Shown: one piece after another, positions 1 through 64,000 of the stretch
How the letters are laid out: every line of letters starts with the position of its first letter
Numbering within the stretch: the stretch's first letter is position 1
Translations under genes and position numbers: made by a program
From: Yinghuangia seranimata
Lineage (GTDB): Bacteria > Actinomycetota > Actinomycetes > Streptomycetales > Streptomycetaceae
Reading direction: 5' to 3'
DNA: 64,000 bases
NCBI RefSeq assembly: GCF_029953285.1
Contig: NZ_JASAOI010000010.1
Location: 124,001 to 188,000 of the forward strand
The notes under the pieces: generated by a model
Databases searched by the model: none
Told to the model about the DNA's origin: nothing
Seen by the model: only the letters and a program-made list of their open reading frames with translations

Positions 1-57
1 AACCCGCGCGAGGTCGTCATGACCCGGGACCCCGACTACCCGGCGCCGTTGCGCTAG
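1..57 (+). CDS. C-terminal tail of a truncated gene, unknown product
   Basis: An open frame enters from the left edge and stops at the TAG at 55-57. The visible residues end in TRDPDYPAPLR. Eighteen codons are too few to identify a family. Third positions are mostly G or C, as expected for a real gene here. The assignment is weak because so short a frame could be open by chance. Confidence 0.35.
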   Translation, partial: NPREVVMTRDPDYPAPLR

Positions 58-282
58 CGGACGGACGGGTCCAGCCCCCGCCACCGGTACCGGCCCGCAT
101 GCTTCTTCCGTCGTCGCAGGAACGATCGAGCGGTGAGCAAGTGCGGGTCCGGTCCCCGGAGGCGGCAGGCTGGTGGTGCACGACGAGTGGGACCGAGGAC
201 CACACGCGCTTGCCGCAACCCAACGGCAGGACCCCGCAGTCTGCGGCCAAGGGGCGTGCGAACGCAAGCCCCTGTCACCCCG

Positions 283-1146
283 TCACCACAACGTGCCTGC
301 CAGCAGGCGCCACGCCTGCCCCGTCGCCCCCATCACGTGCAGGCTGACGTGGTCGGCGCCGGCCTCCAGGTGGGCGTGCACGCGCTCGGCGACGCGCGCC
401 GCCGGGCCGTGGGCGACGAGTGCGTCGACGAGGCGGTCGCCGAGGGCGTCGGGGTCGTCGTGGCCGAGGTCCTTGAGCAGCGCGCGGCGGTTCGGGAGGG
501 CGGACGCGGCGGCTCCGCGTGCCGCGTCGGCGGTCTCCGTGCGGTCGCGGCCGAGCACGCAGATCTGGGTGACGGCCAGCAGCGCGTCCGGCCCGAGGAT
601 CGCGCGCGCGGCGCGGGTGTGCTCGACCGGCATGCCCAACACCGTCGCGCCCCAGGCCCGTTCGGCGGCGAGGGCGAGCATCGCCGGGTCGAGGGCGTTG
701 AGCACGCGGTGCGGTGAGGAGGGCTGCGAGGCCGGGCCGAACGGGGCGGCGTCGAGTGCGTCGAGGTAGCCGGACATGGCGTGCACGGGCGGCTCGTAGC
801 CGTGGCCGCGGACGCCGTCCACCAGGCTCGGGTGGCTCTCCCACAGGCCGAGCAGGAACCGCCCCGGATAGGCCTCGTCGAGCGTGCGCTGCGCGGCGGC
901 CGCGGTGACGGCGTCGCGGGCGTAGATGTCGGTCATGCCCGCGGCGACGGTGATGCCTCGCGTGGCGGCCAGCAGGATCGCCGCCTGGGCGACCGCCTCG
1001 CGGCCGGTCGTCTCGGGGAACCACAGTGCCCCGTACCCGAGTTCCTCGACGAGCGAGGCGGCTGCGCGCAGTTCGGCGACGGGACGGCTGTCGAGTTCGC
1101 CGGCCCAGACGCCGACGCGTCCGAGCCGCGGGCGTGGCTGATCCAT
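283..1146 (-). CDS. LLM-class F420-dependent oxidoreductase (luciferase-like)
   Basis: A 287-residue protein with a luciferase-like TIM-barrel pattern. The N-terminus reads RLGRVGVWAGELD, then LGYGALWFPE, then an AATRGITVAAGMTDIYARD strand pair, and a central GRFLLGLWESH segment. These fit the F420-dependent oxidoreductases of the bacterial luciferase superfamily; the substrate is unknown. The start is placed at the ATG at 1146 (MDQPRPRLG), because the longer upstream frame runs into the inverted repeat of the divergent promoter region. The gene lies head-to-head with a TetR regulator about 100 bases away, which probably controls it. The roughly 225 bases between the truncated edge gene and this stop hold no recognisable gene. 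Confidence 0.85.
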   Translation of the reverse strand: MDQPRPRLGRVGVWAGELDSRPVAELRAAASLVEELGYGALWFPETTGREAVAQAAILLAATRGITVAAGMTDIYARDAVTAAAAQRTLDEAYPGRFLLGLWESHPSLVDGVRGHGYEPPVHAMSGYLDALDAAPFGPASQPSSPHRVLNALDPAMLALAAERAWGATVLGMPVEHTRAARAILGPDALLAVTQICVLGRDRTETADAARGAAASALPNRRALLKDLGHDDPDALGDRLVDALVAHGPAARVAERVHAHLEAGADHVSLHVMGATGQAWRLLAGTLW

Positions 1147-1169
1147 GTGCCGCCTTCCGTGCGGACGAC

Positions 1170-1190
1170 AAGTGGGGGCCTCCCCCACTT
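1170..1190. promoter_or_regulatory. Candidate TetR operator, perfect inverted repeat
   Basis: The two 9-base arms AAGTGGGGG (1170-1178) and CCCCCACTT (1182-1190) are perfect reverse complements around CCT. A further half-site, CCCCACTT, lies at 1221-1228. The repeat sits between the divergent oxidoreductase (start 1146) and TetR gene (start 1251), where a local repressor would be expected to bind. TAGGCT at 1202-1207 is a possible -10 element for the TetR gene. The operator role is inferred. Confidence 0.5.
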
Positions 1191-1250
1191 CACCGGCGCG
1201 TTAGGCTATCCGGAGGACCACCCCACTTGGCAAGCCGTCAGGAGACGCCC

Positions 1251-1838
1251 GTGCCCGCAGCACCCGCCGCCCCCGGACGGCCGCTCCGCGCCGACGCGCA
1301 ACGCAACCGCGACCGCATCGTCGCGGCGGCCGGGGCCGCGGTCGCACGCGACGGCGCCGACGTCTCGCTGGAGGAGGTCGCGCGCGCGGCACAGGTCGGA
1401 TCCGCCACGCTGCACCGGCACTTCCCGTCCCGCCAGGCGCTCCTCGAAGCGGTGTTCAAGGACCGGGTGGCGGCACTGTGCGACCGCGCCCACGACCTCA
1501 CCGAGGAGCGGGACGCCGGCGAGGCACTCACGTCCTGGCTGCACGCGGTCGGCCGGCACGCGGTGGCCAACCGCGGCCTCGCCGCCGCGCTCGTCCACGG
1601 CGCGCACGGCGCAGGCGACCCGACGTGGGGCGAGACCTGCCACGCGATGATCACCGCCGCGGGCGGCGAACTCCTCGCCCGCGCCCGCGCCGCACGCGCG
1701 GTGCGCGAGGACGTGACGATCGTCGAACTGCTCACGCTGGTCAGCGCCATCTGCCTCGCCACCGAGGACACGGCGGACGGCGCGGCCGACACGGAGCGGC
1801 TGTTGGGGCTGGCGCTGGACGGCGTACGGCCTCGTTAG
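1251..1838 (+). CDS. TetR-family transcriptional regulator
   Basis: A 195-residue TetR protein. The helix-turn-helix reads VSLEEVARAAQVGSATLHRHF at residues about 38-58, followed by FPSRQALLEAVF, typical of the family. The C-terminal half is a variable helical ligand-binding domain. The start is the GTG at 1251, which has AGGAGA at 1240-1245 five bases upstream; a longer frame upstream would run through the divergent promoter and operator. It probably represses itself and the divergent F420-type oxidoreductase through the inverted repeat at 1170-1190. The ligand cannot be predicted. A 14-base palindrome (1844-1857) follows the stop. Confidence 0.85.
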   Translation: MPAAPAAPGRPLRADAQRNRDRIVAAAGAAVARDGADVSLEEVARAAQVGSATLHRHFPSRQALLEAVFKDRVAALCDRAHDLTEERDAGEALTSWLHAVGRHAVANRGLAAALVHGAHGAGDPTWGETCHAMITAAGGELLARARAARAVREDVTIVELLTLVSAICLATEDTADGAADTERLLGLALDGVRPR

Positions 1839-1899
1839 GGACGGCCGGCATGCCGGCGGCCCCGGGAACCCCACGCCGTCCTCGGCCGTCCCCTCTCCT

Positions 1900-3876
1900 G
1901 TGACCCAGCAGGCCGATGCCGAAGTCCGGGCGTTCCGGGCGCTCGTCGAAATGATGCCCCGGCACGTCGTCGTCCCCGTCATCGACCGGGCGTTCGGCGG
2001 CGCCGTGCCCGGGACGGACGTCCCCGAGGGCGGGCTGCTCCCCGGAGCGCTGGTCGAGGCGGTCGTCGCCCACGGCCGCGGCGAGCACCTCGCCGCGGTG
2101 GCCCGGCTCCGCACACCCGTCCAACACTCGACCGTCTGGCCGGCCGACCGCCCCCGCCACCTGCGGCGCCTGGCGCTGCACCGCATCGCGGAACGCGTCG
2201 CCGCCGACCCGGCGCACGCCGACGTCGCCCGTGCCGTGTACGTCGACAGGGAGGCCGCACCGCGGACCCGGCGCCTGCTGGCCCGCGGTGTCCACGCCCC
2301 GGCATTCGTCGAACACCTCCACGATTCCGTCTCCGTAGACCTCGTCCGGCCCCTGCTCGCCACCGGCGACCACCGCATCGCGCTGCGCCTCGTCGAGGCC
2401 TCCAAGCACGAGGTCACCGACCACGAGAAGGCCCGCGCGATCCTGCTGCTCCTGGGCGGCTCGAACGAAGGCGTCGCGGCACTCCGGGCCGCCCCCGTGT
2501 CCCACGGCAGCCTGCGCCGCCCGATCCGGCGCCGCCTCGACGTCCTCCTCGGCCGTCGGGCCGGCGACCCCGACGAGGCCCTCGCCGTACTGCGGCAGTA
2601 CAGCACCCTGCTCGACTCCCCCGGCGCTCGCTTCGCCCTGGTGCGCAGCCATCCCCGCCACGTCCGCATGGCCCTGCACGCCCCGGTCGCGGACGACCCG
2701 CACGACACGGAGCTGATACGGCGTCACCGCACACGGCCGCTGGCGGGCGCCGTCTGCAGGAGCCTGATCCTCGAGGAGCTCTGCCCGCCCGCGACGGTCC
2801 TCGCACTCCTGCGCAACGCCCCGGACACCCCGGCCGAGTTCGGCCAGGGCAAGGCCCACTTCGGGCAGTTCGCCCAGTGGCTTCTCGACAGCGAGCTGGT
2901 CACACCCGCCGAGCTCCTCCTGCACAGCGCGCCTGTGCGTCTGCTGGCGCTGCTCAGCCCCGGCAGCAGCAGCGCTAAGGAGCAGCACGTCGGCGTCCTG
3001 CACCGGCTGCTCTCCGGCGCCACGGCAGCGCAGCTGGTCGCCGCCGCACGCGACACGGGCACGCGCACCCTCGCGGAGCTCCTCACCGCGGAGGGCCCCG
3101 GATCCGGGCAGCCCGAACCCGCGGCCGACCCCGCGCTGCTGCAACTGCTGCTCGCACTCTCCGAGCCCGCCCGCGTCGCCGACACCCTGACCCTGCTCAC
3201 CCCCGACGAGGCCGTGGACCTGGGCCGCCGCCACACGGCACGGCCCGAGGCCGCCCTCGCGGTCACACGGACCGCCGAGCGGCGGAGGCCGCCGGTCGCG
3301 GTCGCCGCACAGGACGACGCGCCGCGGCCCTGGGTCTCGGCGGTCGACCGCCCGCCGGGCGCATGGTTCGTGAAACCGCACGAAAACGTCGACTGGGACG
3401 AGCTCACGTCCCATCTGCGGTCCGGCGGAGCGTTCGATGCGCACACCGCGAGGTCGCTGCTCGTCCACCCGGACGTCCCCGAAGCCGCGGCCCGCCTGCT
3501 GTTGAAGTACTACCGGTCCCGGCCGGAGGTCTCACCGCAGTGGCCGTACCCGACACTGCGCGCGGCGCTGCGGCGGCCGGCCGCGCTGTACCACTCGGAG
3601 GACGCGGCCCGCCTGTGGTTTCCCCGCCCGCTGGCCGAGCTGGTCGACACCGGCCGGGTCAGCGCCGCCGACGTCGTCCAGCTGGTGGCCCCGGCCCGGC
3701 TCGCGGCCGTCCGCGAGGGCCCGGCCTCGACCGCCGTGGCCACCGCGGCACGCGAGCACCTCGGCCCCGCGGCCGACGACGTCGAGGTCTGGGTCGTGGC
3801 GCTCAACCTGCACCAGGAGTTCGCCGGCACGCTGGCCGAGCTGTTCACCACCGCGGCGACCGCCGTCCGCGGCTGA
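1900..3876 (+). CDS. Large alpha-helical protein of unknown function
   Basis: A 658-residue protein not recognised as a known family. It is rich in Ala, Leu, Arg and Asp and appears almost entirely helical. There is no signal peptide or membrane span and no obvious catalytic motif. Repeated phrases such as LVRPLLATGDHRIALRLVEA, LVHPDVPEAAARLLLKYY and LLTPDEAVDLGRRH suggest HEAT- or TPR-like repeats, so a scaffold role is possible but unproven. The start is the GTG at 1900; a clear ribosome-binding site is not visible, and a start near 1951 is an alternative. It lies 61 bases after the TetR gene and ends at a strong hairpin shared with convergent ctaG. Confidence 0.7.
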   Translation: MTQQADAEVRAFRALVEMMPRHVVVPVIDRAFGGAVPGTDVPEGGLLPGALVEAVVAHGRGEHLAAVARLRTPVQHSTVWPADRPRHLRRLALHRIAERVAADPAHADVARAVYVDREAAPRTRRLLARGVHAPAFVEHLHDSVSVDLVRPLLATGDHRIALRLVEASKHEVTDHEKARAILLLLGGSNEGVAALRAAPVSHGSLRRPIRRRLDVLLGRRAGDPDEALAVLRQYSTLLDSPGARFALVRSHPRHVRMALHAPVADDPHDTELIRRHRTRPLAGAVCRSLILEELCPPATVLALLRNAPDTPAEFGQGKAHFGQFAQWLLDSELVTPAELLLHSAPVRLLALLSPGSSSAKEQHVGVLHRLLSGATAAQLVAAARDTGTRTLAELLTAEGPGSGQPEPAADPALLQLLLALSEPARVADTLTLLTPDEAVDLGRRHTARPEAALAVTRTAERRRPPVAVAAQDDAPRPWVSAVDRPPGAWFVKPHENVDWDELTSHLRSGGAFDAHTARSLLVHPDVPEAAARLLLKYYRSRPEVSPQWPYPTLRAALRRPAALYHSEDAARLWFPRPLAELVDTGRVSAADVVQLVAPARLAAVREGPASTAVATAAREHLGPAADDVEVWVVALNLHQEFAGTLAELFTTAATAVRG

Positions 3877-3897
3877 GCCGAGCCCCGGACGCGGCGA

Positions 3898-3924
3898 GGC
3901 CCCGGGAGCTGTGCTCCCGGGGCC
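3898..3924. terminator. Bidirectional hairpin terminator
   Basis: Perfect 12-base arms GGCCCCGGGAGC (3898-3909) and GCTCCCGGGGCC (3913-3924) enclose a 3-base loop. The hairpin lies between the convergent stops of the 658-residue protein gene and ctaG, so it probably serves both. It has no T-tract, as is common for GC-rich actinomycetes. Confidence 0.7.
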
Positions 3925-3942
3925 GCACCGCGATTCCACATG

Positions 3943-5181
3943 TCAGGTGGCAGGCTGCCGGTCCTCCGACACCGCCACCGCCTGTTCGCCGTCAGCCGCA
4001 GATGCGGCGTCGACCGCCTCGTCCCCGGACTCAGGCTCCGACTCCGCCGACACGGCGGCCGCCGCGGGGCCTCCCGCCAGCCGCGCCAGATAGGCGTTGT
4101 ACGCGTCCAGCTCCTTGTCACCGTCCCGGTCCGCCTGGCGGTCCTTGCGGCGCGCGAGGCGTTCCTCCGAGCTCATCCACTGCGAGAAGATCACCAGCAG
4201 CACGAGCACGGTCGGCACCTCGCCGAACGCCCAGGCGATCGCGCCGCCGACCTGCTGGTCGTTCAACGTGTCGACGTTCCACGACGCCGGCGGCGTGGCG
4301 AACGAGTTCACGAACAGCGACGACGACATCATCACCGCGACGCCGAAGAACGCGTGGAACGGCATGCCCGCGAACAGCTCGAGCATCTTGATGACGTAGC
4401 CGGTCTTCCGCGGCGCCGGGTCGATGCCCATGATCGGCCAGAAGAACAGCAGGCCGACCGCCAGGAAGTGGATCATCATCCACCGGTGGCCCCACATGTT
4501 GCCCATCGCGGCGTCGAGCAGCGGCGTGAAGTACAGGACGTACAGGCTCGCGATGAACAGCGGCAGCGTCACCAGCGGCGACGACATGAACGCCGAGAAC
4601 CGGCTGTGCAGGACCGCCAGCAGCACCTCACGCGGCCCTCGCTTGCCCCGCCCCGCCGGCCGCAGCGCGCGCAGCGCGAGCGTGATCGGCGCGCCGAGCA
4701 GCAGCAGGATCGGCGACAGCATGCTCAGGATCATGTGCTGGATCATGTGGATGCTGAACAGCGCCGTGCCGTACGCCGCGAGCCCGGTCGAGGTCGCGAA
4801 CACCACCGTCGCCACGCCCGCGAGCCAGCTGATCAGCCGGCCGATCGGCCACTTGTCCCCACGTCTGCGCAGCCGCCACACCGCCGCGCAGTACAGCAGC
4901 ACCGCCGCGATGCTGCCGGCGACGAACAGCGGCTCGGGGTGCCAGCCGAACATCTTCGCGATCGTCGGCTTGCCGAGCACGGCGGCCATACCGGCCATGC
5001 CGCTGAGCGCCTCGCCACCCTGGCCGGAATGTCCGCCATGCCCCGATCCGTGCAGGTCGGTCTGGCTGTCCCCGAGCATCAGTGCGCCGAGAAAGAGGGC
5101 GATCCCGAGAGCGATCAACGCGACGGCCCGGAAGGCACCGGGTCCCGGGGTACGCGGAGGTGATGGAGCCATGGCATCCAC
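3943..5181 (-). CDS. ctaG: Cytochrome c oxidase assembly protein, CtaG/caa3 family
   Basis: A 412-residue multi-pass membrane protein matching the caa3-type CtaG family, which helps assemble cytochrome oxidase, probably in copper delivery. Recognisable segments include FSIHMIQHMILSMLSPILLLLGAP, NMWGHRWMMIHFLAVGLLFFWP and AGMPFHAFFGVAVMMSS, with about seven to nine hydrophobic spans and conserved His residues in the helices. After the first span there is a His/Gly-rich loop (HGSGHGGHSG, residues about 44-53) that could bind metal. The C-terminus is an acidic, Ala-rich disordered tail. ATG at 5181 is used; the second ATG at 5172 is equally possible. Confidence 0.85.
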   Translation of the reverse strand: MDAMAPSPPRTPGPGAFRAVALIALGIALFLGALMLGDSQTDLHGSGHGGHSGQGGEALSGMAGMAAVLGKPTIAKMFGWHPEPLFVAGSIAAVLLYCAAVWRLRRRGDKWPIGRLISWLAGVATVVFATSTGLAAYGTALFSIHMIQHMILSMLSPILLLLGAPITLALRALRPAGRGKRGPREVLLAVLHSRFSAFMSSPLVTLPLFIASLYVLYFTPLLDAAMGNMWGHRWMMIHFLAVGLLFFWPIMGIDPAPRKTGYVIKMLELFAGMPFHAFFGVAVMMSSSLFVNSFATPPASWNVDTLNDQQVGGAIAWAFGEVPTVLVLLVIFSQWMSSEERLARRKDRQADRDGDKELDAYNAYLARLAGGPAAAAVSAESEPESGDEAVDAASAADGEQAVAVSEDRQPAT

Positions 5182-5317
5182 TGTGACCTACCACGCTCGG
5201 TAACCGGCCACCGGGTCGCGCTCTTGACAAAGAGTTGCCCGCCCTTTCGCTCTTTCCAGCGAAGGAGACCGGGCCGCGCCGGCTCGGCCGGTCCTGAAGC
5301 GGGCGGAAAGCGAAGGT

Positions 5318-5358
5318 GCGCCGCCGTCGGGTGTTTGCGAGTGACTCGACGGCGGCGC
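5318..5358 (-). terminator. Hairpin terminator after the symporter gene
   Basis: Arms GCGCCGCCGTCG (5318-5329) and CGACGGCGGCGC (5347-5358) pair perfectly over 12 bases and extend inward by a G-T wobble and two more pairs. The hairpin lies about 20 bases beyond the stop of the minus-strand symporter gene, so it most likely ends the DUF485-symporter transcript. Confidence 0.6.
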
Positions 5359-5378
5359 GGCTCTTCGGGTGGGGCCCG

Positions 5379-7067
5379 TCAGTGGGCTCCGGCGCCGGTG
5401 AGGGCGCGGACTTCGAGTTCCTCGAAGGCCTGGTCGTCGGCGTCGGTGCGGCGGCGGGAGGTGAGGATCGTGCCTGCCGCGGCGCAGATGAAGCCGACCG
5501 GGATGGAGATCAGGCCCGGGTTCTCCAGCGGGATCGGGGCGACCTTGGTGCAGGACAGCAGCGCGGTGGCGTTGCCGACGTGCTTGTTCTTGGCGTCGAC
5601 GCCGCACTTGTCGGCCTGGGCCGCGGTGAGGGTGACGGCCGGCTTGGTGTCGCTGGCGCCGCCCCACACGATCGGGGAGAGCGACACGACGACGATCGCC
5701 GAGACCAGGCCGCCGAAGACGCCGGCGACGGCGCCCGCCTTGGTGAACCGCTTCCAGAACAGCGAGAACACGATCGCGGGGAGGTTCGCGGACGCCGCGA
5801 TGGCGAACGCGAGGGCGACGAGGAACGCCACGTTGAGCTCGCGGGCGAACACCGACAGGGCGATCGCGACGCCGCCGATGACGATCGCGGCGATCTTGGC
5901 GACCTTGACCTCGCCCGCGTCGGTGGTGCGGCCGCGCCGGAAGACGCCGGCCCACAGGTCGTGGGCGAACGACGACGAGGACGCCAGGGTGAGGCCCGCG
6001 ACCACGGCCAGGATCGTCGCGAACGCGACCGCCGCGATGAAGGCCAGCATGACGGCGCCGCCGTTGGTGCCCGGTCCGCCGCCGAGGTACTCGGCGAGGC
6101 GGGTGGCCGCGGTGTTGCCCGACGGGTCGGCGGTCTTGATCGTCTTGCTGCCGACCAGTGCCGCCGCGCCGAAGCCGATGACGAGCGTCATCAGGTAGAA
6201 CGTGCCGATGATGGCGATCGCCCAGTTCACCGACTTCCGCGCGGACTTGGCGTCCGGCACGGTGTAGAACCGCACGAGGATGTGCGGCAGCGCCGCGGTG
6301 CCCAGGACGAGCGCGATGCCGAGGCTGATCAGGTCGAGCTTCGACCAGCCGTCGGTGGCCCCGTACTTGAGGCCCGGCTGCAGGAACCCGTCGCCCTTGC
6401 CGGACTGGTGGGCGGCCGCGCCCAACAGGTCGGAGATGTTGAAGTGGAACTTCGCGAGCACCCACACCGTCATGACGCACGCGCCGATCATCAGCAGCAC
6501 GGCCTTGACGATCTGCACCCACGTGGTGCCCTTCATGCCGCCGACCGTCACGTAGAAGATCATCAGCGCGCCGACGGCGACGATCGTCCAGATCCGGGAC
6601 GCGTCCGACGAGACGCCGAGCAGCAGCGAGATGACGGACGCCGCGCCGACCATCTGCGCGATCAGGTAGAAGATCGACACGACGATGGTCGAGATGCCCG
6701 CCGCGACCCGCACCTGCGGTGAGCGCAGCCGCTCGGAGATCGCGTCGGCCATGGTGAAACGGCCGCTGTTGCGAAGCGGTTCGGCGACCAGCAGCAGCGC
6801 GACGATCCACGCCACCAGGAACCCGATCGAGTACAGGAAGCCGTCGTAGCCCGACAGCGCGAGGATGCCCGCGATGCCGAGGAACGACGCGGCCGACATG
6901 TAGTCGCCGCCGATCGCGACGCCGTTCTGCAGCGGCGAGAACGACCGGCCGCCCGCGTAGAAGTCGGCGGCGCTGCGGGTCCGCCGGCCCGCGACGACCG
7001 TGATCGCGAGGGTCACCACGATGAACACGGTGAACAGCGCGATGGTGAGGGTCTTGTGGTCGGTCAC
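5379..7067 (-). CDS. actP: Sodium:solute symporter, ActP-like acetate transporter
   Basis: A 562-residue SSS-family transporter with about 13 membrane spans. Early segments GRRTRSAADFYAGGRSFSPLQNGVAIGGDYMSAASFLGI, split over residues about 25-65, are characteristic of ActP-type cation/acetate symporters. The GTG start at 7067 overlaps the stop of the DUF485 gene by four bases, indicating translational coupling. DUF485-ActP pairs are common, and the partner is thought to assist the transporter. Near the C-terminus an exported-side segment contains two Cys about 24 residues apart (ADKCGVD and LLSCTKV), possibly forming a disulfide. Acetate or another monocarboxylate is the likely substrate. Confidence 0.9.
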   Translation of the reverse strand: MTDHKTLTIALFTVFIVVTLAITVVAGRRTRSAADFYAGGRSFSPLQNGVAIGGDYMSAASFLGIAGILALSGYDGFLYSIGFLVAWIVALLLVAEPLRNSGRFTMADAISERLRSPQVRVAAGISTIVVSIFYLIAQMVGAASVISLLLGVSSDASRIWTIVAVGALMIFYVTVGGMKGTTWVQIVKAVLLMIGACVMTVWVLAKFHFNISDLLGAAAHQSGKGDGFLQPGLKYGATDGWSKLDLISLGIALVLGTAALPHILVRFYTVPDAKSARKSVNWAIAIIGTFYLMTLVIGFGAAALVGSKTIKTADPSGNTAATRLAEYLGGGPGTNGGAVMLAFIAAVAFATILAVVAGLTLASSSSFAHDLWAGVFRRGRTTDAGEVKVAKIAAIVIGGVAIALSVFARELNVAFLVALAFAIAASANLPAIVFSLFWKRFTKAGAVAGVFGGLVSAIVVVSLSPIVWGGASDTKPAVTLTAAQADKCGVDAKNKHVGNATALLSCTKVAPIPLENPGLISIPVGFICAAAGTILTSRRRTDADDQAFEELEVRALTGAGAH

Positions 7068-7441
7068 TTCGCGGCCTCCGCGCGGAGTTCGGCGGACAGC
7101 GGGTCGAGGCGGCGGGCCGCGTAGCGCGAGTACACCCAGGCGGTCAGGAACGTCGCGGCGAACTGCCCGAGTCCGAACACCAGCGCGACGTTGACGTTGC
7201 CGACGACCTTGTGCGCCATGAAGTCCCGTGCGTACGCGCACAGCAGGACGTACAGCAGGTACCAGGCCAGGAAGATCGCCGTGACCGGGAAGACGAACCA
7301 CCGGAAGCGGTGCTTGAGTTCGCGGAACCGCGGGTCCGCGTGCAGGACGGCGGCCGGGGTTCCGGACGCCGCCTCCGCGGCACGGGATGCGGCCGCGGCG
7401 GCGTTGACGGCGGTCTGCGCCGCCGAGGGGTTGGCGGTCAT
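7064..7441 (-). CDS. DUF485 membrane protein, symporter partner
   Basis: A 125-residue protein with an Ala-rich N-terminal helix (residues 1-35), then the DUF485 core: FRELKHRFRWFVFPVTAIF, a first membrane span ending LLYVLLCAYARDFM, and a second span around VALVFGLGQFAATFLTAWVYSRYA. The ATG at 7441 has CGGAG upstream at a fair distance. Its stop overlaps the GTG start of the symporter gene. The about 185 bases upstream contain a relatively AT-rich stretch (7495-7570) likely to hold the promoter; no clear -10/-35 pair was assigned. Confidence 0.9.
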   Translation of the reverse strand: MTANPSAAQTAVNAAAAASRAAEAASGTPAAVLHADPRFRELKHRFRWFVFPVTAIFLAWYLLYVLLCAYARDFMAHKVVGNVNVALVFGLGQFAATFLTAWVYSRYAARRLDPLSAELRAEAAK

Positions 7442-7627
7442 CGGCGGTGCTCCGAGGACACGCGGGGACGAATGGAGGTCATTGCTGGAGGGTCTCCTGA
7501 ATACATGCGGAGAAATAAGGCTGTTGTCAGCCAGACAGCCCAACGATCGCGAGCGGTGATAAACACGCATTGAACGGCCGATTGACGCTCACGGGGAAGC
7601 CGCCGGAAGGCTGACGGGGTGCGGCCT

Positions 7628-8539
7628 TCAGGACACCGAGACCAGGTGCCGCAGCCGTGGCCGGTCGGGGATGAACGGGTCGTGCACGACGCCCGCGAGC
7701 TCGCGCACGGCCTGCCCGACCAGCGGCCCGGCGAGCGCCCGCGCGTCCACGGCGAGCCCGGCGCACGACGTCGCCAGCACGGCCCGCGCGAACCCCGGAA
7801 GGTCGACGCCGCCCACCGGGGTGCCCGCCGCGATGACCGGAACGGGGCTGTTCGCGACGACCTCGACCATCCGGTACAGCGGCACCGGCAACGACGTGGC
7901 GACCAGGTCCGCACCCAGGTCGGCGGCGATCGTCACGACCCGCGACAGCGTCTCGACCGACCGCGGGTCGGCGATCCGCGGGCCGCGCGCGTGCGCCGCG
8001 ACGAGCAGCGGCATGCTCCAGTCCCGGCACTCCTCGGCGACCGCCGCCGCGTCGCGCAGTTGCGCGAGCTCGCCGTCCGAGCCGAAGTTGACGTGCACGC
8101 TGACCGCGTCGGCGCCCAGCCGCAACGCGTCGGTCACACCGCCGACCAGCACCTGCCGGGCGTCGGCGTGCGCGTCGTACGGCAGCCCGGAGCTGAGGTG
8201 GACGACCAGCGCGCAGCGCCCGAACAGGTCCGGGGCCAGCAGCCGGGTGCGCCCCTTGGGCACGATCAGCGCGTCGGCGCCCGCGTCGACCGCGGCGTGC
8301 GCGGCCAGCAGGAACCCGTCGACGTCGAGGGCGGGAGCGGAAACGGAGGGGGAGACAGCGGAGCCCGCGACACCCGCCCGCCCCCCGGTCCCGGATCCCC
8401 CGCCGGCCCCAGGAACCGGTGCCGACGCCGACGCCCCGCCCTCGTCGGCCGTCCGCACCATCAGGTAGCGCCCGTTGCCCGCGCCGGACAGACGGGACAT
8501 CCGCACCGCCTTGCCCGAACCCTCGTACGGGTAATGCAT
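7628..8539 (-). CDS. Class I aldolase-like protein (ADH-synthase/DhnA family), probably catalytically degenerate
   Basis: A 303-residue protein related to the fructose-bisphosphate aldolase/2-amino-3,7-dideoxy-heptulosonate synthase family. Family landmarks are GKAVRMSRL (residues 10-17), LRLGADAVSVHVNFGSDGE (140-157) and DWSMPLLVAAHARGP (173-187). In active members the last motif carries a Tyr and a later VKTNY motif carries the Schiff-base Lys. Here these positions read His183 and Ala214 (LVATSLP), so both catalytic residues appear lost. A Gly/Ser/Ala/Pro-rich insertion (residues about 35-68) occupies the loop that normally carries the catalytic Asp. It may be a non-catalytic paralogue or have a new role. 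AGGAG abuts the ATG at 8539; Met14 is an alternative start. Confidence 0.7.
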   Translation of the reverse strand: MHYPYEGSGKAVRMSRLSGAGNGRYLMVRTADEGGASASAPVPGAGGGSGTGGRAGVAGSAVSPSVSAPALDVDGFLLAAHAAVDAGADALIVPKGRTRLLAPDLFGRCALVVHLSSGLPYDAHADARQVLVGGVTDALRLGADAVSVHVNFGSDGELAQLRDAAAVAEECRDWSMPLLVAAHARGPRIADPRSVETLSRVVTIAADLGADLVATSLPVPLYRMVEVVANSPVPVIAAGTPVGGVDLPGFARAVLATSCAGLAVDARALAGPLVGQAVRELAGVVHDPFIPDRPRLRHLVSVS

Positions 8540-8739
8540 CTCCTACACCCTCTTCAGTTGGTCCCCGTGACGTGCTGCCGCCGGCAGCGTCGCGGCACCC
8601 GTTAAACAGCCGCTGAACGCGCAGGCCAGCGGGGTGACGGGGGACGATTCGACCACGGGCGACAGCCGGGCGTCCCTCGATCGGGGGGTTCCGCCAAGCC
8701 GGGTGGTTGGGCCCGCACGCCCTGGGAAGGAGCCGCGGC

Positions 8740-9390
8740 ATGCGACTCGACCACGTCTCCTACGCCGTGTCCCCCGGTGAGTTCGTCTCCACCGTCGGGC
8801 GGCTCGGCTCGATGCTCGGCGCCCCGTTCCAGGACGGCGGCGTGCACCCGCGCTTCGGCACCCGCAACTTCGTCCTGCCGCTGGCCGGCGGCACCTATGT
8901 GGAGGTCGTGACGCCGCTCGACCACCCGGCGACCGACTCGGCGCCGTTCGGCCGCGCCGTCAAGCGCCGCGCCGAGCTGGGCGGCGGCTGGCTGGGCTGG
9001 GTCGCGCGGGTCGACGACATCGCGCCGGTCGAGGAGCGGCTCGGCCGCGCGGCGACCGACGGGCACCGGGTGCGCCCGGACCGCTACGACCTCAAGTGGC
9101 GGCAGATCGGCGTGCTCGACCTGATGGACGACCCGCAGCTGCCGTACATCGTGCAGTGGCTCGACATGGCGCAGCACCCGTCGGTCGACGTCCGCACGGC
9201 GGTGCGCATCCGCAAGCTGGCGATCGTGGGGTCGCCGGAGACGGTGTCGGAGTGGCTCGGCGAGCCCGCGGAGCACCCGCTCGACGACGTCGACGTGGAC
9301 TGGACGCCGCCCGGCGAGGACGAGGACATCGACGCGGGGCTGACCGCGGTGTTCTTCGAGACCGACGACGGGATCGTGCGGATCGACTGA
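8740..9390 (+). CDS. VOC/glyoxalase-like superfamily protein
   Basis: A 216-residue protein starting MRLDHVSYAVSPGEF, the first beta-strand of a vicinal-oxygen-chelate fold. It continues with RFGTRNFVLPLAGGTYVEVVTPLDHP, a pattern seen in glyoxalase-like proteins such as PF13468. The ATG at 8740 follows GGAAGGAG at 8726-8733. The C-terminal third is acidic (DDVDVDWTPPGEDEDID). A metal-dependent role is plausible but the substrate is unknown. It is transcribed away from the aldolase-like gene; the 200-base space between them holds a short hairpin (GCTGCC/GGCAGC, 8574-8588) and no gene. Confidence 0.75.
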   Translation: MRLDHVSYAVSPGEFVSTVGRLGSMLGAPFQDGGVHPRFGTRNFVLPLAGGTYVEVVTPLDHPATDSAPFGRAVKRRAELGGGWLGWVARVDDIAPVEERLGRAATDGHRVRPDRYDLKWRQIGVLDLMDDPQLPYIVQWLDMAQHPSVDVRTAVRIRKLAIVGSPETVSEWLGEPAEHPLDDVDVDWTPPGEDEDIDAGLTAVFFETDDGIVRID

Positions 9391-9426
9391 CCTGCCGCAC
9401 CGGCCGGGGCCGGTCCGGCGGCGCGG

Positions 9427-11121
9427 TCAGGCCTCGGGACCGGTCGCTTTCCGGCTGACCCGCCGGGTCACGCGCGCCGCGACCGCGGGCCACCGCACGC
9501 CGCTGAGCACCGCGTAGGCCGCGACCAGGCAGACCGCCAGCTCGGGCCAGTACCCGACCCGGTCGGCGAGCGTCGTGCCGTCCCGCAGCGGGACCGTCTT
9601 GACGATCACGGCCGGTTCCCACAGCCCGCTCTTGGCCAGCACCGTTCCGTCGGGCGCGATGACCGCGCTGATGCCGACCGTGGAGGCGACAACGGCGGCC
9701 CGGTTGTGCTCCACGGCGCGGATTCGGGCCATGTCCAGCTGCTGCTTGCTCTGGCCGAAACTGACGCCTCGCTCGTACGTCGCGTTGTTGGTCTGGATCA
9801 CCATGAGGTTCGCGCCCGGGGTCACCGAGTCGCGCACGACGCCGTCGTAGCCGACCTCGTAGCAGATCGTGTCGCCCACGACGATCGGTCCGGTCCGGAA
9901 CAGCACCGGGCCGGCGCCGGGCCGGAAATCGCGCGGGATCAGCTGCAGGTCGCCCAGGCCGCCGAGGACGTCCCGCATCGGGATGTACTCGCCGAACGGC
10001 ACCAGGTGCTGCTTCGCGTACCACTCGCCGGGCCCCGGCGAGACGGGGTCGTTCGACGGACGCCACATGAGGCCCGAGTTGTACGGCCGGTCGGAGCCGT
10101 CCGGGCTGTCGAGGATCGCCCCGACCAGCACCGGCACGCCCAGGTCGTCGACGGCCTCGCGGATGATGCGCCCCAGGTACGGGTCGTGCCGCGGGTCCGA
10201 GTCCGTCGCGTTCTCCGGCCACACCACCAGCTGCGGCCGGGGCACCTTGCCCGCGCGGACGTCCGCGGCCAGCTGGTGCGTGACGTTGACGTGGTTCTCG
10301 GTGACGTGCTTGACCCGGGTCTGCTCCTCGAGGTTGCGGGCGCGCGGCACGTTGCCCTGCACGGCGGCGACGGTCGCCTCGGGCCCGCCGCCGGTGCGGG
10401 ACGGCAGCAGCAGCGGCCCCACCGCGACCAGCGCGAGCGCGCCGACCAGGCCCGCGGCGGGCAGCCTGCGCCGTGCGCGCCCCGCGAGCACCAGCCACGC
10501 GAGCGCGACCGGCACGAGGACGACAATGAGGCTCAGCCCGGGCGCGCCCGCGACGGTCACCCAGCCGAGTGCCGGCGAGTCGGCCTGGCTGAAGGCGAGC
10601 CGCCCCCACGGGAACCCGCCGAGCGGCTGGCGGCCCCGGATCGCCTCGACGGCGATCCACCACGCGGCCACCCACACCGGCCACGCGCGCCGCCGCAGCA
10701 GCGCGGGCACGGGCATGGTGAGCAGCCCGAACAGCGCCGACTCGGCGAGCGTGAGCGCGAGGAACGGGGCCCAGCCGAGGTTGGTCAGCCAGAACACGAG
10801 CGGGGCGAAGAGCGCGACGCCGAACACGAAGCCGTACCGGAAGGCCTGCTTCGCCGTGCGGCCGTGCAGCGCGACGACGAGCAGCGCGGGCCCGACGAAC
10901 GCCAGCGGCCACCAGTCGACGGGCTCGAACGACGCGAACAGCAGCAGCCCGCCGAGCACAGCCAGCACGAGCCCGCGCCGACCGGGCGCGAACGGCGTGG
11001 TCGCGCCCTCGACGGACGCGGCGGGCGCGGCCGGGCCGGCCGCCTCCGGCACGGCGGTGCCGGGGCCGCCGTCGGCCGGGACCGGGGCGGTCTCGGCCGC
11101 GCTCACGCCGTTCGTCGTCAT
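9427..11121 (-). CDS. lnt: Apolipoprotein N-acyltransferase
   Basis: A 564-residue membrane enzyme that N-acylates the lipidated cysteine of lipoproteins. The first half has about seven hydrophobic spans after a Pro/Ala-rich N-terminus, with the family signature LVFWLTNLGWAPFLAL. The second half is a carbon-nitrogen hydrolase domain with the expected Glu (VVWPENATDSDP), Lys (WYAKQHLVPFGEYIP) and Cys (VVGDTICYEVGYDG). In many actinomycetes lnt is next to or fused with a dolichol-phosphate-mannose synthase (ppm1); none is seen here. Start is the ATG at 11121. Confidence 0.92.
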   Translation of the reverse strand: MTTNGVSAAETAPVPADGGPGTAVPEAAGPAAPAASVEGATTPFAPGRRGLVLAVLGGLLLFASFEPVDWWPLAFVGPALLVVALHGRTAKQAFRYGFVFGVALFAPLVFWLTNLGWAPFLALTLAESALFGLLTMPVPALLRRRAWPVWVAAWWIAVEAIRGRQPLGGFPWGRLAFSQADSPALGWVTVAGAPGLSLIVVLVPVALAWLVLAGRARRRLPAAGLVGALALVAVGPLLLPSRTGGGPEATVAAVQGNVPRARNLEEQTRVKHVTENHVNVTHQLAADVRAGKVPRPQLVVWPENATDSDPRHDPYLGRIIREAVDDLGVPVLVGAILDSPDGSDRPYNSGLMWRPSNDPVSPGPGEWYAKQHLVPFGEYIPMRDVLGGLGDLQLIPRDFRPGAGPVLFRTGPIVVGDTICYEVGYDGVVRDSVTPGANLMVIQTNNATYERGVSFGQSKQQLDMARIRAVEHNRAAVVASTVGISAVIAPDGTVLAKSGLWEPAVIVKTVPLRDGTTLADRVGYWPELAVCLVAAYAVLSGVRWPAVAARVTRRVSRKATGPEA

Positions 11122-11166
11122 CCGGGTATCTCACCACACGGGGTCAAAGGCACTCCACTACGCCAC

Positions 11167-12912
11167 CTACCCCTTGATCTCCACGATCGGCAGCCTCAGG
11201 GCCCCCGGCGCGCTCTCCGGCACCACCGGGCGCCTCGGTTCGACGCACGCGACGCGCTCGTACCCCGCCCCCGGCTCGGGCCGCGGGTCCTTCTCGCCCT
11301 TGTTGGGCCACAGCGACATCGCGCGCTCGGCCTGCGCCGTGATGGTCAGGGACGGGTTGACGCCCAGGTTCGCGCTGACCGTCGAGCCGTCCACGACGTG
11401 CAGCCCCGGGTGCCCGTACACGCGGTGGTACGGGTCGACCACGCCGCTCTCCGCCGAGTCCCCGATCACACAGCCGCCCAGGATGTGCGCGGTCATCGGC
11501 ACGTTGAACAGGTCGCCCCACGTGCCGCCGGCCTCGCCGTCGACGCGGTCGGCGAGCTTTTTCATGGCCTCGTGCGCGACCGGGATCCAGTTCGGGTTCG
11601 GCTCGCCGTGGCCCTGCTTCGTCGTCAGGCGGCTCTTCCCGAGCCCGAACGGGGCGCGCTTGCGGTACACGGTGAGCGAGTTGTCGAGCGACTGCATGAC
11701 CAGCGCGATGATCGTCCGCTCGGACCAGTTCCTGATGCTGAGCATCTTGAGCTTGCGCGGGTTCTTGGCGATCTGCTGGAACAGCTGCCGCACACGCGGC
11801 CTGTCGCCGTCGGTCAGCAGCGTCTGCATGAGCCCCATCGCGTTGGAGCCCTTGCCGTAGCGCACCGGTTCGATGTGGGTGTTCTCGTCGGGGTGCCACG
11901 ACGAGGTGATCGCGACGCCGACGTTCGCCTCGACGACGCCGAGCTTCGTGGCGGCCGCCCCGATCAGCGCCTCCGAGTTGGTACGGGTGAGCACGCCGAG
12001 GCGCGGCGACAGGCGCGGCAGCGTCCCCTCGTCGACCATGCGGTGCAGCAGCCGCTGCGTTCCGAGCGTGCCGGCGGCGAAGACGACCTGGTCCGCCGTC
12101 CAGGTGCGCGCCGTCTTACGACCTGAGTGCACGCCGGTGCGCACCGTCTCGACGGCGTAGCCGCCGCCCGTGAGCGGCCGCACGCGCCGGACCGTGCGCT
12201 CGGCGTGGACTTCGGCGCCCGCGCGCTCCGCGAGGTAGAGGTAGTTCTTCAGCAGCGTGTTCTTGGCGCCCACCCGGCAGCCGGTCATGCACGAGCCGCA
12301 CTCGGTGCACGTGGTGCGCTCCGGGCCCGCCCCGCCGAAGTACGGGTCGGCGACCTTCTGCCCGGGCCGCTCGCCGTCGCGCGGGAACAGCACGCCGACG
12401 GGCGCGAGGTGGAACGTGTCGCCCTTGCCCATCTCCTCGGCGACCGCCTTCATGTGTTCGTCGGCGGGCGTCATGTGCGGGTTGGTGACGACGCCGAGCA
12501 TCCGGCGGGCCTGCCGGTAGAACGGCGACAGCTCGGCCTGCCAGTCGGTGATGTGCCCCCACTGCGGGTCGCGGAAGAACGGGGCGGGCGGCTCGTAGAG
12601 CGTGTTGGCGTAGTTCAGCGATCCGCCGCCCACGCCCGCGCCGGCCAGCACGACGACGTCCTTGAGGACGTGGATGCGCTGGATGCCGAACATGCCGAGC
12701 TTCGGCGCCCACAGGTACTTGCGCAGGTCCCACGACGTCTTCGGGAGCTCGCCGTCGCTGTAGCGGCGGCCGGCCTCCAGGACGCCGACGCGGTAGCCCT
12801 TTTCGGTCAGTCGCAGCGCGCTCACGGAGCCGCCGAAACCGGAGCCGATCACCAGGACGTCGTAGTGGTGCCGGGGCGGCCGGGCGGTGGCCGTGCGCTG
12901 CTTGCTCGTCAT
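11167..12912 (-). CDS. GMC oxidoreductase, cholesterol-oxidase-like (ChoD type)
   Basis: A 581-residue FAD enzyme. The N-terminus has the dinucleotide-binding motif DVLVIGSGFGGSVSALRL (residues about 18-35) and an LEAGRRY second element, followed by GVGGGSLNYANTLYEPP. A four-cysteine motif, TTCTECGSCMTGCRVGAKNTL, is present in the middle, as in ChoD-like members of the family. The C-terminal GMC signature is LHVVDGSTVSANLGVNPSLTITAQAERAM. It probably oxidises a hydroxyl of a steroid or other lipid; the substrate is not certain. It lies 45 bases upstream of lnt on the same strand and may be cotranscribed. The 284 bases upstream to the terpene cyclase gene contain no gene. Confidence 0.87.
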   Translation of the reverse strand: MTSKQRTATARPPRHHYDVLVIGSGFGGSVSALRLTEKGYRVGVLEAGRRYSDGELPKTSWDLRKYLWAPKLGMFGIQRIHVLKDVVVLAGAGVGGGSLNYANTLYEPPAPFFRDPQWGHITDWQAELSPFYRQARRMLGVVTNPHMTPADEHMKAVAEEMGKGDTFHLAPVGVLFPRDGERPGQKVADPYFGGAGPERTTCTECGSCMTGCRVGAKNTLLKNYLYLAERAGAEVHAERTVRRVRPLTGGGYAVETVRTGVHSGRKTARTWTADQVVFAAGTLGTQRLLHRMVDEGTLPRLSPRLGVLTRTNSEALIGAAATKLGVVEANVGVAITSSWHPDENTHIEPVRYGKGSNAMGLMQTLLTDGDRPRVRQLFQQIAKNPRKLKMLSIRNWSERTIIALVMQSLDNSLTVYRKRAPFGLGKSRLTTKQGHGEPNPNWIPVAHEAMKKLADRVDGEAGGTWGDLFNVPMTAHILGGCVIGDSAESGVVDPYHRVYGHPGLHVVDGSTVSANLGVNPSLTITAQAERAMSLWPNKGEKDPRPEPGAGYERVACVEPRRPVVPESAPGALRLPIVEIKG

Positions 12913-13196
12913 GACCCGACATTACTGCCGGGTAACCCGACGCGGAAGCCCCTGCCCGCACGGCCCCGGAAATTCAAATCCGGTCACCGGCCCCACGCGG
13001 AACTGACGCTATTTTTGGGCTATTTGACGATCAGTCGAAAGAGGGGCCGCCCACGGTAATTCATCGGTATAGGAACCTTGCGGCACACATCACCCGGCGG
13101 TAGAGCTGATTCGAGCCGACGGATCGCGGGTTCGGTAACGGCTCGGGTGGGAGCCGGGGCGCGACCGTCGCCGGCTGAGTCGGACGGAGAAGTCCT

Positions 13197-14222
13197 ATGC
13201 CGCAGGATGTTCACTTCACCATTCCTTTCACCTCCCGGATCAGTCCGGATCTGGAGGGTGCTCGGGTCCGCAACCTCGACTGGACCTGGTCGCACGACCT
13301 GGTCCGCGGCGAGGCGGGCCTGACCGAGTACGCGTCGTGGGACCTGGCCCAGGCCGCCGCGCGCACGTACCCGGAGGCGACCGGAGCCGACCTGGACATG
13401 CTGGTCAACTGGTTCGGATTCGCGTTCCTGTTCGACGACCAGTTCGACGCGTCGGGCGACCGGCCGTCACAGGTCTCCGCGGTGGCGCGCGAGATGATCG
13501 CCATACCGTTCCGCCCGGCCGGCACGCCGCCGGACGTCGTCTGCCCCGTGACCCTCGCGTGGGCCGAGATCTGGCCGCAGATGTGCGACGGCATGTCGGA
13601 GACCTGGCAGAACAGATTCGCGAGCAACTGGGCACGTTTCATGGCCGCCGCGGTGTGCGAGATCCATCTCGCGACGCACCGCACCGTGATGGACCTCGAA
13701 GGCTACGCGGCGCTGCGCCAGCACACCGTCGGCCTGCAGCACTCGCTCGACGCCGTCGAGCGGATCGGCCGCTTCGAGGTACCCCCGCACGTACAGGCGC
13801 ACCCCGTCATGCGCCGGCTCCGGCACACGACGACCGACTGCATCGCCTACATGAACGACGTGCACTCGCTCGACCGTGAGGAGGACCGCGGCGACCAGCA
13901 CAACCTGGTCACCGTGCTGCAGCGGCACCTGCGCTGCTCCCGGAGCGCCGCCCTCGACGCGGCGATCCGCATGACGTACGACAAGCTCGCCGAGGTCGTC
14001 GACCTGCACACGCGCGTGCCGAAGATGTGCGACGAGCTGCAGCTCGACGAGACGGAGCGGTCGGCGGTCGACCGCGCCGTCCAGGGCACCGGTGACTGGA
14101 TCCGCGGCAACTACGAGTGGGGCCTCAACAGCGGCCGCTACACCGTCGCCGCACCCTCGCGCACCGCGGTGGGCGCCGCGGCGTACCTGGAAGGACTTGG
14201 GGAACTGCGCCAGGCGGGCTGA
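13197..14222 (+). CDS. Class I terpene cyclase (sesquiterpene-synthase type)
   Basis: A 341-residue bacterial class I terpene synthase. The aspartate-rich motif is DDQFD (residues 80-84). The NSE triad is N220-D-x-x-S224-x-x-x-E228 inside YMNDVHSLDREED, and the C-terminal Arg-Tyr pair is R314-Y315 (SGRYTV). All metal- and diphosphate-binding residues are therefore present. The length fits pentalenene- or isozizaene-type single-domain cyclases using farnesyl diphosphate, though geranyl or geranylgeranyl diphosphate cannot be excluded. The ATG at 13197 has GGAGA at 13186-13190, six bases upstream. No P450, methyltransferase or prenyltransferase gene is adjacent, so the product may be an unmodified volatile terpene. 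Confidence 0.9.
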   Translation: MPQDVHFTIPFTSRISPDLEGARVRNLDWTWSHDLVRGEAGLTEYASWDLAQAAARTYPEATGADLDMLVNWFGFAFLFDDQFDASGDRPSQVSAVAREMIAIPFRPAGTPPDVVCPVTLAWAEIWPQMCDGMSETWQNRFASNWARFMAAAVCEIHLATHRTVMDLEGYAALRQHTVGLQHSLDAVERIGRFEVPPHVQAHPVMRRLRHTTTDCIAYMNDVHSLDREEDRGDQHNLVTVLQRHLRCSRSAALDAAIRMTYDKLAEVVDLHTRVPKMCDELQLDETERSAVDRAVQGTGDWIRGNYEWGLNSGRYTVAAPSRTAVGAAAYLEGLGELRQAG

Positions 14223-14315
14223 GCCCGCCCGACCACACAACCACACCGGGAGGCACCGGGAAGGGGGATTCGGCAAACCGGCGGGACGGTCGGCCGCGGC
14301 GGTCCCGGGTGACCG

Positions 14316-15404
14316 TCAGGCCGACACCAGCAGCAGCGCGGTGTCGTCGTGCAGGTGACCGCCCACGTGCCGGAGCAGGTCCTCGTGCACGCCCGCGAGG
14401 ACCCGCTCCGGCGGGCCGCCGTGGTGCCGCGCGAACGCGGCCTCGACCGGGAAGAAGGCGTCCCCGGCGTCGCGCGCCTCGCCCGCGCCGTCGGTGTAGA
14501 GCAGCAGCCTGTCGCCGGGCCCGAACGGCAGCGTCTCGGGCTCCAGCGGCGAGAACTCCGCGTCCGGGCCGACCCCGTGCAGCCCGAACGGCAGCTCCTG
14601 CTCGCGGCCCAACGCGACGCGCGAGACCCGCCCGTCGCGGGCCAGCAGCGGCGGCTCGTGCCCGTACGCGGCGATCCGCACGCCCCCGCCGGCCGGGAAC
14701 TCGGCGAGCAGCGCCGTCACGAAGTCCTCGCTGCCCAGGTGGCGGCGCAGGCTGACCTCGACGCGCTCGGCGACGTCGGACAGCTTCGCGTGGTCGTAGG
14801 CGGCCTCGCGGAACGCGCCCAGCACCACCGCGGCGGTCTCCACCGCCTCCAGACCCTTGCCGCGCACGTCGCCGAGCAGCAGCCGCACGCCGTACGGCGT
14901 GTCCAGGACCTCGTAGAGGTCGCCGCCGATCCGCGCCTCGGCCGCCGCCGCCTGGTAGCGCACGTGCAGCCGCAGGCCGCCCAGCGTCTCGGGGACCGGC
15001 CGGAGCACGGCCCGCTGCGCGACCTCGGCGACCGACCTGACCTGCCGGAGCTGCGCGGTGTGCCGGGTGCGGTCGCGGGACGCGACGCAGCCGACCGCGG
15101 TGACGACGAGGATCGCCCAGAAGATGCCGATGCTGCGCAGCGGCGCCTCGTGGATCGCGTCCCCTCGGAAGTGCAGGGCCACGCTGACACCGATGGCCAG
15201 CGCGCCCGCGGCGAGCGTCCAGCGGGCGCGGTAGGTGAGGGCGACGAGCGCGGGCAGGGCGACCAGCGCGGAGTGCAGGTGGACCTCGTACGGCCCGACC
15301 AGGTCGGCGACGACGACGCCGAGCGTGTAGACGGCGGTGAGCGCCAGGATCAGCCACCGGGCCGTGCCCTCCGACGCGCTGCGCCCGGTCGGGGCGGCGG
15401 TCAC
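14316..15404 (-). CDS. PP2C-type serine phosphatase, SpoIIE domain, membrane-anchored
   Basis: A 362-residue protein. Residues about 15-120 hold four to five membrane spans (for example WLILALTAVYTLGVVVADLVG). A SpoIIE/PP2C domain follows, with EARIGGDLYEVLDTPYGVRLLLGDVRGKGLEA, FVTALLAEF and GDRLLLYTDGAGEARD. The Asp residues of GGD, GDVRGKG and TDG form the metal site. Such phosphatases usually dephosphorylate anti-anti-sigma factors; a STAS protein is encoded at 45675 in this window, but a link is only a guess. The GTG at 15404 has an excellent GGAGG seven bases upstream; the longer upstream frame is not used. Confidence 0.9.
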   Translation of the reverse strand: MTAAPTGRSASEGTARWLILALTAVYTLGVVVADLVGPYEVHLHSALVALPALVALTYRARWTLAAGALAIGVSVALHFRGDAIHEAPLRSIGIFWAILVVTAVGCVASRDRTRHTAQLRQVRSVAEVAQRAVLRPVPETLGGLRLHVRYQAAAAEARIGGDLYEVLDTPYGVRLLLGDVRGKGLEAVETAAVVLGAFREAAYDHAKLSDVAERVEVSLRRHLGSEDFVTALLAEFPAGGGVRIAAYGHEPPLLARDGRVSRVALGREQELPFGLHGVGPDAEFSPLEPETLPFGPGDRLLLYTDGAGEARDAGDAFFPVEAAFARHHGGPPERVLAGVHEDLLRHVGGHLHDDTALLLVSA

Positions 15405-15496
15405 GACGTGGCCTCCTTCACCGCTCCCGAGTGCATCGTCCTCCAGCCTGGGGCCGGACGGCGGGGCCGGGCCAGGGTCGAAGGTCCCGGACCTTA

Positions 15497-15510
15497 GTGG
15501 CGCGCGCCAC
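15497..15510. promoter_or_regulatory. Palindrome in the divergent phosphatase/slipin promoter region
   Basis: A perfect 14-base palindrome, GTGGCGCGCGCCAC, lies between the divergent phosphatase (start 15404) and slipin (start 15572) genes. TACCCT at 15518-15523 fits a -10 element for the slipin direction. A protein-binding role is inferred from symmetry and position only. Confidence 0.35.
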
Positions 15511-15571
15511 ATCGCCCTACCCTGGGGTTAGCAACAGTCCCGAGCGTCTGTGCGAGCCATCGGAGCCGAGC

Positions 15572-16537
15572 ATGGCCATTCTGATCGTCGTTGTGATCAT
15601 CGCGCTCATCGTGCTGTTCACGACCGCGCGGGGCGCGCGCGTCATCCAGCAGTACGAGCGCGGCGTCGTGTTCCGCCTGGGCAAGGTGCAGTCCGAGACG
15701 CGGCCGCCCGGGCTGACCATGGTCGTGCCGATCCTCGACAAGGTGCGCAAGGTCAACGTGCAGATCATCACGATGCCGGTGCCCGCGCAGGAGGGCATCA
15801 CGCGCGACAACGTGACGGTGCGCGTCGACGCCGTCGTGTACTTCCGGGTGCGCGAGCCGGTGCGGGCCATCGTCGAGGTGCAGGACTACATGTACGCGAT
15901 GTCGCAGGTCGCGCAGACGTCGCTGCGGTCCATCATCGGCAAGAGCGACCTGGACGACCTGCTGACCAACCGCGAGCCGCTCAACCAGGGCCTCGCCCTG
16001 ATGCTCGACTCGCCGGCGGTCGGCTGGGGCATCGAGATCGACCGGGTCGAGCTGAAGGACGTCGCGCTGCCGGAGTCCATGAAGCGGTCGATGTCACGGC
16101 AGGCCGAGGCCGAGCGTGAGCGCCGCTCCCGCATCATCACCGCCGACGGCGAGCTGCAGGCCTCCGAGAAGCTGGCCGCGGCCGCGGACGTGATGTCGCA
16201 GACCCCGACGGCACTCCAGCTGCGGCTGCTCCAGACGATCGTCGAGGTGTCGGCGGAGAAGAACTCGACGCTGATCCTGCCGTTCCCGGTCGAACTGCTG
16301 CGCTACCTCGACCACGCCGCGACCGACATCGCCCGCCGCAACGCCCCGCCGCCGGGCCCGCGGCCGGTGGCCACCCCCGAGGACGAGGGCACGGCCAAGC
16401 CCCTCGCCACCTCCGGCGACCCCGTCGCCGCGGTGACCGGCATGGCCGCGAAGCTCGCGGAGGCCGTAGGCCCGGCCCCCGACCCGAAGCCGGGCCCGGA
16501 AGAGGCCGAACCCGCGTCAGCCGACGGAACGCCGTGA
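15572..16537 (+). CDS. Slipin (SPFH/stomatin-like membrane protein)
   Basis: A 321-residue stomatin-type protein. It begins with one membrane segment (MAILIVVVIIALIVLFTTA), followed by an SPFH domain with GVVFRLGKVQSETRPPGLTM split across residues about 28-47. It also has the motif QAEAERERRSRIITADGE in the coiled-coil region and a terminal Pro/Glu/Ala-rich tail. Slipins organise membrane microdomains and often act with NfeD-like partners, none of which is nearby. The ATG at 15572 has GGAG six bases upstream at 15562-15565. The stop is followed directly by the 9-nt periodic tract, which lies in the +1 frame relative to this gene. Confidence 0.9.
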   Translation: MAILIVVVIIALIVLFTTARGARVIQQYERGVVFRLGKVQSETRPPGLTMVVPILDKVRKVNVQIITMPVPAQEGITRDNVTVRVDAVVYFRVREPVRAIVEVQDYMYAMSQVAQTSLRSIIGKSDLDDLLTNREPLNQGLALMLDSPAVGWGIEIDRVELKDVALPESMKRSMSRQAEAERERRSRIITADGELQASEKLAAAADVMSQTPTALQLRLLQTIVEVSAEKNSTLILPFPVELLRYLDHAATDIARRNAPPPGPRPVATPEDEGTAKPLATSGDPVAAVTGMAAKLAEAVGPAPDPKPGPEEAEPASADGTP

Positions 16538-16929
16538 CCCGTTCGCCAACACGGCCCCGGACGACCGCCACGACATCACCGACCACCGCGACGCCGCGGA
16601 CAACGCCGACGCGAAGCTGAGCCACGACCCGACCGACACCACCGACAACGCCGACCCGATCGACGCGACGGACCCGAACGAACCGATCGACCCGATCGAC
16701 AGCACGGAGCCGTCCGACCCGATCGACAGCACCGACCCCCGCGACCAGAGCGACAGGATCGAACGCTCCGACCCCACCGACCACTTCGAGGTGGACGGCT
16801 CGGTCACGGCAGCGGCGGCAGCGGAAACGGCGGTATCCATCCGCCCATCGTCCCCCATCCCCGCGCGTCCCACCGCCCCACCGCGCCCCACGACCGAACC
16901 CCCGCGCGGACCGGCGTTCCCCCGGTCAC
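16538..16929. other. Non-genic stretch holding a 9-nt periodic tract
   Basis: This gap between the slipin stop and the chaplin terminator contains the periodic repeat described separately. A minus-strand frame from about 16840 to 16517 would encode a Ser-every-third-residue protein beginning MDTAVSAAAAAV. It has no convincing ribosome-binding site or export signal. A plus-strand frame through the same tract is open from 16470 but has no start codon before 16791. Neither is called as a gene. Confidence 0.4.
16563..16796 (+). repeat. Degenerate 9-nt tandem repeat, 26 units
   Basis: Read in steps of nine bases from 16563, 25 of 26 units begin with GA followed by C, A or G; the exception is CTG at 16617. 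In the plus frame this gives an Asp/Glu at every third residue (for example DPIDSTEPSDPIDSTD). In the minus frame it gives a Ser at every third residue (for example VLSIGSDGSVLSIGS). Third codon positions are almost all G or C in both readings, so codon bias does not decide the coding strand. The unit is degenerate, so this is not simple recent slippage. Confidence 0.75.
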
Positions 16930-16976
16930 GCGAACGGCCCCCGCGTCCACGGAAGAAATACGCGGGGGCCGTTCGC
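16930..16976 (-). terminator. Strong hairpin terminator after the chaplin gene
   Basis: A perfect 17-base stem is formed by 16930-16946 (GCGAACGGCCCCCGCGT) and 16960-16976, with a 13-base loop. It lies just downstream of the chaplin stop (16999) on the minus strand and is among the longest perfect stems in the window. It may also stop transcription coming from the slipin side. Confidence 0.75.
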
Positions 16977-16998
16977 TCGGGTCGTCAGACCCGGGTCG

Positions 16999-17241
16999 TC
17001 AGCGGTTCACGCAGACGTTGCCGATCGCCGGGTTGAGGAAGCCGATGACATTGACGGTGTTGCCGCAGATGTTGATCGGCGCGTGGATGGGGACCTGGAT
17101 CACGTTCCCCGAGAGGACGCCCGGTGAGCCCACCGCCGCGCCGTGCGCCCATGCGTCGGCGGAGGCGGTGCCGGCCGAGAACGCGAGGGCGGCGCCGGCG
17201 GCGACGAGGGCGATGGTCGTCTTCTTGACCCAGTGAGTCAC
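16999..17241 (-). CDS. Short chaplin (secreted hydrophobic coat protein)
   Basis: An 80-residue preprotein. A signal peptide of about 28 residues (KKTT at 6-9, hydrophobic core ALVAAGAALAFSAG, cleavage after ASA) precedes one chaplin domain of about 50 residues. This includes LSGNVIQVPIHAPINICGNTVNV-type residues 43-65 and ends NPAIGNVCVNR. Cys59 and Cys77 form the conserved disulfide of short chaplins such as ChpE-H. Chaplins assemble into amyloid-like fibrils that let aerial hyphae escape surface tension. The GTG at 17241 has AGGGAG six bases upstream. It sits 147 bases downstream of the helicase gene on the same strand but probably has its own promoter in that gap. Confidence 0.93.
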   Translation of the reverse strand: MTHWVKKTTIALVAAGAALAFSAGTASADAWAHGAAVGSPGVLSGNVIQVPIHAPINICGNTVNVIGFLNPAIGNVCVNR

Positions 17242-17388
17242 GTGTTTCTCCCTGTTCGGGGGACCATGACGCCGCCGTGCGGTCGGCGTCATGATCCACC
17301 GTCGGGCCCTGGGCGCGGCACGGCAAGCGGCATATGGGTGAAATAGCAACAGAAAGGATGATCCGGTCAAACCGGGTCATTTTGCGGC

Positions 17389-19902
17389 TCAGAGCCGGTC
17401 AACTCCGGTCACCCGAACGACCGCCCGACCCTCCTCGTCCGACGCCTCAAGGTCGACCTCGGCGCTGATGCCCCAGTCGTGGTCGCCGGCCGGGTCGTCG
17501 AAGATCTGGCGTACGGTCCAGCCGCCCTGCTCCTCCTCGATGAGCAGCATCTTCGGCCCGCGCGCGTCCGGCCCGGTGCCCAGCTCGGCGTGCTCCGCGT
17601 AGTACTCCCCCATCGCCGCGGACCACCGGTCGGCGTCCCAGCCCGCCTCGCCGTCCAGCTCGCCCAGGTCGAACCAGCGCCGCAGGGCGGCCAGTTCGAC
17701 GCGCCGGAACAGCGCGTTGCGGACCAGCACCTTGAAGGCGCGCGCGTTGGACGTGACCGGCCTGGTCTTCTCCTCCAGCACGTCGGGCCCCGCCGCGACC
17801 GCCTCCGGATTGGCCAGCTGCTCCCACTCGTCCAGGAGGCTGGAGTCGACCTGCCGGACGATCTCGCCGAGCCACTCGATCAGGTCGAGCAGCTCGTCGG
17901 TCTTCAGGTCGTCGGGGACCGTCTGCTGGAGCGCCTTGTACGCGCTCGCGAGGTACCGCAGGACGATGCCCTCGGCGCGCGCCAGCTCGTAGAAGTTCGT
18001 GAACTCCACGAACGTCATGGCCTGCTCGTACATCGTCCGCACGATCGACTTCGGGCTCAGCTCGTGGTCGCCGACCCACGGGTGCCCCGTGCGGTAGACC
18101 TCGTACGCGTGCGAGAGCAGCTCCTCCAGCGGCTTCTCGTACGTGATGTCCTGGAGCCGCTCCATGCGCTCCTCGTACTCGATGCCGTCGGCCTTCATCT
18201 GGTAGACGGCCTCGCCGCGCGCCTTGTTCTGCTGCGCGGCGAGGATCTGCCGCGGGTCGTCGAGGGTCGCCTCGACGACGGAGACCAGGTCGAGCGCGTA
18301 GGACGGCGACTCGCGGTCGAGCAGTTCGAAGGCGGCCAGCGCGAACGTGGACAGCGGCTGGTTGAGCGCGAAGTTCTCCTGCAGGTCGACGGTGAGCCGC
18401 ACGATGCGGCCCTCGGCGTCGGGCGCCTCCAGGCGTTCGACGACGCTGCCGTCGACGAGCGAGCGGTAGATCTGGACCGCGCTGCGGATGTGCCGGCGCT
18501 GCGCGGCGCGGTCCTCGTGGTTGTCGGTGAGCAGCCGCCGCATGGCGTGGAACGCGTTGCCGGGGCGGCCGATGACGGACAGCAGCATCGCGTGCGACAC
18601 CTTGAACCGCGAGGTGAGCGGCTCCGGCTCGGCGGTCTGGAGCCGCTCGAACGTCTCGCCGCTCCACGACACGAAGCCGTCCGGCGCCTTCTTGCGCACC
18701 ACCTTGCGGCGCTTCTTGGGGTCGTCGCCGGCCTTGGCGAGCGCGCGCAGGTTCTCGATCTCGTGCTCGGGCGCCTGGACGACGACGTGTCCGACGGTGT
18801 CGAACCCGGCCCGCCCGGCGCGGCCGGCGATCTGGTGGAACTCGCGGGCCCGCAGCCGGCGCACCCGCACGCCGTCGTACTTGGACAGCGCGGTGAACAG
18901 CACGGTGCGGATCGGCACGTTGACGCCGACACCGAGGGTGTCGGTGCCGCAGATGACCTTGAGCAGCCCGGCCTGCGCGAGCCGTTCGACGAGCCGCCGG
19001 TACTTGGGCAGCATGCCGGCGTGGTGCACGCCGATGCCGTGCTTGACCCAGCGCTCCAGGTTCCGGCCGAACTTGGTGGTGAAGCGGAAGTGGCCGATCA
19101 GGTCGGCGATCGCCTTCTTCTCCTCCTTGGAGGCCAGGTTGATGCTCATCAGCGACGAGGCCCGCTCGACCGCGGCGGCCTGCGTGAAGTGCACGACGTA
19201 GACCGGCGCCTGGCCGACCCGCATCAGCTCCTCGAGCGTCTCGTGGATGGGCGTCGTCACGTACTCGTACGTGAGCGGCACCGGCCGGACCGCCGAGCGC
19301 ACGACCGCGGTGGCCCGCCCGGTGCGCCGGGTCAGGTCCTCCTCGAACCGCGTGACGTCGCCGAGCGTCGCGGACATCAGGACGAACTGGGCGTGCGGCA
19401 GCTCGATGAGCGGGATCTGCCAGGCCCAGCCGCGGTCGGGCTCGGCGTAGAAGTGGAACTCGTCCATGACGACCTGGCCGACGTCGGCCTCGGCGCCGTC
19501 GCGCAGCGCGATCTGGGCGAGCACCTCCGCGGTGCAGCAGATGATCGGCGCGGTGGCGTTGACGCTGGCGTCGCCGGTCATCATGCCGACGTTGGACGTC
19601 CCGAAGACCTTGACCAGGTCGAAGAACTTCTCGGAGACCAGCGCCTTGATCGGCGCGGTGTAGAAGGTGCGCACGCCGCGCGAGAGGGCGTAGTAGTGCG
19701 CGCCCACGGCGACGAGCGACTTCCCCGACCCGGTCGGCGTGCTCAGGATGACGTTCGCGCCGGAGACGACCTCGATCAGCGCCTCCTCCTGCGCCGGGTA
19801 CAGCGTGATCCCGCGCTCCTCCGTCCACGCGGAGAAGGCCTCGAAGAGGCTGTCGGGATCGGTGTCGGAGGGGAGCCGGTCGATGAGGTTCACGCCCCCC
19901 AT
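17389..19902 (-). CDS. Superfamily 2 DEAD/DEAH helicase with DUF3516 C-terminus
   Basis: An 837-residue helicase. Walker A is STPTGSGKS (residues about 54-62), motif II DEFHFY (about 147), motif III SATLGD, and motif VI QIAGRAGRAG. The C-terminal half, with Lys-rich DDPKKRRKVVRKKAPDG and later WVGDHELSPKSIVRTMYEQAM, fits the DUF3516 helicases widespread in actinobacteria, whose RNA or DNA substrate is not settled. The ATG at 19902 and a GTG at 19893 are both possible starts. A metallophosphoesterase gene lies 33 bases upstream on the same strand, suggesting an operon. Confidence 0.9.
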   Translation of the reverse strand: MGGVNLIDRLPSDTDPDSLFEAFSAWTEERGITLYPAQEEALIEVVSGANVILSTPTGSGKSLVAVGAHYYALSRGVRTFYTAPIKALVSEKFFDLVKVFGTSNVGMMTGDASVNATAPIICCTAEVLAQIALRDGAEADVGQVVMDEFHFYAEPDRGWAWQIPLIELPHAQFVLMSATLGDVTRFEEDLTRRTGRATAVVRSAVRPVPLTYEYVTTPIHETLEELMRVGQAPVYVVHFTQAAAVERASSLMSINLASKEEKKAIADLIGHFRFTTKFGRNLERWVKHGIGVHHAGMLPKYRRLVERLAQAGLLKVICGTDTLGVGVNVPIRTVLFTALSKYDGVRVRRLRAREFHQIAGRAGRAGFDTVGHVVVQAPEHEIENLRALAKAGDDPKKRRKVVRKKAPDGFVSWSGETFERLQTAEPEPLTSRFKVSHAMLLSVIGRPGNAFHAMRRLLTDNHEDRAAQRRHIRSAVQIYRSLVDGSVVERLEAPDAEGRIVRLTVDLQENFALNQPLSTFALAAFELLDRESPSYALDLVSVVEATLDDPRQILAAQQNKARGEAVYQMKADGIEYEERMERLQDITYEKPLEELLSHAYEVYRTGHPWVGDHELSPKSIVRTMYEQAMTFVEFTNFYELARAEGIVLRYLASAYKALQQTVPDDLKTDELLDLIEWLGEIVRQVDSSLLDEWEQLANPEAVAAGPDVLEEKTRPVTSNARAFKVLVRNALFRRVELAALRRWFDLGELDGEAGWDADRWSAAMGEYYAEHAELGTGPDARGPKMLLIEEEQGGWTVRQIFDDPAGDHDWGISAEVDLEASDEEGRAVVRVTGVDRL

Positions 19903-19935
19903 CCTGCCTGGTCGCCGCCGCGCGGGGCGACCGGG

Positions 19936-20733
19936 TCAGCGGGTCAGTACGACCACGCGTCCGTCGACGTTGACGACGTGGCCGCCGCCGAGCCGGGCCA
20001 GCGGGCGGTCCCAGTGCACGTGGCCGCACACGGTCAGGGCGGGCGAGGTGTCGTCGGCGAGCCGACCGCCGATGACCGGGTTGCCGTACTGCTCGCGGCG
20101 CACGCCGGGCGGGCCCTCGTGCAGCACGAGCACCTCGGGGTGGGCCTTGCCGACCTCGGCGAGCAGGGCGAGGAACTCGTCCTCGGCGCGCCGGTCGGTG
20201 CGCCGAGGGTCGCCTATGACGCCGCTGACGCCGCCGAAGCGGATGCCGCCGTGCTCGACGCAGTCGCCGTCGAGCAGTGCGGCGGAGCCGCCGAGCCCGG
20301 CGACCTCCTCGGCGGTGAGCAGGTCGTGGTTGCCGGCGACGCCGACGATCCAGGCGCAGCCGGCGGCGGCGAAGGCCAGCCACACGTCGAGCACCTCGCC
20401 GGACGCGCCGCGCCGGTTGGCGCGCGGTGCCGAGTACAGGTCGCCGGCGAGGACGACGCCGGTGCGGTCGAGCGGCGGCAGGACGCCGGCGCCCGACCAG
20501 ACGGTCATGTGGTCGGCGAGCGCGATGCCGAGCAGCACGTCGTCGCCGCCGTAGGGGGACGGCGCGATGCCCTGGAGGTCGCCGGTGAGGACCACGGCGT
20601 CGACGCCGTCGGGCAGCGTGTCGACGCGGATCTGCTCGACGGTGAGCAGCGCGCTCTCGGTCCCGCCGCCACGGCGGGCCCGCAGGTATCGGACCTGGGT
20701 GACCGGCTCCACTTTGCCGTTGAGAACGCGCAT
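19936..20733 (-). CDS. Calcineurin-like metallophosphoesterase
   Basis: A 265-residue phosphoesterase. The metal-binding blocks are VVLTGDLQG, VVLAGDLYS, VGVAGNHDLLT and the late VCGHVHWDRPL, giving the Asp, Asn-His and Gly-His-x-His residues of the family. The substrate is unknown. ATG at 20733 is used; a GTG three codons upstream (20742) is an alternative. It probably heads a two-gene unit with the downstream helicase, whose start is only 33 bases away, hinting at a nucleic-acid role. Confidence 0.85.
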   Translation of the reverse strand: MRVLNGKVEPVTQVRYLRARRGGGTESALLTVEQIRVDTLPDGVDAVVLTGDLQGIAPSPYGGDDVLLGIALADHMTVWSGAGVLPPLDRTGVVLAGDLYSAPRANRRGASGEVLDVWLAFAAAGCAWIVGVAGNHDLLTAEEVAGLGGSAALLDGDCVEHGGIRFGGVSGVIGDPRRTDRRAEDEFLALLAEVGKAHPEVLVLHEGPPGVRREQYGNPVIGGRLADDTSPALTVCGHVHWDRPLARLGGGHVVNVDGRVVVLTR

Positions 20734-20776
20734 GCACCCCACGGTACGGCGTCGCCGCCGGTACGTGCCTTACTTG

Positions 20777-20800
20777 ATCAACATCGAAATCAACATCGAA
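20777..20800. repeat. Perfect 12-base tandem repeat upstream of the phosphoesterase gene
   Basis: ATCAACATCGAA occurs twice back to back (20777-20788 and 20789-20800). It is AT-rich against its GC-rich surroundings and lies about 45 bases upstream of the minus-strand phosphoesterase start. It could be a pair of regulator sites near the operon promoter; no matching known operator was recognised. Confidence 0.6.
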
Positions 20801-20881
20801 CGTTCAGCGGATCGTCGCCCGGCACCCGTAGCGGGAGCCGGGCCAAGCATGTTGACGGAACGTCAGAACCCGGGCGGCGGC

Positions 20882-21826
20882 TCAGACCACGAAGACCGTC
20901 TTGCCCCGGGCGCCGCCGGCCTTGTTGCGGGCGACCGCGGCGGGGGCGTCGGCGAGCGGGACCTGGGCCTCGACCTCCAGCCGCAGGCGCCCGGTGTCGA
21001 GCTCCGCGGCGAGCCGTTCGAGGAGCCCGGCGGAGGCGGCGAGGTTGAAGTTGACGCCTTCGACACCGCGCGCGGCGGTGGCCGCTGGATCGGCCGCGAA
21101 GCGGGTCGTGACGGCCACGCCGCCGTCGCGCACCAGCGCGCTCATGGCGTCGAACGCGGCGGCGTCGGACACCAGGTCGACGAGTGCGTCGACGCCGTCG
21201 GGACGGTCGGCGCGGACGTGCTCGGCGAGGTCCTGGGTGAGGACGTCGACGCTCTCGGCGGCGCCCAGCGAGCCCATGCGCTGCCCCTGCGGGCCGCGGG
21301 TGGCCGCGATCACCCGCACGCCGCGGGCGGCGGCCAGCTGGGTGACGAACGAGCCGACGCCGCCGGACGCCCCGATCAGCAGCAGCGTCTGCCCGGCGCC
21401 GAGGCCCGCGGTCTCGACGAGGCTGAGCGCGGCCATGCCCGCGGTGGGGACGGCCGCGGCCTCGACGAGGGTGATGGAGGACGGCGCGAGGGCGACCGCG
21501 GCCGCCTCGGGCACGGTGACGAACTCGGCGTAGGTGCCGGTGCCGACCGGGACCTTGACGGTCTGCCCGTACACCCGGTCGCCGGTCTCGAAGGCGGTGG
21601 TGCCGGGTCCGACCGCGGCCACGATGCCGGCGAAGTCGACGCCCATGACGAGCGGGAAGGTGTGCTCGGCGTCGGCCATCGCGGTGCCGTCGGCGACCTT
21701 CCAGTCGAACGGGTTGAGCCCGGCGCCGGAGACCTTGACCAGCACCTCGCCCGGGCCCGCCTCGGGCACGGGGACGTCGACGAGCTCGGGTGCGGCCCCC
21801 AGCTGCATGACGGCGACTGCGCGCAC
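20882..21826 (-). CDS. NADP-dependent quinone/zinc-type oxidoreductase
   Basis: A 314-residue medium-chain dehydrogenase of the quinone oxidoreductase subgroup. The N-terminal GroES-like domain has GAGLNPFDWKVADG, and the Rossmann motif is LLIGASGGVGSFVTQLAA. Structural and catalytic zinc ligands are absent, as in zeta-crystallin-like enzymes. The GTG at 21826 is chosen because GAGGAG lies six bases upstream; an ATG seven codons earlier overlaps that site. The natural substrate is unknown. It is followed by the 138-base gap holding the tandem repeat. Confidence 0.88.
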   Translation of the reverse strand: MRAVAVMQLGAAPELVDVPVPEAGPGEVLVKVSGAGLNPFDWKVADGTAMADAEHTFPLVMGVDFAGIVAAVGPGTTAFETGDRVYGQTVKVPVGTGTYAEFVTVPEAAAVALAPSSITLVEAAAVPTAGMAALSLVETAGLGAGQTLLLIGASGGVGSFVTQLAAARGVRVIAATRGPQGQRMGSLGAAESVDVLTQDLAEHVRADRPDGVDALVDLVSDAAAFDAMSALVRDGGVAVTTRFAADPAATAARGVEGVNFNLAASAGLLERLAAELDTGRLRLEVEAQVPLADAPAAVARNKAGGARGKTVFVV

Positions 21827-21900
21827 GGGGTTCTCCTCGGGTTTCATCGCGCACAGCGACCGGCCGCACGCGGAACGTGTCCGACCCGGCCATCTTCACC

Positions 21901-21939
21901 CGGGCCCGCCGATCGCGCAGCGCGTGCGGCGCGGGCCCG
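21901..21939 (-). terminator. Probable hairpin terminator after the DUF6629 gene
   Basis: CGGGCCCGC (21901-21909) and GCGGGCCCG (21931-21939) are perfect reverse complements around a GC-rich loop. The stem lies just beyond the minus-strand stop at 21950. Stem and loop are compact but there is no T-tract. Confidence 0.45.
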
Positions 21940-21949
21940 CGCGCGGCGG

Positions 21950-22642
21950 TCAGGATCCCGCGCGCACCGTCCCGAGCGCGCGGTCCCCGGCCTGCTTCCG
22001 CTCGCTCGGCCGTCCTCGCACCCAAGCGAGCAGCATCACGGACCCGACGGCGGCGAGCGCGCACCACGTCGAGGCGAACTCGACGGTCCACATCCAGGCG
22101 CAGAACGCCGCGCCGAGCGCGCCCACCACGCCGAAGCGCACCAACGGGCGGTCCCCGGAGGCGAGCAGGGCCCCGAGGGTGGCGACCAGGTAGGCGGCGA
22201 TGACGAGATGGGCGTTCGGTATGCCTATGGAGTACTGCACGGTGTGTCCGTGTATGTGCGCGTCGACGCCGCGCTCCCACTGCGCCTTCGCGAGCGCGGC
22301 GGACGCCACCGCACCCACCGCGAACAGCCCGCCGAGCAAGCGCCTTCTGCCGGGCCCGGATTGCGGCCACACGGCGAGCAGCACGCCGAGCGGCACCATG
22401 AACGGCAGCAGCGGGAAGGCTATGAAGGCCCAGACGTTGCGGGCGAGTTCCGCGACGCCGTCGGAGACCTCGCCCTCCTCGCCGCGCCACACCACGGCCT
22501 CGATCAGCTGGTGGGCGCCGAGGACGAGCGGCACCGCGGCCAACACGGCGTCACGGGGCCGTCGTACGCAAGCCAGGGTCGCGATCCCCACGGCACTGAC
22601 GACGGTTCCTGCGACGGTGTCCGCAGTGGCACTCCAGCACAT
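21950..22642 (-). CDS. DUF6629-type integral membrane protein
   Basis: A 230-residue membrane protein beginning MCWSATADTVAG, a start typical of the DUF6629 family. It has about seven hydrophobic spans, for example VVSAVGIATLACV and WAFIAFPLLPFMVPLGVLLAVW, and conserved polar residues in GAHQLIEAVVWR and HGHTVQYSIGIPNAH. Function is unknown. The ATG at 22642 follows GGGAGAG at moderate spacing. It is divergent from osmC, with a 16-base palindrome in the shared region. Confidence 0.8.
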   Translation of the reverse strand: MCWSATADTVAGTVVSAVGIATLACVRRPRDAVLAAVPLVLGAHQLIEAVVWRGEEGEVSDGVAELARNVWAFIAFPLLPFMVPLGVLLAVWPQSGPGRRRLLGGLFAVGAVASAALAKAQWERGVDAHIHGHTVQYSIGIPNAHLVIAAYLVATLGALLASGDRPLVRFGVVGALGAAFCAWMWTVEFASTWCALAAVGSVMLLAWVRGRPSERKQAGDRALGTVRAGS

Positions 22643-22684
22643 GTGTTCCGACTCTCCCGTTGGTTCCTTCCAGCCTGTCACGGA

Positions 22685-22700
22685 GCGCACCCGGGTGCGC
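22685..22700. promoter_or_regulatory. Perfect 16-base palindrome between divergent genes
   Basis: GCGCACCC is followed immediately by its reverse complement GGGTGCGC. The site lies between the DUF6629 gene and osmC, where it could bind a regulator of either. No regulator gene is adjacent, and the role is inferred from symmetry only. Confidence 0.35.
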
Positions 22701-22784
22701 GGGCGGGCTCGGGTGTCCGGGCCGCCGACCTGCGGCGTATACATGGACGTCCGATCACGCGACGTCACGCCAGGAGGTCCCGCC

Positions 22785-23267
22785 ATGGCAGCGCACTCCC
22801 CCGAGCACCACTACTCGGTCGAGATCGAGTGGACCGGAAACACCGGAGAAGGCACCGTCAACTACCGCGGCTACAGCCGCGACCACGACGTCCGCATTCC
22901 CGGGAAGCCGGTGCTTCTCGGTTCGGCCGACCCCGGATTCCGCGGCGACGCGGCCCGTTGGAACCCCGAGGACCTGCTGGTCGCGTCGCTGAGCCAGTGC
23001 CACATGCTGTGGTTCCTCGCGCTGGCCGCGCAGTCCGGTGTCGTGGTGACCGACTACCGCGACAACGCGTCGGGCGTCATGGTCACCGAGCGGGACGGCG
23101 CCGGGCAGTTCACCGAGGTCGTACTGCGTCCGCAGGTGACCGTCGCGGACCCGGCGATGGCCGCGAAGGCCGAGTCGCTGCACGTCACGGCGCACGCCAA
23201 GTGCTTCATCGCACGCTCGGTGAACTTCCCCGTACGCCACGAGCCGACCACCGTCGCGGCCTCCTGA
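22785..23267 (+). CDS. osmC: OsmC-family peroxiredoxin-like protein
   Basis: A 160-residue OsmC/Ohr-fold protein. The two redox cysteines are in SLSQCHMLWFL and AHAKCFIARSVNFPV, the usual spacing, and PEDLLVASLSQC is the family signature. Members reduce organic hydroperoxides, usually with dithiol partners. The ATG at 22785 has a strong AGGAGG at 22772-22777, seven bases upstream. It is the last protein gene before the convergent two-component pair and is followed by the possible small-RNA locus. Confidence 0.88.
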   Translation: MAAHSPEHHYSVEIEWTGNTGEGTVNYRGYSRDHDVRIPGKPVLLGSADPGFRGDAARWNPEDLLVASLSQCHMLWFLALAAQSGVVVTDYRDNASGVMVTERDGAGQFTEVVLRPQVTVADPAMAAKAESLHVTAHAKCFIARSVNFPVRHEPTTVAAS

Positions 23268-23438
23268 CCGGCCCGGGAGCCGTTTCCCGGCAGGTCGGCG
23301 GCCATCCGTCGGCTACCTGTCTGACGATCCGTCACAGGTGGGGCATAGCGCGCACCTGAGTGACCCGTTCGACTTAAGCCTTCCTTAAATCGGCCGGATC
23401 AGGTGTTCAAGCACGGCCCCAGTCGTTAACGTTGCACC

Positions 23439-23583
23439 GCAGGCCGTCCCGGAATTCACGGGGCTCCCCCCCTCCAGGGACGGCCGAGGCTCGACCCAAC
23501 CCCCCAGGGTCTGTGCCATTAGGGGATGCAATCCCCTGGCGCGGGCGCACCCACCCCCACCCGGTGCGCCCGCGCCCCTTTTT
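23439..23583 (+). ncRNA. Candidate small RNA with intrinsic terminator
   Basis: TAACGT at 23427-23432 fits a -10 element, giving a start near 23439. Three helices follow. GGCCGTCCC (23442-23450) pairs with GGGACGGCC (23477-23485). AGGGGAT (23521-23527) pairs with ATCCCCT (23531-23537), with outer GCC/GGC pairs. A perfect 13-base stem (23539-23551 with 23563-23575) is followed by CCCC and five T residues. U-tract terminators are scarce in such GC-rich genomes. The locus is 170 bases beyond osmC, so it could instead be a long 3-prime UTR. The -35 match is poor, and no known RNA family was recognised. Confidence 0.35.
23539..23583 (+). terminator. Rho-independent terminator with U-tract
   Basis: GCGCGGGCGCACC (23539-23551) pairs perfectly with GGTGCGCCCGCGC (23563-23575) around an 11-base C/A-rich loop, followed by CCCC and TTTTT (23579-23583). 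The T-tract gives it a clear plus-strand direction. It ends either the osmC transcript or the small-RNA candidate. Confidence 0.75.
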
Positions 23584-23596
23584 GCGTGCCCCGACG

Positions 23597-24970
23597 TCAG
23601 CGCGCCCCGGTCTTGCGGCGCCCGCGCCGGGCGCGCCTGGTGCGCCGCTCCGGCGGATTCCCGCCACCGGCGCCGAACCGCACCGCGACCTGCGCCCCAC
23701 CCAGCACGGAGCGTTCCAGGCGTACTTCGCCGCCGGTCGACTCGGCGACGCGGCGCACGATGTCCAGGCCGAGGCCCGTGGACCCGGCGCCGCCGGCGCT
23801 GTGCCCGCGGCGCATCGCGCCGGCCGGGTCGGCGATTCCGGCCCCGCCGTCGGCCACCAGCAGGATCACGGTGCCTTCGGCCGCCGGGCCGCCGACGTGC
23901 AGGGTGACCGCGAACGGCGTGCCCTCGGCGGTGTGCCGGAAGACGTTGCCGAGCATCGCGTCCACGGCGGCGGCCAGTTCGGCGCGCGGCACCGGCACGC
24001 GCACCGGCCCGTCGGCCTCGCGCGCGCCGTCCAGCCGCCAGTCGCGGTCCTCGTCCTCGGCGAGCGCGGACCAGAACGCCATGCGGTCGCGCACCACTTC
24101 GGCGAGGTCGCTGCCGACCGGCTCGGCGACCGCGCTGTGCCGGCGGGCGGTGAGGATGATCTGGTCGACCTCGCGCTCCAGTTGCGCGACCGCGTGCCGG
24201 GTCTGGTCGGCGACCGGGCCCTCGCCGAGCGCGGTGGCGTTGAGGCGCAGCGCGGTCAGCGGCGTGCGCAGCCGATGGGACAGGTCGGCCGCGAGTTCGC
24301 GTTCGGCGGCCATGAGTTGCTCGACGCGGTCCGCCATGGTGTTGAACGCGCTGGCGGCGTCGCGCAGTTCGGTGGGGCCCTGCGGAGTGATCCGGACGCT
24401 CAGGTCGCCGCCGCCGAGCGTCTGGGCCGCGCCCGCAAGGCCCTTGGCGGATCGGACGACGCGGGCGCCGAGCCGGTCGGCGACCACCAGCGAGCCGCCG
24501 ACGAGCGCGACCGCGACTCCGGTGAGCACCAGCCAGGCGGTGCCGACGCCGCGTTCGAGGTCGGAGCCCGGGACGTACACCTCGATCACGGTGACGTCGC
24601 CGTGGTCGAGCGCGACGGGCTGCAGCAGCGACCAGCCGTTCCCGGTGCGCACCCGGAAGGCCTGCGCGCGACCCCTGGCGCGCTCCAGGGCGGGCGCCCC
24701 GGCCCGGGGGTGGCCGACGACCCCGCCCCCGGGCAGATAGACGGCCATACGGCCGTCGGCGCCCGCGGGGACGCTCGCCAGCGCCCGGTCCAGCTTCGAC
24801 TGGTCGGCGGTGATGACGAGGGCCGGCTGGAGCGCGGCGGCCTGCCGCTCGGCGTCCGCGAAGGCCCGGTCGCGGGCGATCTCGCGCACCACCAGCCCCA
24901 GGGGTATCAGGAAGGCCAGCGCGACCATGGTCGTGACCGCGAGCGCGACGCGGACCAGGGTGCCTCTCAC
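23597..24970 (-). CDS. Sensor histidine kinase, two-component system
   Basis: A 457-residue kinase. It has an N-terminal span (VALAVTTMVALAFLIPLGLVV), an extracytoplasmic sensor of about 120 residues, a second span (AWLVLTGVAVALVGGSLVV), HAMP, an H-box DLSHRLRTPLTALRLN, an N-box LGNVFRHTAEGTP, and G-boxes DGGAGIAD and STGLGLDIV. It autophosphorylates on the H-box His and passes phosphate to the OmpR-type regulator encoded just upstream. The GTG at 24970 overlaps the regulator stop by four bases, indicating translational coupling. The stimulus is unknown. The C-terminus ends in a basic RRTRRARRGRRK tail. Confidence 0.92.
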   Translation of the reverse strand: MRGTLVRVALAVTTMVALAFLIPLGLVVREIARDRAFADAERQAAALQPALVITADQSKLDRALASVPAGADGRMAVYLPGGGVVGHPRAGAPALERARGRAQAFRVRTGNGWSLLQPVALDHGDVTVIEVYVPGSDLERGVGTAWLVLTGVAVALVGGSLVVADRLGARVVRSAKGLAGAAQTLGGGDLSVRITPQGPTELRDAASAFNTMADRVEQLMAAERELAADLSHRLRTPLTALRLNATALGEGPVADQTRHAVAQLEREVDQIILTARRHSAVAEPVGSDLAEVVRDRMAFWSALAEDEDRDWRLDGAREADGPVRVPVPRAELAAAVDAMLGNVFRHTAEGTPFAVTLHVGGPAAEGTVILLVADGGAGIADPAGAMRRGHSAGGAGSTGLGLDIVRRVAESTGGEVRLERSVLGGAQVAVRFGAGGGNPPERRTRRARRGRRKTGAR

Positions 24971-25644
24971 GCGGGAGGCTCCAGGCGGACCCCGACGCCG
25001 CGCACGGTGTGCAGGTAGCGCGGCTGTCGGGCGGTCTCGCCGAGCTTGCGGCGCAGCCAGGACAGGTGGACGTCGATGGTCTGGTCGTCGCCGTACGCCT
25101 GCCCCCACACCTCGGCGAGGATCTCGCGGCGCGGCACGACCCCGCCGGCCCGGGACGCGAGGAAGGCCAGCAGGTCGAACTCGCGGCGGGTCAGGTTGAG
25201 CGGGGCGCCGTCCAGGTCGGCCTCGCGGCGGCGGGTGTCGATGCGCAGGCCGCCGACCTGGAGCACGTCCCCGGCCGCGCGCCCGCGCGAGCGCCGGAGC
25301 ACGGCGGACATGCGCGCCCCCAGGTGCTCGCCGGAGAACGGCTTGGTGACGTAGTCGTCGGCGCCCGCGTTGAGCAGCCGCACCACCTCGGCCTCGTCGT
25401 CGCGCGCGGTGGCGATGATGACGGGCACGTCGGATATGCCGCGCAGCATCTTGAGCGCCTCGCCGCCGTCCAGGTCGGGCAGGCCCAGGTCGAGGATGAC
25501 GACGTCGAACGGATGCTGGGCGACCTCGCGGAGCGCCTCCAGCGCGGTGCCCACACTGCGTACGCCGTGGGCTTCCTGCGAGAGGTAGCGGATCAGCGCC
25601 GAGCGTACGACCTGGTCGTCTTCGACCACGAGCACCTGTGCCAT
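24967..25644 (-). CDS. OmpR/PhoB-type response regulator
   Basis: A 225-residue regulator. The receiver domain has the acidic pair in VVEDDQVV, the phospho-acceptor Asp in VVILDLGLPDLDG, the Thr in IIATARDD and Lys in VTKPF. The C-terminal winged helix ends DVHLSWLRRKLGE and YLHTVRGVGVRL. It is the first gene of the pair; the kinase GTG overlaps its stop. It is divergent from an exported protein gene about 100 bases away, a likely target. Confidence 0.93.
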   Translation of the reverse strand: MAQVLVVEDDQVVRSALIRYLSQEAHGVRSVGTALEALREVAQHPFDVVILDLGLPDLDGGEALKMLRGISDVPVIIATARDDEAEVVRLLNAGADDYVTKPFSGEHLGARMSAVLRRSRGRAAGDVLQVGGLRIDTRRREADLDGAPLNLTRREFDLLAFLASRAGGVVPRREILAEVWGQAYGDDQTIDVHLSWLRRKLGETARQPRYLHTVRGVGVRLEPPA

Positions 25645-25747
25645 GGCCCGAAACCGTATCGGGACCGGTCGCTACGCGGGCACATACGTCCGAATCCCGG
25701 TGGAAACCCGGTCCGGTACCGGGGCCCGCGAAGGGACGCGGCAGTAT

Positions 25748-26317
25748 GTGCGCGTGCGACGAACGATCACGAGGAGCGCGGCCTGGCTGGCGGCCACCGC
25801 GGCCGCCGTGGCGCTGTCCTGGTACGGCGTGCGGACGGTGCTGCGCGACACCGTCTTCGAGCCGCCGCGCGCGCCCGAGCTGGCCGCGCAGTCGGTCCAG
25901 GGGCCGGCCCCCCAGGTGGGCGGCACGCCGGCGCGCGACGCGACGATCTCGGCCACCGCGCGCCCCGCGCCGTCGTCCGCGCGCCCGTCGGCGTCCCCGT
26001 CGCCGTCGGCCACCACGCGCACGGCGTCGCCGCCCTCCACGGGACCGGCGAGCACCCAGGGCGTCGCGCCCGCCGCCCCGGCCGACGACGTGTCCGGCGG
26101 CACGCAGAGCTTCGAGGTGAAGGGCGGCCGCGCGTCGTTCTCGTTCGGCACCGACTCCGCGTCGCTGATCGCCGCGACGCCCAACTCGGGCTGGGCGGTC
26201 AAGGTATGGCCGGGCGACCGCTGGCTGCGTGTCGACTTCACCAAGGGCGACCGCACCTCGTCGGTGTTCGTCACCTGGAACGACCACCCGCCGATCGGGA
26301 CGACCTACGAGTCCTGA
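25748..26317 (+). CDS. Exported or membrane-anchored protein of unknown function
   Basis: A 189-residue protein. A basic N-terminus (RVRRTITR) and one hydrophobic span (AAWLAATAAAVALSWYGV) are followed by a long Ser/Pro/Ala/Thr-rich linker (residues about 55-120). A C-terminal domain of about 70 residues contains FEVKGGRASFSFGTDSASLI and WPGDRWLRVDFTKGDRTSSVF, which looks like a beta-sandwich. The GTG at 25748 is chosen because AGGGA at 25732-25736 lies 11 bases upstream; the GTG at 25754 is an alternative. Its divergent position suggests control by, or a sensory role with, the adjacent two-component system. Confidence 0.7.
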   Translation: MRVRRTITRSAAWLAATAAAVALSWYGVRTVLRDTVFEPPRAPELAAQSVQGPAPQVGGTPARDATISATARPAPSSARPSASPSPSATTRTASPPSTGPASTQGVAPAAPADDVSGGTQSFEVKGGRASFSFGTDSASLIAATPNSGWAVKVWPGDRWLRVDFTKGDRTSSVFVTWNDHPPIGTTYES

Positions 26318-26336
26318 CCGCCACTCTGGGTAGCCG

Positions 26337-26361
26337 TCCCGCGAGCGCGCGGGAATTTTTT
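26337..26361 (+). terminator. Rho-independent terminator with six T residues
   Basis: TCCCGCG (26337-26343) and CGCGGGA (26348-26354) form a 7-base stem with a 4-base loop, followed by A and TTTTTT. It lies 20 bases after the exported-protein stop and isolates that gene from egtA. Confidence 0.75.
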
Positions 26362-26377
26362 CGACCATGATCGACAT

Positions 26378-26393
26378 CCATGGGCAACCATGG
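26378..26393. promoter_or_regulatory. Inverted repeat upstream of egtA
   Basis: CCATGG occurs at 26378-26383 and again at 26388-26393, each self-complementary and spaced by four bases, about 130 bases before the egtA start. It may be an operator for the ergothioneine operon; no regulator is encoded next to it. Confidence 0.3.
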
Positions 26394-26500
26394 AGACACC
26401 CTCCGGTCACGCCAGTGGCGAACACTTGTCCGAATTCGGTAAGCATGCTCGCTCTGGCTAACGGGTAGGCGGCTCCTGGATCGTGTTCGAAGCGGTTTTT

Positions 26501-26515
26501 CCTCCCAGGAGGGGG
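26501..26515 (+). promoter_or_regulatory. egtA ribosome-binding site inside a palindrome
   Basis: The egtA Shine-Dalgarno sequence, AGGAGGGGG (26507-26515), is preceded directly by CCTCC (26501-26505). CCTC can pair with GAGG, masking the site in a small hairpin. This would lower translation unless opened. Whether it forms in the mRNA is not known. Confidence 0.4.
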
Positions 26516-26519
26516 CGAG

Positions 26520-27875
26520 ATGTCCCACATCAGTGCAGCGCCGCAGAGCGGGTCCGACACGCCCGGTGACATATCCGCCGGCGGCGCACCCGGTCTCGCG
26601 CCCGTCCCGGGATCGGAACCCCTGACCGAACAGCAGGCCGAGCTCCACGCCGCGGCCACCGGCTTCCACACCGGCCCGCCCGGGCGGGTCGGCGTCGAGA
26701 TCGAGTGGCTCGTGTGCGACGAGGCCGACCCCGCGTGGCCCGTCACCGGCGAACGCGTCAACGCCGCGCTCGGCACCGGCCCGCTGCCCGCCGGCGGCCG
26801 CGTCACCCTCGAACCCGGCGGCCAGCTGGAACTCAGCTCCGCCGCGCATCCCTCGCTCGCGCGATGTATCGAGGCGGCGCGCCAGGACGCCGCCCTCATG
26901 CACGACACCGCCGCCGAGGCGGGTCTGGTGCTGACCGGCGCCGGCGTCGACGCCTACCGCCTGCCGCGCCGCAGCCTCCAACTGCCCCGCTACGTCGCCA
27001 TGGAACGCTACTTCGACCGCAACGGGCACTGGGGCCGGGTCATGATGTGCAGCACCGCCTCCGTGCAGGTGTGCCTCGACCCCGGCGACGACACGGACGA
27101 CACCGCGGGCCTGCGGCACCGCTGGGCGCTCGCGCACCGCATCGGCCCGGTCCTGCTCGCGATGTTCGCGAACTCCCCGCACCACGGCGGCCGGTCGACC
27201 GGCTGGGCGTCCACCCGCCAGCTGGCCTGGTCGCGGCTCGACGCGTTCCGCACCCGCCCGCCCGCGCACGACGCCGGCACGGATCCCCGTGAGGCGTGGG
27301 CGCGTTACGTCATGGACGCGCCGGTCATGTGCGTGCGCCGCGACGAACCCGCCGAGTGGCTCGTCCCCGAGGGCATGACCTTCCGCGACTGGACGCGCGG
27401 CGCGCTCACCCCCGCGCCCACCGTCGCGGACTTCGACCTGCACGTGTCCACGCTGTTCCCGCCGGTGCGCGCGCACGGCACCCACATGGAGCTGCGCATG
27501 ATCGACGCGCAGCCCGACGGCACCTGGACCGTGCCGCTGGCCCTCGCCACCGCGCTGCTCGACGACCCCGCCGCGTCCGCCGCGGCCTGGGAGCACACGG
27601 AGCAGCTCGCCCGCTCGGTCGCCGCCGCGCCGTCGTACGCCTGGTGGCTGCGTGCCGCCCGGTTCGGCCTCAACGAACCGCTGCTGCGCACGACGGCCCG
27701 CGCGCTCACCGCCGCCGCCCTCGACGCGCTGCCGGGAATGGGCGTCCCCGCCGACGTGTTCGCAGATTCCGTGGAATTCGCCTACCGCTACACAGACCGG
27801 GGCCGATGCCCCGGAGACGACCTCCTGCCGGGGGCCGCGCACGAGGGGACCCGCCATGCCGCACCCGCCCGCTGA
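26520..27875 (+). CDS. egtA: Ergothioneine biosynthesis glutamate-cysteine ligase EgtA
   Basis: A 451-residue member of the GCS2/EgtA family, which makes gamma-glutamylcysteine, the sulfur donor for ergothioneine. Signatures are GRVGVEIEWLVCD (residues about 55-67, the Glu-x-Glu metal site), VTLEPGGQLELSS, ERYFDRNGHWGRVMMCSTASVQV and FANSPHHGGRSTGWASTR. The ATG at 26520 has AGGAGG seven bases upstream. It is first in an egtA-egtB-egtC-egtD operon and its end overlaps the egtB start by 20 bases. Actinomycetes also have mycothiol, so this ligase is dedicated to ergothioneine. Confidence 0.95.
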   Translation: MSHISAAPQSGSDTPGDISAGGAPGLAPVPGSEPLTEQQAELHAAATGFHTGPPGRVGVEIEWLVCDEADPAWPVTGERVNAALGTGPLPAGGRVTLEPGGQLELSSAAHPSLARCIEAARQDAALMHDTAAEAGLVLTGAGVDAYRLPRRSLQLPRYVAMERYFDRNGHWGRVMMCSTASVQVCLDPGDDTDDTAGLRHRWALAHRIGPVLLAMFANSPHHGGRSTGWASTRQLAWSRLDAFRTRPPAHDAGTDPREAWARYVMDAPVMCVRRDEPAEWLVPEGMTFRDWTRGALTPAPTVADFDLHVSTLFPPVRAHGTHMELRMIDAQPDGTWTVPLALATALLDDPAASAAAWEHTEQLARSVAAAPSYAWWLRAARFGLNEPLLRTTARALTAAALDALPGMGVPADVFADSVEFAYRYTDRGRCPGDDLLPGAAHEGTRHAAPAR

Positions 27876-29208
27876 CACCTCGTCGGACGACCTCCCGGAG
27901 TTCCTCAGGGCGTCCCGCGACGAACTGGCCAAGCGCGCCTACGAGGCCCTGGAACGCGCCCGGGCCCGCACGACGCTGCTCACCGACGCCGTCGACGACA
28001 CCGATCTGGTGCGCCAGCACTCGCCGTTGATGTCGCCGCTGGTGTGGGACCTCGCGCACATCGCCAGCCAGGAGGAGATCTGGCTGCTGCGCGGCGTGGG
28101 CGGCCACGAGCCGATGCGGCCGGAGATCGACGACCTGTACGACGCGTTCCGGCACCCGCGCGCGTCCCGCCCGCAACTGCCGCTGCTCAGCCCGGCCGAG
28201 GCGCGCGGCTACGCGCACGAGGTGCGCGGCCGCGTCCTCGACCTGCTCGACCGCGCACCGGGCGACGACCCGCTGACCCGCGACGCGTTCGCGTTCGGGA
28301 TGATCGCGCAACACGAGCAGCAGCACGACGAGACGATGCTGGCGACGCACCAGCTGCGCGCCGGCGCGCCGGTCATCGACGCGCCCGAGCCGCCCGGCGC
28401 CGTCGACCTGCCGCCCACCGAAGTCGTGATCCCCGCGGGCTCGTTCACGATGGGTACTTCGACGCACCCGTGGGCGCTGGACAACGAGCGGCCCGCGCAC
28501 GCCGTGCACGTCGCCGCGTTCGCCCTCGACACCACCCCGGTGACCTGCGGCGACTACCTGCGGTTCATGGACGACGGCGGCTACGACGACCCGCGGCTGT
28601 GGACCACCGAGGGCTGGGAGCACCGGGTCCGCGACGAACTGACCGCGCCCGGCTTCTGGGTGCGCGACGGACGCGAGTGGGCGCGCCGCCGCTTCGGCGT
28701 CCTGGAGCCCGTGCCCCTCGGCGAACCCGTCGTGCACGTTTCGTGGTTCGAGGCCGACGCCTACGCCCGCTGGGCCGGCCGACGGCTGCCCACCGAGGCC
28801 GAGTGGGAGAAGGCCGCCCGGCACGACCCGGCCACCGGCCGCTCGCGCACCTACCCGTGGGGCGACGAGCCGCCGACCGCGGACCACGCCAACCTCGGGC
28901 AGCGGCACCTGCGCCCGGCCGCCGCCGGCGCCTACCCGGCGGGCGAATCCGCCTACGGTGTACGGCAGATGCTCGGCGACGTGTGGGAGTGGACCTCGTC
29001 CGACTTCACCGGCTACCCGGGCTTCGTCGCGTGGCCGTACAAGGAGTACTCCGAGGTGTTCTTCGGCTCGGACTACAAGGTGCTGCGCGGTGGTTCGTTC
29101 GGCGCCGACGAGGTCGCGTGCCGCGGCACGTTCCGCAACTGGGACTACCCGCAGCGCCGCCAGATCTTCGCGGGCTTCCGCACCGCACGCGACGCGGGAC
29201 CGGTCTGA
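27856..29208 (+). CDS. egtB: Ergothioneine sulfoxide synthase EgtB
   Basis: A 450-residue non-heme iron enzyme joining gamma-glutamylcysteine and hercynine with O2. The N-terminal DinB-like domain supplies the iron ligands His68 (LVWDLAHIASQEE) and His153/His157 (AQHEQQHDET). The C-terminal FGE-sulfatase domain runs from VVIPAGSFTMGT to the family end FRNWDYPQRRQIFAGFRTARD. The ATG at 27856 lies inside the end of egtA and has GAGGGG seven bases upstream. The stop overlaps the egtC ATG by one base. Confidence 0.95.
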   Translation: MPHPPADTSSDDLPEFLRASRDELAKRAYEALERARARTTLLTDAVDDTDLVRQHSPLMSPLVWDLAHIASQEEIWLLRGVGGHEPMRPEIDDLYDAFRHPRASRPQLPLLSPAEARGYAHEVRGRVLDLLDRAPGDDPLTRDAFAFGMIAQHEQQHDETMLATHQLRAGAPVIDAPEPPGAVDLPPTEVVIPAGSFTMGTSTHPWALDNERPAHAVHVAAFALDTTPVTCGDYLRFMDDGGYDDPRLWTTEGWEHRVRDELTAPGFWVRDGREWARRRFGVLEPVPLGEPVVHVSWFEADAYARWAGRRLPTEAEWEKAARHDPATGRSRTYPWGDEPPTADHANLGQRHLRPAAAGAYPAGESAYGVRQMLGDVWEWTSSDFTGYPGFVAWPYKEYSEVFFGSDYKVLRGGSFGADEVACRGTFRNWDYPQRRQIFAGFRTARDAGPV

Positions 29209-29951
29209 TGTGCCGTCATCTGGCCTACCTGGGCGACCCGGCGAGCATCGCGAGCCTGGTCGTCGAACCCCCGTGCGGACTGTACGAGCAGTCGTGGCGG
29301 CCGCGTGAGCAGAAGTTCGGCACGGTCAACGCCGACGGCTTCGGGGTCGGCTGGTACGCCGACGGAGACCCGGCCCCGGCCCGCTACCGGCGCGCCGTGC
29401 CGATCTGGGCGGACCCGTCGTTCGCCGACGTCGCCCGCGTCACCCGCACCCGCGCGCTGCTCGCCGCCGTCCGCTCGGCGACCGCCGGCACCACGCAGGG
29501 CGAGGACGCCGCGGCGCCGTACCGCGAAGGACCGTGGCTGTTCAGCCACAACGGCCGACTCGACGCGTGGCCCGACGGCCTCGGCGCCCTCGCCGCCGCA
29601 CTGCCTCCCGCCGACCTGCTGCGCCTCGAGTCGCGCTGCGACTCGGCACTGCTGTGGGCGCTGATACGCCGTCTCCTCCTCGACGGCGAGCCCGCCGCCC
29701 GGGCGGTCGCCGACGTCGTCACGCACGCGGCGGCGCACACCGACGGCCGGTTCAACGTGCTGCTGACCGACGGACACACCATCACCGCGACCGCGTACGG
29801 CGACACGCTGTACGTGCGGGAGACCCCCGGCGGCGTCCGCGTCGCGTCCGAACCCGACGCGGCCGGCGACTGGACCCCGGTCCCGGACCGCACGCTCGTG
29901 ACGGCCACAAGGGAGGCCGTTCACCTGCACCCGTTGACGGACAGGAGCTGA
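29208..29951 (+). CDS. egtC: Gamma-glutamyl hercynylcysteine sulfoxide hydrolase EgtC
   Basis: A 247-residue class II glutamine-amidotransferase-fold hydrolase that removes glutamate from the EgtB product. It begins MCRHLAYLG, so Cys2 is the N-terminal nucleophile after Met removal. NADGFGVGWYADG and FSHNGRLDAW are the other active-site blocks. The ATG at 29208 shares one base with the egtB stop (TGATG), so translation is coupled. Length is normal for the family. Confidence 0.94.
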   Translation: MCRHLAYLGDPASIASLVVEPPCGLYEQSWRPREQKFGTVNADGFGVGWYADGDPAPARYRRAVPIWADPSFADVARVTRTRALLAAVRSATAGTTQGEDAAAPYREGPWLFSHNGRLDAWPDGLGALAAALPPADLLRLESRCDSALLWALIRRLLLDGEPAARAVADVVTHAAAHTDGRFNVLLTDGHTITATAYGDTLYVRETPGGVRVASEPDAAGDWTPVPDRTLVTATREAVHLHPLTDRS

Positions 29952-29957
29952 CTCCCC

Positions 29958-30938
29958 GTGACCCGACCGACCAGCCTCACCGTGCGCGGCCACCTTCCCG
30001 ACGGCTACCTGGCCGACGCGCTGCGCCGCGACGCCGCGCTCGGCCTCACCGCGCATCCCAAGTGGCTGCCGCCCAAGTGGTTCTACGACGCACGCGGCAG
30101 CCGGTTGTTCGAGGACATCACCCGATTGCCCGAGTACTACCCGACACGTGCCGAGCGCGAGATCCTCGAACGCCACGCGGTGGACATCGCCGCCACGCTG
30201 TCCGCGCACACGCTCGTCGAACTCGGCTCCGGCTCCTCGGAGAAGACCCGGCTGCTCCTCGACGCGCTGCGCGGGATCGGCTCGTTGGAGCGCTATGTAC
30301 CGGTCGACGTCAGCGAACCCGCGCTGGTCGAGGCCGGCGAGGCGCTGCTGCGCGACTACCCCGGCCTGGCGGTCGAGGCCGTCGTCTCCGACTTCGACGC
30401 CCACCTCGGCATCCCGGACGGCCCCGGCCCGACACTGGTCGCATTCCTCGGCGGCACGCTCGGCAACCTGACGCCCGACCAGCGCGCGGTGTTCCTCGCC
30501 TCGGTGCGCTCCCAACTCCGCGCCGGGGACGGCCTGGTGCTCGGCGCCGACCTGGTCAAGGACCCCGGGGTCCTGGTCCGCGCCTACGACGACGCGGCCG
30601 GCGTGACCGCCGACTTCAATCGCAACGTCCTGCGCGTCCTCAACCGCGAACTCGACGCCGACTTCAACGTCGACCGCTTCGACCACGTCGCGGTGTGGGA
30701 CAGCCAGAACGCGTGGATCGAGATGCGGCTGCGCTCGCACGGCGACCAGACGGTCAAGCTGCGGGACCTCGACCTGGTCGTCGAGTTCGCCGACGGCGAG
30801 GAGATGCGCACCGAGATCTCGGCGAAGTTCCGCGCCTCCGGCCTGGCCGCCGAAATCGAACGGGCCGGCTTCGCGGTCACCCGCTGGTGGACCGACAGCG
30901 AGAACCGCTTCGGCGTGGCCCTCGCCACCCCGGTGTAG
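29958..30938 (+). CDS. egtD: Histidine N-alpha-methyltransferase EgtD
   Basis: A 326-residue SAM-dependent enzyme that trimethylates histidine to hercynine, the first ergothioneine precursor. Visible motifs are PPKWFYDARGSRLFEDITRLPEYY (split over residues 36-60), TLVELGSGSSEKTRLLLDAL for SAM binding, VPVDVSEPAL, and FLGGTLGNLTPDQR with the histidine-binding Asn. The GTG at 29958 follows AGGAG (29942-29946) and is six bases after the egtC stop. It ends the operon. No egtE-type C-S lyase is present nearby, as is usual where egtE is unlinked. Confidence 0.95.
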   Translation: MTRPTSLTVRGHLPDGYLADALRRDAALGLTAHPKWLPPKWFYDARGSRLFEDITRLPEYYPTRAEREILERHAVDIAATLSAHTLVELGSGSSEKTRLLLDALRGIGSLERYVPVDVSEPALVEAGEALLRDYPGLAVEAVVSDFDAHLGIPDGPGPTLVAFLGGTLGNLTPDQRAVFLASVRSQLRAGDGLVLGADLVKDPGVLVRAYDDAAGVTADFNRNVLRVLNRELDADFNVDRFDHVAVWDSQNAWIEMRLRSHGDQTVKLRDLDLVVEFADGEEMRTEISAKFRASGLAAEIERAGFAVTRWWTDSENRFGVALATPV

Positions 30939-30968
30939 CCCCAACCGGCTTACGGGACAGGGTTCTTC

Positions 30969-31001
30969 GGCGCCCGGTCGGGCATCGCCCGACCGGGCGC
31001 C
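30969..31001. terminator. Bidirectional hairpin terminator after egtD
   Basis: A perfect 15-base stem, GGCGCCCGGTCGGGC (30969-30983) with GCCCGACCGGGCGCC (30987-31001), encloses a 3-base loop. It separates the convergent egtD and F420-type oxidoreductase genes. Confidence 0.75.
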
Positions 31002-31017
31002 CGCCTGTTCCCTTCGG

Positions 31018-31983
31018 TCAGCGCAGCACGTCGAGCGTCTGGACGCCTCCGGGGTCGGCGTCCGTCGAGCAGGGCACGAGGACGAGTTCGTCGACGCCTG
31101 CGGCCGCGTACCGCGCGGTCATGGCCTCGACCGCGTCGCGGTCGGGCCCGGACAGGGCGACGACGTCGACGAGTTCGCGCGGGACGGCGGCGAGGAGTTC
31201 GCGGGGGTGCGGGCGGGTACGGGCGTGGGCGACCAGGTCGGCGTATCCGGCGCGGGCGAACATCTCGCCGTAGCCGGGGGCCGCGAGGTAGGAGACCAGC
31301 CCTCGCCGGAGTTGTTCGGCGCCCGCCTCGTGCCCGGGTCCCACGGCGGCGCCCACCCAGGCGGCGACGGTGGGACGGGGGCGCCCCGCCTGGGCCGCGG
31401 CCTTCTCGACGTCGGCGACGAGGTCGGCGGCGGTCTCGGGTGAGACGAGGTTGAGGACGAGCCGGTCGGCGTACCGGCCCGCGGTGCGCAGTGCGGCCGG
31501 CCCGAAGGCGGCGACGGTCAACGGCCCCGGGACGGCCGGGAGGCGCAGCCGGTAGCCGCGGCAGCGCAGCACGTCGCCGTCGAGGTCGGCGCGGTCCCCG
31601 GACAGCAGGGCCCGCACGGCGACGGCGGACTCCTCCAGCGCCCGGCCGGCGCGGGCGCGTGAACGTCCGTGCCAGTCCTCGACGACGACGGTGGAGGACG
31701 TGCCGAGCGCGACGGAGACCGGGCGGCCGGTCAGGTCGGCGACCGAGGCGGCGCCCATGGCGATCGTCGCGGGGTCCCGGACGGTGACCGCGAGCGGGCC
31801 GACCGTCAGCGGGATCCGCGCCGTGCGGGCGGCGACGGCGGTGGCGAGGGCGAAGGCGTCGTAGGTGGCCATCTCGCCGATCCACAGCTCCGCGTAGCCG
31901 AGCAGGTCGGCGGCCTCGGCCGTCACCAGCACCTCGGCGGGCGGCCGGTCCTGCCACAGGCCGAGGGACACGGAGCGTTTCAC
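31018..31983 (-). CDS. LLM-class F420-dependent oxidoreductase
   Basis: A 321-residue luciferase-like protein beginning MKRSVSLGLWQDRPPAEVL. The barrel pattern is visible in LLGYAELWIGEMATYDAFALATAVA, IPLTVGPLAVTVRDPATIAMGAASV and RPVSVALGTSS. It resembles F420-dependent oxidoreductases of the TIGR03841 type. The substrate is unknown. It lies 150 bases downstream of the thiolase gene on the same strand, so it could be the last gene of the carotenoid-oxygenase operon, though the gap contains GC-rich dyads that might stop transcription. Confidence 0.82.
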   Translation of the reverse strand: MKRSVSLGLWQDRPPAEVLVTAEAADLLGYAELWIGEMATYDAFALATAVAARTARIPLTVGPLAVTVRDPATIAMGAASVADLTGRPVSVALGTSSTVVVEDWHGRSRARAGRALEESAVAVRALLSGDRADLDGDVLRCRGYRLRLPAVPGPLTVAAFGPAALRTAGRYADRLVLNLVSPETAADLVADVEKAAAQAGRPRPTVAAWVGAAVGPGHEAGAEQLRRGLVSYLAAPGYGEMFARAGYADLVAHARTRPHPRELLAAVPRELVDVVALSGPDRDAVEAMTARYAAAGVDELVLVPCSTDADPGGVQTLDVLR

Positions 31984-32134
31984 GGGCGGGCCTTCCGGAC
32001 GTGGTGGAGGTGCTGACGGTCGCCGGCATCCCGGCCGCCCGACGCGGCGGCGCCGGACCGGCCCAGCGCTTGTCGGGGGGATCTTGTCGGCCAGGCCCGG
32101 CGCAAGGCCCGGGTCCCCCAGACAGGCCCTAGGG

Positions 32135-33361
32135 TCATCCGGCCGCCTCGAGGACGACGGCGGTGCCGAGTCCGGCGGCGCCGCTGACCGCCGCGACGCC
32201 GAAGGTGCCGCCTGAGCGCCGTAGTTCGTCCGCGCACGCGCCGACGAGGATCGCGCCGGTCGCGCCGAAGGCGTGCCCCATGGCGATGGTTCCGCCGTTG
32301 ACGTTGAAGCGGTCGTCGCCGAAACCGAGGTCGCGTTGGATCTTCAGGCACAGGGCCGCGAAGGCCTCGGCGTACTCGACGACGTCGACGTCTCCGCTCG
32401 CGAGTCCGGCGCGTTCCAGCGCGCAACCGACGGCGGTCTGCCCGGCGACGAGCATCCGCACCGGGTCGCAGCCGGCGCTCGCGGAGGCCGCGATGCGGGC
32501 GACCGGGGTGAGGCCGAGGCGTTCGGCCTGCCGGGCGGTGCCGATCAGGGTGAGGCACGCGCCGTCGGCGAGGGACGGGGAGGTGCCGCGGGTGTGCAGG
32601 TGCCGCACCTCCTTCAGGTGGGGCAGGTGGCGCAGCGCGAGTTCGTCCTGCCCTGACGCGCCGAGCTCCGCGAAGGCCGCTTCCAGCCCGGAGAGTTGCT
32701 CGAGCGTGGTGCCGGGGCGCACGTGCTCGTCGGCGGCGAGCAGCACCGTCCCGTCGGCGGCCGTCACCGGCACGACGCCGTCGCTGAAGCGGCCTTCCGC
32801 CCAGGCCCGAGCGGCGCGTTCCTGGGTGCGGACGCCGTACTCGTCCAACTCGCCGCGTTCGCGCCCCTCTTCGGTGGCCACGACGTCGGCGGCGATGCCC
32901 ATGTGCACGCTGCCGATCCGGTCGACGACCGCCGGGTCGGTCCACAGCGGCCCCTTGTCGGCGAACATCGGTACGCGCGAGCTGGATTCGACGCCGCCCG
33001 CGACCACCAGCTCCGCCTGTCCCGAGCGGACCAGGGCCGCGCCGAGCGCCACCGCGTCGATGCCGCTCGCGCAGAACCTGTTGACGGTCTGCCCGGGCAC
33101 GGCCTCGGGCCAGCCAGCCATCAGGGCGGCGGTGCGTGCGAGGTTCCCGCCCTGGTCGCCCACCTGGCCCGCGCAGCCCAGCACGACGTCGTCCACCCGC
33201 GCCGGGTCGAGGCCGGTGCGCGCGGCCAGCGCGTCGAGCAGCCCGACGACGAGGTCGAGCGGCGGTACGGACGCCAGCGCCCCACGCGCCGAGGCCTTTC
33301 CGCGCGGTGTACGCACATGCGCCAACAGGTAGGCCTGGTCCGCGCTTTGAGCTTCCGTCAT
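32135..33361 (-). CDS. Atypical thiolase (acetyl-CoA acyltransferase family)
   Basis: A 408-residue thiolase-family protein. The acyl-accepting Cys97 is present (NRFCASGIDAV), and His363 is present in AMGHAFGATGA. The usual NEAFA block reads AEAFA. The C-terminal motif that normally carries the second catalytic Cys reads VSGAAGLG, placing Ser393 there. The enzyme may therefore use another base or be impaired in Claisen chemistry. The ATG at 33361 overlaps the preceding gene stop by four bases (ATGA), so it is translated with the SCP2-type thiolase. Confidence 0.82.
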   Translation of the reverse strand: MTEAQSADQAYLLAHVRTPRGKASARGALASVPPLDLVVGLLDALAARTGLDPARVDDVVLGCAGQVGDQGGNLARTAALMAGWPEAVPGQTVNRFCASGIDAVALGAALVRSGQAELVVAGGVESSSRVPMFADKGPLWTDPAVVDRIGSVHMGIAADVVATEEGRERGELDEYGVRTQERAARAWAEGRFSDGVVPVTAADGTVLLAADEHVRPGTTLEQLSGLEAAFAELGASGQDELALRHLPHLKEVRHLHTRGTSPSLADGACLTLIGTARQAERLGLTPVARIAASASAGCDPVRMLVAGQTAVGCALERAGLASGDVDVVEYAEAFAALCLKIQRDLGFGDDRFNVNGGTIAMGHAFGATGAILVGACADELRRSGGTFGVAAVSGAAGLGTAVVLEAAG

Positions 33362-34593
33362 GCGTCCTCTCCGCGTCCGATAACGGTGGCGACGGTCGTG
33401 GTGAGCGATCCGCCGACGTTCAGCGTCAGCGCGGTGCGCGCGCCCTCGACCTGCAGGGGCCCGGCGGTGCCCGCGACCTGCCGGGCGGCGTCGAGCGCCA
33501 TGCGCACGCCCGTGGCGCCGACCGGGTGGCCGAGTCCGAGCAGGCCGCCGCCGGGGTTGACCGGCAGCGTGCCGTCGGCCGCGACGACGCCGTCCTCGAC
33601 GAGCCTGCCGCCTTCGCCCGGGCCGACCAGGCCCAGGTGTTCGAGGGCGACGAGCGCGGTGATGGTGAAGCAGTCGTGCAGTTCGGCGACGTCGATCGCG
33701 CCGGGCCCGGCGATGCCGGCGCGCCGGTAGGCGTCGGCGACGGTTCCGGCCAGGTGCGGGAACATCACGCCGCCGGGGTCGCGGCGGGCGAGCTTGTCGG
33801 CGAGCGGCAGGACGTCGGTGCGGTGGCCGAAGCCGCGCAGCGCGGGCAGCGTGTCCAGGCTGCGGCCGCGGGCGCGCGCCCAGGCCTCCGCGTAGCGGGG
33901 CGAGGCGAGGAGCAGGGCGGCCGCGCCGTCGGTGATGCGCCCGCAGTCCGTCTTGCGCAGCCGGCCCTCGACGACGGGGTTCGCGGTGTCGTCGGCGGTG
34001 AACGCCGAGGGCTCGAAACGCCAGTCGCGGGCCTGCGCGAGCGGGTTGCGGGCCGCGTTGGCGAACGCGGAGCGGGCGATCTCGCCGAGCAGGTCCGCGT
34101 CCAGGCCGAAGCGTTCGTCGTAGGCCTGGGCGATCTCGGCGAACAGCGCGGGCCACGGGTAGGTCGCGCCGATCGCCTCGTGGCCGGCCCAGGTGGCGCT
34201 GCCCAGGTGCGCGGCGGCCTGGTCGGCGGGCACGTTGCGCATCAGTTCGACGCCGACCACCAGCGCCAGGTCGTAGCGCCCGGCGGCCAGGTCGGCGTCG
34301 GCGGCAAGCAGCGCGGTGCCGCCGGACGCGCACGCCGCCTCGTGCCGGGTGCTGGGCAGGCCGGCGAGCCCGGGCACGGCCAGTGCCGCGAGCCCGCCCA
34401 ACTGGGCCTGTCCGGCGAAGAGTTCCCCGGCCAGGTTGCCGATGTGCACGACGTCGACGTCGGCCACGTCGACGGCGGCGTCGGCCAGCGCCTCTTCGAC
34501 GGCCTCGCGCAGCATGTCGCGCAGCCCGAGGCCTTCCTTGGCCCAGTGACGCGCGAAGTCGGTCTGCGCGCCGCCCAGGATGAACGCGGTCAT
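33358..34593 (-). CDS. SCP2/lipid-transfer-type thiolase-like protein
   Basis: A 411-residue protein of the SCP-x/Ltp thiolase group. Landmarks are the nucleophile Cys in HEAACASGGTALL, the ELHDCFTITALVALEHLGL block with the group-specific HDCF, GLGHPVGATGVRM and a terminal NVGGSLTTTVAT without Cys, as normal for this group. Such enzymes perform retro-aldol or thiolytic steps in steroid and branched side-chain breakdown, often with a DUF35 partner, which is absent here. The ATG at 34593 has AGGAGG six bases upstream and overlaps the synthetase stop by four bases. Confidence 0.87.
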   Translation of the reverse strand: MTAFILGGAQTDFARHWAKEGLGLRDMLREAVEEALADAAVDVADVDVVHIGNLAGELFAGQAQLGGLAALAVPGLAGLPSTRHEAACASGGTALLAADADLAAGRYDLALVVGVELMRNVPADQAAAHLGSATWAGHEAIGATYPWPALFAEIAQAYDERFGLDADLLGEIARSAFANAARNPLAQARDWRFEPSAFTADDTANPVVEGRLRKTDCGRITDGAAALLLASPRYAEAWARARGRSLDTLPALRGFGHRTDVLPLADKLARRDPGGVMFPHLAGTVADAYRRAGIAGPGAIDVAELHDCFTITALVALEHLGLVGPGEGGRLVEDGVVAADGTLPVNPGGGLLGLGHPVGATGVRMALDAARQVAGTAGPLQVEGARTALTLNVGGSLTTTVATVIGRGEDA

Positions 34594-36344
34594 GGTGCCT
34601 CCTCCGGCGGGACTGCGGGTGCGGAGTCGTCCTCGGCCGGTGCCGCGAAGCGGGCGCGCAGCTCGGCCTTGGCCACCTTGCCGACCGGGTTGCGCGGCAA
34701 CGCGTCGACGGTTTCCAGGCGTTCGGGCAGCTTGTAGGTCGCGATCCCGATCTCGCGCAGATAGCCGACGAGGCCGGCGAGGTCGGGCGGGTCCGCGCCC
34801 GGTGCCGGGACGACGACGGCACAGGCGCGTTCGCCGAGCACCGGGTCGGGGACGCCGACGACGGCGCACTCGGCGACGCCGGGGTGTCCGGCGAGGTGGC
34901 CTTCGAGTTCGGCCGCGGAGATGTTCATGCCGCCGCGCACCACGATGTCCTTGGCCCGGTCGACATAGCGCAGGTAGCGCGGGTCCCCCGCGGCGTCGGC
35001 GGCGTACGCGAACAGGTCGCCGGTGCGGAACCAGCCGTCGTCGTCGAACGCTTCGGCGAACGCGTCCGGTCGGCCCGGCACCGGCAGGTAGCCGGAGAAC
35101 ACGCCGGGCCCCTTGATGCGCAGTTCCCCCGGCGTGTCCGGCGCGGTGACCTCGGCTCCGGTGGCGAGGTCGACCAGGCGTGTGCGCATGCCGTGCGAGG
35201 CCCGGTTGCGCCACGTGTGCGTCGGGGATCCGAAGCGTGGGAAGTAGTGCGCACGGTCGCGGTGTCCGGGCACCGTCACGGGCCCGGCGACCAGGCTGGC
35301 GCCCTCGTTGGAGCCGAAGAAGTTGAGGACCTCGATGCCGAACCGGTCGGCCCAGCCGACGGTCATCGCCTCGGTGAGCGGTGCCGATCCGGAGCCGACG
35401 ACGCGCAGCGTGCCGAGGGCGCCCTCGGGCAGGGCAGGGTGCGCGAGCACCGTCGACAGCAGCGCGGGTGGCACGACGGTGTACGTCACGCGCTCCTTGG
35501 CGATCTGCTCGAAGAACACCCCGGCGTCGAACGGGTGGTGCTGGACGAGCGTCGCGCCGGTCATCAGCCACGGCACGAACATGCCGCCGATGCCTGCCAT
35601 GTTGACCATGGGGAACGGATTGAGCAGCACGTCGTCGCCGGTCAGCCCGGCCTCGTCGACGCTGCCGAGCGCCATCGGCGACCAGTCGTCGGGACAGCGC
35701 GGCACGCCTTTGGGGGTCGCCTCGGTGCCGGACGTCCAGCAGACCGTGACGCACTCCCCCGGGTCTGCGGTGAACCGGCTGATGTGCCGGGCGAGTTCGT
35801 CCGGACCGACGGCGTCCCCGCGGTCGAGCGACGCGACGCCGTCGGGCAGGTCGCGGGCGGGGCCGAACGCCAAGACCGTGACCTCGTCTCCGTAGACCTC
35901 CCGCGCGGCGGCGGCCGCAGCGCGCTTGCCGACACGTGTCGCCGTGACGAACGCCGAAAGCCCGGCGACCGCACCGAGCGTGCCCAGTTCGTGTTCGCGG
36001 TGCTGCACCGGGAACGGCGCGACCGCGCCGCCAAGCCGGTGCACCGCCAGGTACACGGCCGCCAGTTCGGCGCTGTTGGGCAGCTGGACGCCGACGACGG
36101 TGCCGCGCCCGACCCCGTGCGCGAGCAGACGGCACGCCAGGTCGTCGACGTACGCGTCCAGTTCGGCCCACGTCAGGCGCAGCGCCTCCGCGTCGAGGTG
36201 GGCGGCCTTGTCCGGCGGGTCCACGAGGGCCACGGCGTCCGGGCGTTCGGCCGTCCGGTCGCGGAACAGGCGGTCCCACGTCGGGACGCCCCACCATCCG
36301 GCCGCGCGGAACTCGGCGACCCGTACGGGCGGATGCAGCCTCAC
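34590..36344 (-). CDS. Acyl-CoA synthetase (AMP-forming)
   Basis: A 584-residue ANL-superfamily ligase. Core motifs are VCWTSGTEATPKGVPR (P-loop-like A3), NFFGSNEGA (A5), GWFRTGDLF (A7), YVDRAKDIVVRGGMNISAAELE (A8) and NPVGKVAKAEL with the catalytic Lys (A10), so it should be active. It would activate a carboxylic acid, possibly derived from oxygenase cleavage products. The GTG at 36344 overlaps the oxygenase stop (GTGA), giving translational coupling. The substrate cannot be deduced. Confidence 0.9.
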   Translation of the reverse strand: MRLHPPVRVAEFRAAGWWGVPTWDRLFRDRTAERPDAVALVDPPDKAAHLDAEALRLTWAELDAYVDDLACRLLAHGVGRGTVVGVQLPNSAELAAVYLAVHRLGGAVAPFPVQHREHELGTLGAVAGLSAFVTATRVGKRAAAAAAREVYGDEVTVLAFGPARDLPDGVASLDRGDAVGPDELARHISRFTADPGECVTVCWTSGTEATPKGVPRCPDDWSPMALGSVDEAGLTGDDVLLNPFPMVNMAGIGGMFVPWLMTGATLVQHHPFDAGVFFEQIAKERVTYTVVPPALLSTVLAHPALPEGALGTLRVVGSGSAPLTEAMTVGWADRFGIEVLNFFGSNEGASLVAGPVTVPGHRDRAHYFPRFGSPTHTWRNRASHGMRTRLVDLATGAEVTAPDTPGELRIKGPGVFSGYLPVPGRPDAFAEAFDDDGWFRTGDLFAYAADAAGDPRYLRYVDRAKDIVVRGGMNISAAELEGHLAGHPGVAECAVVGVPDPVLGERACAVVVPAPGADPPDLAGLVGYLREIGIATYKLPERLETVDALPRNPVGKVAKAELRARFAAPAEDDSAPAVPPEEAP

Positions 36345-37804
36345 CGGGCGGCCCCGTCCAGCTGGTCGGCGCGCACCCAGCACGAGTGGAAGCCGGTCGG
36401 CACGCGCTGCGGCAGCAGGATCCGGCACACCGGTCCGGCGGCCAGGTCGGCGGCGTCCAGGACCACGACTTCGGAGCGGCCCTCGCGTTCGTCGGTCACG
36501 AAGGACACCAGGTAGCCGTCGTCCTCCTCGGTCCCGCCGTCACGCGGCGCGAACGGCGCCTCGGAGCCCCACCGGCCCGGGCCGAACCTGTGGTCCTGGC
36601 GCTCGCCGGTGTGCAGGTCGTACCGGACCAGGCCGTCGAACAGCAGCGTGTCCTCGGGGGCGATGTGCACGGCGTACCCGAACCGGTTGCGCCGCCCGAC
36701 CACGCGCGAGTCGACCATCGGGAACTCGGTGTTGTCGTCGTCGCGCGGCCCCTCGGTGGTGCGGCCGGTGCGCAGGTCGAAGCGGTAGCGCCACAGTTGG
36801 GCGTCGAGCCGCAGGTAGGCGAGCATGCGCGCGAGCGGGTGGCGGATGCGCGGCTGGTGCTGCGGGTCCTTGACCCGGCACACGTCCATGACGATCTCGT
36901 CGCCCTCTTCCCACGCGTTGACGACGTGGTAGATGTAGCCGGGCGCGGCCTCGAACCAGCGCACCGACGCGCTGTCCCCGCGGCGCGGCAGCACGGCGAA
37001 GCGCGACGGGAGTTCGCGTTCGAAGTGGATCCGGTAGCGGCCCTGGAGGCGCGCCTCCTGGTCCTGGATCAGCGGCAGGTCCATGAGGACCACGTGGTTC
37101 TCGGTGATCGCCATGTCGTGCGGCAGCCGCGGCCCGGGCAGGCCGATGTCCGCGGTGTGCGCGACCTTGCCGTCCGGGCCGACGACGCCGTAGCGCAGGT
37201 AAGGCGGTTCGGGCCCGTAGTCGAACCAGAACAGCTCGCCGGTGGCCTCGTCGACCTTCGGGTGTGCCATGAAGTCGCCGGTGAGCGTGCCGAGGAAGGT
37301 CTCGGCGCCGAGCGTCTCCAGCGACAGCGGGTCCATCGTCGTCGGCGACCCGCACAGGTACCAGGTCGACAGGATCCGGCCGTTGAAGAAGATGACGTCG
37401 GTGTTCGCGGAGTCCTTGATGCCGAGCCCGTGGCCGTTGCCGAACGGGTTGCCCTTCGGGTCCTCCATGACACCGGTCCACAGCGCCTGCCCGGCGGCGT
37501 CCTCGGCGGCGAACGCGGCCGTGCGCACCCAGCGGTTGGCGTAGCGCGCGCGGCCGTTCTCGAAGTGCACGCCGTGCACCATGCCGTCGCCGTCGAACCA
37601 GTGGTAGCGGCCCTGCGCGGGGAACCTCCGGTTCGGCCCGTTGCGCAGGTAGACGCCGTTGAGATCCCTCGGGATCTCACCGATCACTTCCAAATCGTCA
37701 GCTGAGATCTCGGTATCCACCGGGGCGTACACACCCAGCAGATAGGGGTTCTCCTCGCCCTCGAGGGGTCCCGAAGTGCGCGTATCGTTCCGGGTTTCCG
37801 TCAT
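36341..37804 (-). CDS. Carotenoid-cleavage oxygenase family protein
   Basis: A 487-residue RPE65/CCD/lignostilbene dioxygenase-family protein. The four iron-binding histidines are visible at His181 (FMAHPKVD), His229 (LPHDMAIT), His293 (IYHVVNAWEEG) and His473 (GFHSCWV). NGVYLRNGPN and HWFDGDGMVHGVHF are N-terminal family blocks. Such enzymes split a conjugated double bond of a carotenoid, apocarotenoid or stilbene. The ATG at 37804 has GGAGG five bases upstream. It leads a four-gene coupled operon and is divergent from the tandem HxlR regulator. Confidence 0.92.
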   Translation of the reverse strand: MTETRNDTRTSGPLEGEENPYLLGVYAPVDTEISADDLEVIGEIPRDLNGVYLRNGPNRRFPAQGRYHWFDGDGMVHGVHFENGRARYANRWVRTAAFAAEDAAGQALWTGVMEDPKGNPFGNGHGLGIKDSANTDVIFFNGRILSTWYLCGSPTTMDPLSLETLGAETFLGTLTGDFMAHPKVDEATGELFWFDYGPEPPYLRYGVVGPDGKVAHTADIGLPGPRLPHDMAITENHVVLMDLPLIQDQEARLQGRYRIHFERELPSRFAVLPRRGDSASVRWFEAAPGYIYHVVNAWEEGDEIVMDVCRVKDPQHQPRIRHPLARMLAYLRLDAQLWRYRFDLRTGRTTEGPRDDDNTEFPMVDSRVVGRRNRFGYAVHIAPEDTLLFDGLVRYDLHTGERQDHRFGPGRWGSEAPFAPRDGGTEEDDGYLVSFVTDEREGRSEVVVLDAADLAAGPVCRILLPQRVPTGFHSCWVRADQLDGAAR

Positions 37805-37904
37805 TTCCGCCTCCGCCGAGCGGTCGCACTCGTTCGGTGTTCCGGGTGGTACGACGTTCCTGAAGCGGTCGCGACGGTACTCCTGGCTGCGCAATACTTC
37901 CAGA

Positions 37905-38828
37905 GTGAAAGCGACAGCCGCGAACCGGCACACCTCACTCGGGCACGGCCTGCTGGTGCTCGGCGACCTGTGGAACCTGCTGCTCGTCCGCGGTCTGCTC
38001 ACCGCCGGACCCGGCCGATTCCTCGACCTCAAGCAGCGCCTCGGGATCTCCGATCCCGTGCTGGTGCGCCGGCTGCGCGACCTCGCCGACGACGGCCTGG
38101 TCCGCGCCGGGGAGCGCGCCGAGTACACCGCGACCGAGGCGGCACTGGCGGCATGGCCCGCGTTCGTCGCCCTGCACGCGTGGGACCGGCGCTGGGCGCC
38201 CGGCTCACCGCTGCGGCTGCGCACCCCGCTGGTGCACGACGCGTGCGGGCACCGCACCGACCCGGTCTTCGGGTGCGGCGCGTGCGGCGCGATCGGTCTG
38301 AGCGCGCGCGACACGACCGCCGAGGTCGACCCCGACGTGCCGTTCGCCGCGACCAACCCGCGTCGCCGCTACCACCGTTCGGCGAGCGCGGGACCGGCGG
38401 CGGGCGACGCCGACCCGGCGGGCCCGGTCGCGTCGGCCGCGGTCCTCGCCGACCGCACGTCGACGGCGCTGCTGGCCGCCGCGTTCCTCGGGCACCGCCG
38501 CTTCGGCGACTTCCAGACCGCGCTGCACGACACCGCCCCGCACACCCTCACCAGCCGCCTCGCGCTGCTGACCGAGCAGGGCATCCTCGCCAAGGAGCCG
38601 CTGCGCGCGGGCGGCCGCCGGCACGGCTACCGGCTCACCCCGAAGGGCCACGACTTCTTCCCGACGTTCGCGTGCCTGATCGCCTGGTCCGGGGCGTGGT
38701 TCACCAGCGACGGCCGCGCAGGCGTCCGCATCACCCACCGCGCGTGCGGCGCCGAGCTGGTCCCGCGGTGGACGTGCAACGCGTGCAACGCCCCGCTCAC
38801 CCGCGCGGCGCTCAGCGGGTCGGCCTGA
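37905..38828 (+). CDS. Tandem HxlR winged-helix regulator with two zinc-ribbon-like modules
   Basis: A 307-residue regulator in which the same module appears twice. Module 1 has a winged helix (LGDLWNLLLVRGLLTAGPGRF, DLKQRLGISDPVLVRRL; residues about 15-75) and then H111-x2-C114 with C124-x2-C127. Module 2 has a winged helix (LLAAAFLGHRRFGDFQTAL, TLTSRLALL; about 182-265) and H278-x2-C281 with C291-x2-C294. The GTG at 37905 is favoured since the longer frame crosses the divergent promoter; there is no strong ribosome-binding site. The gene is 100 bases from the divergent oxygenase operon, its likely target. Confidence 0.85.
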   Translation: MKATAANRHTSLGHGLLVLGDLWNLLLVRGLLTAGPGRFLDLKQRLGISDPVLVRRLRDLADDGLVRAGERAEYTATEAALAAWPAFVALHAWDRRWAPGSPLRLRTPLVHDACGHRTDPVFGCGACGAIGLSARDTTAEVDPDVPFAATNPRRRYHRSASAGPAAGDADPAGPVASAAVLADRTSTALLAAAFLGHRRFGDFQTALHDTAPHTLTSRLALLTEQGILAKEPLRAGGRRHGYRLTPKGHDFFPTFACLIAWSGAWFTSDGRAGVRITHRACGAELVPRWTCNACNAPLTRAALSGSA

Positions 38829-38835
38829 AAACGCC

Positions 38836-38870
38836 GGCGCCCGGCCCCGCGGTGTGCGGGGCCGGGCGCC
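38836..38870. terminator. Bidirectional hairpin between the HxlR gene and serS
   Basis: GGCGCCCGGCCCCGC (38836-38850) and GCGGGGCCGGGCGCC (38856-38870) pair perfectly over 15 bases with a 5-base loop. The hairpin lies between two convergent stops. Confidence 0.75.
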
Positions 38871-38885
38871 GAACAGGTCGTACCG

Positions 38886-40172
38886 TCAGGCGCCGGGCGC
38901 CTTCAGGATCTCCGCGCCGACCCACTTGCGCAGCGGCTCCGGGACGACGACCGAGCCGTCCGCCTGCTGGTGCTGCTCGAGGATCGCGGGCAGCAGCCGG
39001 CTGGTGGCCAGGCCGGAGGCGTTGAGCGTGTGGACGAACGCCGACTTGCCGTCCGCCGGGCGGTACCGGATGTTGCCGCGCCGGGCCTGGTAGTCGCGGG
39101 AGTTGGAGACCGAAGAGACCTCGATGTACGAGTCGAGGCTGGGCAGCCACACCTCGATGTCGTACGTGCGCGCCATCGCCGGGCTGGTGTCGCCCGCCGC
39201 CAGCTTGCTCACCCGGTAGTGCAGGCCGAGGGCCGCGACCAGCGCCTCCGCCTTGCCGATCAGCTCCTCGTGCGCGGCCGCGGAGTCCTCCGGCCGGGTG
39301 AACTGGAACATCTCGACCTTGTTGAACTGGTGGCCGCGCAGCGTGCCGCGGTCGGACGCGCGGTAGCTGCCGATCTCGCGGCGGTAGCACGGCGAGTACG
39401 CGAAGTACTTGCGCGGCAGCTCGGCCTCGGGCAGCGTCTCGTCGCGGTGCAGGTTGACCAGCGCGGTCTCGGAGGTCGGCAGCAGGAACTTCGCCGGCCG
39501 GCCGTCCTCGCCCTGCTCGATGACGAAGACCTCGTCGGCGAACTTCGGGAACTGACCCGCGGTGTAGCCCGCCTCGTAGGTCAGGATGTGCGGCGGCAGG
39601 ACGAATTCGTAGCCGTCCTTGCGGTGCTCCTCGACAAAGAAGTTGAGCAGCGACCATTCGAGCATCGCGCCGTTTCCGCTGTACACCCACAAACCGGAGC
39701 CGCCGAGCTTGGCGCCGCGCTTGTAATCGATCAGGCCGAGCCCGCTCGCCAAATCGACATGGTCCTTGGCGGTGAATTCGAATTCCGGCTTGGATCCGCT
39801 TTCGCGGACCACCGCGTTGTTCTCCTTGCCGCCCGCGACGACATCGTCGTCCGGCAGGTTGGGCAGCGCGTCGAGGAACCGCTGACGGGCCTCCTCGACC
39901 TCGCCGAGCCGCGCCTCGAGCTCGGCGAGCCTGGTCCCGACGGCCTTCGCCTGCTCGCGCAGCGCCTCGACGTCGCCGCCTTCGCGCGCGGCCTTGGCGA
40001 CCTCGCCCGACAGCTTCTTCCGCTCGGCGCGCAGCTGCTCCGACTCGGTCCGCGACCGGCGGAACTCCTCGTCCATCGCCAGGAATTCCGACAGATCGAC
40101 GTGGACCCCGCGCTTCGCCAAAGCCAGGCGGACGCGCTCGGAATCCTCGCGAATAGCGGCGGCATCTAGCAT
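38886..40172 (-). CDS. serS: Seryl-tRNA synthetase
   Basis: A 428-residue class II synthetase charging tRNA-Ser. The N-terminal long helical hairpin spans residues about 30-100 (RTESEQLRAERKKLSGEVAKAARE and following). Motif 2 lies in the segment beginning SPCYRREIGSY, and motif 3 is ASGLATSRLLPAILEQHQ. The ATG at 40172 begins MLDAAAIREDSERV, the usual synthetase start; an in-frame upstream start adds ten residues. Codons in the first half (39600-40170) are less GC-biased than in neighbouring genes. Whether it is the only serS of the genome or a second copy cannot be seen here. The 210 bases upstream are relatively AT-rich and probably hold the promoter. Confidence 0.9.
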   Translation of the reverse strand: MLDAAAIREDSERVRLALAKRGVHVDLSEFLAMDEEFRRSRTESEQLRAERKKLSGEVAKAAREGGDVEALREQAKAVGTRLAELEARLGEVEEARQRFLDALPNLPDDDVVAGGKENNAVVRESGSKPEFEFTAKDHVDLASGLGLIDYKRGAKLGGSGLWVYSGNGAMLEWSLLNFFVEEHRKDGYEFVLPPHILTYEAGYTAGQFPKFADEVFVIEQGEDGRPAKFLLPTSETALVNLHRDETLPEAELPRKYFAYSPCYRREIGSYRASDRGTLRGHQFNKVEMFQFTRPEDSAAAHEELIGKAEALVAALGLHYRVSKLAAGDTSPAMARTYDIEVWLPSLDSYIEVSSVSNSRDYQARRGNIRYRPADGKSAFVHTLNASGLATSRLLPAILEQHQQADGSVVVPEPLRKWVGAEILKAPGA

Positions 40173-40383
40173 GGTACTGTCGCGCTCCGTTTCATCGGTC
40201 ACTCGCCTCGGATGGGCTGCCCCACATTCTGTGGTCGCCGGGCCAGGGTATTCCGAGGTTTTTCGGGCCTCGACCGTATTTCTTGAGCGAGCCGACAGAA
40301 CGGAATCATGCTACCATCACCGGCCCCCGCGGAATTGCGGTCGCGGACCGGGTGACCGGTCAGGTGCCGGAGCGGGTGGCCGG

Positions 40384-41790
40384 TCAGTCGCGCGAGGCGG
40401 GCCGCGCGGTGCCGCGCGTGGTGTACATGGCCACCGTCAGGTCGCGGACGAACTCGGTGCGCCCGTCCTCGTCGAGCCGCACCAGCGCGCGCTTGGTGAA
40501 CTGGTCGACCGCCTGCGAGACGGTGTCGACGACGTCGTCCAGCACGGCGGTGCGGGTGGAGGCGTCCAGGCTCGCGATACGGCGGCGCAGCATCGACTCG
40601 GCGACCTGCGGCGCGTAGTCGATGTGCAGCGGCTGGACGGAGAACACCTGCACGCCGGCGGCCGTCATCGCGCCCGCGAGCCGCCGGGTCATCTCCTCGC
40701 CGATGGTGTCGCTGTCCCGCAGCGAGGGGTGGCCGCGCGTGAAGCTGTCGCACGGCAGGCTCGCCGCGACCGAGCTGACCGCCGCCTCGATCTGCTGCCG
40801 CAGGTACTGCTCGTGGTCGCGGACCCCGAAGCGCGCCCTGGCCGAGTCCCGGACCTGCCACACGACCAGCACCATCACCTGCAGCGGGGTGCCCTGGCGG
40901 TCGGTCAGGTCCATGGGGCGGCTGCGCCAGTGCCGCAGCCTCGCGTCGACCTTGCGGCGGCGGGTGAACGGCACCGCCCACACCAGGCCGGTGCGCCGCA
41001 CGGTCCCCTTGTAGCGCCCGAAGCGGCTGAGCACCCGCACGGTTCCGGCCTGCACGACCATGACGCCGAGCAGCAGCACCACGCCGACCACGGCCGCGAC
41101 GGCGCCGACCGTGAAGACCGTCGTGGACGAGGCGTCCAGCAGCGGGCTCTTCCGCACGCTCGCGGGCAGGCTCGAGTCGACGGCTCCGGTCGCGGCGAGC
41201 GTCCAGGCTCCGGCGCAGACGGCCGCGGTGAGCGCGGGGCCGGCCAGCCAGCCGGGCAGGGTGAGCGCGTTGCGTTCGCGCAAGTCCTGGTCGGCGCGCG
41301 GGAATCGGGCGCGCACGACGGTCGCGGACAGGCCCTCGTGGGCGTCGGTGGTCTCGGCGGGGTACGCCGATTCCGGGGCGGTGTTGGGGGTGGCCTGTGT
41401 CGCCATGTGCGTGCCTCGTTCCCGCGGTCCGGCCGCGTGCGCGGCGGGGGCGGCCGAGCCGAGGCCGGCCGCGCTGAGCGCGCGTACCTCGGCGGTGTCC
41501 AGGATGCGTCCGTCGAGTGCGGTGTCCCCGTACGCCGTCTGTGCTGTGTGTCCTGCGTGTTCGGTGGGTGCGGTGTGTTCGGTGCGTGTCGGGTGGTCCG
41601 GGTGTGCCGTTCGCGGACGCCGGGTGTCCGGGTACCCGCGTTCGGCGCCGGCTATGTCGGGAACACCCGGCCGGGGGGCGCCGTCCCAGACGACGACCAC
41701 GCGCGCGGCACCGCCCGGCCGCCGGCGCGCACCGCCCGGGCCGGCCCCGTCCGGCGCACCGGTGCCCCCGGCCGCGTCATCACGTGTCAC
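40384..41790 (-). CDS. SPFH/band 7 membrane protein with long disordered N-terminus
   Basis: A 468-residue protein. Residues 1-128 are Pro/Thr/His/Ala-rich and probably disordered (for example HPDHPTRTEHTAPTEHAGHT). Two membrane spans follow (ALTAAVCAGAWTLAATGAV and TTVFTVGAVAAVVGVVLLLGVMVVQ). An SPFH domain comes next, with TVRVLSRFGRYKGTVRRTGL, WAVPFTRRRKVDARLRHW and LQVMVLVVWQV. The start is the GTG at 41790, supported by ATGAGGAG five bases upstream; an internal ATG at 41406 with GAGG could also be used. Such proteins organise membrane domains. Confidence 0.85.
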   Translation of the reverse strand: MTRDDAAGGTGAPDGAGPGGARRRPGGAARVVVVWDGAPRPGVPDIAGAERGYPDTRRPRTAHPDHPTRTEHTAPTEHAGHTAQTAYGDTALDGRILDTAEVRALSAAGLGSAAPAAHAAGPRERGTHMATQATPNTAPESAYPAETTDAHEGLSATVVRARFPRADQDLRERNALTLPGWLAGPALTAAVCAGAWTLAATGAVDSSLPASVRKSPLLDASSTTVFTVGAVAAVVGVVLLLGVMVVQAGTVRVLSRFGRYKGTVRRTGLVWAVPFTRRRKVDARLRHWRSRPMDLTDRQGTPLQVMVLVVWQVRDSARARFGVRDHEQYLRQQIEAAVSSVAASLPCDSFTRGHPSLRDSDTIGEEMTRRLAGAMTAAGVQVFSVQPLHIDYAPQVAESMLRRRIASLDASTRTAVLDDVVDTVSQAVDQFTKRALVRLDEDGRTEFVRDLTVAMYTTRGTARPASRD

Positions 41791-41834
41791 GTGTGCTCCT
41801 CATCCCGCTCGCCGTGAGCCGTGCCCGGTGCGCG

Positions 41835-43241
41835 TCAGCGCATCAGCAGCGCCCACGTGTCCTTGCCCGGGATCCCGTCCGCCTCCGAGCCCGTCCACCC
41901 CTGGTCGCGCTGGAACGCCGCGGTCGCGTTCCGGTCCGCGTCGCCCCATGTCGGGCCGGGGCCTTCGCTGTAGTAGCCGCCGTAGCCCTTGCCGACGAGC
42001 GCCTGCCCGAGCTGGGTGATGTACGCGTTCGACTGCCCGGGGCCGAAGTACTGCGCGCCCGGGAACGCGTTGCCCGTGCGCGGGGTCGTCGTGCCGCCGC
42101 CGCTCGAGCCGCCGCCCGTTCCGGCCGCGGCGGTGAGCCGGGCCCAGGTGTCCTTGCCCGGGATGCCGTCGGCGTCCGAGCCCGTCCACCCCTGGTCGCG
42201 CTGGAACGCGGCGGTGGCGTTCTGGTCCGCCGAACCCCAGGTCGGGCCGGGCCCCTCGCTGTAGTACCGGCCGTAGCCGGCGGCGACCAGCATGGTGCCG
42301 AGCTGGGTGATGTACGCGTTCGACTTCCCGGGGCCGAAGTACTGCGCGCCCGGGAACACCGCGCCCCTCGGCGTCGTCGTCCCGCCGCCGGTCCCGTCGT
42401 CGACGACGTTCTTGTAGCGGTAGGGCTTGTAGCTGGAGGCGTAGCTGAAGTACGCGTACGGGATCGTGCGGTGCTTGGTGCCTGGCGGGGTCTGCTCGTA
42501 GCCGACGTAGCTGGTGTGCGACCCGTCGACCCACCGGTCGAAGATCACCACGTGCGAACCGCGCACCGGGTCGGCGGAGTTGTGGAAGAGCAGGATGTCG
42601 CCGGGCTTGAGGTCGCTCTTGGTGATCAGCACGGCGTAGTCGTCGAGGTTGCCCGTCCACGCGTTCTCCGACAGGCCCCAGGCCATCGATACGAAGCCGG
42701 AGCAGTCGGTGCGGTAGCCGCCCCGGTACCCGGACTGGCTGTAGGGCACGACGAGGTCGGCCCAGCCCTGCGCGCGGTCGATTATCTGCTGCCGGGTGAC
42801 GGTGGCGAGCCCCGTGCCCAGCCCCGCCGTACCGAGCCCGGGCGTTACGGTCTTGCCGCCGCTGGAACCGCCGAAGCGCAGCGGGCCGGGCTCGCCCTGC
42901 GGCGTCTCCACGTCCCCGTAGGTGTCGTCGAGGGCGTCGACGGCGGAGCCCGCCGCGGTCCCGTCGAACGGCCGCTGCTCCTGGTCGAGCGGCCCGTCGG
43001 ACAGCGGCTGCCGCGGCCCCTGGTCGTCCACGGCGGTGTCGTGGTCGAGCACGCGGGCCGCGGCGGGCGCGACGCCCGCGGCGACGAAGCCGGCGGTGAC
43101 CACGGTGGCGGCGGTACGGCGCGCGCGCCGCGCCGGTCCGCCGCCGTGCCGTTGGGCGAGCGCCTCCTGCCTGCGGGCGGACACGCACGCGAGGCATGTG
43201 CAGGAGGGGTCGGCGATGTCGTCGAATACCGGGGTGTCCAT
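41835..43241 (-). CDS. Secreted cysteine peptidoglycan hydrolase with two binding modules
   Basis: A 468-residue exported protein. A Cys-containing N-terminal patch (DPSCTCLACVSARRQE) precedes a hydrophobic segment (AATVVTAGFVAAGVAPAAA). The catalytic domain (residues about 150-270) has YRTDCSGFVSMAWGL, with the nucleophile Cys, and SHVVIFDRWV with the His, as in NlpC/P60-type amidases. Two near-identical C-terminal modules of about 70 residues follow (FPGAQYFGPG to DGIPGKDTWA), joined by a Gly/Ser/Thr linker, and are probably cell-wall binding. The ATG at 43241 is preferred; a GTG nine codons upstream lacks a ribosome-binding site. Confidence 0.85.
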   Translation of the reverse strand: MDTPVFDDIADPSCTCLACVSARRQEALAQRHGGGPARRARRTAATVVTAGFVAAGVAPAAARVLDHDTAVDDQGPRQPLSDGPLDQEQRPFDGTAAGSAVDALDDTYGDVETPQGEPGPLRFGGSSGGKTVTPGLGTAGLGTGLATVTRQQIIDRAQGWADLVVPYSQSGYRGGYRTDCSGFVSMAWGLSENAWTGNLDDYAVLITKSDLKPGDILLFHNSADPVRGSHVVIFDRWVDGSHTSYVGYEQTPPGTKHRTIPYAYFSYASSYKPYRYKNVVDDGTGGGTTTPRGAVFPGAQYFGPGKSNAYITQLGTMLVAAGYGRYYSEGPGPTWGSADQNATAAFQRDQGWTGSDADGIPGKDTWARLTAAAGTGGGSSGGGTTTPRTGNAFPGAQYFGPGQSNAYITQLGQALVGKGYGGYYSEGPGPTWGDADRNATAAFQRDQGWTGSEADGIPGKDTWALLMR

Positions 43242-43461
43242 GGGCGCCTGCCTCTGCCTCGCGGTCACGGATGATCAAGACGATTGAACACCATTAATCA
43301 CACAAGTCACGCCCATTCGTACCAATTCCGGCAATTCTCGCGAAAGCCTCATAAACCTCGGTTCACTCGTTGGGCTCCACGACCCGGCCCCCGCAACCCT
43401 GGTGACACCCCGTCAGGCACGGCATACTGCGCCCGATGTCACCTGCGGGGAGGGGCACAGC

Positions 43462-44661
43462 ATGCACGCGGCCGACCTGATCGACGCCGAGACGTACCAC
43501 CGCGACATCGTGCCCGGGCTGCTCGCCGGCGAAAGAGGGCTGCTCGCCGCCACCGGCCTCGCCGGGCTGCGCCCGCTGACGCTCGTCGTCGACGACGCCG
43601 CCTGGACGTACCGCGCGCAGGACGGCCGGCTGCGCGTCGAACCCCGCGGCACCGCCCCGGACGCGGACGCCGACGGCTCCGTGTGCTCGCTGTCCCCACA
43701 CGCGTGGACCGACTTCGTCACGCAGCTGCGCACCGCCGCCGCCCTCGCGATCGCCGGGGACGTGCGGGTCGAAGGCGGCAGCGTGCTGGACCTGTTCGCC
43801 TGGGAACCGGCGCTGCGCGCGCTCTACCAGGGCGTGCCGGTCTTCCTGCCGACGGGCGCCGCGCTCACCGACCGGCACGGCCGCGCCGTCGACCTGGAGC
43901 GCGCCTGGACGCTGGACGACACCGACGCGGACCTCGCCGACTTCTTCGATGCGACCGGCGTCATGCGGGTGCGCGGGGTGTTCTCCGCCGACGAGGTCGC
44001 CGCGCTCGACGCCGAGGTCGACCGGCTCGCCGCCGAGGCGCGGGTCGGCGACGACCGCTCGTGGTGGGCGCAGGACGAGTCGGGCGCCGACGTGCTGTGC
44101 CGCCTGGTCTACGCGAGCGAGCGTTCCAGAATGATCGGCGACCTCGCGCGCGACCCGCGCCTGCTGCGGCTGTCCTCGCTGCTGCACGACGACCTGGCGC
44201 CGTCCACCGACCGTATGGAGGGCATCGGCGTCCTGCTCAAGCCCTCCGGACGGCTCAAGGGCCTGGCGAACATCCCGTGGCACACCGACTGCGGCCTCGG
44301 CGGACACCACATCACGTGCCCGTCGGTCGCCATCGGCATCCAGCTCACCGGGTCGTCGCCGGAGACCGGCTGCCTGGAGGCGGTCGCCGGGACGCACGGG
44401 CGCACCTGCCCGCCGCCCGACAAGGGCGACCTCGGCGACCTGCCGTACATGCTCGTGCCGACCGACCCGGGCGACGTGACCGTGCACATCGCGGACGTGC
44501 TGCACGCCTCGCCGGCCCCGACCGGCGCCGGCGGGCGGCGCACGATGTACGTGACGTACCACCCGCCGGCGCTGTTCGAGCACGTCGGCCCGGGCCTCGC
44601 GGTCAACGACCTGATCCGCAGCCGCAGCGCCGAGCAGCTGGAGGCCGGGCTCGGCCGCTGA
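43462..44661 (+). CDS. Phytanoyl-CoA dioxygenase-family protein with N-terminal extension
   Basis: A 399-residue protein. The C-terminal domain (residues about 160-385) is an Fe(II)/2-oxoglutarate dioxygenase of the PhyH type. The iron site is His-x-Asp in IPWHTDCGLGGH with the distal His in IADVLHASPAP, and Arg in GGRRTMYVTYHPP binds 2-oxoglutarate. The N-terminal 150 residues (including AWTYRAQDGRLRVEPRG and WTDFVTQLRTAAAL) look like a separate domain, perhaps SCP2-like. The ATG at 43462 is preceded by GGGGAGGGG. The substrate is unknown. It is convergent with the epimerase gene only 18 bases away. Confidence 0.82.
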   Translation: MHAADLIDAETYHRDIVPGLLAGERGLLAATGLAGLRPLTLVVDDAAWTYRAQDGRLRVEPRGTAPDADADGSVCSLSPHAWTDFVTQLRTAAALAIAGDVRVEGGSVLDLFAWEPALRALYQGVPVFLPTGAALTDRHGRAVDLERAWTLDDTDADLADFFDATGVMRVRGVFSADEVAALDAEVDRLAAEARVGDDRSWWAQDESGADVLCRLVYASERSRMIGDLARDPRLLRLSSLLHDDLAPSTDRMEGIGVLLKPSGRLKGLANIPWHTDCGLGGHHITCPSVAIGIQLTGSSPETGCLEAVAGTHGRTCPPPDKGDLGDLPYMLVPTDPGDVTVHIADVLHASPAPTGAGGRRTMYVTYHPPALFEHVGPGLAVNDLIRSRSAEQLEAGLGR

Positions 44662-44679
44662 CCACGCGGCCGGGGGGCG

Positions 44680-45594
44680 TCAGCCCTTGAGCAGCTCGGG
44701 GTGGAACTTGGCGACCATGCGCCGCATGCCGTCCTTCCAGTGCACGTCGGTCGTGCCGATGACCTCGTGCATGCGGGTCAGGTCGAGCGCGACGCTGCTG
44801 ATCGTCTCGTCGGTCGGCTCGAACTCCGGCTGGATGCCGGTGATCTCGCCGAGGTAGGTGCACCACTCCTCGATGCTGACGGCTTCGCTGCCGCCCCAGT
44901 TGACGGTCGTCGCAGGGGTGCCGGCCGCACGGAAGAGCTTCGGCAGCGAGGCGACGATGTCCTCCTCGTGGATGGGGTGGTACACGCTCGGCGCGTCCGA
45001 GTGCACCTGCACCGGCGCGCCCGCGAGCATCATCTCGAAGTGGATCGCCGGCCAGCCGCCGTTGTCGCCGTACGGCACGCTCAGCCGCGCGATGGTGGTC
45101 GGCAGGTTGTAGCGCGCCGCGCCCCAACGGGCCGCGCCCTCGGCGGCGATCTTGCAGATGCTGTAGGTCTCGAGGAACGACCACACGCGGTGGTTGTCGC
45201 CGAGCGCGTCCGACTCCTTGAACGCCTTGTGCCCGTTGGGCTGGTAGACCGCGGTGGACGAGCAGTGCAGGAACGCCCGGGCGGAGCGGTGGTGGTCCAT
45301 GAGCCACAGCACACCGCCCGCGTTGCCGTCGAGGTCCGCGTCCCAGTCGCCGCTCTTGGCCACCGCGAAGTTGACGACGTAGTCGGCGTCGGAGGGCAGG
45401 TCGGCGACCTCGCCCGCGGCGAGGTCGATCTTGACGCACTTCACGCCCGCCGCCTCGAGCCGCTCACGCGCCTCGTCGTCGGTGAACCGCGCCGCGCCGT
45501 AGACCTCGTTGTCGCGCGCGAGCAGCTTGGCCACCGGCTCGGCGACCTGTCCGGTGACCCCGGTGACGACGATCTTGGAGCCTTTGAGTGCCAT
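44680..45594 (-). CDS. NAD-dependent epimerase/dehydratase (extended SDR)
   Basis: A 304-residue extended short-chain dehydrogenase. The nucleotide-binding motif is IVVTGVTGQVAEPVAKLLA. The catalytic residues are in LHCSSTAVYQPNG (Ser/Thr) and ETYSICKIAAE (Tyr-x3-Lys). The substrate is unknown; it may act on a sugar nucleotide or a lipid carbonyl. The ATG at 45594 follows GGAAGGG; an in-frame upstream start adds five residues and overlaps that site. Confidence 0.87.
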   Translation of the reverse strand: MALKGSKIVVTGVTGQVAEPVAKLLARDNEVYGAARFTDDEARERLEAAGVKCVKIDLAAGEVADLPSDADYVVNFAVAKSGDWDADLDGNAGGVLWLMDHHRSARAFLHCSSTAVYQPNGHKAFKESDALGDNHRVWSFLETYSICKIAAEGAARWGAARYNLPTTIARLSVPYGDNGGWPAIHFEMMLAGAPVQVHSDAPSVYHPIHEEDIVASLPKLFRAAGTPATTVNWGGSEAVSIEEWCTYLGEITGIQPEFEPTDETISSVALDLTRMHEVIGTTDVHWKDGMRRMVAKFHPELLKG

Positions 45595-45674
45595 GCCAAG
45601 CCCTTCCACGCGACGGCCGTTTCAGGCCGCAACGTAGCGCAGGCATTTGACTCAAGCAATGATCGCCCGGGCGG

Positions 45675-46049
45675 TCAGCCGGCCTCCGCGGCCCCCGCCG
45701 GCTCGTCGTCCGCGAGCGCGTCCGCCAGTACCGGGTGCACATCGAACAGCCGCCGCAGGCCCAGCGCGGTGAACACGCGGTTGACGTGGTGCTCCTGGTT
45801 CGCGGGCAGCACGAGGCGCAACTGCCCCGAGCACGACCGCAGCAACCGCCGGGCGCCGACCAGCGCGCCGATGCCGGTCGAGTCGCAGAACACGACGTCG
45901 GTCAGCTCCAGGACCAGGTGGTGGCGCCCCTGGGCCACCGCCCGCCTGACGTGTTCGCCCAGCTCCGGGACGACCGCGAAGTCGACCTCCCCGGAGACGA
46001 ACAGCACGGTCCAGCCCTGGTGGTCCTCGGTGGTCACCTGAAGATTCAC
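45675..46049 (-). CDS. STAS-domain anti-anti-sigma factor
   Basis: A 124-residue STAS protein. The core reads LFVSGEVDFAVVPELGEHV, LVLELTDVVFCDSTGIGALVGARR, where the Ser of CDSTGIG is the site normally phosphorylated by a partner anti-sigma kinase. In its unphosphorylated form such a protein binds the anti-sigma factor and frees a sigma factor. No kinase or sigma gene is adjacent. The GTG at 46049 has GGGAG about ten bases upstream. The 253 bases upstream contain no gene. Confidence 0.9.
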   Translation of the reverse strand: MNLQVTTEDHQGWTVLFVSGEVDFAVVPELGEHVRRAVAQGRHHLVLELTDVVFCDSTGIGALVGARRLLRSCSGQLRLVLPANQEHHVNRVFTALGLRRLFDVHPVLADALADDEPAGAAEAG

Positions 46050-46302
46050 GTCGAGGCAGCTCCCTGGTCGGCAGGCCGCGCCGCGGCGCGACCGGGACCC
46101 TGGCCGCGCGGCACGGGGGCCGGATCGGTGCCCCGGCCAGGGACCACCGTAGCCCTCGGCCGTTGGCCGTTCGGGGAAGGCACGGTTACGCGCCGGTCTC
46201 GTTTGCTCGCCGAAACCGTCACCGACCTGCCCGTGAACGGGCCGATCGGTCCCTCGCGCAGGGGGCGCAACACCGCTACGGGCGCCGCGATGTGACGTAC
46301 GG

Positions 46303-47013
46303 TCAGGCCCGGCCGCGGGCCGCGCGCAGCTCCGGGAGGTCGGCGACGACCGTGCACGAGCCGGGCGCGATCTCGGTGAACCCCGCGTCGCGCACCACCG
46401 GAAGGCCGGAACCGGGAGCGGTCAGCGCGGGCCAGTCGGCGGCCGACGCGGTACGCACGGCGAGCGGAAAGCCGTCCGCCGCCCAGCGGTTGCGGGCGTC
46501 CGGCCCGAGCGCGAGCCAGCCCAGCTGCGCGGCGTGGCCGGCCTGCGCCATCGCCTTGCCCGCGGTCATCTCCAGCTCGGGATTGCACCACAGGACGGGA
46601 ACACCCGGCGCGGGCGCGGACGGCGGCTCCGGATCGTCCAGGTCGGTGCCGGAAACCTGGAGCCGGGCCAGCTCCTTGGGCCACGCGTCCAGCGGCACGG
46701 GCGGGAACACCCGCACCTCGGCGCCGTCGTGCGCCACAGTGAGGCCGTCGAGCACGGACGCGCGGCGCCATTCGGCCCCGCGGGCCCGGCGCACGACCTT
46801 GCGGATGCGGCCGTCGGTCCACGCGGTGACGCGCTCGGCCCACTCGCCGGCCACGGAGCGCTCGTCGGAGAGGAAGGCCAGCACCGCGTGCGCGGCGGCC
46901 TCCAGCGCGGCGGTGCGCGCGGGCGGCGCGTCGCGCTCGATGCGCACGACGAGCGGCAGGACGAACTGCGGCGCGGCGTCGCGGTCTGCGGTGGTGTCCC
47001 TGGGGCTGCTCAC
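46303..47013 (-). CDS. PTH2-like peptidyl-tRNA hydrolase domain protein
   Basis: A 236-residue protein. The C-terminal part contains TAGKAMAQAGHAAQLGWLAL, matching the Lys-x4-Gln-x2-His core of archaeal/eukaryal type-2 peptidyl-tRNA hydrolases. The N-terminal 130 residues (FVLPLVVRIERDAPPARTAALEAAAHAVLAFL) form an extra domain common in actinomycete homologues. Activity is not assured. The GTG at 47013 is used, although no good ribosome-binding site is seen; the longer frame upstream crosses the promoter of the divergent TetR gene. Confidence 0.72.
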   Translation of the reverse strand: MSSPRDTTADRDAAPQFVLPLVVRIERDAPPARTAALEAAAHAVLAFLSDERSVAGEWAERVTAWTDGRIRKVVRRARGAEWRRASVLDGLTVAHDGAEVRVFPPVPLDAWPKELARLQVSGTDLDDPEPPSAPAPGVPVLWCNPELEMTAGKAMAQAGHAAQLGWLALGPDARNRWAADGFPLAVRTASAADWPALTAPGSGLPVVRDAGFTEIAPGSCTVVADLPELRAARGRA

Positions 47014-47093
47014 CTGACGATCATGCCGCACCCGGCGGGGGGGGGGGCGCCGCGCGCCGGTCCGCGCGGGGGCGGACCCCTGGCGGCGGCCTG

Positions 47094-47124
47094 TTGACAG
47101 AACCAATACGAACGTTCATATTGG
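47094..47124 (+). promoter_or_regulatory. TetR promoter and operator, leaderless transcript predicted
   Basis: TTGACA (47094-47099) and CATATT (47117-47122) are spaced by exactly 17 bases. A 22-base near-perfect inverted repeat, from CCAATA (47103) to TATTGG (47124) with a GAACGTTC centre, overlaps the -10 element. The expected transcription start is close to the ATG at 47129, and no ribosome-binding site is present, so the TetR mRNA is probably leaderless and autoregulated. Confidence 0.7.
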
Positions 47125-47128
47125 ATTC

Positions 47129-47719
47129 ATGGCCAGGGCTTCCAAGAAGGACCAGATCCTCGACAAGGGCATGCGGGCGGTGCGCCGCCACGGGCTCGTC
47201 GGCTCCAGCGTCCGCGACATCACGGCGGCGGCCGAGGTGCCGCTCGGGTCGTTCGGCAACCACTTCGCCTCCAAGGAGGCGTTCGGGATCGCCGTGATCG
47301 ACCGCTACTTCGAGGGCGTGCGCGGCATCGTCGCCGAGACGCTCGACGACCTGTCGCGGTCGCCGCTGGAGCGGCTGCGCGCCTACTTCGACGTCATCAC
47401 CGAACGGCTGGGCGCCCGCGAGTGGCACGACGGGTGCCTCATCGGCAACACCAGCGTCGACTCGGTGGAGGCCAGCGAGGCCATCCGCACGCACCTCGTG
47501 GAGGTGTACGCCGAGTGGCACGAGCCCTTCACACGCTGCCTCGAGGACGCGGCCCGCGAGCAGGGCGTCGAGCTCCCCATGCCGGCCGCGGACTGCGCGG
47601 ACTTCCTGATGGCCTCGTGGCAGGGGGCGATGCTCCGCATGAAGGTCGAGCGCTCCCCCGCGCCGCTCCACAGGTTCAAGACCGTCGTGTTCGACGCGCT
47701 GCTCGTGCCGCGCGGCTGA
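47129..47719 (+). CDS. TetR-family regulator
   Basis: A 196-residue TetR protein. The helix-turn-helix is [26 protein letters not shown] (residues about 30-55), followed by a C-terminal ligand-binding domain containing [11 protein letters not shown], typical of the TetR_C subgroup acting with LmrA/YxaF-like repressors. It probably binds the 22-base palindrome overlapping its own promoter and controls the haloalkane dehalogenase gene 59 bases downstream. Confidence 0.88.
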
Positions 47720-47778
47720 CACACCCGCTCCACAGCACTGCCCTCCCCCACACACGCGTACGGAAGGACGGCACCATC

Positions 47779-48684
47779 ATGACCACGCACACCACCCAGG
47801 CGCACACCACCGGCTCGGCCCTCGACCCGCACCCGCGCAAGACGGCGGACGTGCTCGGGACGTACATGAGCTACGTCGACACCGGCGCCGCCGCCGGCAC
47901 CGGGCCCGTGGTGTTCCTCCACGGCAACCCGACCTCGTCGTACCTGTGGCGCAACGTCATCCCGTACGTCTCCGACCGGCACCGGGTGCTGGCGCCCGAC
48001 CTCGTCGGCATGGGCGCGTCCGGGCCCGTCACCGACGGCGGCTACCGCTTCGCGGACCACGCGCGCTACCTGGACGCCTGGTTCGACGCGGTCGTCCCCG
48101 AGGGGCCGGTCACCCTGGTGCTGCACGACTGGGGGTCGGCACTCGGCTTCCACTGGGCGGCGCGGCACGCCGAACGGGTGCGCGGGATCGCGTACATGGA
48201 GGCGATCGTTCAGCCGCGCCTGTGGGCGGACTTCCCCGAGGGGCGCGACACGCTGTTCCGCGCGATGCGCTCGCCGGAAGGCGAACGGCTCTGCCTGGAC
48301 GAGAACTTCTTCATCGAGACGGTGCTGCCCAAGAGCGTCCTGCGCACCCTCGACCCGGAGGAGATGGACGCCTACCGCGCGCCGTTCGCCACGCGGGAGT
48401 CGCGTATGCCGACCCTGGTGTTCCCGCGCGAGCTGCCGATCGACGGCACGCCGGCCGATGTGGCCGAGATCGTCGAGGCGTACGGCGCGTGGCTGGCCGG
48501 CTCGTCCGTGCCGAAGCTGCTGATCTCGGCCGCTCCGGGGGCGATCCTGGTCGGCCGGGCGCTGGAGTTCGCGCGCACGTGGCCCAACCAGCGCGAGGTC
48601 GAGGTGGCCGGCATCCACTACGTCCAGGAGGACTCGGCGGACGAGATCGGCGCCGCCGTACGGGAGTTCGCCGCCGGGCTCTAG
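47779..48684 (+). CDS. Haloalkane dehalogenase-type alpha/beta hydrolase
   Basis: A 301-residue hydrolase. The nucleophile is Asp117 in [14 protein letters not shown], the acid Glu141 (YMEAIVQP) and the base His280 (GIHYVQED). Halide-stabilising Asn50 ([10 protein letters not shown]) and Trp118 are present. These match DhaA/LinB-type (subfamily II) haloalkane dehalogenases, which replace a carbon-bound halogen by hydroxyl. The ATG at 47779 follows GGAAGGAC. The adjacent TetR gene likely regulates it. The natural substrate is unknown; activity on haloalkanes is inferred from the complete set of residues. Confidence 0.9.
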
Positions 48685-48702
48685 GCGGCTGGAGCGCACG
48701 GT

Positions 48703-48735
48703 GTCGGGCCGGCGGGGTTCCTCCGCCGGGCCGAC
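48703..48735. terminator. Bidirectional hairpin terminator
   Basis: GTCGGGCCGGCGG (48703-48715) and CCGCCGGGCCGAC (48723-48735) pair with one mismatch around a 7-base loop. It lies between the convergent dehalogenase and TIGR03084 genes. Confidence 0.65.
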
Positions 48736-48741
48736 GCCGTT

Positions 48742-49542
48742 TCAGGCGCCGCGCGCGCCGGGCGCGCGGCCGGGGCCCGGGTGGCCGACGAACGTCTGGG
48801 CGATGTCGAGCCACCGGTCGGCGTCCGGGCCCGTCGCCTTGAGGGCCGTGTCGTCGCGGTGGACGCGGCGGACCGCCAGCAGGGCGAAGTCGAGGCCGGG
48901 GCCGGTGACGGTCTGCGCCGCGCCCGGCGGGCCGAACGTCCACAGGTCTCCGTCCGGTCCGGTGAGTTCCACGCGGAACTCGCCTTCGGGGACCGGGAGT
49001 CCGTAGATCCGGAAGGCGTGGTCCCGGGTCTTCACCCCGAGCCACGCGACGTGCCGCAGGCGCGCGGTGGGCTCGCGCCGCACGCCGAGCGCGTCGGCGA
49101 CGTCGCCGCCGTGCGCCCACAGCTCCATGAGCCGGCCGGTCGCGATGGCTCCCGGGCTCAACGACGAACCGAGCCACGGCAGCCGCGTGCCGGGCGGGTG
49201 GCCGCCGAGCGCCTCCAGGACGCCGGCGCGGCCCGCCCGCCAGCGGGCGAGCAGGTCGGCGGGGGTCTCGCCGGGGACCTGCGGGCCCACCGCGTCCATC
49301 GCGGTCTGGAGCATGGCGACGACGCCCGCTTCGGCGGCTCGGAACGCCTCGGGGTCGCGTCCGGCGAGCGTCGCGAGGTCGTCGCTGGCCGCGAGGTGCT
49401 CGACCTGGTTGGCGATCGTCCAGCCTTCGGCGGTGGTGCGGATCCCCCACTGCTCGGGGGTGAGTTCGGCGACCAGCGCGTCGAGCGCGTCGCCTTCGGC
49501 TTTCAGGTCGAGCAGGATGTCCGTGCCTTGGCCGGGTGCCAT
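48742..49542 (-). CDS. TIGR03084-family metal-binding protein (DinB/maleylpyruvate isomerase type)
   Basis: A 266-residue protein. The N-terminal DinB-like helical bundle has GWTIANQVEHLAASDDLA and ELWAHGGDVADALG, whose His residues would bind a metal. The C-terminal domain has ELTGPDGDLWTFGPPGAAQTVTG. This is the TIGR03084 arrangement, related to mycothiol-dependent isomerases. Function is unknown. The ATG at 49542 follows GGAGGG four bases upstream. An 11-base palindrome, TGACTCAGTCA (49568-49578), lies just upstream in the probable promoter region. Confidence 0.82.
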   Translation of the reverse strand: MAPGQGTDILLDLKAEGDALDALVAELTPEQWGIRTTAEGWTIANQVEHLAASDDLATLAGRDPEAFRAAEAGVVAMLQTAMDAVGPQVPGETPADLLARWRAGRAGVLEALGGHPPGTRLPWLGSSLSPGAIATGRLMELWAHGGDVADALGVRREPTARLRHVAWLGVKTRDHAFRIYGLPVPEGEFRVELTGPDGDLWTFGPPGAAQTVTGPGLDFALLAVRRVHRDDTALKATGPDADRWLDIAQTFVGHPGPGRAPGARGA

Positions 49543-49621
49543 GCGGCCCTCCACGTGTCGATTTCCCTGACTCAGTCAAGGATGCATGATCCAGGCGGTT
49601 GGCGACACCCTTTCGGGCCCG

Positions 49622-50491
49622 TCAGCGCGAAGCGGTCGCCGCGCCGCGGAGGAAGTCCGTCATCGCCGCGAGCGCGGCCCGCGACTCGGGGAGTTCCGGG
49701 AAGACCGTCGGCCACACGTGCTGCATGCCCGCGACGAAGTGCGCCTCCACAGTGACGCCGGCCGCCGCCGCGCGCGCCGCGAACGCGGTCGCGTCGTCGA
49801 GCAGCACCTCGTGGCCGCCCGCGAACAACTGCACGCGCGGCAGGCCGGCGAGGTCGCCGAGCAGCGGCGAGACCAGCGGGTCGTGCGGGTCGTGGCCCTG
49901 CAGGTAGAACTCGGAGCCGACCCGGGCCGCGTCCATGCCGAACATGCCGTCGGTCGCGGCGTTGCGCTCGAACGCGCCCGACGCGAAGGTCTGGTCGAGC
50001 CACGGCGACAGGAGGAGCAGGCCCAAGGGCGCGGGACGGCCGGCGTCGCGCGCCGCGAGCGCGAGCGCGGCGGCCAGCCCGCCGCCGGCGGAGTCGCCCG
50101 CGACGACCAGCGGGCCGTGCGCCTCATAGGCGGCGTCGTAGGCGGCCGCCGCGTCGCGCAGCGCCCCCGGGAACGGCGCCTCGGGGGCGAGCCGGTAGTC
50201 CACGAGCACGATGCGGGCGTGCGCGGCCGACGCCAGCCGCGCCGCGAACTCGGTCCACCCGGCGGCCTCGCCGAGCCGGTAGCCGCCTCCGTGCAGGTAC
50301 AGGACGGTGACGTCGGGCTCGGGGGCCTCGACCACCAGGCACGCGACACCGCCGTACGCCCGCGACCGCACGACGGCGGCCGGGTCGGGGTTCTGCGGCA
50401 GCTGCGCGACGGCCTTGCGCCGCTCCGCGAGGTCGTCGGGCGCGGGCCGCCCCACGCGCTCGTCCGGCAGGTTCCACGCCTCGAGTCCCAT
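49622..50491 (-). CDS. HSL-type alpha/beta hydrolase (esterase)
   Basis: A 289-residue esterase of the hormone-sensitive-lipase family. The oxyanion-hole motif is YLHGGGYRLG, the nucleophile motif VAGDSAGGGLAA, the acid probably Asp in LFAGGHEVLLDDA, and the base His in GMQHVWPT. The substrate is unknown. The ATG at 50491 follows GGAGGG seven bases upstream. It lies downstream of a TetR gene on the same strand (127 bases) and may be under its control. Confidence 0.88.
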   Translation of the reverse strand: MGLEAWNLPDERVGRPAPDDLAERRKAVAQLPQNPDPAAVVRSRAYGGVACLVVEAPEPDVTVLYLHGGGYRLGEAAGWTEFAARLASAAHARIVLVDYRLAPEAPFPGALRDAAAAYDAAYEAHGPLVVAGDSAGGGLAAALALAARDAGRPAPLGLLLLSPWLDQTFASGAFERNAATDGMFGMDAARVGSEFYLQGHDPHDPLVSPLLGDLAGLPRVQLFAGGHEVLLDDATAFAARAAAAGVTVEAHFVAGMQHVWPTVFPELPESRAALAAMTDFLRGAATASR

Positions 50492-50618
50492 GGCCGCGCC
50501 CTCCGTTGCCTCACCGCCGCGATCGGGCGGCACCGGCGCATGGTGGCACGGATCGCACGAGGTAGCGACGGGAACCACGACTGTTTCGTCGCGAGGCCGC
50601 GCCGCGGAGCGGACGCAA

Positions 50619-51230
50619 TCAGGGCCGGGGCGCGGCGCCGTCGACGACGAGGGCGGTCAGGGCGTCGACGAACGCGCCCGGCATCGTGACGCCGCGCACC
50701 GCGCGGGTGAAGACCGCGCCCAGGACGGCGTCGAACAGCACCTCGGGGTCGACCTCCGCCCGGACGGCGCCGCGGGCGACCGCGGCCTCGAGCAGGGCAC
50801 GGAACTGGCCCCTGACGCGGTTCTCCAGGCCGTCGATGACGGCGGCACGCAGCCCCGGGTCCTGGTGCAGGTCGGTGAGCAGGCCCGGCAGCGCGGCGCG
50901 GGCCTCGGGTCGCTCGTACGACGCGACCGTGTCGCCGATCATGCGGCGCACGTCGGCCGCGAAGTCGCCGGTGTCGGGGATCAGCACGTCGGCGTCGCGG
51001 GCCGGGAAGACCGCTTGGTGCACCAGGTGCGCCTTGGAGGGCCAGCGCCGGTAGATCGTCGGCCGGGTCACGCCCGCGCGGCGCGCGACGGTCTCGAAGC
51101 TGAGCCGCGCGTAGCCGTCCTCGGCCAGCAGGTCGCGGACCGCGGTGAGGATCGCGTCGTCGATCTGCGGGTCGCGCGGCCGACCGCCGAGCGGGCGGCG
51201 TGCGTCGGCTGAGGTCGTCGAGGGGGGCAA
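50619..51230 (-). CDS. TetR-family regulator
   Basis: A 203-residue TetR protein. The helix-turn-helix is LSFETVARRAGVTRPTIYRRWPSKAHLVHQ (residues about 43-72) and the ligand domain follows. The frame opens at a TTG at 51230; no clear ribosome-binding site fixes the start. It is divergent from the amidohydrolase gene, and the ACTAG/CTAGT inverted repeat (51312-51326) in the shared promoter region is a good operator candidate. Confidence 0.85.
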   Translation of the reverse strand: MPPSTTSADARRPLGGRPRDPQIDDAILTAVRDLLAEDGYARLSFETVARRAGVTRPTIYRRWPSKAHLVHQAVFPARDADVLIPDTGDFAADVRRMIGDTVASYERPEARAALPGLLTDLHQDPGLRAAVIDGLENRVRGQFRALLEAAVARGAVRAEVDPEVLFDAVLGAVFTRAVRGVTMPGAFVDALTALVVDGAAPRP

Positions 51231-51308
51231 GGGCGAAGCCCTTTCGAATATGGGCGGTGGGGGGCGACGGGTGGGAACGGTCCGGATTGTGGCAGCGGGC
51301 CCCCGCCC

Positions 51309-51337
51309 TTGACTAGTTCACCTAGTTAAATTACAAC
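51309..51337 (+). promoter_or_regulatory. Amidohydrolase promoter with overlapping operator candidate
   Basis: TTGACT (51309-51314) and TACAAC (51332-51337) are separated by 17 bases. The inverted repeat ACTAG (51312-51316) and CTAGT (51322-51326) overlaps the -35 box, so a bound repressor would block transcription. The divergent TetR protein is the likely binder. Confidence 0.55.
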
Positions 51338-51385
51338 CTGCATCATAACCGGGGGACGACGAAACGCCGACCGCGAGGAGACGCC

Positions 51386-53071
51386 GTGGCCGATCTGCTG
51401 GTACGAGGAGGAACCGTCGTGGACGGGACGGGCGCGCCCGCCTTCCGCGCCGACGTCCGCATCACCGACGGAGTGATCACCGAGGTCGGCCCCGACCTCG
51501 AACCGCGCGGCGAGCGCGAGCTGGACGCCGCGGGCGCGTACGTCGCCCCCGGCTTCATCGAGATGCACACCCACCTCGACGGCAGCATGTGGTGGAACCC
51601 CGACCTGGACCCGCTGCCCGCGTACGGCGTCACGACCGCCGTCTTCGGCAACTGCGGCATGTCCGTCGCCCCGCTCCGGCAGAGCGCCCGCGAGCCCGTC
51701 CTCGACCTGTTCACCTTCCTCGAGGACCTCCCCCTCGACGCGTTCCACAAGAACGTGCCGTGGACGTGGGAGCGCTGGCCCGAGTACCGCACCGCGTGCG
51801 AGGGCCAGGCGACCACCCTCAACGTGGCCGGCTTCGTCGGGCACCTGACGCTGCGCACCACCGTCATGGGGGCGGAGGCCGCCTGGGAGCGCGCCGCGAC
51901 GCCGGAGGAGATCGCCGCGATGGCGGAGCTCCTCGACGAGTCGCTGGCGCACGGGGCGATCGGCCTGTCGACGAACGTCTTCGACAAGGACCGCTACCTG
52001 AAGCTCGTGCCGACCCGGCTCGCCGACGACGCCGAGTTCGAGGCGCTGGTCGACGTCCTCGCCCGGCACGAGGGCGCGACACTCCAGGTCATCACCCGCT
52101 TCAACGAGCCCGAGAGCATCGACGGGGACGTCGAGCGCTTCGCCCGCATCTGCGCGCCGCGCGGCGTGCGCGGGCAGTGGACGGCCATCCCGGCGACCGT
52201 GCGCGAGGACTATCTGCGCGAGCAGACCATTGCGCTGCACCGGCGCATCCGGGAGAGCGGCGCGGACTTCTGGCCGAACGTCCCGCACAAGCCGCTGGAG
52301 CCGTTCTTCAACTTCGAGCGCGCCCTGACCTTCCAGCGGGTCGCGGCGTGGAACGAGTGGATCAACGGCCCCGAGGAGACCAAGCTCGCCACGCTCGCCG
52401 ACCCCGAGTGGCGGGCGCGGGCGCGCGAGGACTACGACAACCGGGTGAGCTCGTCGACGTCGCGGCTCGACCGCCCCGAGACGCTGATCTTCGCGATCTC
52501 CGAGACCGGCGCGGGCCCGCTGGAGGTCTCCTGGCGCGCGTACGCGGAACAGGAGGGCAAGCACCTCTCGGACGCGCTGGCGGACTGGATCCTCGCCAAC
52601 GGCATCCGCTCGTGCATGCGCGGCATCCCGGACGCCTTCGACGAGGAGGCCGTCTCGGAGCTGTTCAAGGAGCCGCACACGCTGACCAACATCAACGACT
52701 CGGGGGCGCACCTGCAGCTGTTCTGCGGGTCGGGCGAGAACGTCTACCTGCTGACCCGGTACGTGCGCGACGCGGGCCTGCTCACGGTCGAGGAGGCGGT
52801 GCACAACCTGACCGGCAAGCTCGCCGGCTACTTCGGGCTCGGCGACCGCGGCGTCATCGCCCCGGGCAAGGCCGGCGACCTCGCGGTCTTCGCGCTCGAC
52901 GAGATCGAGGTGCGCCCGGAGACCAAGGTCCACGACAACCCGGACGGGTCGTGGCGGTTCACCCGCGGCCCCTCGGGCGTGCGTGCGACGGTGGTCGCCG
53001 GAACACCGACCGTGCTGGACGCGGAACCGACCGGCGCGCGCCCGGGAACCATGATCGGGCGCCGCGCGTAG
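51386..53071 (+). CDS. N-acyl-D-amino-acid deacylase-like amidohydrolase
   Basis: A 561-residue metal-dependent amidohydrolase. It begins DLLVRGGTVVDGTGAPAFRADVRI and has the metal site MHTHLDG (His-x-His, residues about 61-66), GLSTNVF, and late blocks TNINDSGAHLQLF (metal Asp) and GVIAPGKAGDLAVFA. This is the D-aminoacylase/dihydroorotase-like arrangement. The specific amide substrate is unknown; homologues sit in xenobiotic or lipid catabolic loci. The GTG at 51386 follows GAGGAG. It is divergent from a TetR gene and ends at a strong hairpin. Confidence 0.87.
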   Translation: MADLLVRGGTVVDGTGAPAFRADVRITDGVITEVGPDLEPRGERELDAAGAYVAPGFIEMHTHLDGSMWWNPDLDPLPAYGVTTAVFGNCGMSVAPLRQSAREPVLDLFTFLEDLPLDAFHKNVPWTWERWPEYRTACEGQATTLNVAGFVGHLTLRTTVMGAEAAWERAATPEEIAAMAELLDESLAHGAIGLSTNVFDKDRYLKLVPTRLADDAEFEALVDVLARHEGATLQVITRFNEPESIDGDVERFARICAPRGVRGQWTAIPATVREDYLREQTIALHRRIRESGADFWPNVPHKPLEPFFNFERALTFQRVAAWNEWINGPEETKLATLADPEWRARAREDYDNRVSSSTSRLDRPETLIFAISETGAGPLEVSWRAYAEQEGKHLSDALADWILANGIRSCMRGIPDAFDEEAVSELFKEPHTLTNINDSGAHLQLFCGSGENVYLLTRYVRDAGLLTVEEAVHNLTGKLAGYFGLGDRGVIAPGKAGDLAVFALDEIEVRPETKVHDNPDGSWRFTRGPSGVRATVVAGTPTVLDAEPTGARPGTMIGRRA

Positions 53072-53426
53072 GAAGGGTGTAAGACCGGTGGAACGCCGGG
53101 TCGGGGCGCCTCCCCGGCCCGGCGTTTGTCACGCTCTTGTCACAAATCGTGCAACAAGGGGGTCTTAAGCCCCCTTATCCCTCGTCTGGCGCGCTTTTTC
53201 GGGAGAGGGGATTTGGCACGGGGCGTATCCGAAGGGCAACCTGGATGGCACGAGCAGCAGTGGATCCCGTGCTCGCAAGGCCCTGGAACGATCCGATTCT
53301 GGTGATATGCGCGGCGCTCCATGCTCAAAGGTCGACCAGGCATAGAGCGCAATGACCCTCAGTGTAGGTAGCATCCGCCGAGTGCCGCCCCACTACCGAC
53401 GGGCACGCCCCCGACAAAGGTTCTCG
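53072..53426 (+). other. Non-coding gap of about 355 bases before psd
   Basis: The gap begins with the amidohydrolase terminator (53092-53126). Two TTGTCA copies follow (53125-53130 and 53137-53142), and then a 7-base hairpin, AAGGGGG (53156-53162) with CCCCCTT (53170-53176), whose loop contains TTAA. The rest (53180-53426) has no assignable gene; the psd promoter is probably here but no clear -10/-35 pair stood out. Confidence 0.5.
53092..53126 (+). terminator. Hairpin terminator after the amidohydrolase gene
   Basis: AACGCCGGGTCGGGG (53092-53106) pairs with CCCCGGCCCGGCGTT (53112-53126) over 15 bases, with one G-T pair and a 5-base loop, followed by a short T run. It lies 20 bases after the stop. 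Confidence 0.75.
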
Positions 53427-54104
53427 ATGAGTGACGATTCCCCCGCGCCGACCTCCGCAGTCGCCCCGCCGCGCCGCACCTCCGTGCGCCTCGCCAAGGG
53501 GGCTTCCCCCTGGCTGGTGCCGACTGCGCTGACGGCGGCGGTAACCGGCTGCGCGGCGCTCCGCTCCCGGCGCTGGGCCTACGCGGCCGTGCCGACGCTG
53601 GCCCTCACCAGCGGAATGCTGTGGTTCTTCCGCGACCCGGAGCGCACCCCCGGCGACGACGTACGAGGCGGCATCATCGCCTCGGCCGACGGCGTCGTAC
53701 AGAGCATCGACCCGTGGCCGGACGGCCGGATCCGGGTCGCCACGTTCATGAGCCCGCTCAACGTGCATGTGAACCGGGCGCCGCTGACGGGTGTCGTCAA
53801 GTCCGTCGAGCACAAGCCGGGCGGCTACATCCCGGCGTTCAACAAGGAGAGCGAGCACAACGAGCGCGTCGTGTGGGTGTTCGACACCCCGCGCGGCGAG
53901 ATCGAGCTGATCCAGATCGCGGGCACGGTGGCCCGCCGCATCGTGCCGTACCTGGAGCCGGGCGCGGAGGTCGAGGTCGGTGAGCGCATCGGGCTCATCC
54001 GCTTCGGCTCGCGCGTGGACGTGTACCTGCCGCCGGGCGTCGAGCCCGCGGTGACGGTGGGACAGCGGACTGTAGCCGGGGAGACGCGCCTTGACCGGGA
54101 TTGA
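53427..54104 (+). CDS. psd: Phosphatidylserine decarboxylase proenzyme
   Basis: A 225-residue PSD-A-type (short, single-span) enzyme converting phosphatidylserine to phosphatidylethanolamine. The self-cleavage site is Gly-Ser in RFGSRVDVYLP near the C-terminus, producing the pyruvoyl group. FRDPERTPGDD, IIASADGVVQSI and FMSPLNVHVNRAP are other family blocks. One hydrophobic span lies at about residues 33-60. The ATG at 53427 begins MSDDSPAPTS; an in-frame start 75 bases upstream is less likely. It overlaps pssA by 14 bases, forming the classic psd-pssA unit. Confidence 0.92.
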   Translation: MSDDSPAPTSAVAPPRRTSVRLAKGASPWLVPTALTAAVTGCAALRSRRWAYAAVPTLALTSGMLWFFRDPERTPGDDVRGGIIASADGVVQSIDPWPDGRIRVATFMSPLNVHVNRAPLTGVVKSVEHKPGGYIPAFNKESEHNERVVWVFDTPRGEIELIQIAGTVARRIVPYLEPGAEVEVGERIGLIRFGSRVDVYLPPGVEPAVTVGQRTVAGETRLDRD

Positions 54105-54933
54105 TTTCGACGATCTCGCCGAGTTCGGCGACGACCGGCCGATTCCGAAGCTCGACGCCGTCGACGAGGAGACTCCTCTCTCGTCGCGGATCTCGGCCGC
54201 CGACGTGCTGACCCTGGGGAACGCCGCGTGCGGCTTCCTGGCGGTCTACTTCCTGGCGGTCGCCACCATCGGCCAGCAGCTGAACGGGGCCGGCGTGCCG
54301 GCCGACCGGCGCAGCGCGGGCGCGGCGGTGGTCCTGATGCTGATCGGCGCGCTGTTCGACCTGTGCGACGGCCTGGTGGCGCGCAAGCTGCGCCGCTCCG
54401 CGCTGGGCGCCGAGCTGGACAACCTCGCGGACGTCATCACGTTCGGCGTGGCCCCGGCGTTCTTCGTGGTCACCTGGGCGGCCATCCCGCTCGGTCCCGG
54501 CAAGACGCCGGCCGTGCTGGTGGCGCTGTCGGTGCTGATCGCCGGTGTGCTGCGGCTGGCGCGTTTCGCGTCCACGCCGGGGCGCCCCGGGGTGTTCCAG
54601 GGCATGCCGATCCCGATGGGCGCGCTGACGGTCGTGTCGATCGTGCTGCTCGACCTGCCGTTCGCGGTGGGCGCGGCCGGCATCGTGCTGACCGCGTGGC
54701 TGATGGTCAGCCGGGTCGAGTACCCGAAGCCGCAGGGCAAGCTGGCGCTGCTGACGATGCTGTTCATCGCGGCGAGCGTGAGCTGCCTGACGCTGTGGGC
54801 GACCGACTCCCCCGGCGGCGACTCGATGCTGATGATGGGCGCGAGCCTGCAGATCAGCCTCGCGATGAGCATCCCGGTGATGGCGATGACCCGCCGCGGT
54901 GCGCGGTTCATCGGCGTGCGGATGATCCGCTAG
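54091..54933 (+). CDS. pssA: CDP-diacylglycerol-serine O-phosphatidyltransferase
   Basis: A 280-residue CDP-alcohol phosphatidyltransferase with about seven membrane spans. It makes phosphatidylserine, the substrate of Psd. The signature D-x2-D-G-x2-A-R-x8-G-x3-D-x3-D is visible in LCDGLVARKLRRSALGAEL followed by DNLAD. The start is a TTG at 54091, supported by GGGGAG at 54078-54083 and by the 14-base overlap with psd, which suggests translational coupling. Confidence 0.92.
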   Translation: MTGIDFDDLAEFGDDRPIPKLDAVDEETPLSSRISAADVLTLGNAACGFLAVYFLAVATIGQQLNGAGVPADRRSAGAAVVLMLIGALFDLCDGLVARKLRRSALGAELDNLADVITFGVAPAFFVVTWAAIPLGPGKTPAVLVALSVLIAGVLRLARFASTPGRPGVFQGMPIPMGALTVVSIVLLDLPFAVGAAGIVLTAWLMVSRVEYPKPQGKLALLTMLFIAASVSCLTLWATDSPGGDSMLMMGASLQISLAMSIPVMAMTRRGARFIGVRMIR

Positions 54934-55008
54934 GCGGTCCGCGCGGCGGGCGGCCTGGTGACGCGTCCTGAGCGTGTCCTGTGAGTTCCCGCGCGTTCCT
55001 GTGCGTTT

Positions 55009-55038
55009 CAGCGGCCCCGGTCCTTGCCGGGGCCGCTG
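55009..55038 (+). terminator. Rho-independent terminator after pssA
   Basis: CAGCGGCCCCGG (55009-55020) and CCGGGGCCGCTG (55027-55038) form a perfect 12-base stem with a 6-base loop, followed by TGTTTT. It ends the psd-pssA transcript. Confidence 0.75.
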
Positions 55039-55101
55039 TGTTTTGATGGGCTGGATCGGGCGGAAGCGGGCTCCGGCGGAGCCCGGCGAGGAGGGCGGCG
55101 G

Positions 55102-55830
55102 ATGCGGCGGGGTTCGCGGGCGGTCTGGCGGGCGCTGCGCGGCGTCCACGACTGGGCCGCGTCGGCTCCGGGCACGTACATCTGGCTGCTGACCGTCTAT
55201 GTGACGACGTACGTGTACCTCCATCTGCCCAGCGACGACCAGACGCCTTTCCTGAAGCGGCGCAGCACCAACATCCACCACCTCAACACCGACCCGCTGC
55301 ACGTGCTGGCGTCCAGCGCGGTGTGGGCCGAGGGGTCGCACCTGATCAAGTTCACGGTCATGTTCACCGTGATCTTCGCGGTGGCGGAGCGCTGGATGGG
55401 GACGTGGCGGTGGCTGGGGGTCGCGGCCCTCGGGCACGTGGGTGCGTCGTACCTGAGCCAGTCGCTGGTGCTGCTGGGCATCAAGACCGGTGAGCTGCCG
55501 GAGCGGATGCGGAACGCGGTGGACGTCGGGCCCAGCTACGGGCTGATGGCGGTCGCGGGCGTGCTGTTCTACAAGTTCGCCGGGCCGACGCGGTGGGTGT
55601 ACCTGGCGGCGCTCGGGGCCTATGTCGGCTTCCCGGTCTACCGGGACCGCGACTTCACCTCGGCCGGGCATGTGACCGCCGCGCTGATCGGGCTGGCCTG
55701 CTACGAGCTGGTGAAGGGCCGGCCGAAGTGGGACCTGCGGACGTCGCGCCCGGTGACCCGGCTCGCGGCGCGGCTGAGGACGCGCGGCCGCGCCGAATCG
55801 CCGTTGCTCTGGGAGAATTCCGGCAAGTAG
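55102..55830 (+). CDS. Rhomboid-like membrane protein, copy 1
   Basis: A 242-residue protein with about six membrane spans. It carries RSTNIHHLNTDPLHVLASSAVW, LGHVGASYLSQSLVLLGIKTG, VDVGPSYGL and SAGHVTAALIGL. The Gly-x-Ser of GPSYG and the His of AGHVTAALIG are placed like the Ser-His dyad of rhomboid proteases, so intramembrane proteolysis is possible but not proven. The ATG at 55102 follows GGAGG about eight bases upstream. A closely similar gene follows directly, so the pair arose by tandem duplication. Confidence 0.75.
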   Translation: MRRGSRAVWRALRGVHDWAASAPGTYIWLLTVYVTTYVYLHLPSDDQTPFLKRRSTNIHHLNTDPLHVLASSAVWAEGSHLIKFTVMFTVIFAVAERWMGTWRWLGVAALGHVGASYLSQSLVLLGIKTGELPERMRNAVDVGPSYGLMAVAGVLFYKFAGPTRWVYLAALGAYVGFPVYRDRDFTSAGHVTAALIGLACYELVKGRPKWDLRTSRPVTRLAARLRTRGRAESPLLWENSGK

Positions 55831-55877
55831 CGCAAGCTTCGCAAGTAGCACGGAATACTTCCGAAAGGCGCGTTTCG

Positions 55878-56642
55878 GTGCGGCTGCATGACACGAGGGC
55901 CACGGCGATACGGGTCGCCCAGGCGGTCCGCGACTGGATCAAATCGGCACCCGGCACCTACGTCTGGCTGCTCCTCCTGCTGGTCACCACGTTCATCTAC
56001 GCGTCCCTGCCGGAGGACGCCCGGGACGTCTTCCTCCAGCAGCGCAGCACCAACATCGACCACCTCAACTCCGACCCGGTGCACGTGCTCGTCGGCAGCG
56101 CGCTGTGGACCAGCGGCGGCGGGATGGTCCAGTACGCGATCATGTTCACGGTCTTCCACGCGGTCGCGGAGCGCTGGCTCGGCACCTGGCGGTGGCTCCT
56201 GGTCGTGGCCATCGGACACGTCGGCGCCACCTATCTGAGCCAGGGCCTCGTGCTGCTCGGCATCAAGACCGGCGTGCTGTCCGAGAGCATGAAGGACGTC
56301 GTGGACGTCGGGGTCAGCTACGGGCTCAAGGCGGTCATGGGCGTCCTGGTCTGGTACCTCGTACGCCCCTGGCGCTGGCTGTACCTGGCCGGGGTGCTGC
56401 TCTCCGTGGTGATCCCGTTCTTCGACGGCGTCTCGTTCACCGACGTCGGGCACTTCTCCGCCCTGCTGCTCGGGGTGGCCTGCTACCCGATCACGCGCGG
56501 GCGCGGGACCTGGGACCCGGTGGCGTGGGGCAGGGACGCCTGGCGGACATGGGAGGCTCGCCGGTCGGCTACGCGGCTCGATACCAAAGTCGGTACGGCC
56601 GTCGACTTCCGGTTCTCCCGGGGCCGTCACGCCGGCGGCTAG
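55878..56642 (+). CDS. Rhomboid-like membrane protein, copy 2
   Basis: A 254-residue paralogue of the preceding protein, with the same blocks: RSTNIDHLNSDPVHVLVGSALW, GHVGATYLSQGLVLLGIKTG, VDVGVSYGLKAV and VGHFSALLLGVACY. The Ser of GVSYG and His of VGHFSALLLG retain the possible dyad. It has about six membrane spans and a basic C-terminus. The GTG at 55878 has only GAAAGG upstream. It is 47 bases after copy 1 and 48 bases before the kinase gene, so all may be cotranscribed. Confidence 0.72.
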   Translation: MRLHDTRATAIRVAQAVRDWIKSAPGTYVWLLLLLVTTFIYASLPEDARDVFLQQRSTNIDHLNSDPVHVLVGSALWTSGGGMVQYAIMFTVFHAVAERWLGTWRWLLVVAIGHVGATYLSQGLVLLGIKTGVLSESMKDVVDVGVSYGLKAVMGVLVWYLVRPWRWLYLAGVLLSVVIPFFDGVSFTDVGHFSALLLGVACYPITRGRGTWDPVAWGRDAWRTWEARRSATRLDTKVGTAVDFRFSRGRHAGG

Positions 56643-56690
56643 TCTCGACGGCGTTCGACAGGCACGACCCGCGACAAGGGGGTTCGGGGG

Positions 56691-57896
56691 ATGTCCGGAG
56701 TCCCGGGGTGGGTCCGCGGTCTGCGCCGCCCGCGGCGCGCATGGGTGGTCGACGGCGCGCTCGGCACGGCCGCACTCGCCGTCGGCCTGGTCCTCCTCGC
56801 GGCGACCATCGCCGACGACGACGTGGACGGCGGGCTCACGCTGATCTGCGCCACCGGCGCGGCGTCGATCGCCGCCCTCGTGCTGTTCCGCCGCCTCGCC
56901 CCGGTCGGGCTCGCACTCGTACTGATCCCGGCCGGGCTGCTCTCCCCCGCCGCCGCGGGGGCCAGCGCGGCGGCGCTGTTCAGCGTCGCGGCCTTCCGCG
57001 GGGCGCGCACCGCGGCCCTGGTGACCGGGTTGCACACAGGCCTCGTGCTGGTGCTGTTCCGGATCGCCACCGACTCCTGGTCCGAGTACTGGCAGGCGTC
57101 CGCCAGCTTCCTGTTCCTCGACCTGGTCACCCTGACCTCAGGCATGCTCGTGCGCTCCCAACGCGCCCTCGTCGGCTCGCTGGAGGACCGGGCCCGGCAG
57201 GCCGAGGCCGAGCAGCGGCTGCGCGTCGAGGAGGCCCGCCACCTCGAGCGCGAACGCATCGCCCGCGAGATGCACGACGTGCTGGCTCACCGGCTGTCGC
57301 TGCTCGCCGTGCACGCCGGGGCGCTGGAGTTCCGCACCGGCTCGTCCGCCGAGGAGGCGCTGGCGGCCGGTGTCATCCGGCAGTCCGCGCACGACGCGAT
57401 GGAGGACCTGCGCGACGTCATCCGCATGCTGCGCACCGACAACGCCTCGACCGCGGCCGACGGCGACGCCGACCGGCCGCAGCCGACGCTGGCCGACCTG
57501 CCCGCGCTCATCGAGCAGTCCCGGCGGGCCGGCGCCCGGGTGGCGTACGAAGGGGCGGACGACGTCGGGGACTTGGGCGCCCGGATCGGCCGGCACGCGT
57601 ACCGCATCGTCCAGGAGGGGCTGACCAACGCCCGCAAGCACGCCCCCGGCGAGCCCGTGCGGGTGCGCCTGGACGTCACCCTGGAGAGCGGACTCGCGGT
57701 GGAGATCGTCAACCCGCTGCGGCACGGTGCGAGCGACCTCCCCGCGCCTGAGCGCACCGCCGCGGCCGGGCTTCCCGGCGCCGGGGCGGGCCTGATCGGG
57801 CTGCGCGAACGCGTCGCGCTCGTCGGCGGCCGCCTCGAACACGGGCAGGACGCCGACCGGTTCCGGCTCTGGGCATGGCTACCGTGGACGGCGTGA
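56691..57896 (+). CDS. Sensor histidine kinase, HisKA_3 (NarL/DesK type)
   Basis: A 401-residue kinase. Four to five membrane spans occupy residues about 20-150, followed by a coiled coil and the phospho-acceptor motif EMHDVLAHRLSLLAVHAGALE (His in MHD) spread over residues about 196-215. The N-box region is RIVQEGLTNARKHAPG and the ATPase glycine box GAGLIGLRERVALVGG. It pairs with the LuxR-type regulator whose GTG overlaps its stop. The signal is unknown; the rhomboid-like genes just upstream may be part of the same function. Confidence 0.9.
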   Translation: MSGVPGWVRGLRRPRRAWVVDGALGTAALAVGLVLLAATIADDDVDGGLTLICATGAASIAALVLFRRLAPVGLALVLIPAGLLSPAAAGASAAALFSVAAFRGARTAALVTGLHTGLVLVLFRIATDSWSEYWQASASFLFLDLVTLTSGMLVRSQRALVGSLEDRARQAEAEQRLRVEEARHLERERIAREMHDVLAHRLSLLAVHAGALEFRTGSSAEEALAAGVIRQSAHDAMEDLRDVIRMLRTDNASTAADGDADRPQPTLADLPALIEQSRRAGARVAYEGADDVGDLGARIGRHAYRIVQEGLTNARKHAPGEPVRVRLDVTLESGLAVEIVNPLRHGASDLPAPERTAAAGLPGAGAGLIGLRERVALVGGRLEHGQDADRFRLWAWLPWTA

Positions 57897-58594
57897 GCAC
57901 CGAGACCGCCCAGCCCGCACCGCCGACGCCCGTGCGCGTCCTGATCGTCGACGACGACGCGCTGGTACGCGCCGGCCTGTCGATCATGCTGTCCTCCCCC
58001 GACGACATCCTCGTGGTGGGCCAGGCCGCCGACGGCTCGGAGGTCGACGCGGCGGTGCGCGAACACCGGCCCGACGTCGTGCTGATGGACATCCGCATGC
58101 CGGTGATGGACGGCCTCGCCGCCACCGCGCGCCTGCGCGCCCGCCCGTCGGCGCCGCAGGTGCTGGTGATGACCACCTTCGACACCGACGACCACGTGCT
58201 GCGCGCCCTGCGCGCGGGCGCGGCCGGGTTCCTGCTCAAGCACACCCCGCCCGCCGACATCGCCCGCGCCGTCCGCCAGGTCGCCGCCGGCGAGCCGATG
58301 CTGTCGCCGTCCGTGCTGCGCCGCATGCTCGACATCGTGGTCGACACCGGCGCCGACCCGCGCCGCGAGCGGGCCCGCGACCTGCTGGGGCGGCTCAGCA
58401 GCGGGGAACGCGACGTCGCGGCCCTGGTCGGCCAGGGCGCGACCAACGCGGAGATCGGCCGATCCCTCTCGCTCAGCGTCGCGACCGTGAAGGCGTACGT
58501 CTCGCGGCTCCTGTCGAAGCTCGACCTCAACAACCGCGTCCAGATCGCGCTGCTGGTGCACGACGCGCAGGAGACCGGCGAGCCGAACGGCTGA
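57893..58594 (+). CDS. LuxR/NarL-type response regulator
   Basis: A 233-residue regulator. The receiver domain has VLIVDDDALVRAG, the phospho-acceptor Asp in DVVLMDIRMPVMDG, and Lys in FLLKHTPP. The C-terminal LuxR helix-turn-helix is GATNAEIGRSLSLSVATVKAYVSRLLSKL. The GTG at 57893 overlaps the kinase stop (GTGA); an ATG six codons upstream is an alternative. Confidence 0.92.
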   Translation: MSTETAQPAPPTPVRVLIVDDDALVRAGLSIMLSSPDDILVVGQAADGSEVDAAVREHRPDVVLMDIRMPVMDGLAATARLRARPSAPQVLVMTTFDTDDHVLRALRAGAAGFLLKHTPPADIARAVRQVAAGEPMLSPSVLRRMLDIVVDTGADPRRERARDLLGRLSSGERDVAALVGQGATNAEIGRSLSLSVATVKAYVSRLLSKLDLNNRVQIALLVHDAQETGEPNG

Positions 58595-58621
58595 GCCGGC
58601 GGGCTGCGGCGGTTCGGCGGC

Positions 58622-58859
58622 GTGTTCCGTCCGTCGGCGGCGCGCGGCGTTCAGGTCGGCTTCGTGCCGGACGAACGCGCGTGCTGCGCCTCGTCGGTGC
58701 CCGGCCGCGGCCTCTCCGCCGGCAGACGATCAGCTCGGAGTGGTCGCAGCGCTCGTCGCCGGCCACCTTCGCGCTGGTGCCGCACCGCGGCCGCGTCGTC
58801 CAGGCCAAGGTCCAGGCCGCCGCGCTGCTGTACGGGTGCGGCACGTCGGCGGTGCGGTG
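58622..58859 (+). pseudogene. Possible frameshifted coding remnant
   Basis: No intact gene fits this 265-base gap, but third-position GC is very high in one frame from 58622 to about 58724 (VGFVPDERACCASSVPGRGL) and then in the next frame onward (ISSEWSQRSSPATFALVPHR to AALLYGCG). The switch suggests a decayed gene with one frameshift near 58690-58725. The product was not recognised. The second frame continues antisense into recD2, where the codon signal is only a mirror of that gene. Chance cannot be excluded. Confidence 0.3.
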
Positions 58860-61148
58860 TCAGCCGAAGCGGCCGAGGCGGTGGTCGAGTCCGGTCCAGC
58901 GGCGGCCGGCCGAGACGGTCCGGACGGCCTGGCCCAGCGCGCGGCGGGACCCGACCAGGACCACGAGCTTCTTGGCCCGGGTGACGGCGGTGTAGAGGAG
59001 GTTGCGTTGCAGCATCATCCACGCGCTCATGGTGACCGGCACCACGACGGCGGGGTACTCGCTGCCCTGGGAGCGGTGGATGGTGACGGCGTAGGCGTGG
59101 GTGAGCTCGTCGAGTTCGGAGAAGTCGTACGGCACCGACTCGTCCTCCTCGGTCAGCACGGTCAGCTTCTGGTCGTCGGCGTTGATCCCGGTCACCACGC
59201 CGCCGGTGCCGTTGAAGACACCCGACTCGCCCTTGTCGTAGTTGTTGCGGATCTGGGTGACCTTGTCGCCGACCCGGAAGACCCGGCCGCCGAACCGTTT
59301 TTCGGCGAGGCCGGGGCGGCTCGGGGTCAGGGCCTCCTGGAGGAGGAGGTTGAGCGCGCCCGCGCCGGCGGTGCCACCGTGACGCGGCGCCAGGACCTGG
59401 ACGTCGCGGCGCGGGTCGAGGCCGAAGCGGCGCGGGATGCGTTCGGCGACGACGTCGACGGTGAGGCGGGCGGCGTCCTCGGGCTCGTCCACGGCGAACA
59501 GGAAGAAGTCGTTCAGGCCGTCGGTCACCGGCGGGCGGCCGGCGTTGATGCGGTGCGCGTTGGTGACGACGCCGGACTGCTGCGCCTGCCGGAACACCTG
59601 GGTGAGCCGGACGCGCGGCACGGCGGGCGCGGCGAGCAGGTCGCGCAGCACCTCACCGGCGCCCACCGAGGGGAGTTGGTCGACGTCGCCGACGAACAGC
59701 AGGTGGGCGCCCGGCGGTACGGCCTTGACGAGGCGGTTCGCGAGGAGCAGGTCGAGCATCGAGGCCTCGTCGACGACCACGAGGTCGGCGTCGAGGGGGC
59801 GGTCCTGGTCGTAGGCGGCGTCGCCGCCGGGCCGCAGTTCGAGCAGGCGGTGCACGGTGGCCGCTTCGCAACCGGTCAGCTCGGACAGCCGCTTGGCGGC
59901 CCGCCCGGTCGGCGCGGCGAGCACCACCTTGGCCTTGCGGGCCCGGGCGAGTTCGACGACGGAGCGGACGGTGAAGCTCTTGCCGCAGCCGGGGCCGCCG
60001 GTGAGCACCGCGACCTTCTCGGTCAGCGCGAGCTTGACGGCGGCCTCCTGCTCGGGGGCGAGCGCGGTGCCGGTGCGCGAGCGCAGCCAGCCGAGCGCCT
60101 TGTCCCAGTCGACGTCGCGGAATCCGGCGAGCCGGTCGTCGGGCCCGGCGAGCAGGGCCCGGACCCGGCCGGCGAGCGAGATCTCCGCGCGGTGGAACGG
60201 CACGAGGTACACCGCCTGGACGGGGTCGCCCTGGGAGCCCGACGGCGTCACCGGGCCGGGCATCTCCTCGCGGACCACGCCCTCCTCGTCGGCGAGTTCG
60301 TCGAGGCAGGCGCGCACGAGGGCGGCCTCGACCTCGAGGATCTTGACGGCGGCGGCGACCAGGTCGTCCTGCGGCAGGTAGCAGTTCCCGTTGTCGGCGC
60401 CCTCCGACAGCGTGTACTGGAGGCCGGCCTTGACGCGCTGCGGCGAGTCGTGCGGTATGCCGACGGCCTGAGCGATGGCGTCGGCGGTCTTGAAGCCGAT
60501 GCCCCACACGTCCGACGCGAGGCGGTAGGGCTCGGTGCGCACGACCGTGATGGACTGCTCGGCGTACTCCTTCCAGATCCGCACCGCGGGCGAGGTGGAG
60601 ATGCCGATGCCCTGGAGGAAGACCATGACCTCCTTGATGGCCTTCTGCTCCACCCACGCCGCGGCGATGAGGTCGCGGCGCTTGGGGCCGAGCCCGGGGA
60701 CCTCGATGAGCCGGGCGATGTCCTGTTCGATGACGTCGAGCGAGGCGGCGCCGAAGTGCTCGACGATGCGCTCGGCCATCCGCGGGCCGATGCCCTTGAT
60801 GAGCCCCGAGCCGAGGTAGCGGCGGATGCCCTGCACGGTCGCCGGCAGCACGGTCTCGTAGGCGTCGACGACGAACTGCTTGCCGTACTGCGGGTGGCTG
60901 CCCCACCGGCCGGTCATCCGCAGCGACTCGCCCGGCTGGGCGCCGAGCAGGGCGCCGACGACGGTGAGCAGGTCCCCGCCGCCGCGTCCGGTGTCGACGC
61001 GGGCGACGGTCCACCCGTTCTCGTCGTTCTGGTAGGTGATCCGCTCCAGCACCGCTTCGAGACGCGCCCCGCCCGCTCCGCCGCCCTGCCGGGCCGCGGG
61101 CACGTCGGCGGCGCCGCGGGGCGCTTCGGGCCGGATACCGGTGGTCAT
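58860..61148 (-). CDS. recD2: ATP-dependent RecD2-type DNA helicase
   Basis: A 762-residue superfamily 1B helicase, unwinding DNA 5-prime to 3-prime. The N-terminal OB and helix-hairpin-helix region includes GSGLIKGIGPRMAERIVEHF and EVPGLGPKRRDLIAAAW. Walker A is LTGGPGCGKSFT, Walker B VVVDEASMLDL, then FVGDVDQLPSVGAGEVL and the C-terminal HAYAVTIHRSQGSEYPAVVVP and LLYTAVTRAKK. No recB or recC is adjacent, as expected for RecD2. The N-terminus has an Ala/Gly-rich leader of about 30 residues. Start is the ATG at 61148. Confidence 0.93.
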   Translation of the reverse strand: MTTGIRPEAPRGAADVPAARQGGGAGGARLEAVLERITYQNDENGWTVARVDTGRGGGDLLTVVGALLGAQPGESLRMTGRWGSHPQYGKQFVVDAYETVLPATVQGIRRYLGSGLIKGIGPRMAERIVEHFGAASLDVIEQDIARLIEVPGLGPKRRDLIAAAWVEQKAIKEVMVFLQGIGISTSPAVRIWKEYAEQSITVVRTEPYRLASDVWGIGFKTADAIAQAVGIPHDSPQRVKAGLQYTLSEGADNGNCYLPQDDLVAAAVKILEVEAALVRACLDELADEEGVVREEMPGPVTPSGSQGDPVQAVYLVPFHRAEISLAGRVRALLAGPDDRLAGFRDVDWDKALGWLRSRTGTALAPEQEAAVKLALTEKVAVLTGGPGCGKSFTVRSVVELARARKAKVVLAAPTGRAAKRLSELTGCEAATVHRLLELRPGGDAAYDQDRPLDADLVVVDEASMLDLLLANRLVKAVPPGAHLLFVGDVDQLPSVGAGEVLRDLLAAPAVPRVRLTQVFRQAQQSGVVTNAHRINAGRPPVTDGLNDFFLFAVDEPEDAARLTVDVVAERIPRRFGLDPRRDVQVLAPRHGGTAGAGALNLLLQEALTPSRPGLAEKRFGGRVFRVGDKVTQIRNNYDKGESGVFNGTGGVVTGINADDQKLTVLTEEDESVPYDFSELDELTHAYAVTIHRSQGSEYPAVVVPVTMSAWMMLQRNLLYTAVTRAKKLVVLVGSRRALGQAVRTVSAGRRWTGLDHRLGRFG

Positions 61149-61202
61149 GCCGGCCCACGCTAGCCGTTCCCCCGGACACCGGCCCGACGTTGTCCACAGG
61201 CC

Positions 61203-62105
61203 TTAGGGGCGGGGCACCCCCATCGGGTTGGGGACGGGGACGGCGCCCGTGTCGACGAGGTGGCGGGCGAGCGGGGTCGCCAGGGCGATGGCCTCCTCGA
61301 CGGCGTACTCGCCGAGCGCGCGCAGCGGGGCGGAGGCGAGCCGGTTGGTGGCGTCCTCGACGGAGGTGCGCAGGGCGATGCCCGCGTCGGTGAGGTCGCC
61401 CTGGGTGTCCAGGGCGCCGCGGCCCATCAGGTCGACGAGTGCGCGCTCCCACTGCTGTTCGGTCCAGCCGCGGCTGGTCACCAGCCATTCGCCGGGGGCG
61501 AGTCCGGTGGCGGCGTGGGTGACGGAGTTCTGGATGCCGTCGAGGCCGTGGTGGACGGCGGCCAGCACGTGCCCGTCGCCGCGGTGTTCGCGCAGGACGG
61601 TCGCGGCGAGCCACACACGCAGGTGCGGCGAGGCGTCCTCGGGCAGTCGCACGGAGGACCACGCCGCGGCCAGCGGCCGCCCGCCGAAGTCGCAGCCGGC
61701 GGCGGCGTGTTCGAGGAGGCGGGCGAGCCGGTCGAGGTCGGCGTCGGCGGGCAGCGCCGCCTGGAGGGCGCGGTCGACGGAGGCCAGGCGCGCGGCGAGG
61801 ACCTGCTCGGGTGTCGCGATGGCCCAGGCGTCCGGCAGGGCGCGGGCGGCCCGGCTCGGGGCGAAGCCGAAGAACATCGCGGTGACGGCGTCGGGGCCGA
61901 CCGCCCCGAGCGGTGCCGCGCGTCCGGCGAAGTAGCCCATGAACCAGCCCTTGAGGCCGAGTTCCTCGCCGGCCGCGGTGACCTCGGGGGCGAAGTAGCA
62001 GATCGCGTGGATCGGTTCGATCGCGCCCCACAGCCGGCGTGCGGGGTGGTCGTCGACGGTGGCGGCGCCCGCGGCGGGTCCGGTGTGCTCGGCGGTCATG
62101 GTCAT
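61203..62105 (-). CDS. SCO6745-family protein
   Basis: A 300-residue protein of the actinomycete SCO6745 family, with residues such as AICYFAPEV, LGLKGWFMGYFAGRAAPLG and FFGFAPSRAARALPDAWAIA. The C-terminal third (REHRGDGHVLAAVHHGLDG, SRGWTEQQWERALVDLMGRG) resembles a helix-turn-helix-like module. Biochemical function is unknown. The ATG at 62105 overlaps the stop of the MFS gene (ATGA), so it is probably translated with the transporter; an ATG two codons later (62099) has a better-spaced GGAG. Confidence 0.8.
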   Translation of the reverse strand: MTMTAEHTGPAAGAATVDDHPARRLWGAIEPIHAICYFAPEVTAAGEELGLKGWFMGYFAGRAAPLGAVGPDAVTAMFFGFAPSRAARALPDAWAIATPEQVLAARLASVDRALQAALPADADLDRLARLLEHAAAGCDFGGRPLAAAWSSVRLPEDASPHLRVWLAATVLREHRGDGHVLAAVHHGLDGIQNSVTHAATGLAPGEWLVTSRGWTEQQWERALVDLMGRGALDTQGDLTDAGIALRTSVEDATNRLASAPLRALGEYAVEEAIALATPLARHLVDTGAVPVPNPMGVPRP

Positions 62106-63598
62106 CTCTCCGTACCGGAGGTCGTCAGGTCGGCGCCGGCCGCGGCGGTCCCGGACGTGGCCCTGCCGGGTGCCGAGGCGGCTGCCTTCGACCCTATGCG
62201 ATCGGTCCCACGCGGCCGCGCGAGGAGTAGGGCGACGGCCGCGGCGGCCAGTGCGGCGCCGCTCTGGAGGTACCAGACGCGGTCGAAGCCGTTGAGGACG
62301 CCCGCGGTGGTCGTGGGGGTGCCGAGCAGGACGACGACGAGTGAGACGCCGAGCACGGAGCCGAGTTGCCGCAGCATGGTCGCGACGCCGGAGCCGGTCG
62401 CGGCGAACTGCGGCGGCAGCGCGGTGGTGGCTGCGGCGACCAGGGTGGGCAGCATCAGGCCGACGCCGACACCGGTGGCCATCATGCCGGGCAGCATGCT
62501 CGACGCGTACGGGGAGCCGGTGTCGAGCGAGTAGGCCCACCACAGCGTCCCGGCGGCGAAGACCACCGCGCCGCTGGAGGCGAGCGTGGCGGCGCCGAGC
62601 CGGGCGGCCCACCTGCCGGACAGGATCGAGGTGGGCGGCACCAGGAGCGGTCCGGGGGTGATGGCCAGGCCGGTGCGCAGCGCGGACCAGCCCCACACGT
62701 CCTGGCACCACAGGGTGATGCCCAGCAGCATCGAGGCGAAGGCGACGCCGAACAGCACCGAGGCGGCGCCGGCGACGCTGAACGCGCGGACGCGGAGCAT
62801 GCCGGGCGCGACGAGCGGCCGCGGGTGGCGGGCGGTGCGCACCGCGAACCAGGCGGCGCCGAGTGCGGCGACGGCCCACGCGGCGTCGGCGCGGGGCGAC
62901 GCCCAGCCCCAGTCCTCGGCCTTGACCAGGCCGAGGGACAGCGCGCCGATGGCGACGACGAAGAGCAGGGCGCCGAGCAGGTCGGGCAGCGGGGCGCGCT
63001 CGGCGGCGGGCGTTCCGGCGGGCAGGACGCGGGCGCCGATCAGCACGGTGGCGACGCCGATCGGCAGGTTGATCAGGAACACCCAGCGCCAGCCGGGTTC
63101 GACGAGGAGTCCGCCGAGGACGGGGCCGACGGCCGCGGCGAGGCCTCCGACGGCGGCCCACACGCGCACGATCCCGGCGCGCTTCTCGGGCGGGAACGAG
63201 GTGAGCAGGAGTCCGAGCGAGCTGGGCACGAGCAGCGCTCCGCCGGCGGCCTGGAGGAGGCGCGCGGCGACGAGGAAGCCCACGTTGGGCGCGGCGGCGC
63301 ACAGCGCGGAGGCGGCGGTGAACAGCGCGGTGCCGCGCAGGAACGCGGCGCGGTGCCCGCTGCGGTCGGCGAGGCGTCCGGCGGGGACGAGCAGTGCGGC
63401 GAAGACGACGGCGTAGCCGTTGAGGACCCAGGACAGGTCGGCGAGGTCGGCGCCGGACCATGTGCGGGCCATGGCGGGCACGGCCACGTTGACGATGAAC
63501 AGGTCGATGTTGACGAGGACGACTCCGGCGCAGACCACGGCGGCGACGAGGGCGCGGCTCCGGGGCGGTTCCGGGGTGCGCGGGGCGGCTTGGGACAC
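62102..63598 (-). CDS. MFS drug exporter, DHA2/EmrB type (14 spans)
   Basis: A 498-residue proton-driven transporter. The first span region has VVLVNIDLFIVNVAVPAMARTW, and motif A is PAGRLADRSGHRAAF. Motif C is WAAVGGLAAAVGPVLGGLLVEPGWRWVFLINLPIGV, split over residues about 132-167. About 14 spans are visible, fitting the DHA2 group that exports antibiotics and dyes. The GTG at 63598 follows GGGGAG five bases upstream. It is divergent from an HxlR regulator and coupled to the SCO6745-family gene. Confidence 0.92.
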   Translation of the reverse strand: MSQAAPRTPEPPRSRALVAAVVCAGVVLVNIDLFIVNVAVPAMARTWSGADLADLSWVLNGYAVVFAALLVPAGRLADRSGHRAAFLRGTALFTAASALCAAAPNVGFLVAARLLQAAGGALLVPSSLGLLLTSFPPEKRAGIVRVWAAVGGLAAAVGPVLGGLLVEPGWRWVFLINLPIGVATVLIGARVLPAGTPAAERAPLPDLLGALLFVVAIGALSLGLVKAEDWGWASPRADAAWAVAALGAAWFAVRTARHPRPLVAPGMLRVRAFSVAGAASVLFGVAFASMLLGITLWCQDVWGWSALRTGLAITPGPLLVPPTSILSGRWAARLGAATLASSGAVVFAAGTLWWAYSLDTGSPYASSMLPGMMATGVGVGLMLPTLVAAATTALPPQFAATGSGVATMLRQLGSVLGVSLVVVLLGTPTTTAGVLNGFDRVWYLQSGAALAAAAVALLLARPRGTDRIGSKAAASAPGRATSGTAAAGADLTTSGTER

Positions 63599-63623
63599 AG
63601 GTCTCCCCTGGTGCTCACGAACG

Positions 63624-63685
63624 GTGAGTTCTATGACGAAACTCAATGTAGGGACAGTGAGTTTCTTGACGCAACCCACTAGGAT
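63624..63685. promoter_or_regulatory. Direct-repeat operator and promoter between MFS and HxlR genes
   Basis: GTGAGTT-N4-GACG occurs twice, at 63624-63638 and 63657-63671, with starts 33 bases apart, close to three helical turns. TAGGAT at 63680-63685 fits a -10 element for the HxlR gene and lies only six bases before its ATG, suggesting a leaderless or very short leader. The repeats are likely HxlR sites controlling both genes. Confidence 0.55.
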
Positions 63686-63691
63686 CGCGGT

Positions 63692-64000
63692 ATGCGCCGC
63701 AAGTCGTTCGAAGACGTGCCCTGCTCGGTCGCCCAGTTCCTGGAGGTCGCCGGGGAGTGGTGGACGATGCTCGTGATCCGCGACGCGTTCCTCGGCGTGA
63801 CCCGCTTCGACGACTTCCAGACCCGCCTGGGCATCTCCCGCAACGTGCTCACCCAGCGGCTGGAACACCTGGTCGGGCACGGCGTGTTCGAGCGCGTGGC
63901 GTACCAGGAGAACCCGCCGCGCTACGACTACCGGCTCACCGACAAGGGCCGGGCGATGTGGACGGTCGTCAACGCCATGCGGCAGTGGGGCGACGACTGG
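63692..64000 (+). CDS. HxlR-family regulator, truncated by the window end
   Basis: The first 103 codons of a winged-helix HxlR-type regulator. It begins MRRKSFEDVPCSVAQFLEV, with the N-terminal Cys typical of redox- or aldehyde-sensing members. It continues with GEWWTMLVIRDAFLGVTRFDDFQTRLGISRNVLTQRLEHL (split over residues about 22-61) and the wing YDYRLTDKGRAMW. It is divergent from the MFS exporter operon, which it probably represses through the direct repeats in the shared region. The 3-prime end lies outside the window. Confidence 0.88.
   Translation, partial: MRRKSFEDVPCSVAQFLEVAGEWWTMLVIRDAFLGVTRFDDFQTRLGISRNVLTQRLEHLVGHGVFERVAYQENPPRYDYRLTDKGRAMWTVVNAMRQWGDDW

Follow-up and report, generated by a model that had tools for sequence, protein, structure and literature searches.

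The characterised carotenoid cleavage dioxygenases, including plant CCD1, VP14/NCED, ACO and MtCCO (Rv0654), belong to family PF03055 and have in common a seven-bladed propeller, four iron-binding histidines and an iron-occluding threonine; three second-sphere carboxylates have been described as the rule for iron sites of this family (PMC8191317; PMC12051055). The lignostilbene dioxygenases (LSDs: LsdA, LSD4, NOV1 and PbLSD) share the fold and the four histidines, and act in lignin dimer pathways (PMC12997858). In Mycobacterium tuberculosis, a carotenoid cleavage oxygenase (CCO; PMC5133782) and a lipid carrier/keto acyl-CoA thiolase (PMC8669151) carry the consecutive tags Rv0913c–Rv0914c. Sphingobium SYK-6 handles a beta-keto aryl acid through its CoA ester in the VAA pathway (VceA/VceB), which includes the action of a thioesterase (PMC11837543). 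Here, a 64,000-nucleotide stretch of the genome of the soil actinomycete Yinghuangia seranimata (the window) was found to hold a CCO-family gene within an operon of CoA enzymes, unlike CCD1, VP14/NCED, ACO and MtCCO. An earlier note on this DNA knew of no described pathway with exactly this set of genes, and searches of the open literature for the module, for its genes and for related catabolic routes likewise yielded no description of it. The features are as follows.

31018..31983, minus strand: LLM-class oxidoreductase, predicted to be F420-dependent, last module gene after THL2 (TIGR03841)
32135..33361, minus strand: THL2, FadA-like thiolase fold, 408 aa (PF00108/PF02803; motif table)
33358..34593, minus strand: THL1, SCP2-type thiolase, 411 aa (PRK06289 equivalog)
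34590..36344, minus strand: ACS, AMP-forming acyl-CoA synthetase, 584 aa (PF00501 and PF13193)
36341..37804, minus strand: CCO, carotenoid-cleavage-oxygenase-family protein, 487 aa (PF03055; four-histidine iron site, one second-shell carboxylate missing)
37894..37905, minus strand: CTCT[AG]GAAGTAT element upstream of CCO, a weak candidate promoter/operator element (recurrence in relatives)
37905..38828, plus strand: tandem HxlR regulator, divergent, upstream of CCO (PF01638, two stretches)

Operon layout and linkage across bacteria

Direct reading of the window places four minus-strand genes at 32135-37804 in the order CCO, ACS, THL1, THL2, and the stop-to-start coupling by four bases claimed for them is seen at all three boundaries, where the overlaps are exactly 4 bases (GTGA, ATGA and ATGA). 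The CCO belongs to a clade that forms a single group in the tree (SH-aLRT 99), and the partner genes recur beside its members, in shuffled order, in Actinomycetota, Chloroflexota, Bacillota, Myxococcota and Pseudomonadota. At least one partner lies nearby at 57 of 80 named clade loci compared with 0 of 20 control loci of other CCOs, which rules out chance linkage; partners are also present at 13 of 20 clade loci from sampled genomes. Across 396 actinomycete genomes, CCO and THL1 are at most about 2.3 kb apart in 13 of the 14 that hold both, the fourteenth having them at a contig end. No partner was found at the thresholds used at 23 of the 80 clade loci, some of them on short contigs; other partners may be present, mainly in distant members. 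Acyl-CoA synthetases and thiolases are abundant in actinomycetes, and ordinary lipid-metabolism genes could have come to lie side by side by accident with no dedicated pathway, but the linkage and the reordering of one set in several phyla contradict this, leaving it barely credible. The neighbourhood search that had been suggested as a check thus speaks against the genes being unlinked in relatives, and the joint action predicted for them is supported by linkage conserved across phyla. Since the set recurs, rearranged, in several phyla, it looks like a real, undescribed pathway.

The LLM gene (Bac_luciferase in Pfam) scores 376 bits against TIGR03841 (cut-off 213.65) and lies beside the clade CCO at 23 of the 80 named loci, those listed being all from actinomycetes, with the gene order of the window kept in Yinghuangia soli and Amycolatopsis xylanica; its suggested membership of the module is supported by this linkage, F420 use being predicted. 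The regulator beside the operon had been described as a duplicated module, and Pfam indeed finds two HxlR stretches; each of its two wHTH modules is followed by an HxxC-x9-CxxC motif, which is present in both halves of 24 of 35 homologues. Tandem HxlR relatives lie near the CCO at 38 of 80 named clade loci. GTG at 37905 is the more likely start of this gene, rather than 37776. The CTCT[AG]GAAGTAT element also precedes the CCO gene at locus L034 of Yinghuangia soli and at G037 L006; scans for sigma-70 promoters and terminators returned nothing.

In complete genomes of group g24, a THL1-CCO(-HxlR) arrangement resembles Rv0913c–Rv0914c when compared by annotation but, unlike the window module, has no ACS, THL2 or LLM gene beside it. 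The two-gene CCO-thiolase core thus seems, by annotation, to be present in M. tuberculosis. M. massiliense has a CCO that lies outside its lipid island MmGI-1, elsewhere in the genome.

The oxygenase and its iron site

The CCO matches PF03055 (RPE65) at 474 bits over residues 26-477 (model positions 1-468 of 469), and its AlphaFold2 model (pLDDT 90.5, pTM 0.91) has an intact beta-propeller fold that superposes on CCD1, LSD and VP14 with a TM of about 0.85 (Foldseek). All four iron histidines had been reported in this protein, and they are invariant throughout the clade alignment: H181, H229 and H293 in 79/79 sequences, and H473 in 78/78 with one gap, one truncated row lacking this last column. 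The second-shell residues E360 and E415 are kept in 79/79 and the iron-occluding Thr is likewise invariant. The third canonical second-shell Glu is replaced by L, M, R or Q (an acid in 2/79), with WYxxG standing in its place, so that two of the three second-shell carboxylates of characterised CCDs remain in the window protein. In addition, an Asp136 specific to the clade is found in 78/79 members and 0/27 controls. This change in the iron site appears to be absent from the descriptions of characterised enzymes consulted in the literature. Because the second shell is altered, it can be proposed that the clade performs chemistry other than standard alkene cleavage and that the product reaching the thiolases does not stem from an aldehyde. 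The loss of the Glu and the fixed Asp136, set against the rule of three carboxylates, would fit such a change, but the four His, two Glu and Thr are as in working enzymes and a PaaN-type aldehyde dehydrogenase (ALDH) beside the CCO suits aldehyde products; we regard this proposal as quite unlikely.

The CCO falls short of three specific equivalog cut-offs. It reaches 316 of the 675 bits required by NF052295 (8'-apo-carotenoid 13,14-cleaving dioxygenase, the MtCCO type), and 258/800 and 220/650 bits for the NCBIfam lignostilbene dioxygenase models. Of the LSD pocket residues Phe-59, Tyr-101 and Lys-134, only the Phe is kept (F70). The Tyr position is M113, variable in the clade with M in most, and the Lys position is W148 (W in 72 sequences, F in 6, Y in 1). 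The numbering of the PDB 5v2d chain is offset by 20 (Lys135 of the paper is 155 of the chain), and W148 is for this reason the true counterpart of the Lys. Stilbene cleavage is accordingly disfavoured, two of the three pocket residues being missing. The corresponding pathway would be catabolism of lignostilbenes/stilbenoids or 4-hydroxyaryl-alkenes, in which the CCO would act as a lignostilbene dioxygenase whose aromatic product is processed by the synthetase and thiolases. LSD structures are among the best Foldseek matches of the CCO model and, among solved structures, ACS is closest to salicylate/feruloyl ligases, but the pocket and the equivalog scores tell against it, as does the placement of PbLSD outside the clade, albeit on a long branch. 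On balance, this explanation is unlikely.

The CoA-dependent enzymes

The ACS carries AMP-binding and AMP-binding_C domains (PF00501 and PF13193), and the completeness of its adenylation motifs, asserted previously, was confirmed by direct reading of the translation (TSGTEATPKG, FGSNEG, RTGD, KDIVVRGGMNIS and NPVGKVAK). It reaches no NCBIfam specificity cut-off, the best matches being PRK06187 and cyclohexanecarboxylate-CoA ligase; its closest solved structure is a salicylate-AMP ligase. THL1 (Thiolase_N/Thiolase_C_1 in Pfam) passes NF004936 (PRK06289) at 563 bits against a cut-off of 375. Like the archaeal acetoacetyl-CoA thiolase, SCP2-thiolases, BbsB and PhlC, it has the Cys nucleophile, HDCF and GHP, all present in each of 36 aligned sequences; unlike these SCP2-type enzymes, no DUF35 partner gene was noticed beside it. 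THL2 (Thiolase_N/Thiolase_C) is close in sequence to FadA of the mycobacterial trifunctional enzyme (Rv0859; 352 bits), and FadA of M. tuberculosis and relatives are its closest solved structures. It retains the nucleophile Cys and GHxxG, whereas, unlike in FadA, the NEAF Asn is replaced by Ala (AEAF) and the CxG Cys by Ser (SGAAG), both in the window and in seven further loci. The assignment of two thiolase-family enzymes was therefore right for the fold, but two working thiolases are unsupported, and instead of being a second standard thiolase THL2 may be a modified partner or serve in acyl transfer.

The proposed pathway

The best reading of these genes is a transferable module that would serve the catabolism of an unsaturated, hydrophobic compound of exogenous origin, a scheme whose chances we judge to be evenly balanced and for which we infer the catabolic direction, the step order and the substrate class. 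The substrate would act through the tandem HxlR regulator to induce the operon, and the CCO would use O2 to split one C=C bond into carbonyl products. An aldehyde product would be oxidized to the acid by a PaaN-type ALDH, encoded elsewhere in this genome (776 bits, cut-off 579) and within the module in other species, and ACS would convert the acid to its CoA thioester. THL1 would then cleave a beta-keto thioester with CoA, THL2 serving as a modified partner or acyl-transfer enzyme, whilst the F420-LLM enzyme, or in other species an NMO-like FMN enzyme, could carry out a redox step preparing the substrate or an intermediate. The PaaN-type ALDH recurs beside the clade CCO at 10-11 loci and fits conversion of aldehyde to acid to CoA ester; the other recurrent neighbours are a branched-chain-type ABC transporter, a TonB receptor, an MFS transporter and a hotdog thioesterase, and these additional genes fit uptake and oxidation. 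The reading put forward in the earlier note, with alkene cleavage, CoA activation and thiolysis, is partly supported: linkage and the ALDH agree with it, its stilbene option is disfavoured, and shortening by two thiolases is only half supported.

Several observations count against the catabolic reading. Of the recurrent neighbours examined, none was recognised as an enoyl-CoA hydratase, a hydroxyacyl-CoA dehydrogenase or an acyl-CoA dehydrogenase, and thiolysis would therefore need a substrate that is already beta-keto, or else enzymes from other parts of the genome. With its altered second shell the CCO could be changed or weak in activity, THL2 is without two catalytic residues, and 23/80 clade loci are partnerless. 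The opposite direction, a small biosynthetic cluster in which the CCO would trim a beta-keto or branched product assembled by the synthetase and the thiolases, is improbable: thiolase-fold enzymes can run as condensing enzymes, and PhlC of diacetylphloroglucinol synthesis is among the SCP2-like relatives, but uptake systems and ALDH recur, a carrier protein or dedicated export was not seen at these loci, and the genes are few and differ in order between phyla.

For the catabolic module, the favoured candidate substrate is an apocarotenoid or another polyene of terpenoid type, ahead of a stilbene. An endogenous carotenoid is disfavoured because the genome of this strain, 98%-complete, has no CrtI over cut-off; its two squalene/phytoene-synthase genes are adjacent, which we take to be the arrangement expected for HpnC/HpnD. 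It is possible, though we would not yet lean towards it, that these loci encode a widespread, undescribed pathway joining oxidative alkene cleavage to CoA activation and SCP2-type thiolysis, through a new CCO clade with a rebuilt iron second shell (canonical Glu lost, Asp136 gained) and a thiolase-fold enzyme without its acid/base Cys. If so, the orphan CCO-thiolase pair of mycobacteria would gain a function. Identifying the substrate would show which natural compound is consumed by the many soil and marine bacteria with this CCO clade in an operon with CoA enzymes, and would also put to the test whether a CCO can do without the third second-shell carboxylate. The VAA pathway is without a CCO, unlike the window module; the hotdog thioesterase found in the Nocardia/Rhodococcus modules may be comparable with its thioesterase step, as an analogy of logic only.

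Layout and families of the gene block

The gene for a carotenoid-cleavage-oxygenase-family protein (CCO) is the first of four overlapping genes, and is followed by those for an AMP-forming acyl-CoA synthetase (ACS), an SCP2-type thiolase (THL1) and a protein of FadA-like thiolase fold (THL2):

38886-40202, minus: serS, bounding the block on one side
37905-38828, plus: tandem HxlR protein (HxlR), upstream of CCO and divergent
37804-36341, minus: CCO
36344-34590, minus: ACS
34593-33358, minus: THL1
33361-32135, minus: THL2
31983-31018, minus: LLM-class F420-type gene (LLM), about 150 bases past THL2
29958-30938, plus: EgtD-like methyltransferase, convergent, bounding the other side with EgtB- and EgtA-like genes

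The CCO/ACS, ACS/THL1 and THL1/THL2 junctions are 4-base overlaps (GTGA, ATGA and ATGA, respectively), and the likely start of HxlR is GTG 37905 in preference to 37776, which leaves about 100 bases between it and the start of CCO. CCO matches PF03055 (474 bits), ACS has two AMP-binding domains and the regulator matches HxlR in two stretches (Pfam), whilst in NCBIfam THL1 passes the cut-off of the PRK06289 equivalog and THL2 is akin to PRK08242 but under that model's cut-off; LLM passes the TIGR03841 cut-off. Neither CCO nor ACS passes a substrate-naming NCBIfam model. Behind each HxlR half, in the window protein and homologues, comes an HxxC-x9-CxxC motif that may be a metal or redox site (both copies in 24/35 homologues). 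The EgtA-like (GCS2), EgtB-like (FGE-sulfatase plus DinB_2) and EgtD-like (Methyltransf_33) genes (26520-30938, plus) form an ergothioneine biosynthesis cluster adjoining the module.

Conservation of the module

The module is real and conserved, and is a novel combination assembled from known enzyme families, of which no earlier description was found in the open-licence literature. An initial search across 120 related genomes found four close CCO relatives that also have the regulator and ACS or THL1; the other 27 CCO loci, of which 25 are from relatives and two are host paralogues, had none of these within about 1.5 kb. Scanning the genomes of named species yielded 80 loci whose CCOs show 47-87% identity (the clade). 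Partners were called when an alignment covered half of the query or more, at or above a fixed identity floor (THL1, LLM and PaaN-type aldehyde dehydrogenase (ALDH) 45%, THL2, ACS and NMO 40%, HxlR 30%), and at least one was present at 57/80 loci and at least three at 38/80, versus none at 20 control CCO loci (about 9 kb each side, identical thresholds). The coupling proposed in the earlier note is borne out, as is its suggestion that LLM may belong to the module. The order in which the partners recur differs among loci:

Yinghuangia soli, Amycolatopsis xylanica: HxlR | CCO-ACS-THL1-THL2-LLM
Nocardia inohanensis and relatives: HxlR-CCO-LLM-THL2-ACS-THL1
Streptosporangiaceae: CCO-LLM, with ACS and HxlR divergent
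Nonomuraea: CCO-THL2-LLM, with THL1-ACS divergent
Chloroflexota: CCO-ACS-THL1-THL2
Myxococcota: CCO-THL1-THL2

Partial sets occur in Neobacillus, Maricaulis and gammaproteobacteria. In an even sample of Actinomycetota (396 genomes; two apparently are named Nitriliruptoraceae, a slight overlap between sets), 13/20 clade loci had at least one partner; clade CCO was found in 21 genomes, THL1 in 15 and both in 14, lying within about 2.3 kb in 13 of these, the 14th being at a contig end. The clade extends beyond the module, as THL1 is absent from the neighbourhood of seven sampled clade CCOs.

In one genus group of the host's class, possibly Mycobacterium, a reduced THL1-CCO(-HxlR) set is found in most genomes. 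This may correspond to M. tuberculosis Rv0914c-Rv0913c, a likeness drawn from locus tags and annotations (PMC5133782, PMC8669151) and these genomes rather than from direct comparison. In Prescottella defluvii, CCO, ACS and THL2 each match in several pieces, which suggests frameshifts or sequencing errors.

Iron site and thiolase motifs

In the CCO tree the clade is a single group (SH-aLRT 99) that excludes plant CCD1 and VP14, the 27 control paralogues and the lignostilbene dioxygenase (LSD) PbLSD; PbLSD is on a long branch there, and the control paralogues come only from the host's relatives. The predicted CCO model (pLDDT 90.5) matches structures of CCD1, LSD and VP14, and the four His, E360, E415 and iron-occluding Thr135 are invariant across the clade. 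A third second-shell acid is described as conserved in characterised enzymes (PMC8191317, PMC12051055); in controls it lies within an LALxE motif (Glu, in a few Asp), whilst the clade has W-Y/W-x-x-G, longer by one residue, where the acid position is usually L, M, R or Q (E in 2/79). Asp136, adjoining Thr135, is present in 78/79 clade sequences versus 0/27 controls, and the carboxylate may have been relocated there.

The earlier note's reading of the pair as two thiolases is mistaken or unproven. THL1 retains the nucleophile Cys, HDCF and GHP, as SCP2-type thiolases do, in 36/36 sequences. THL2, near mycobacterial FadA in sequence, has AEAF for NEAF and SGAAG for CxG in the window and at seven loci in Actinomycetota and Chloroflexota (L034, L041, L044, L058, L059, L065, L066); remoter THL2-like neighbours vary, some keeping the Cys. 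This subfamily, unusual among thiolases, has lost the NEAF Asn and CxG Cys. It keeps the nucleophile Cys, so that a role in modified acyl transfer or as a partner is plausible.

Substrate and accessory genes

LSD holds the 4-hydroxyl group through Tyr-101 and Lys-134 (PMC8191317). Their counterparts in the clade are M113 (variable) and W148 (W/F/Y), making a phenolic stilbene unlikely; the stilbene option of the earlier note is mistaken or unproven. No CrtI over the curated cut-off was found in the host genome, and therefore the substrate probably comes from outside the host. The accessory genes of other modules encode, variously, a PaaN-type ALDH, an NMO-like FMN enzyme, a hotdog thioesterase, a lipocalin-like protein, an MFS protein, a TonB receptor or a branched-chain-type ABC transporter; the host's PaaN ALDH is encoded outside its module. 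These genes point to uptake and to the oxidation of an aldehyde. The module is best read as catabolic.

Among six Nocardia/Rhodococcus/Gordonia modules, five have the hotdog thioesterase between ACS and CCO; these modules also have a second acyl-CoA ligase, additional thiolases and, mostly, a PaaN-type ALDH. Four Nitriliruptoraceae modules have a Lipocalin_5 protein immediately 3' of CCO, with branched-chain-type ABC transporter genes upstream on 3/4 contigs. Two squalene/phytoene synthase genes lie side by side in the host genome (G000, contig C39, 82143-83756), and are probably HpnC/HpnD for hopanoids.
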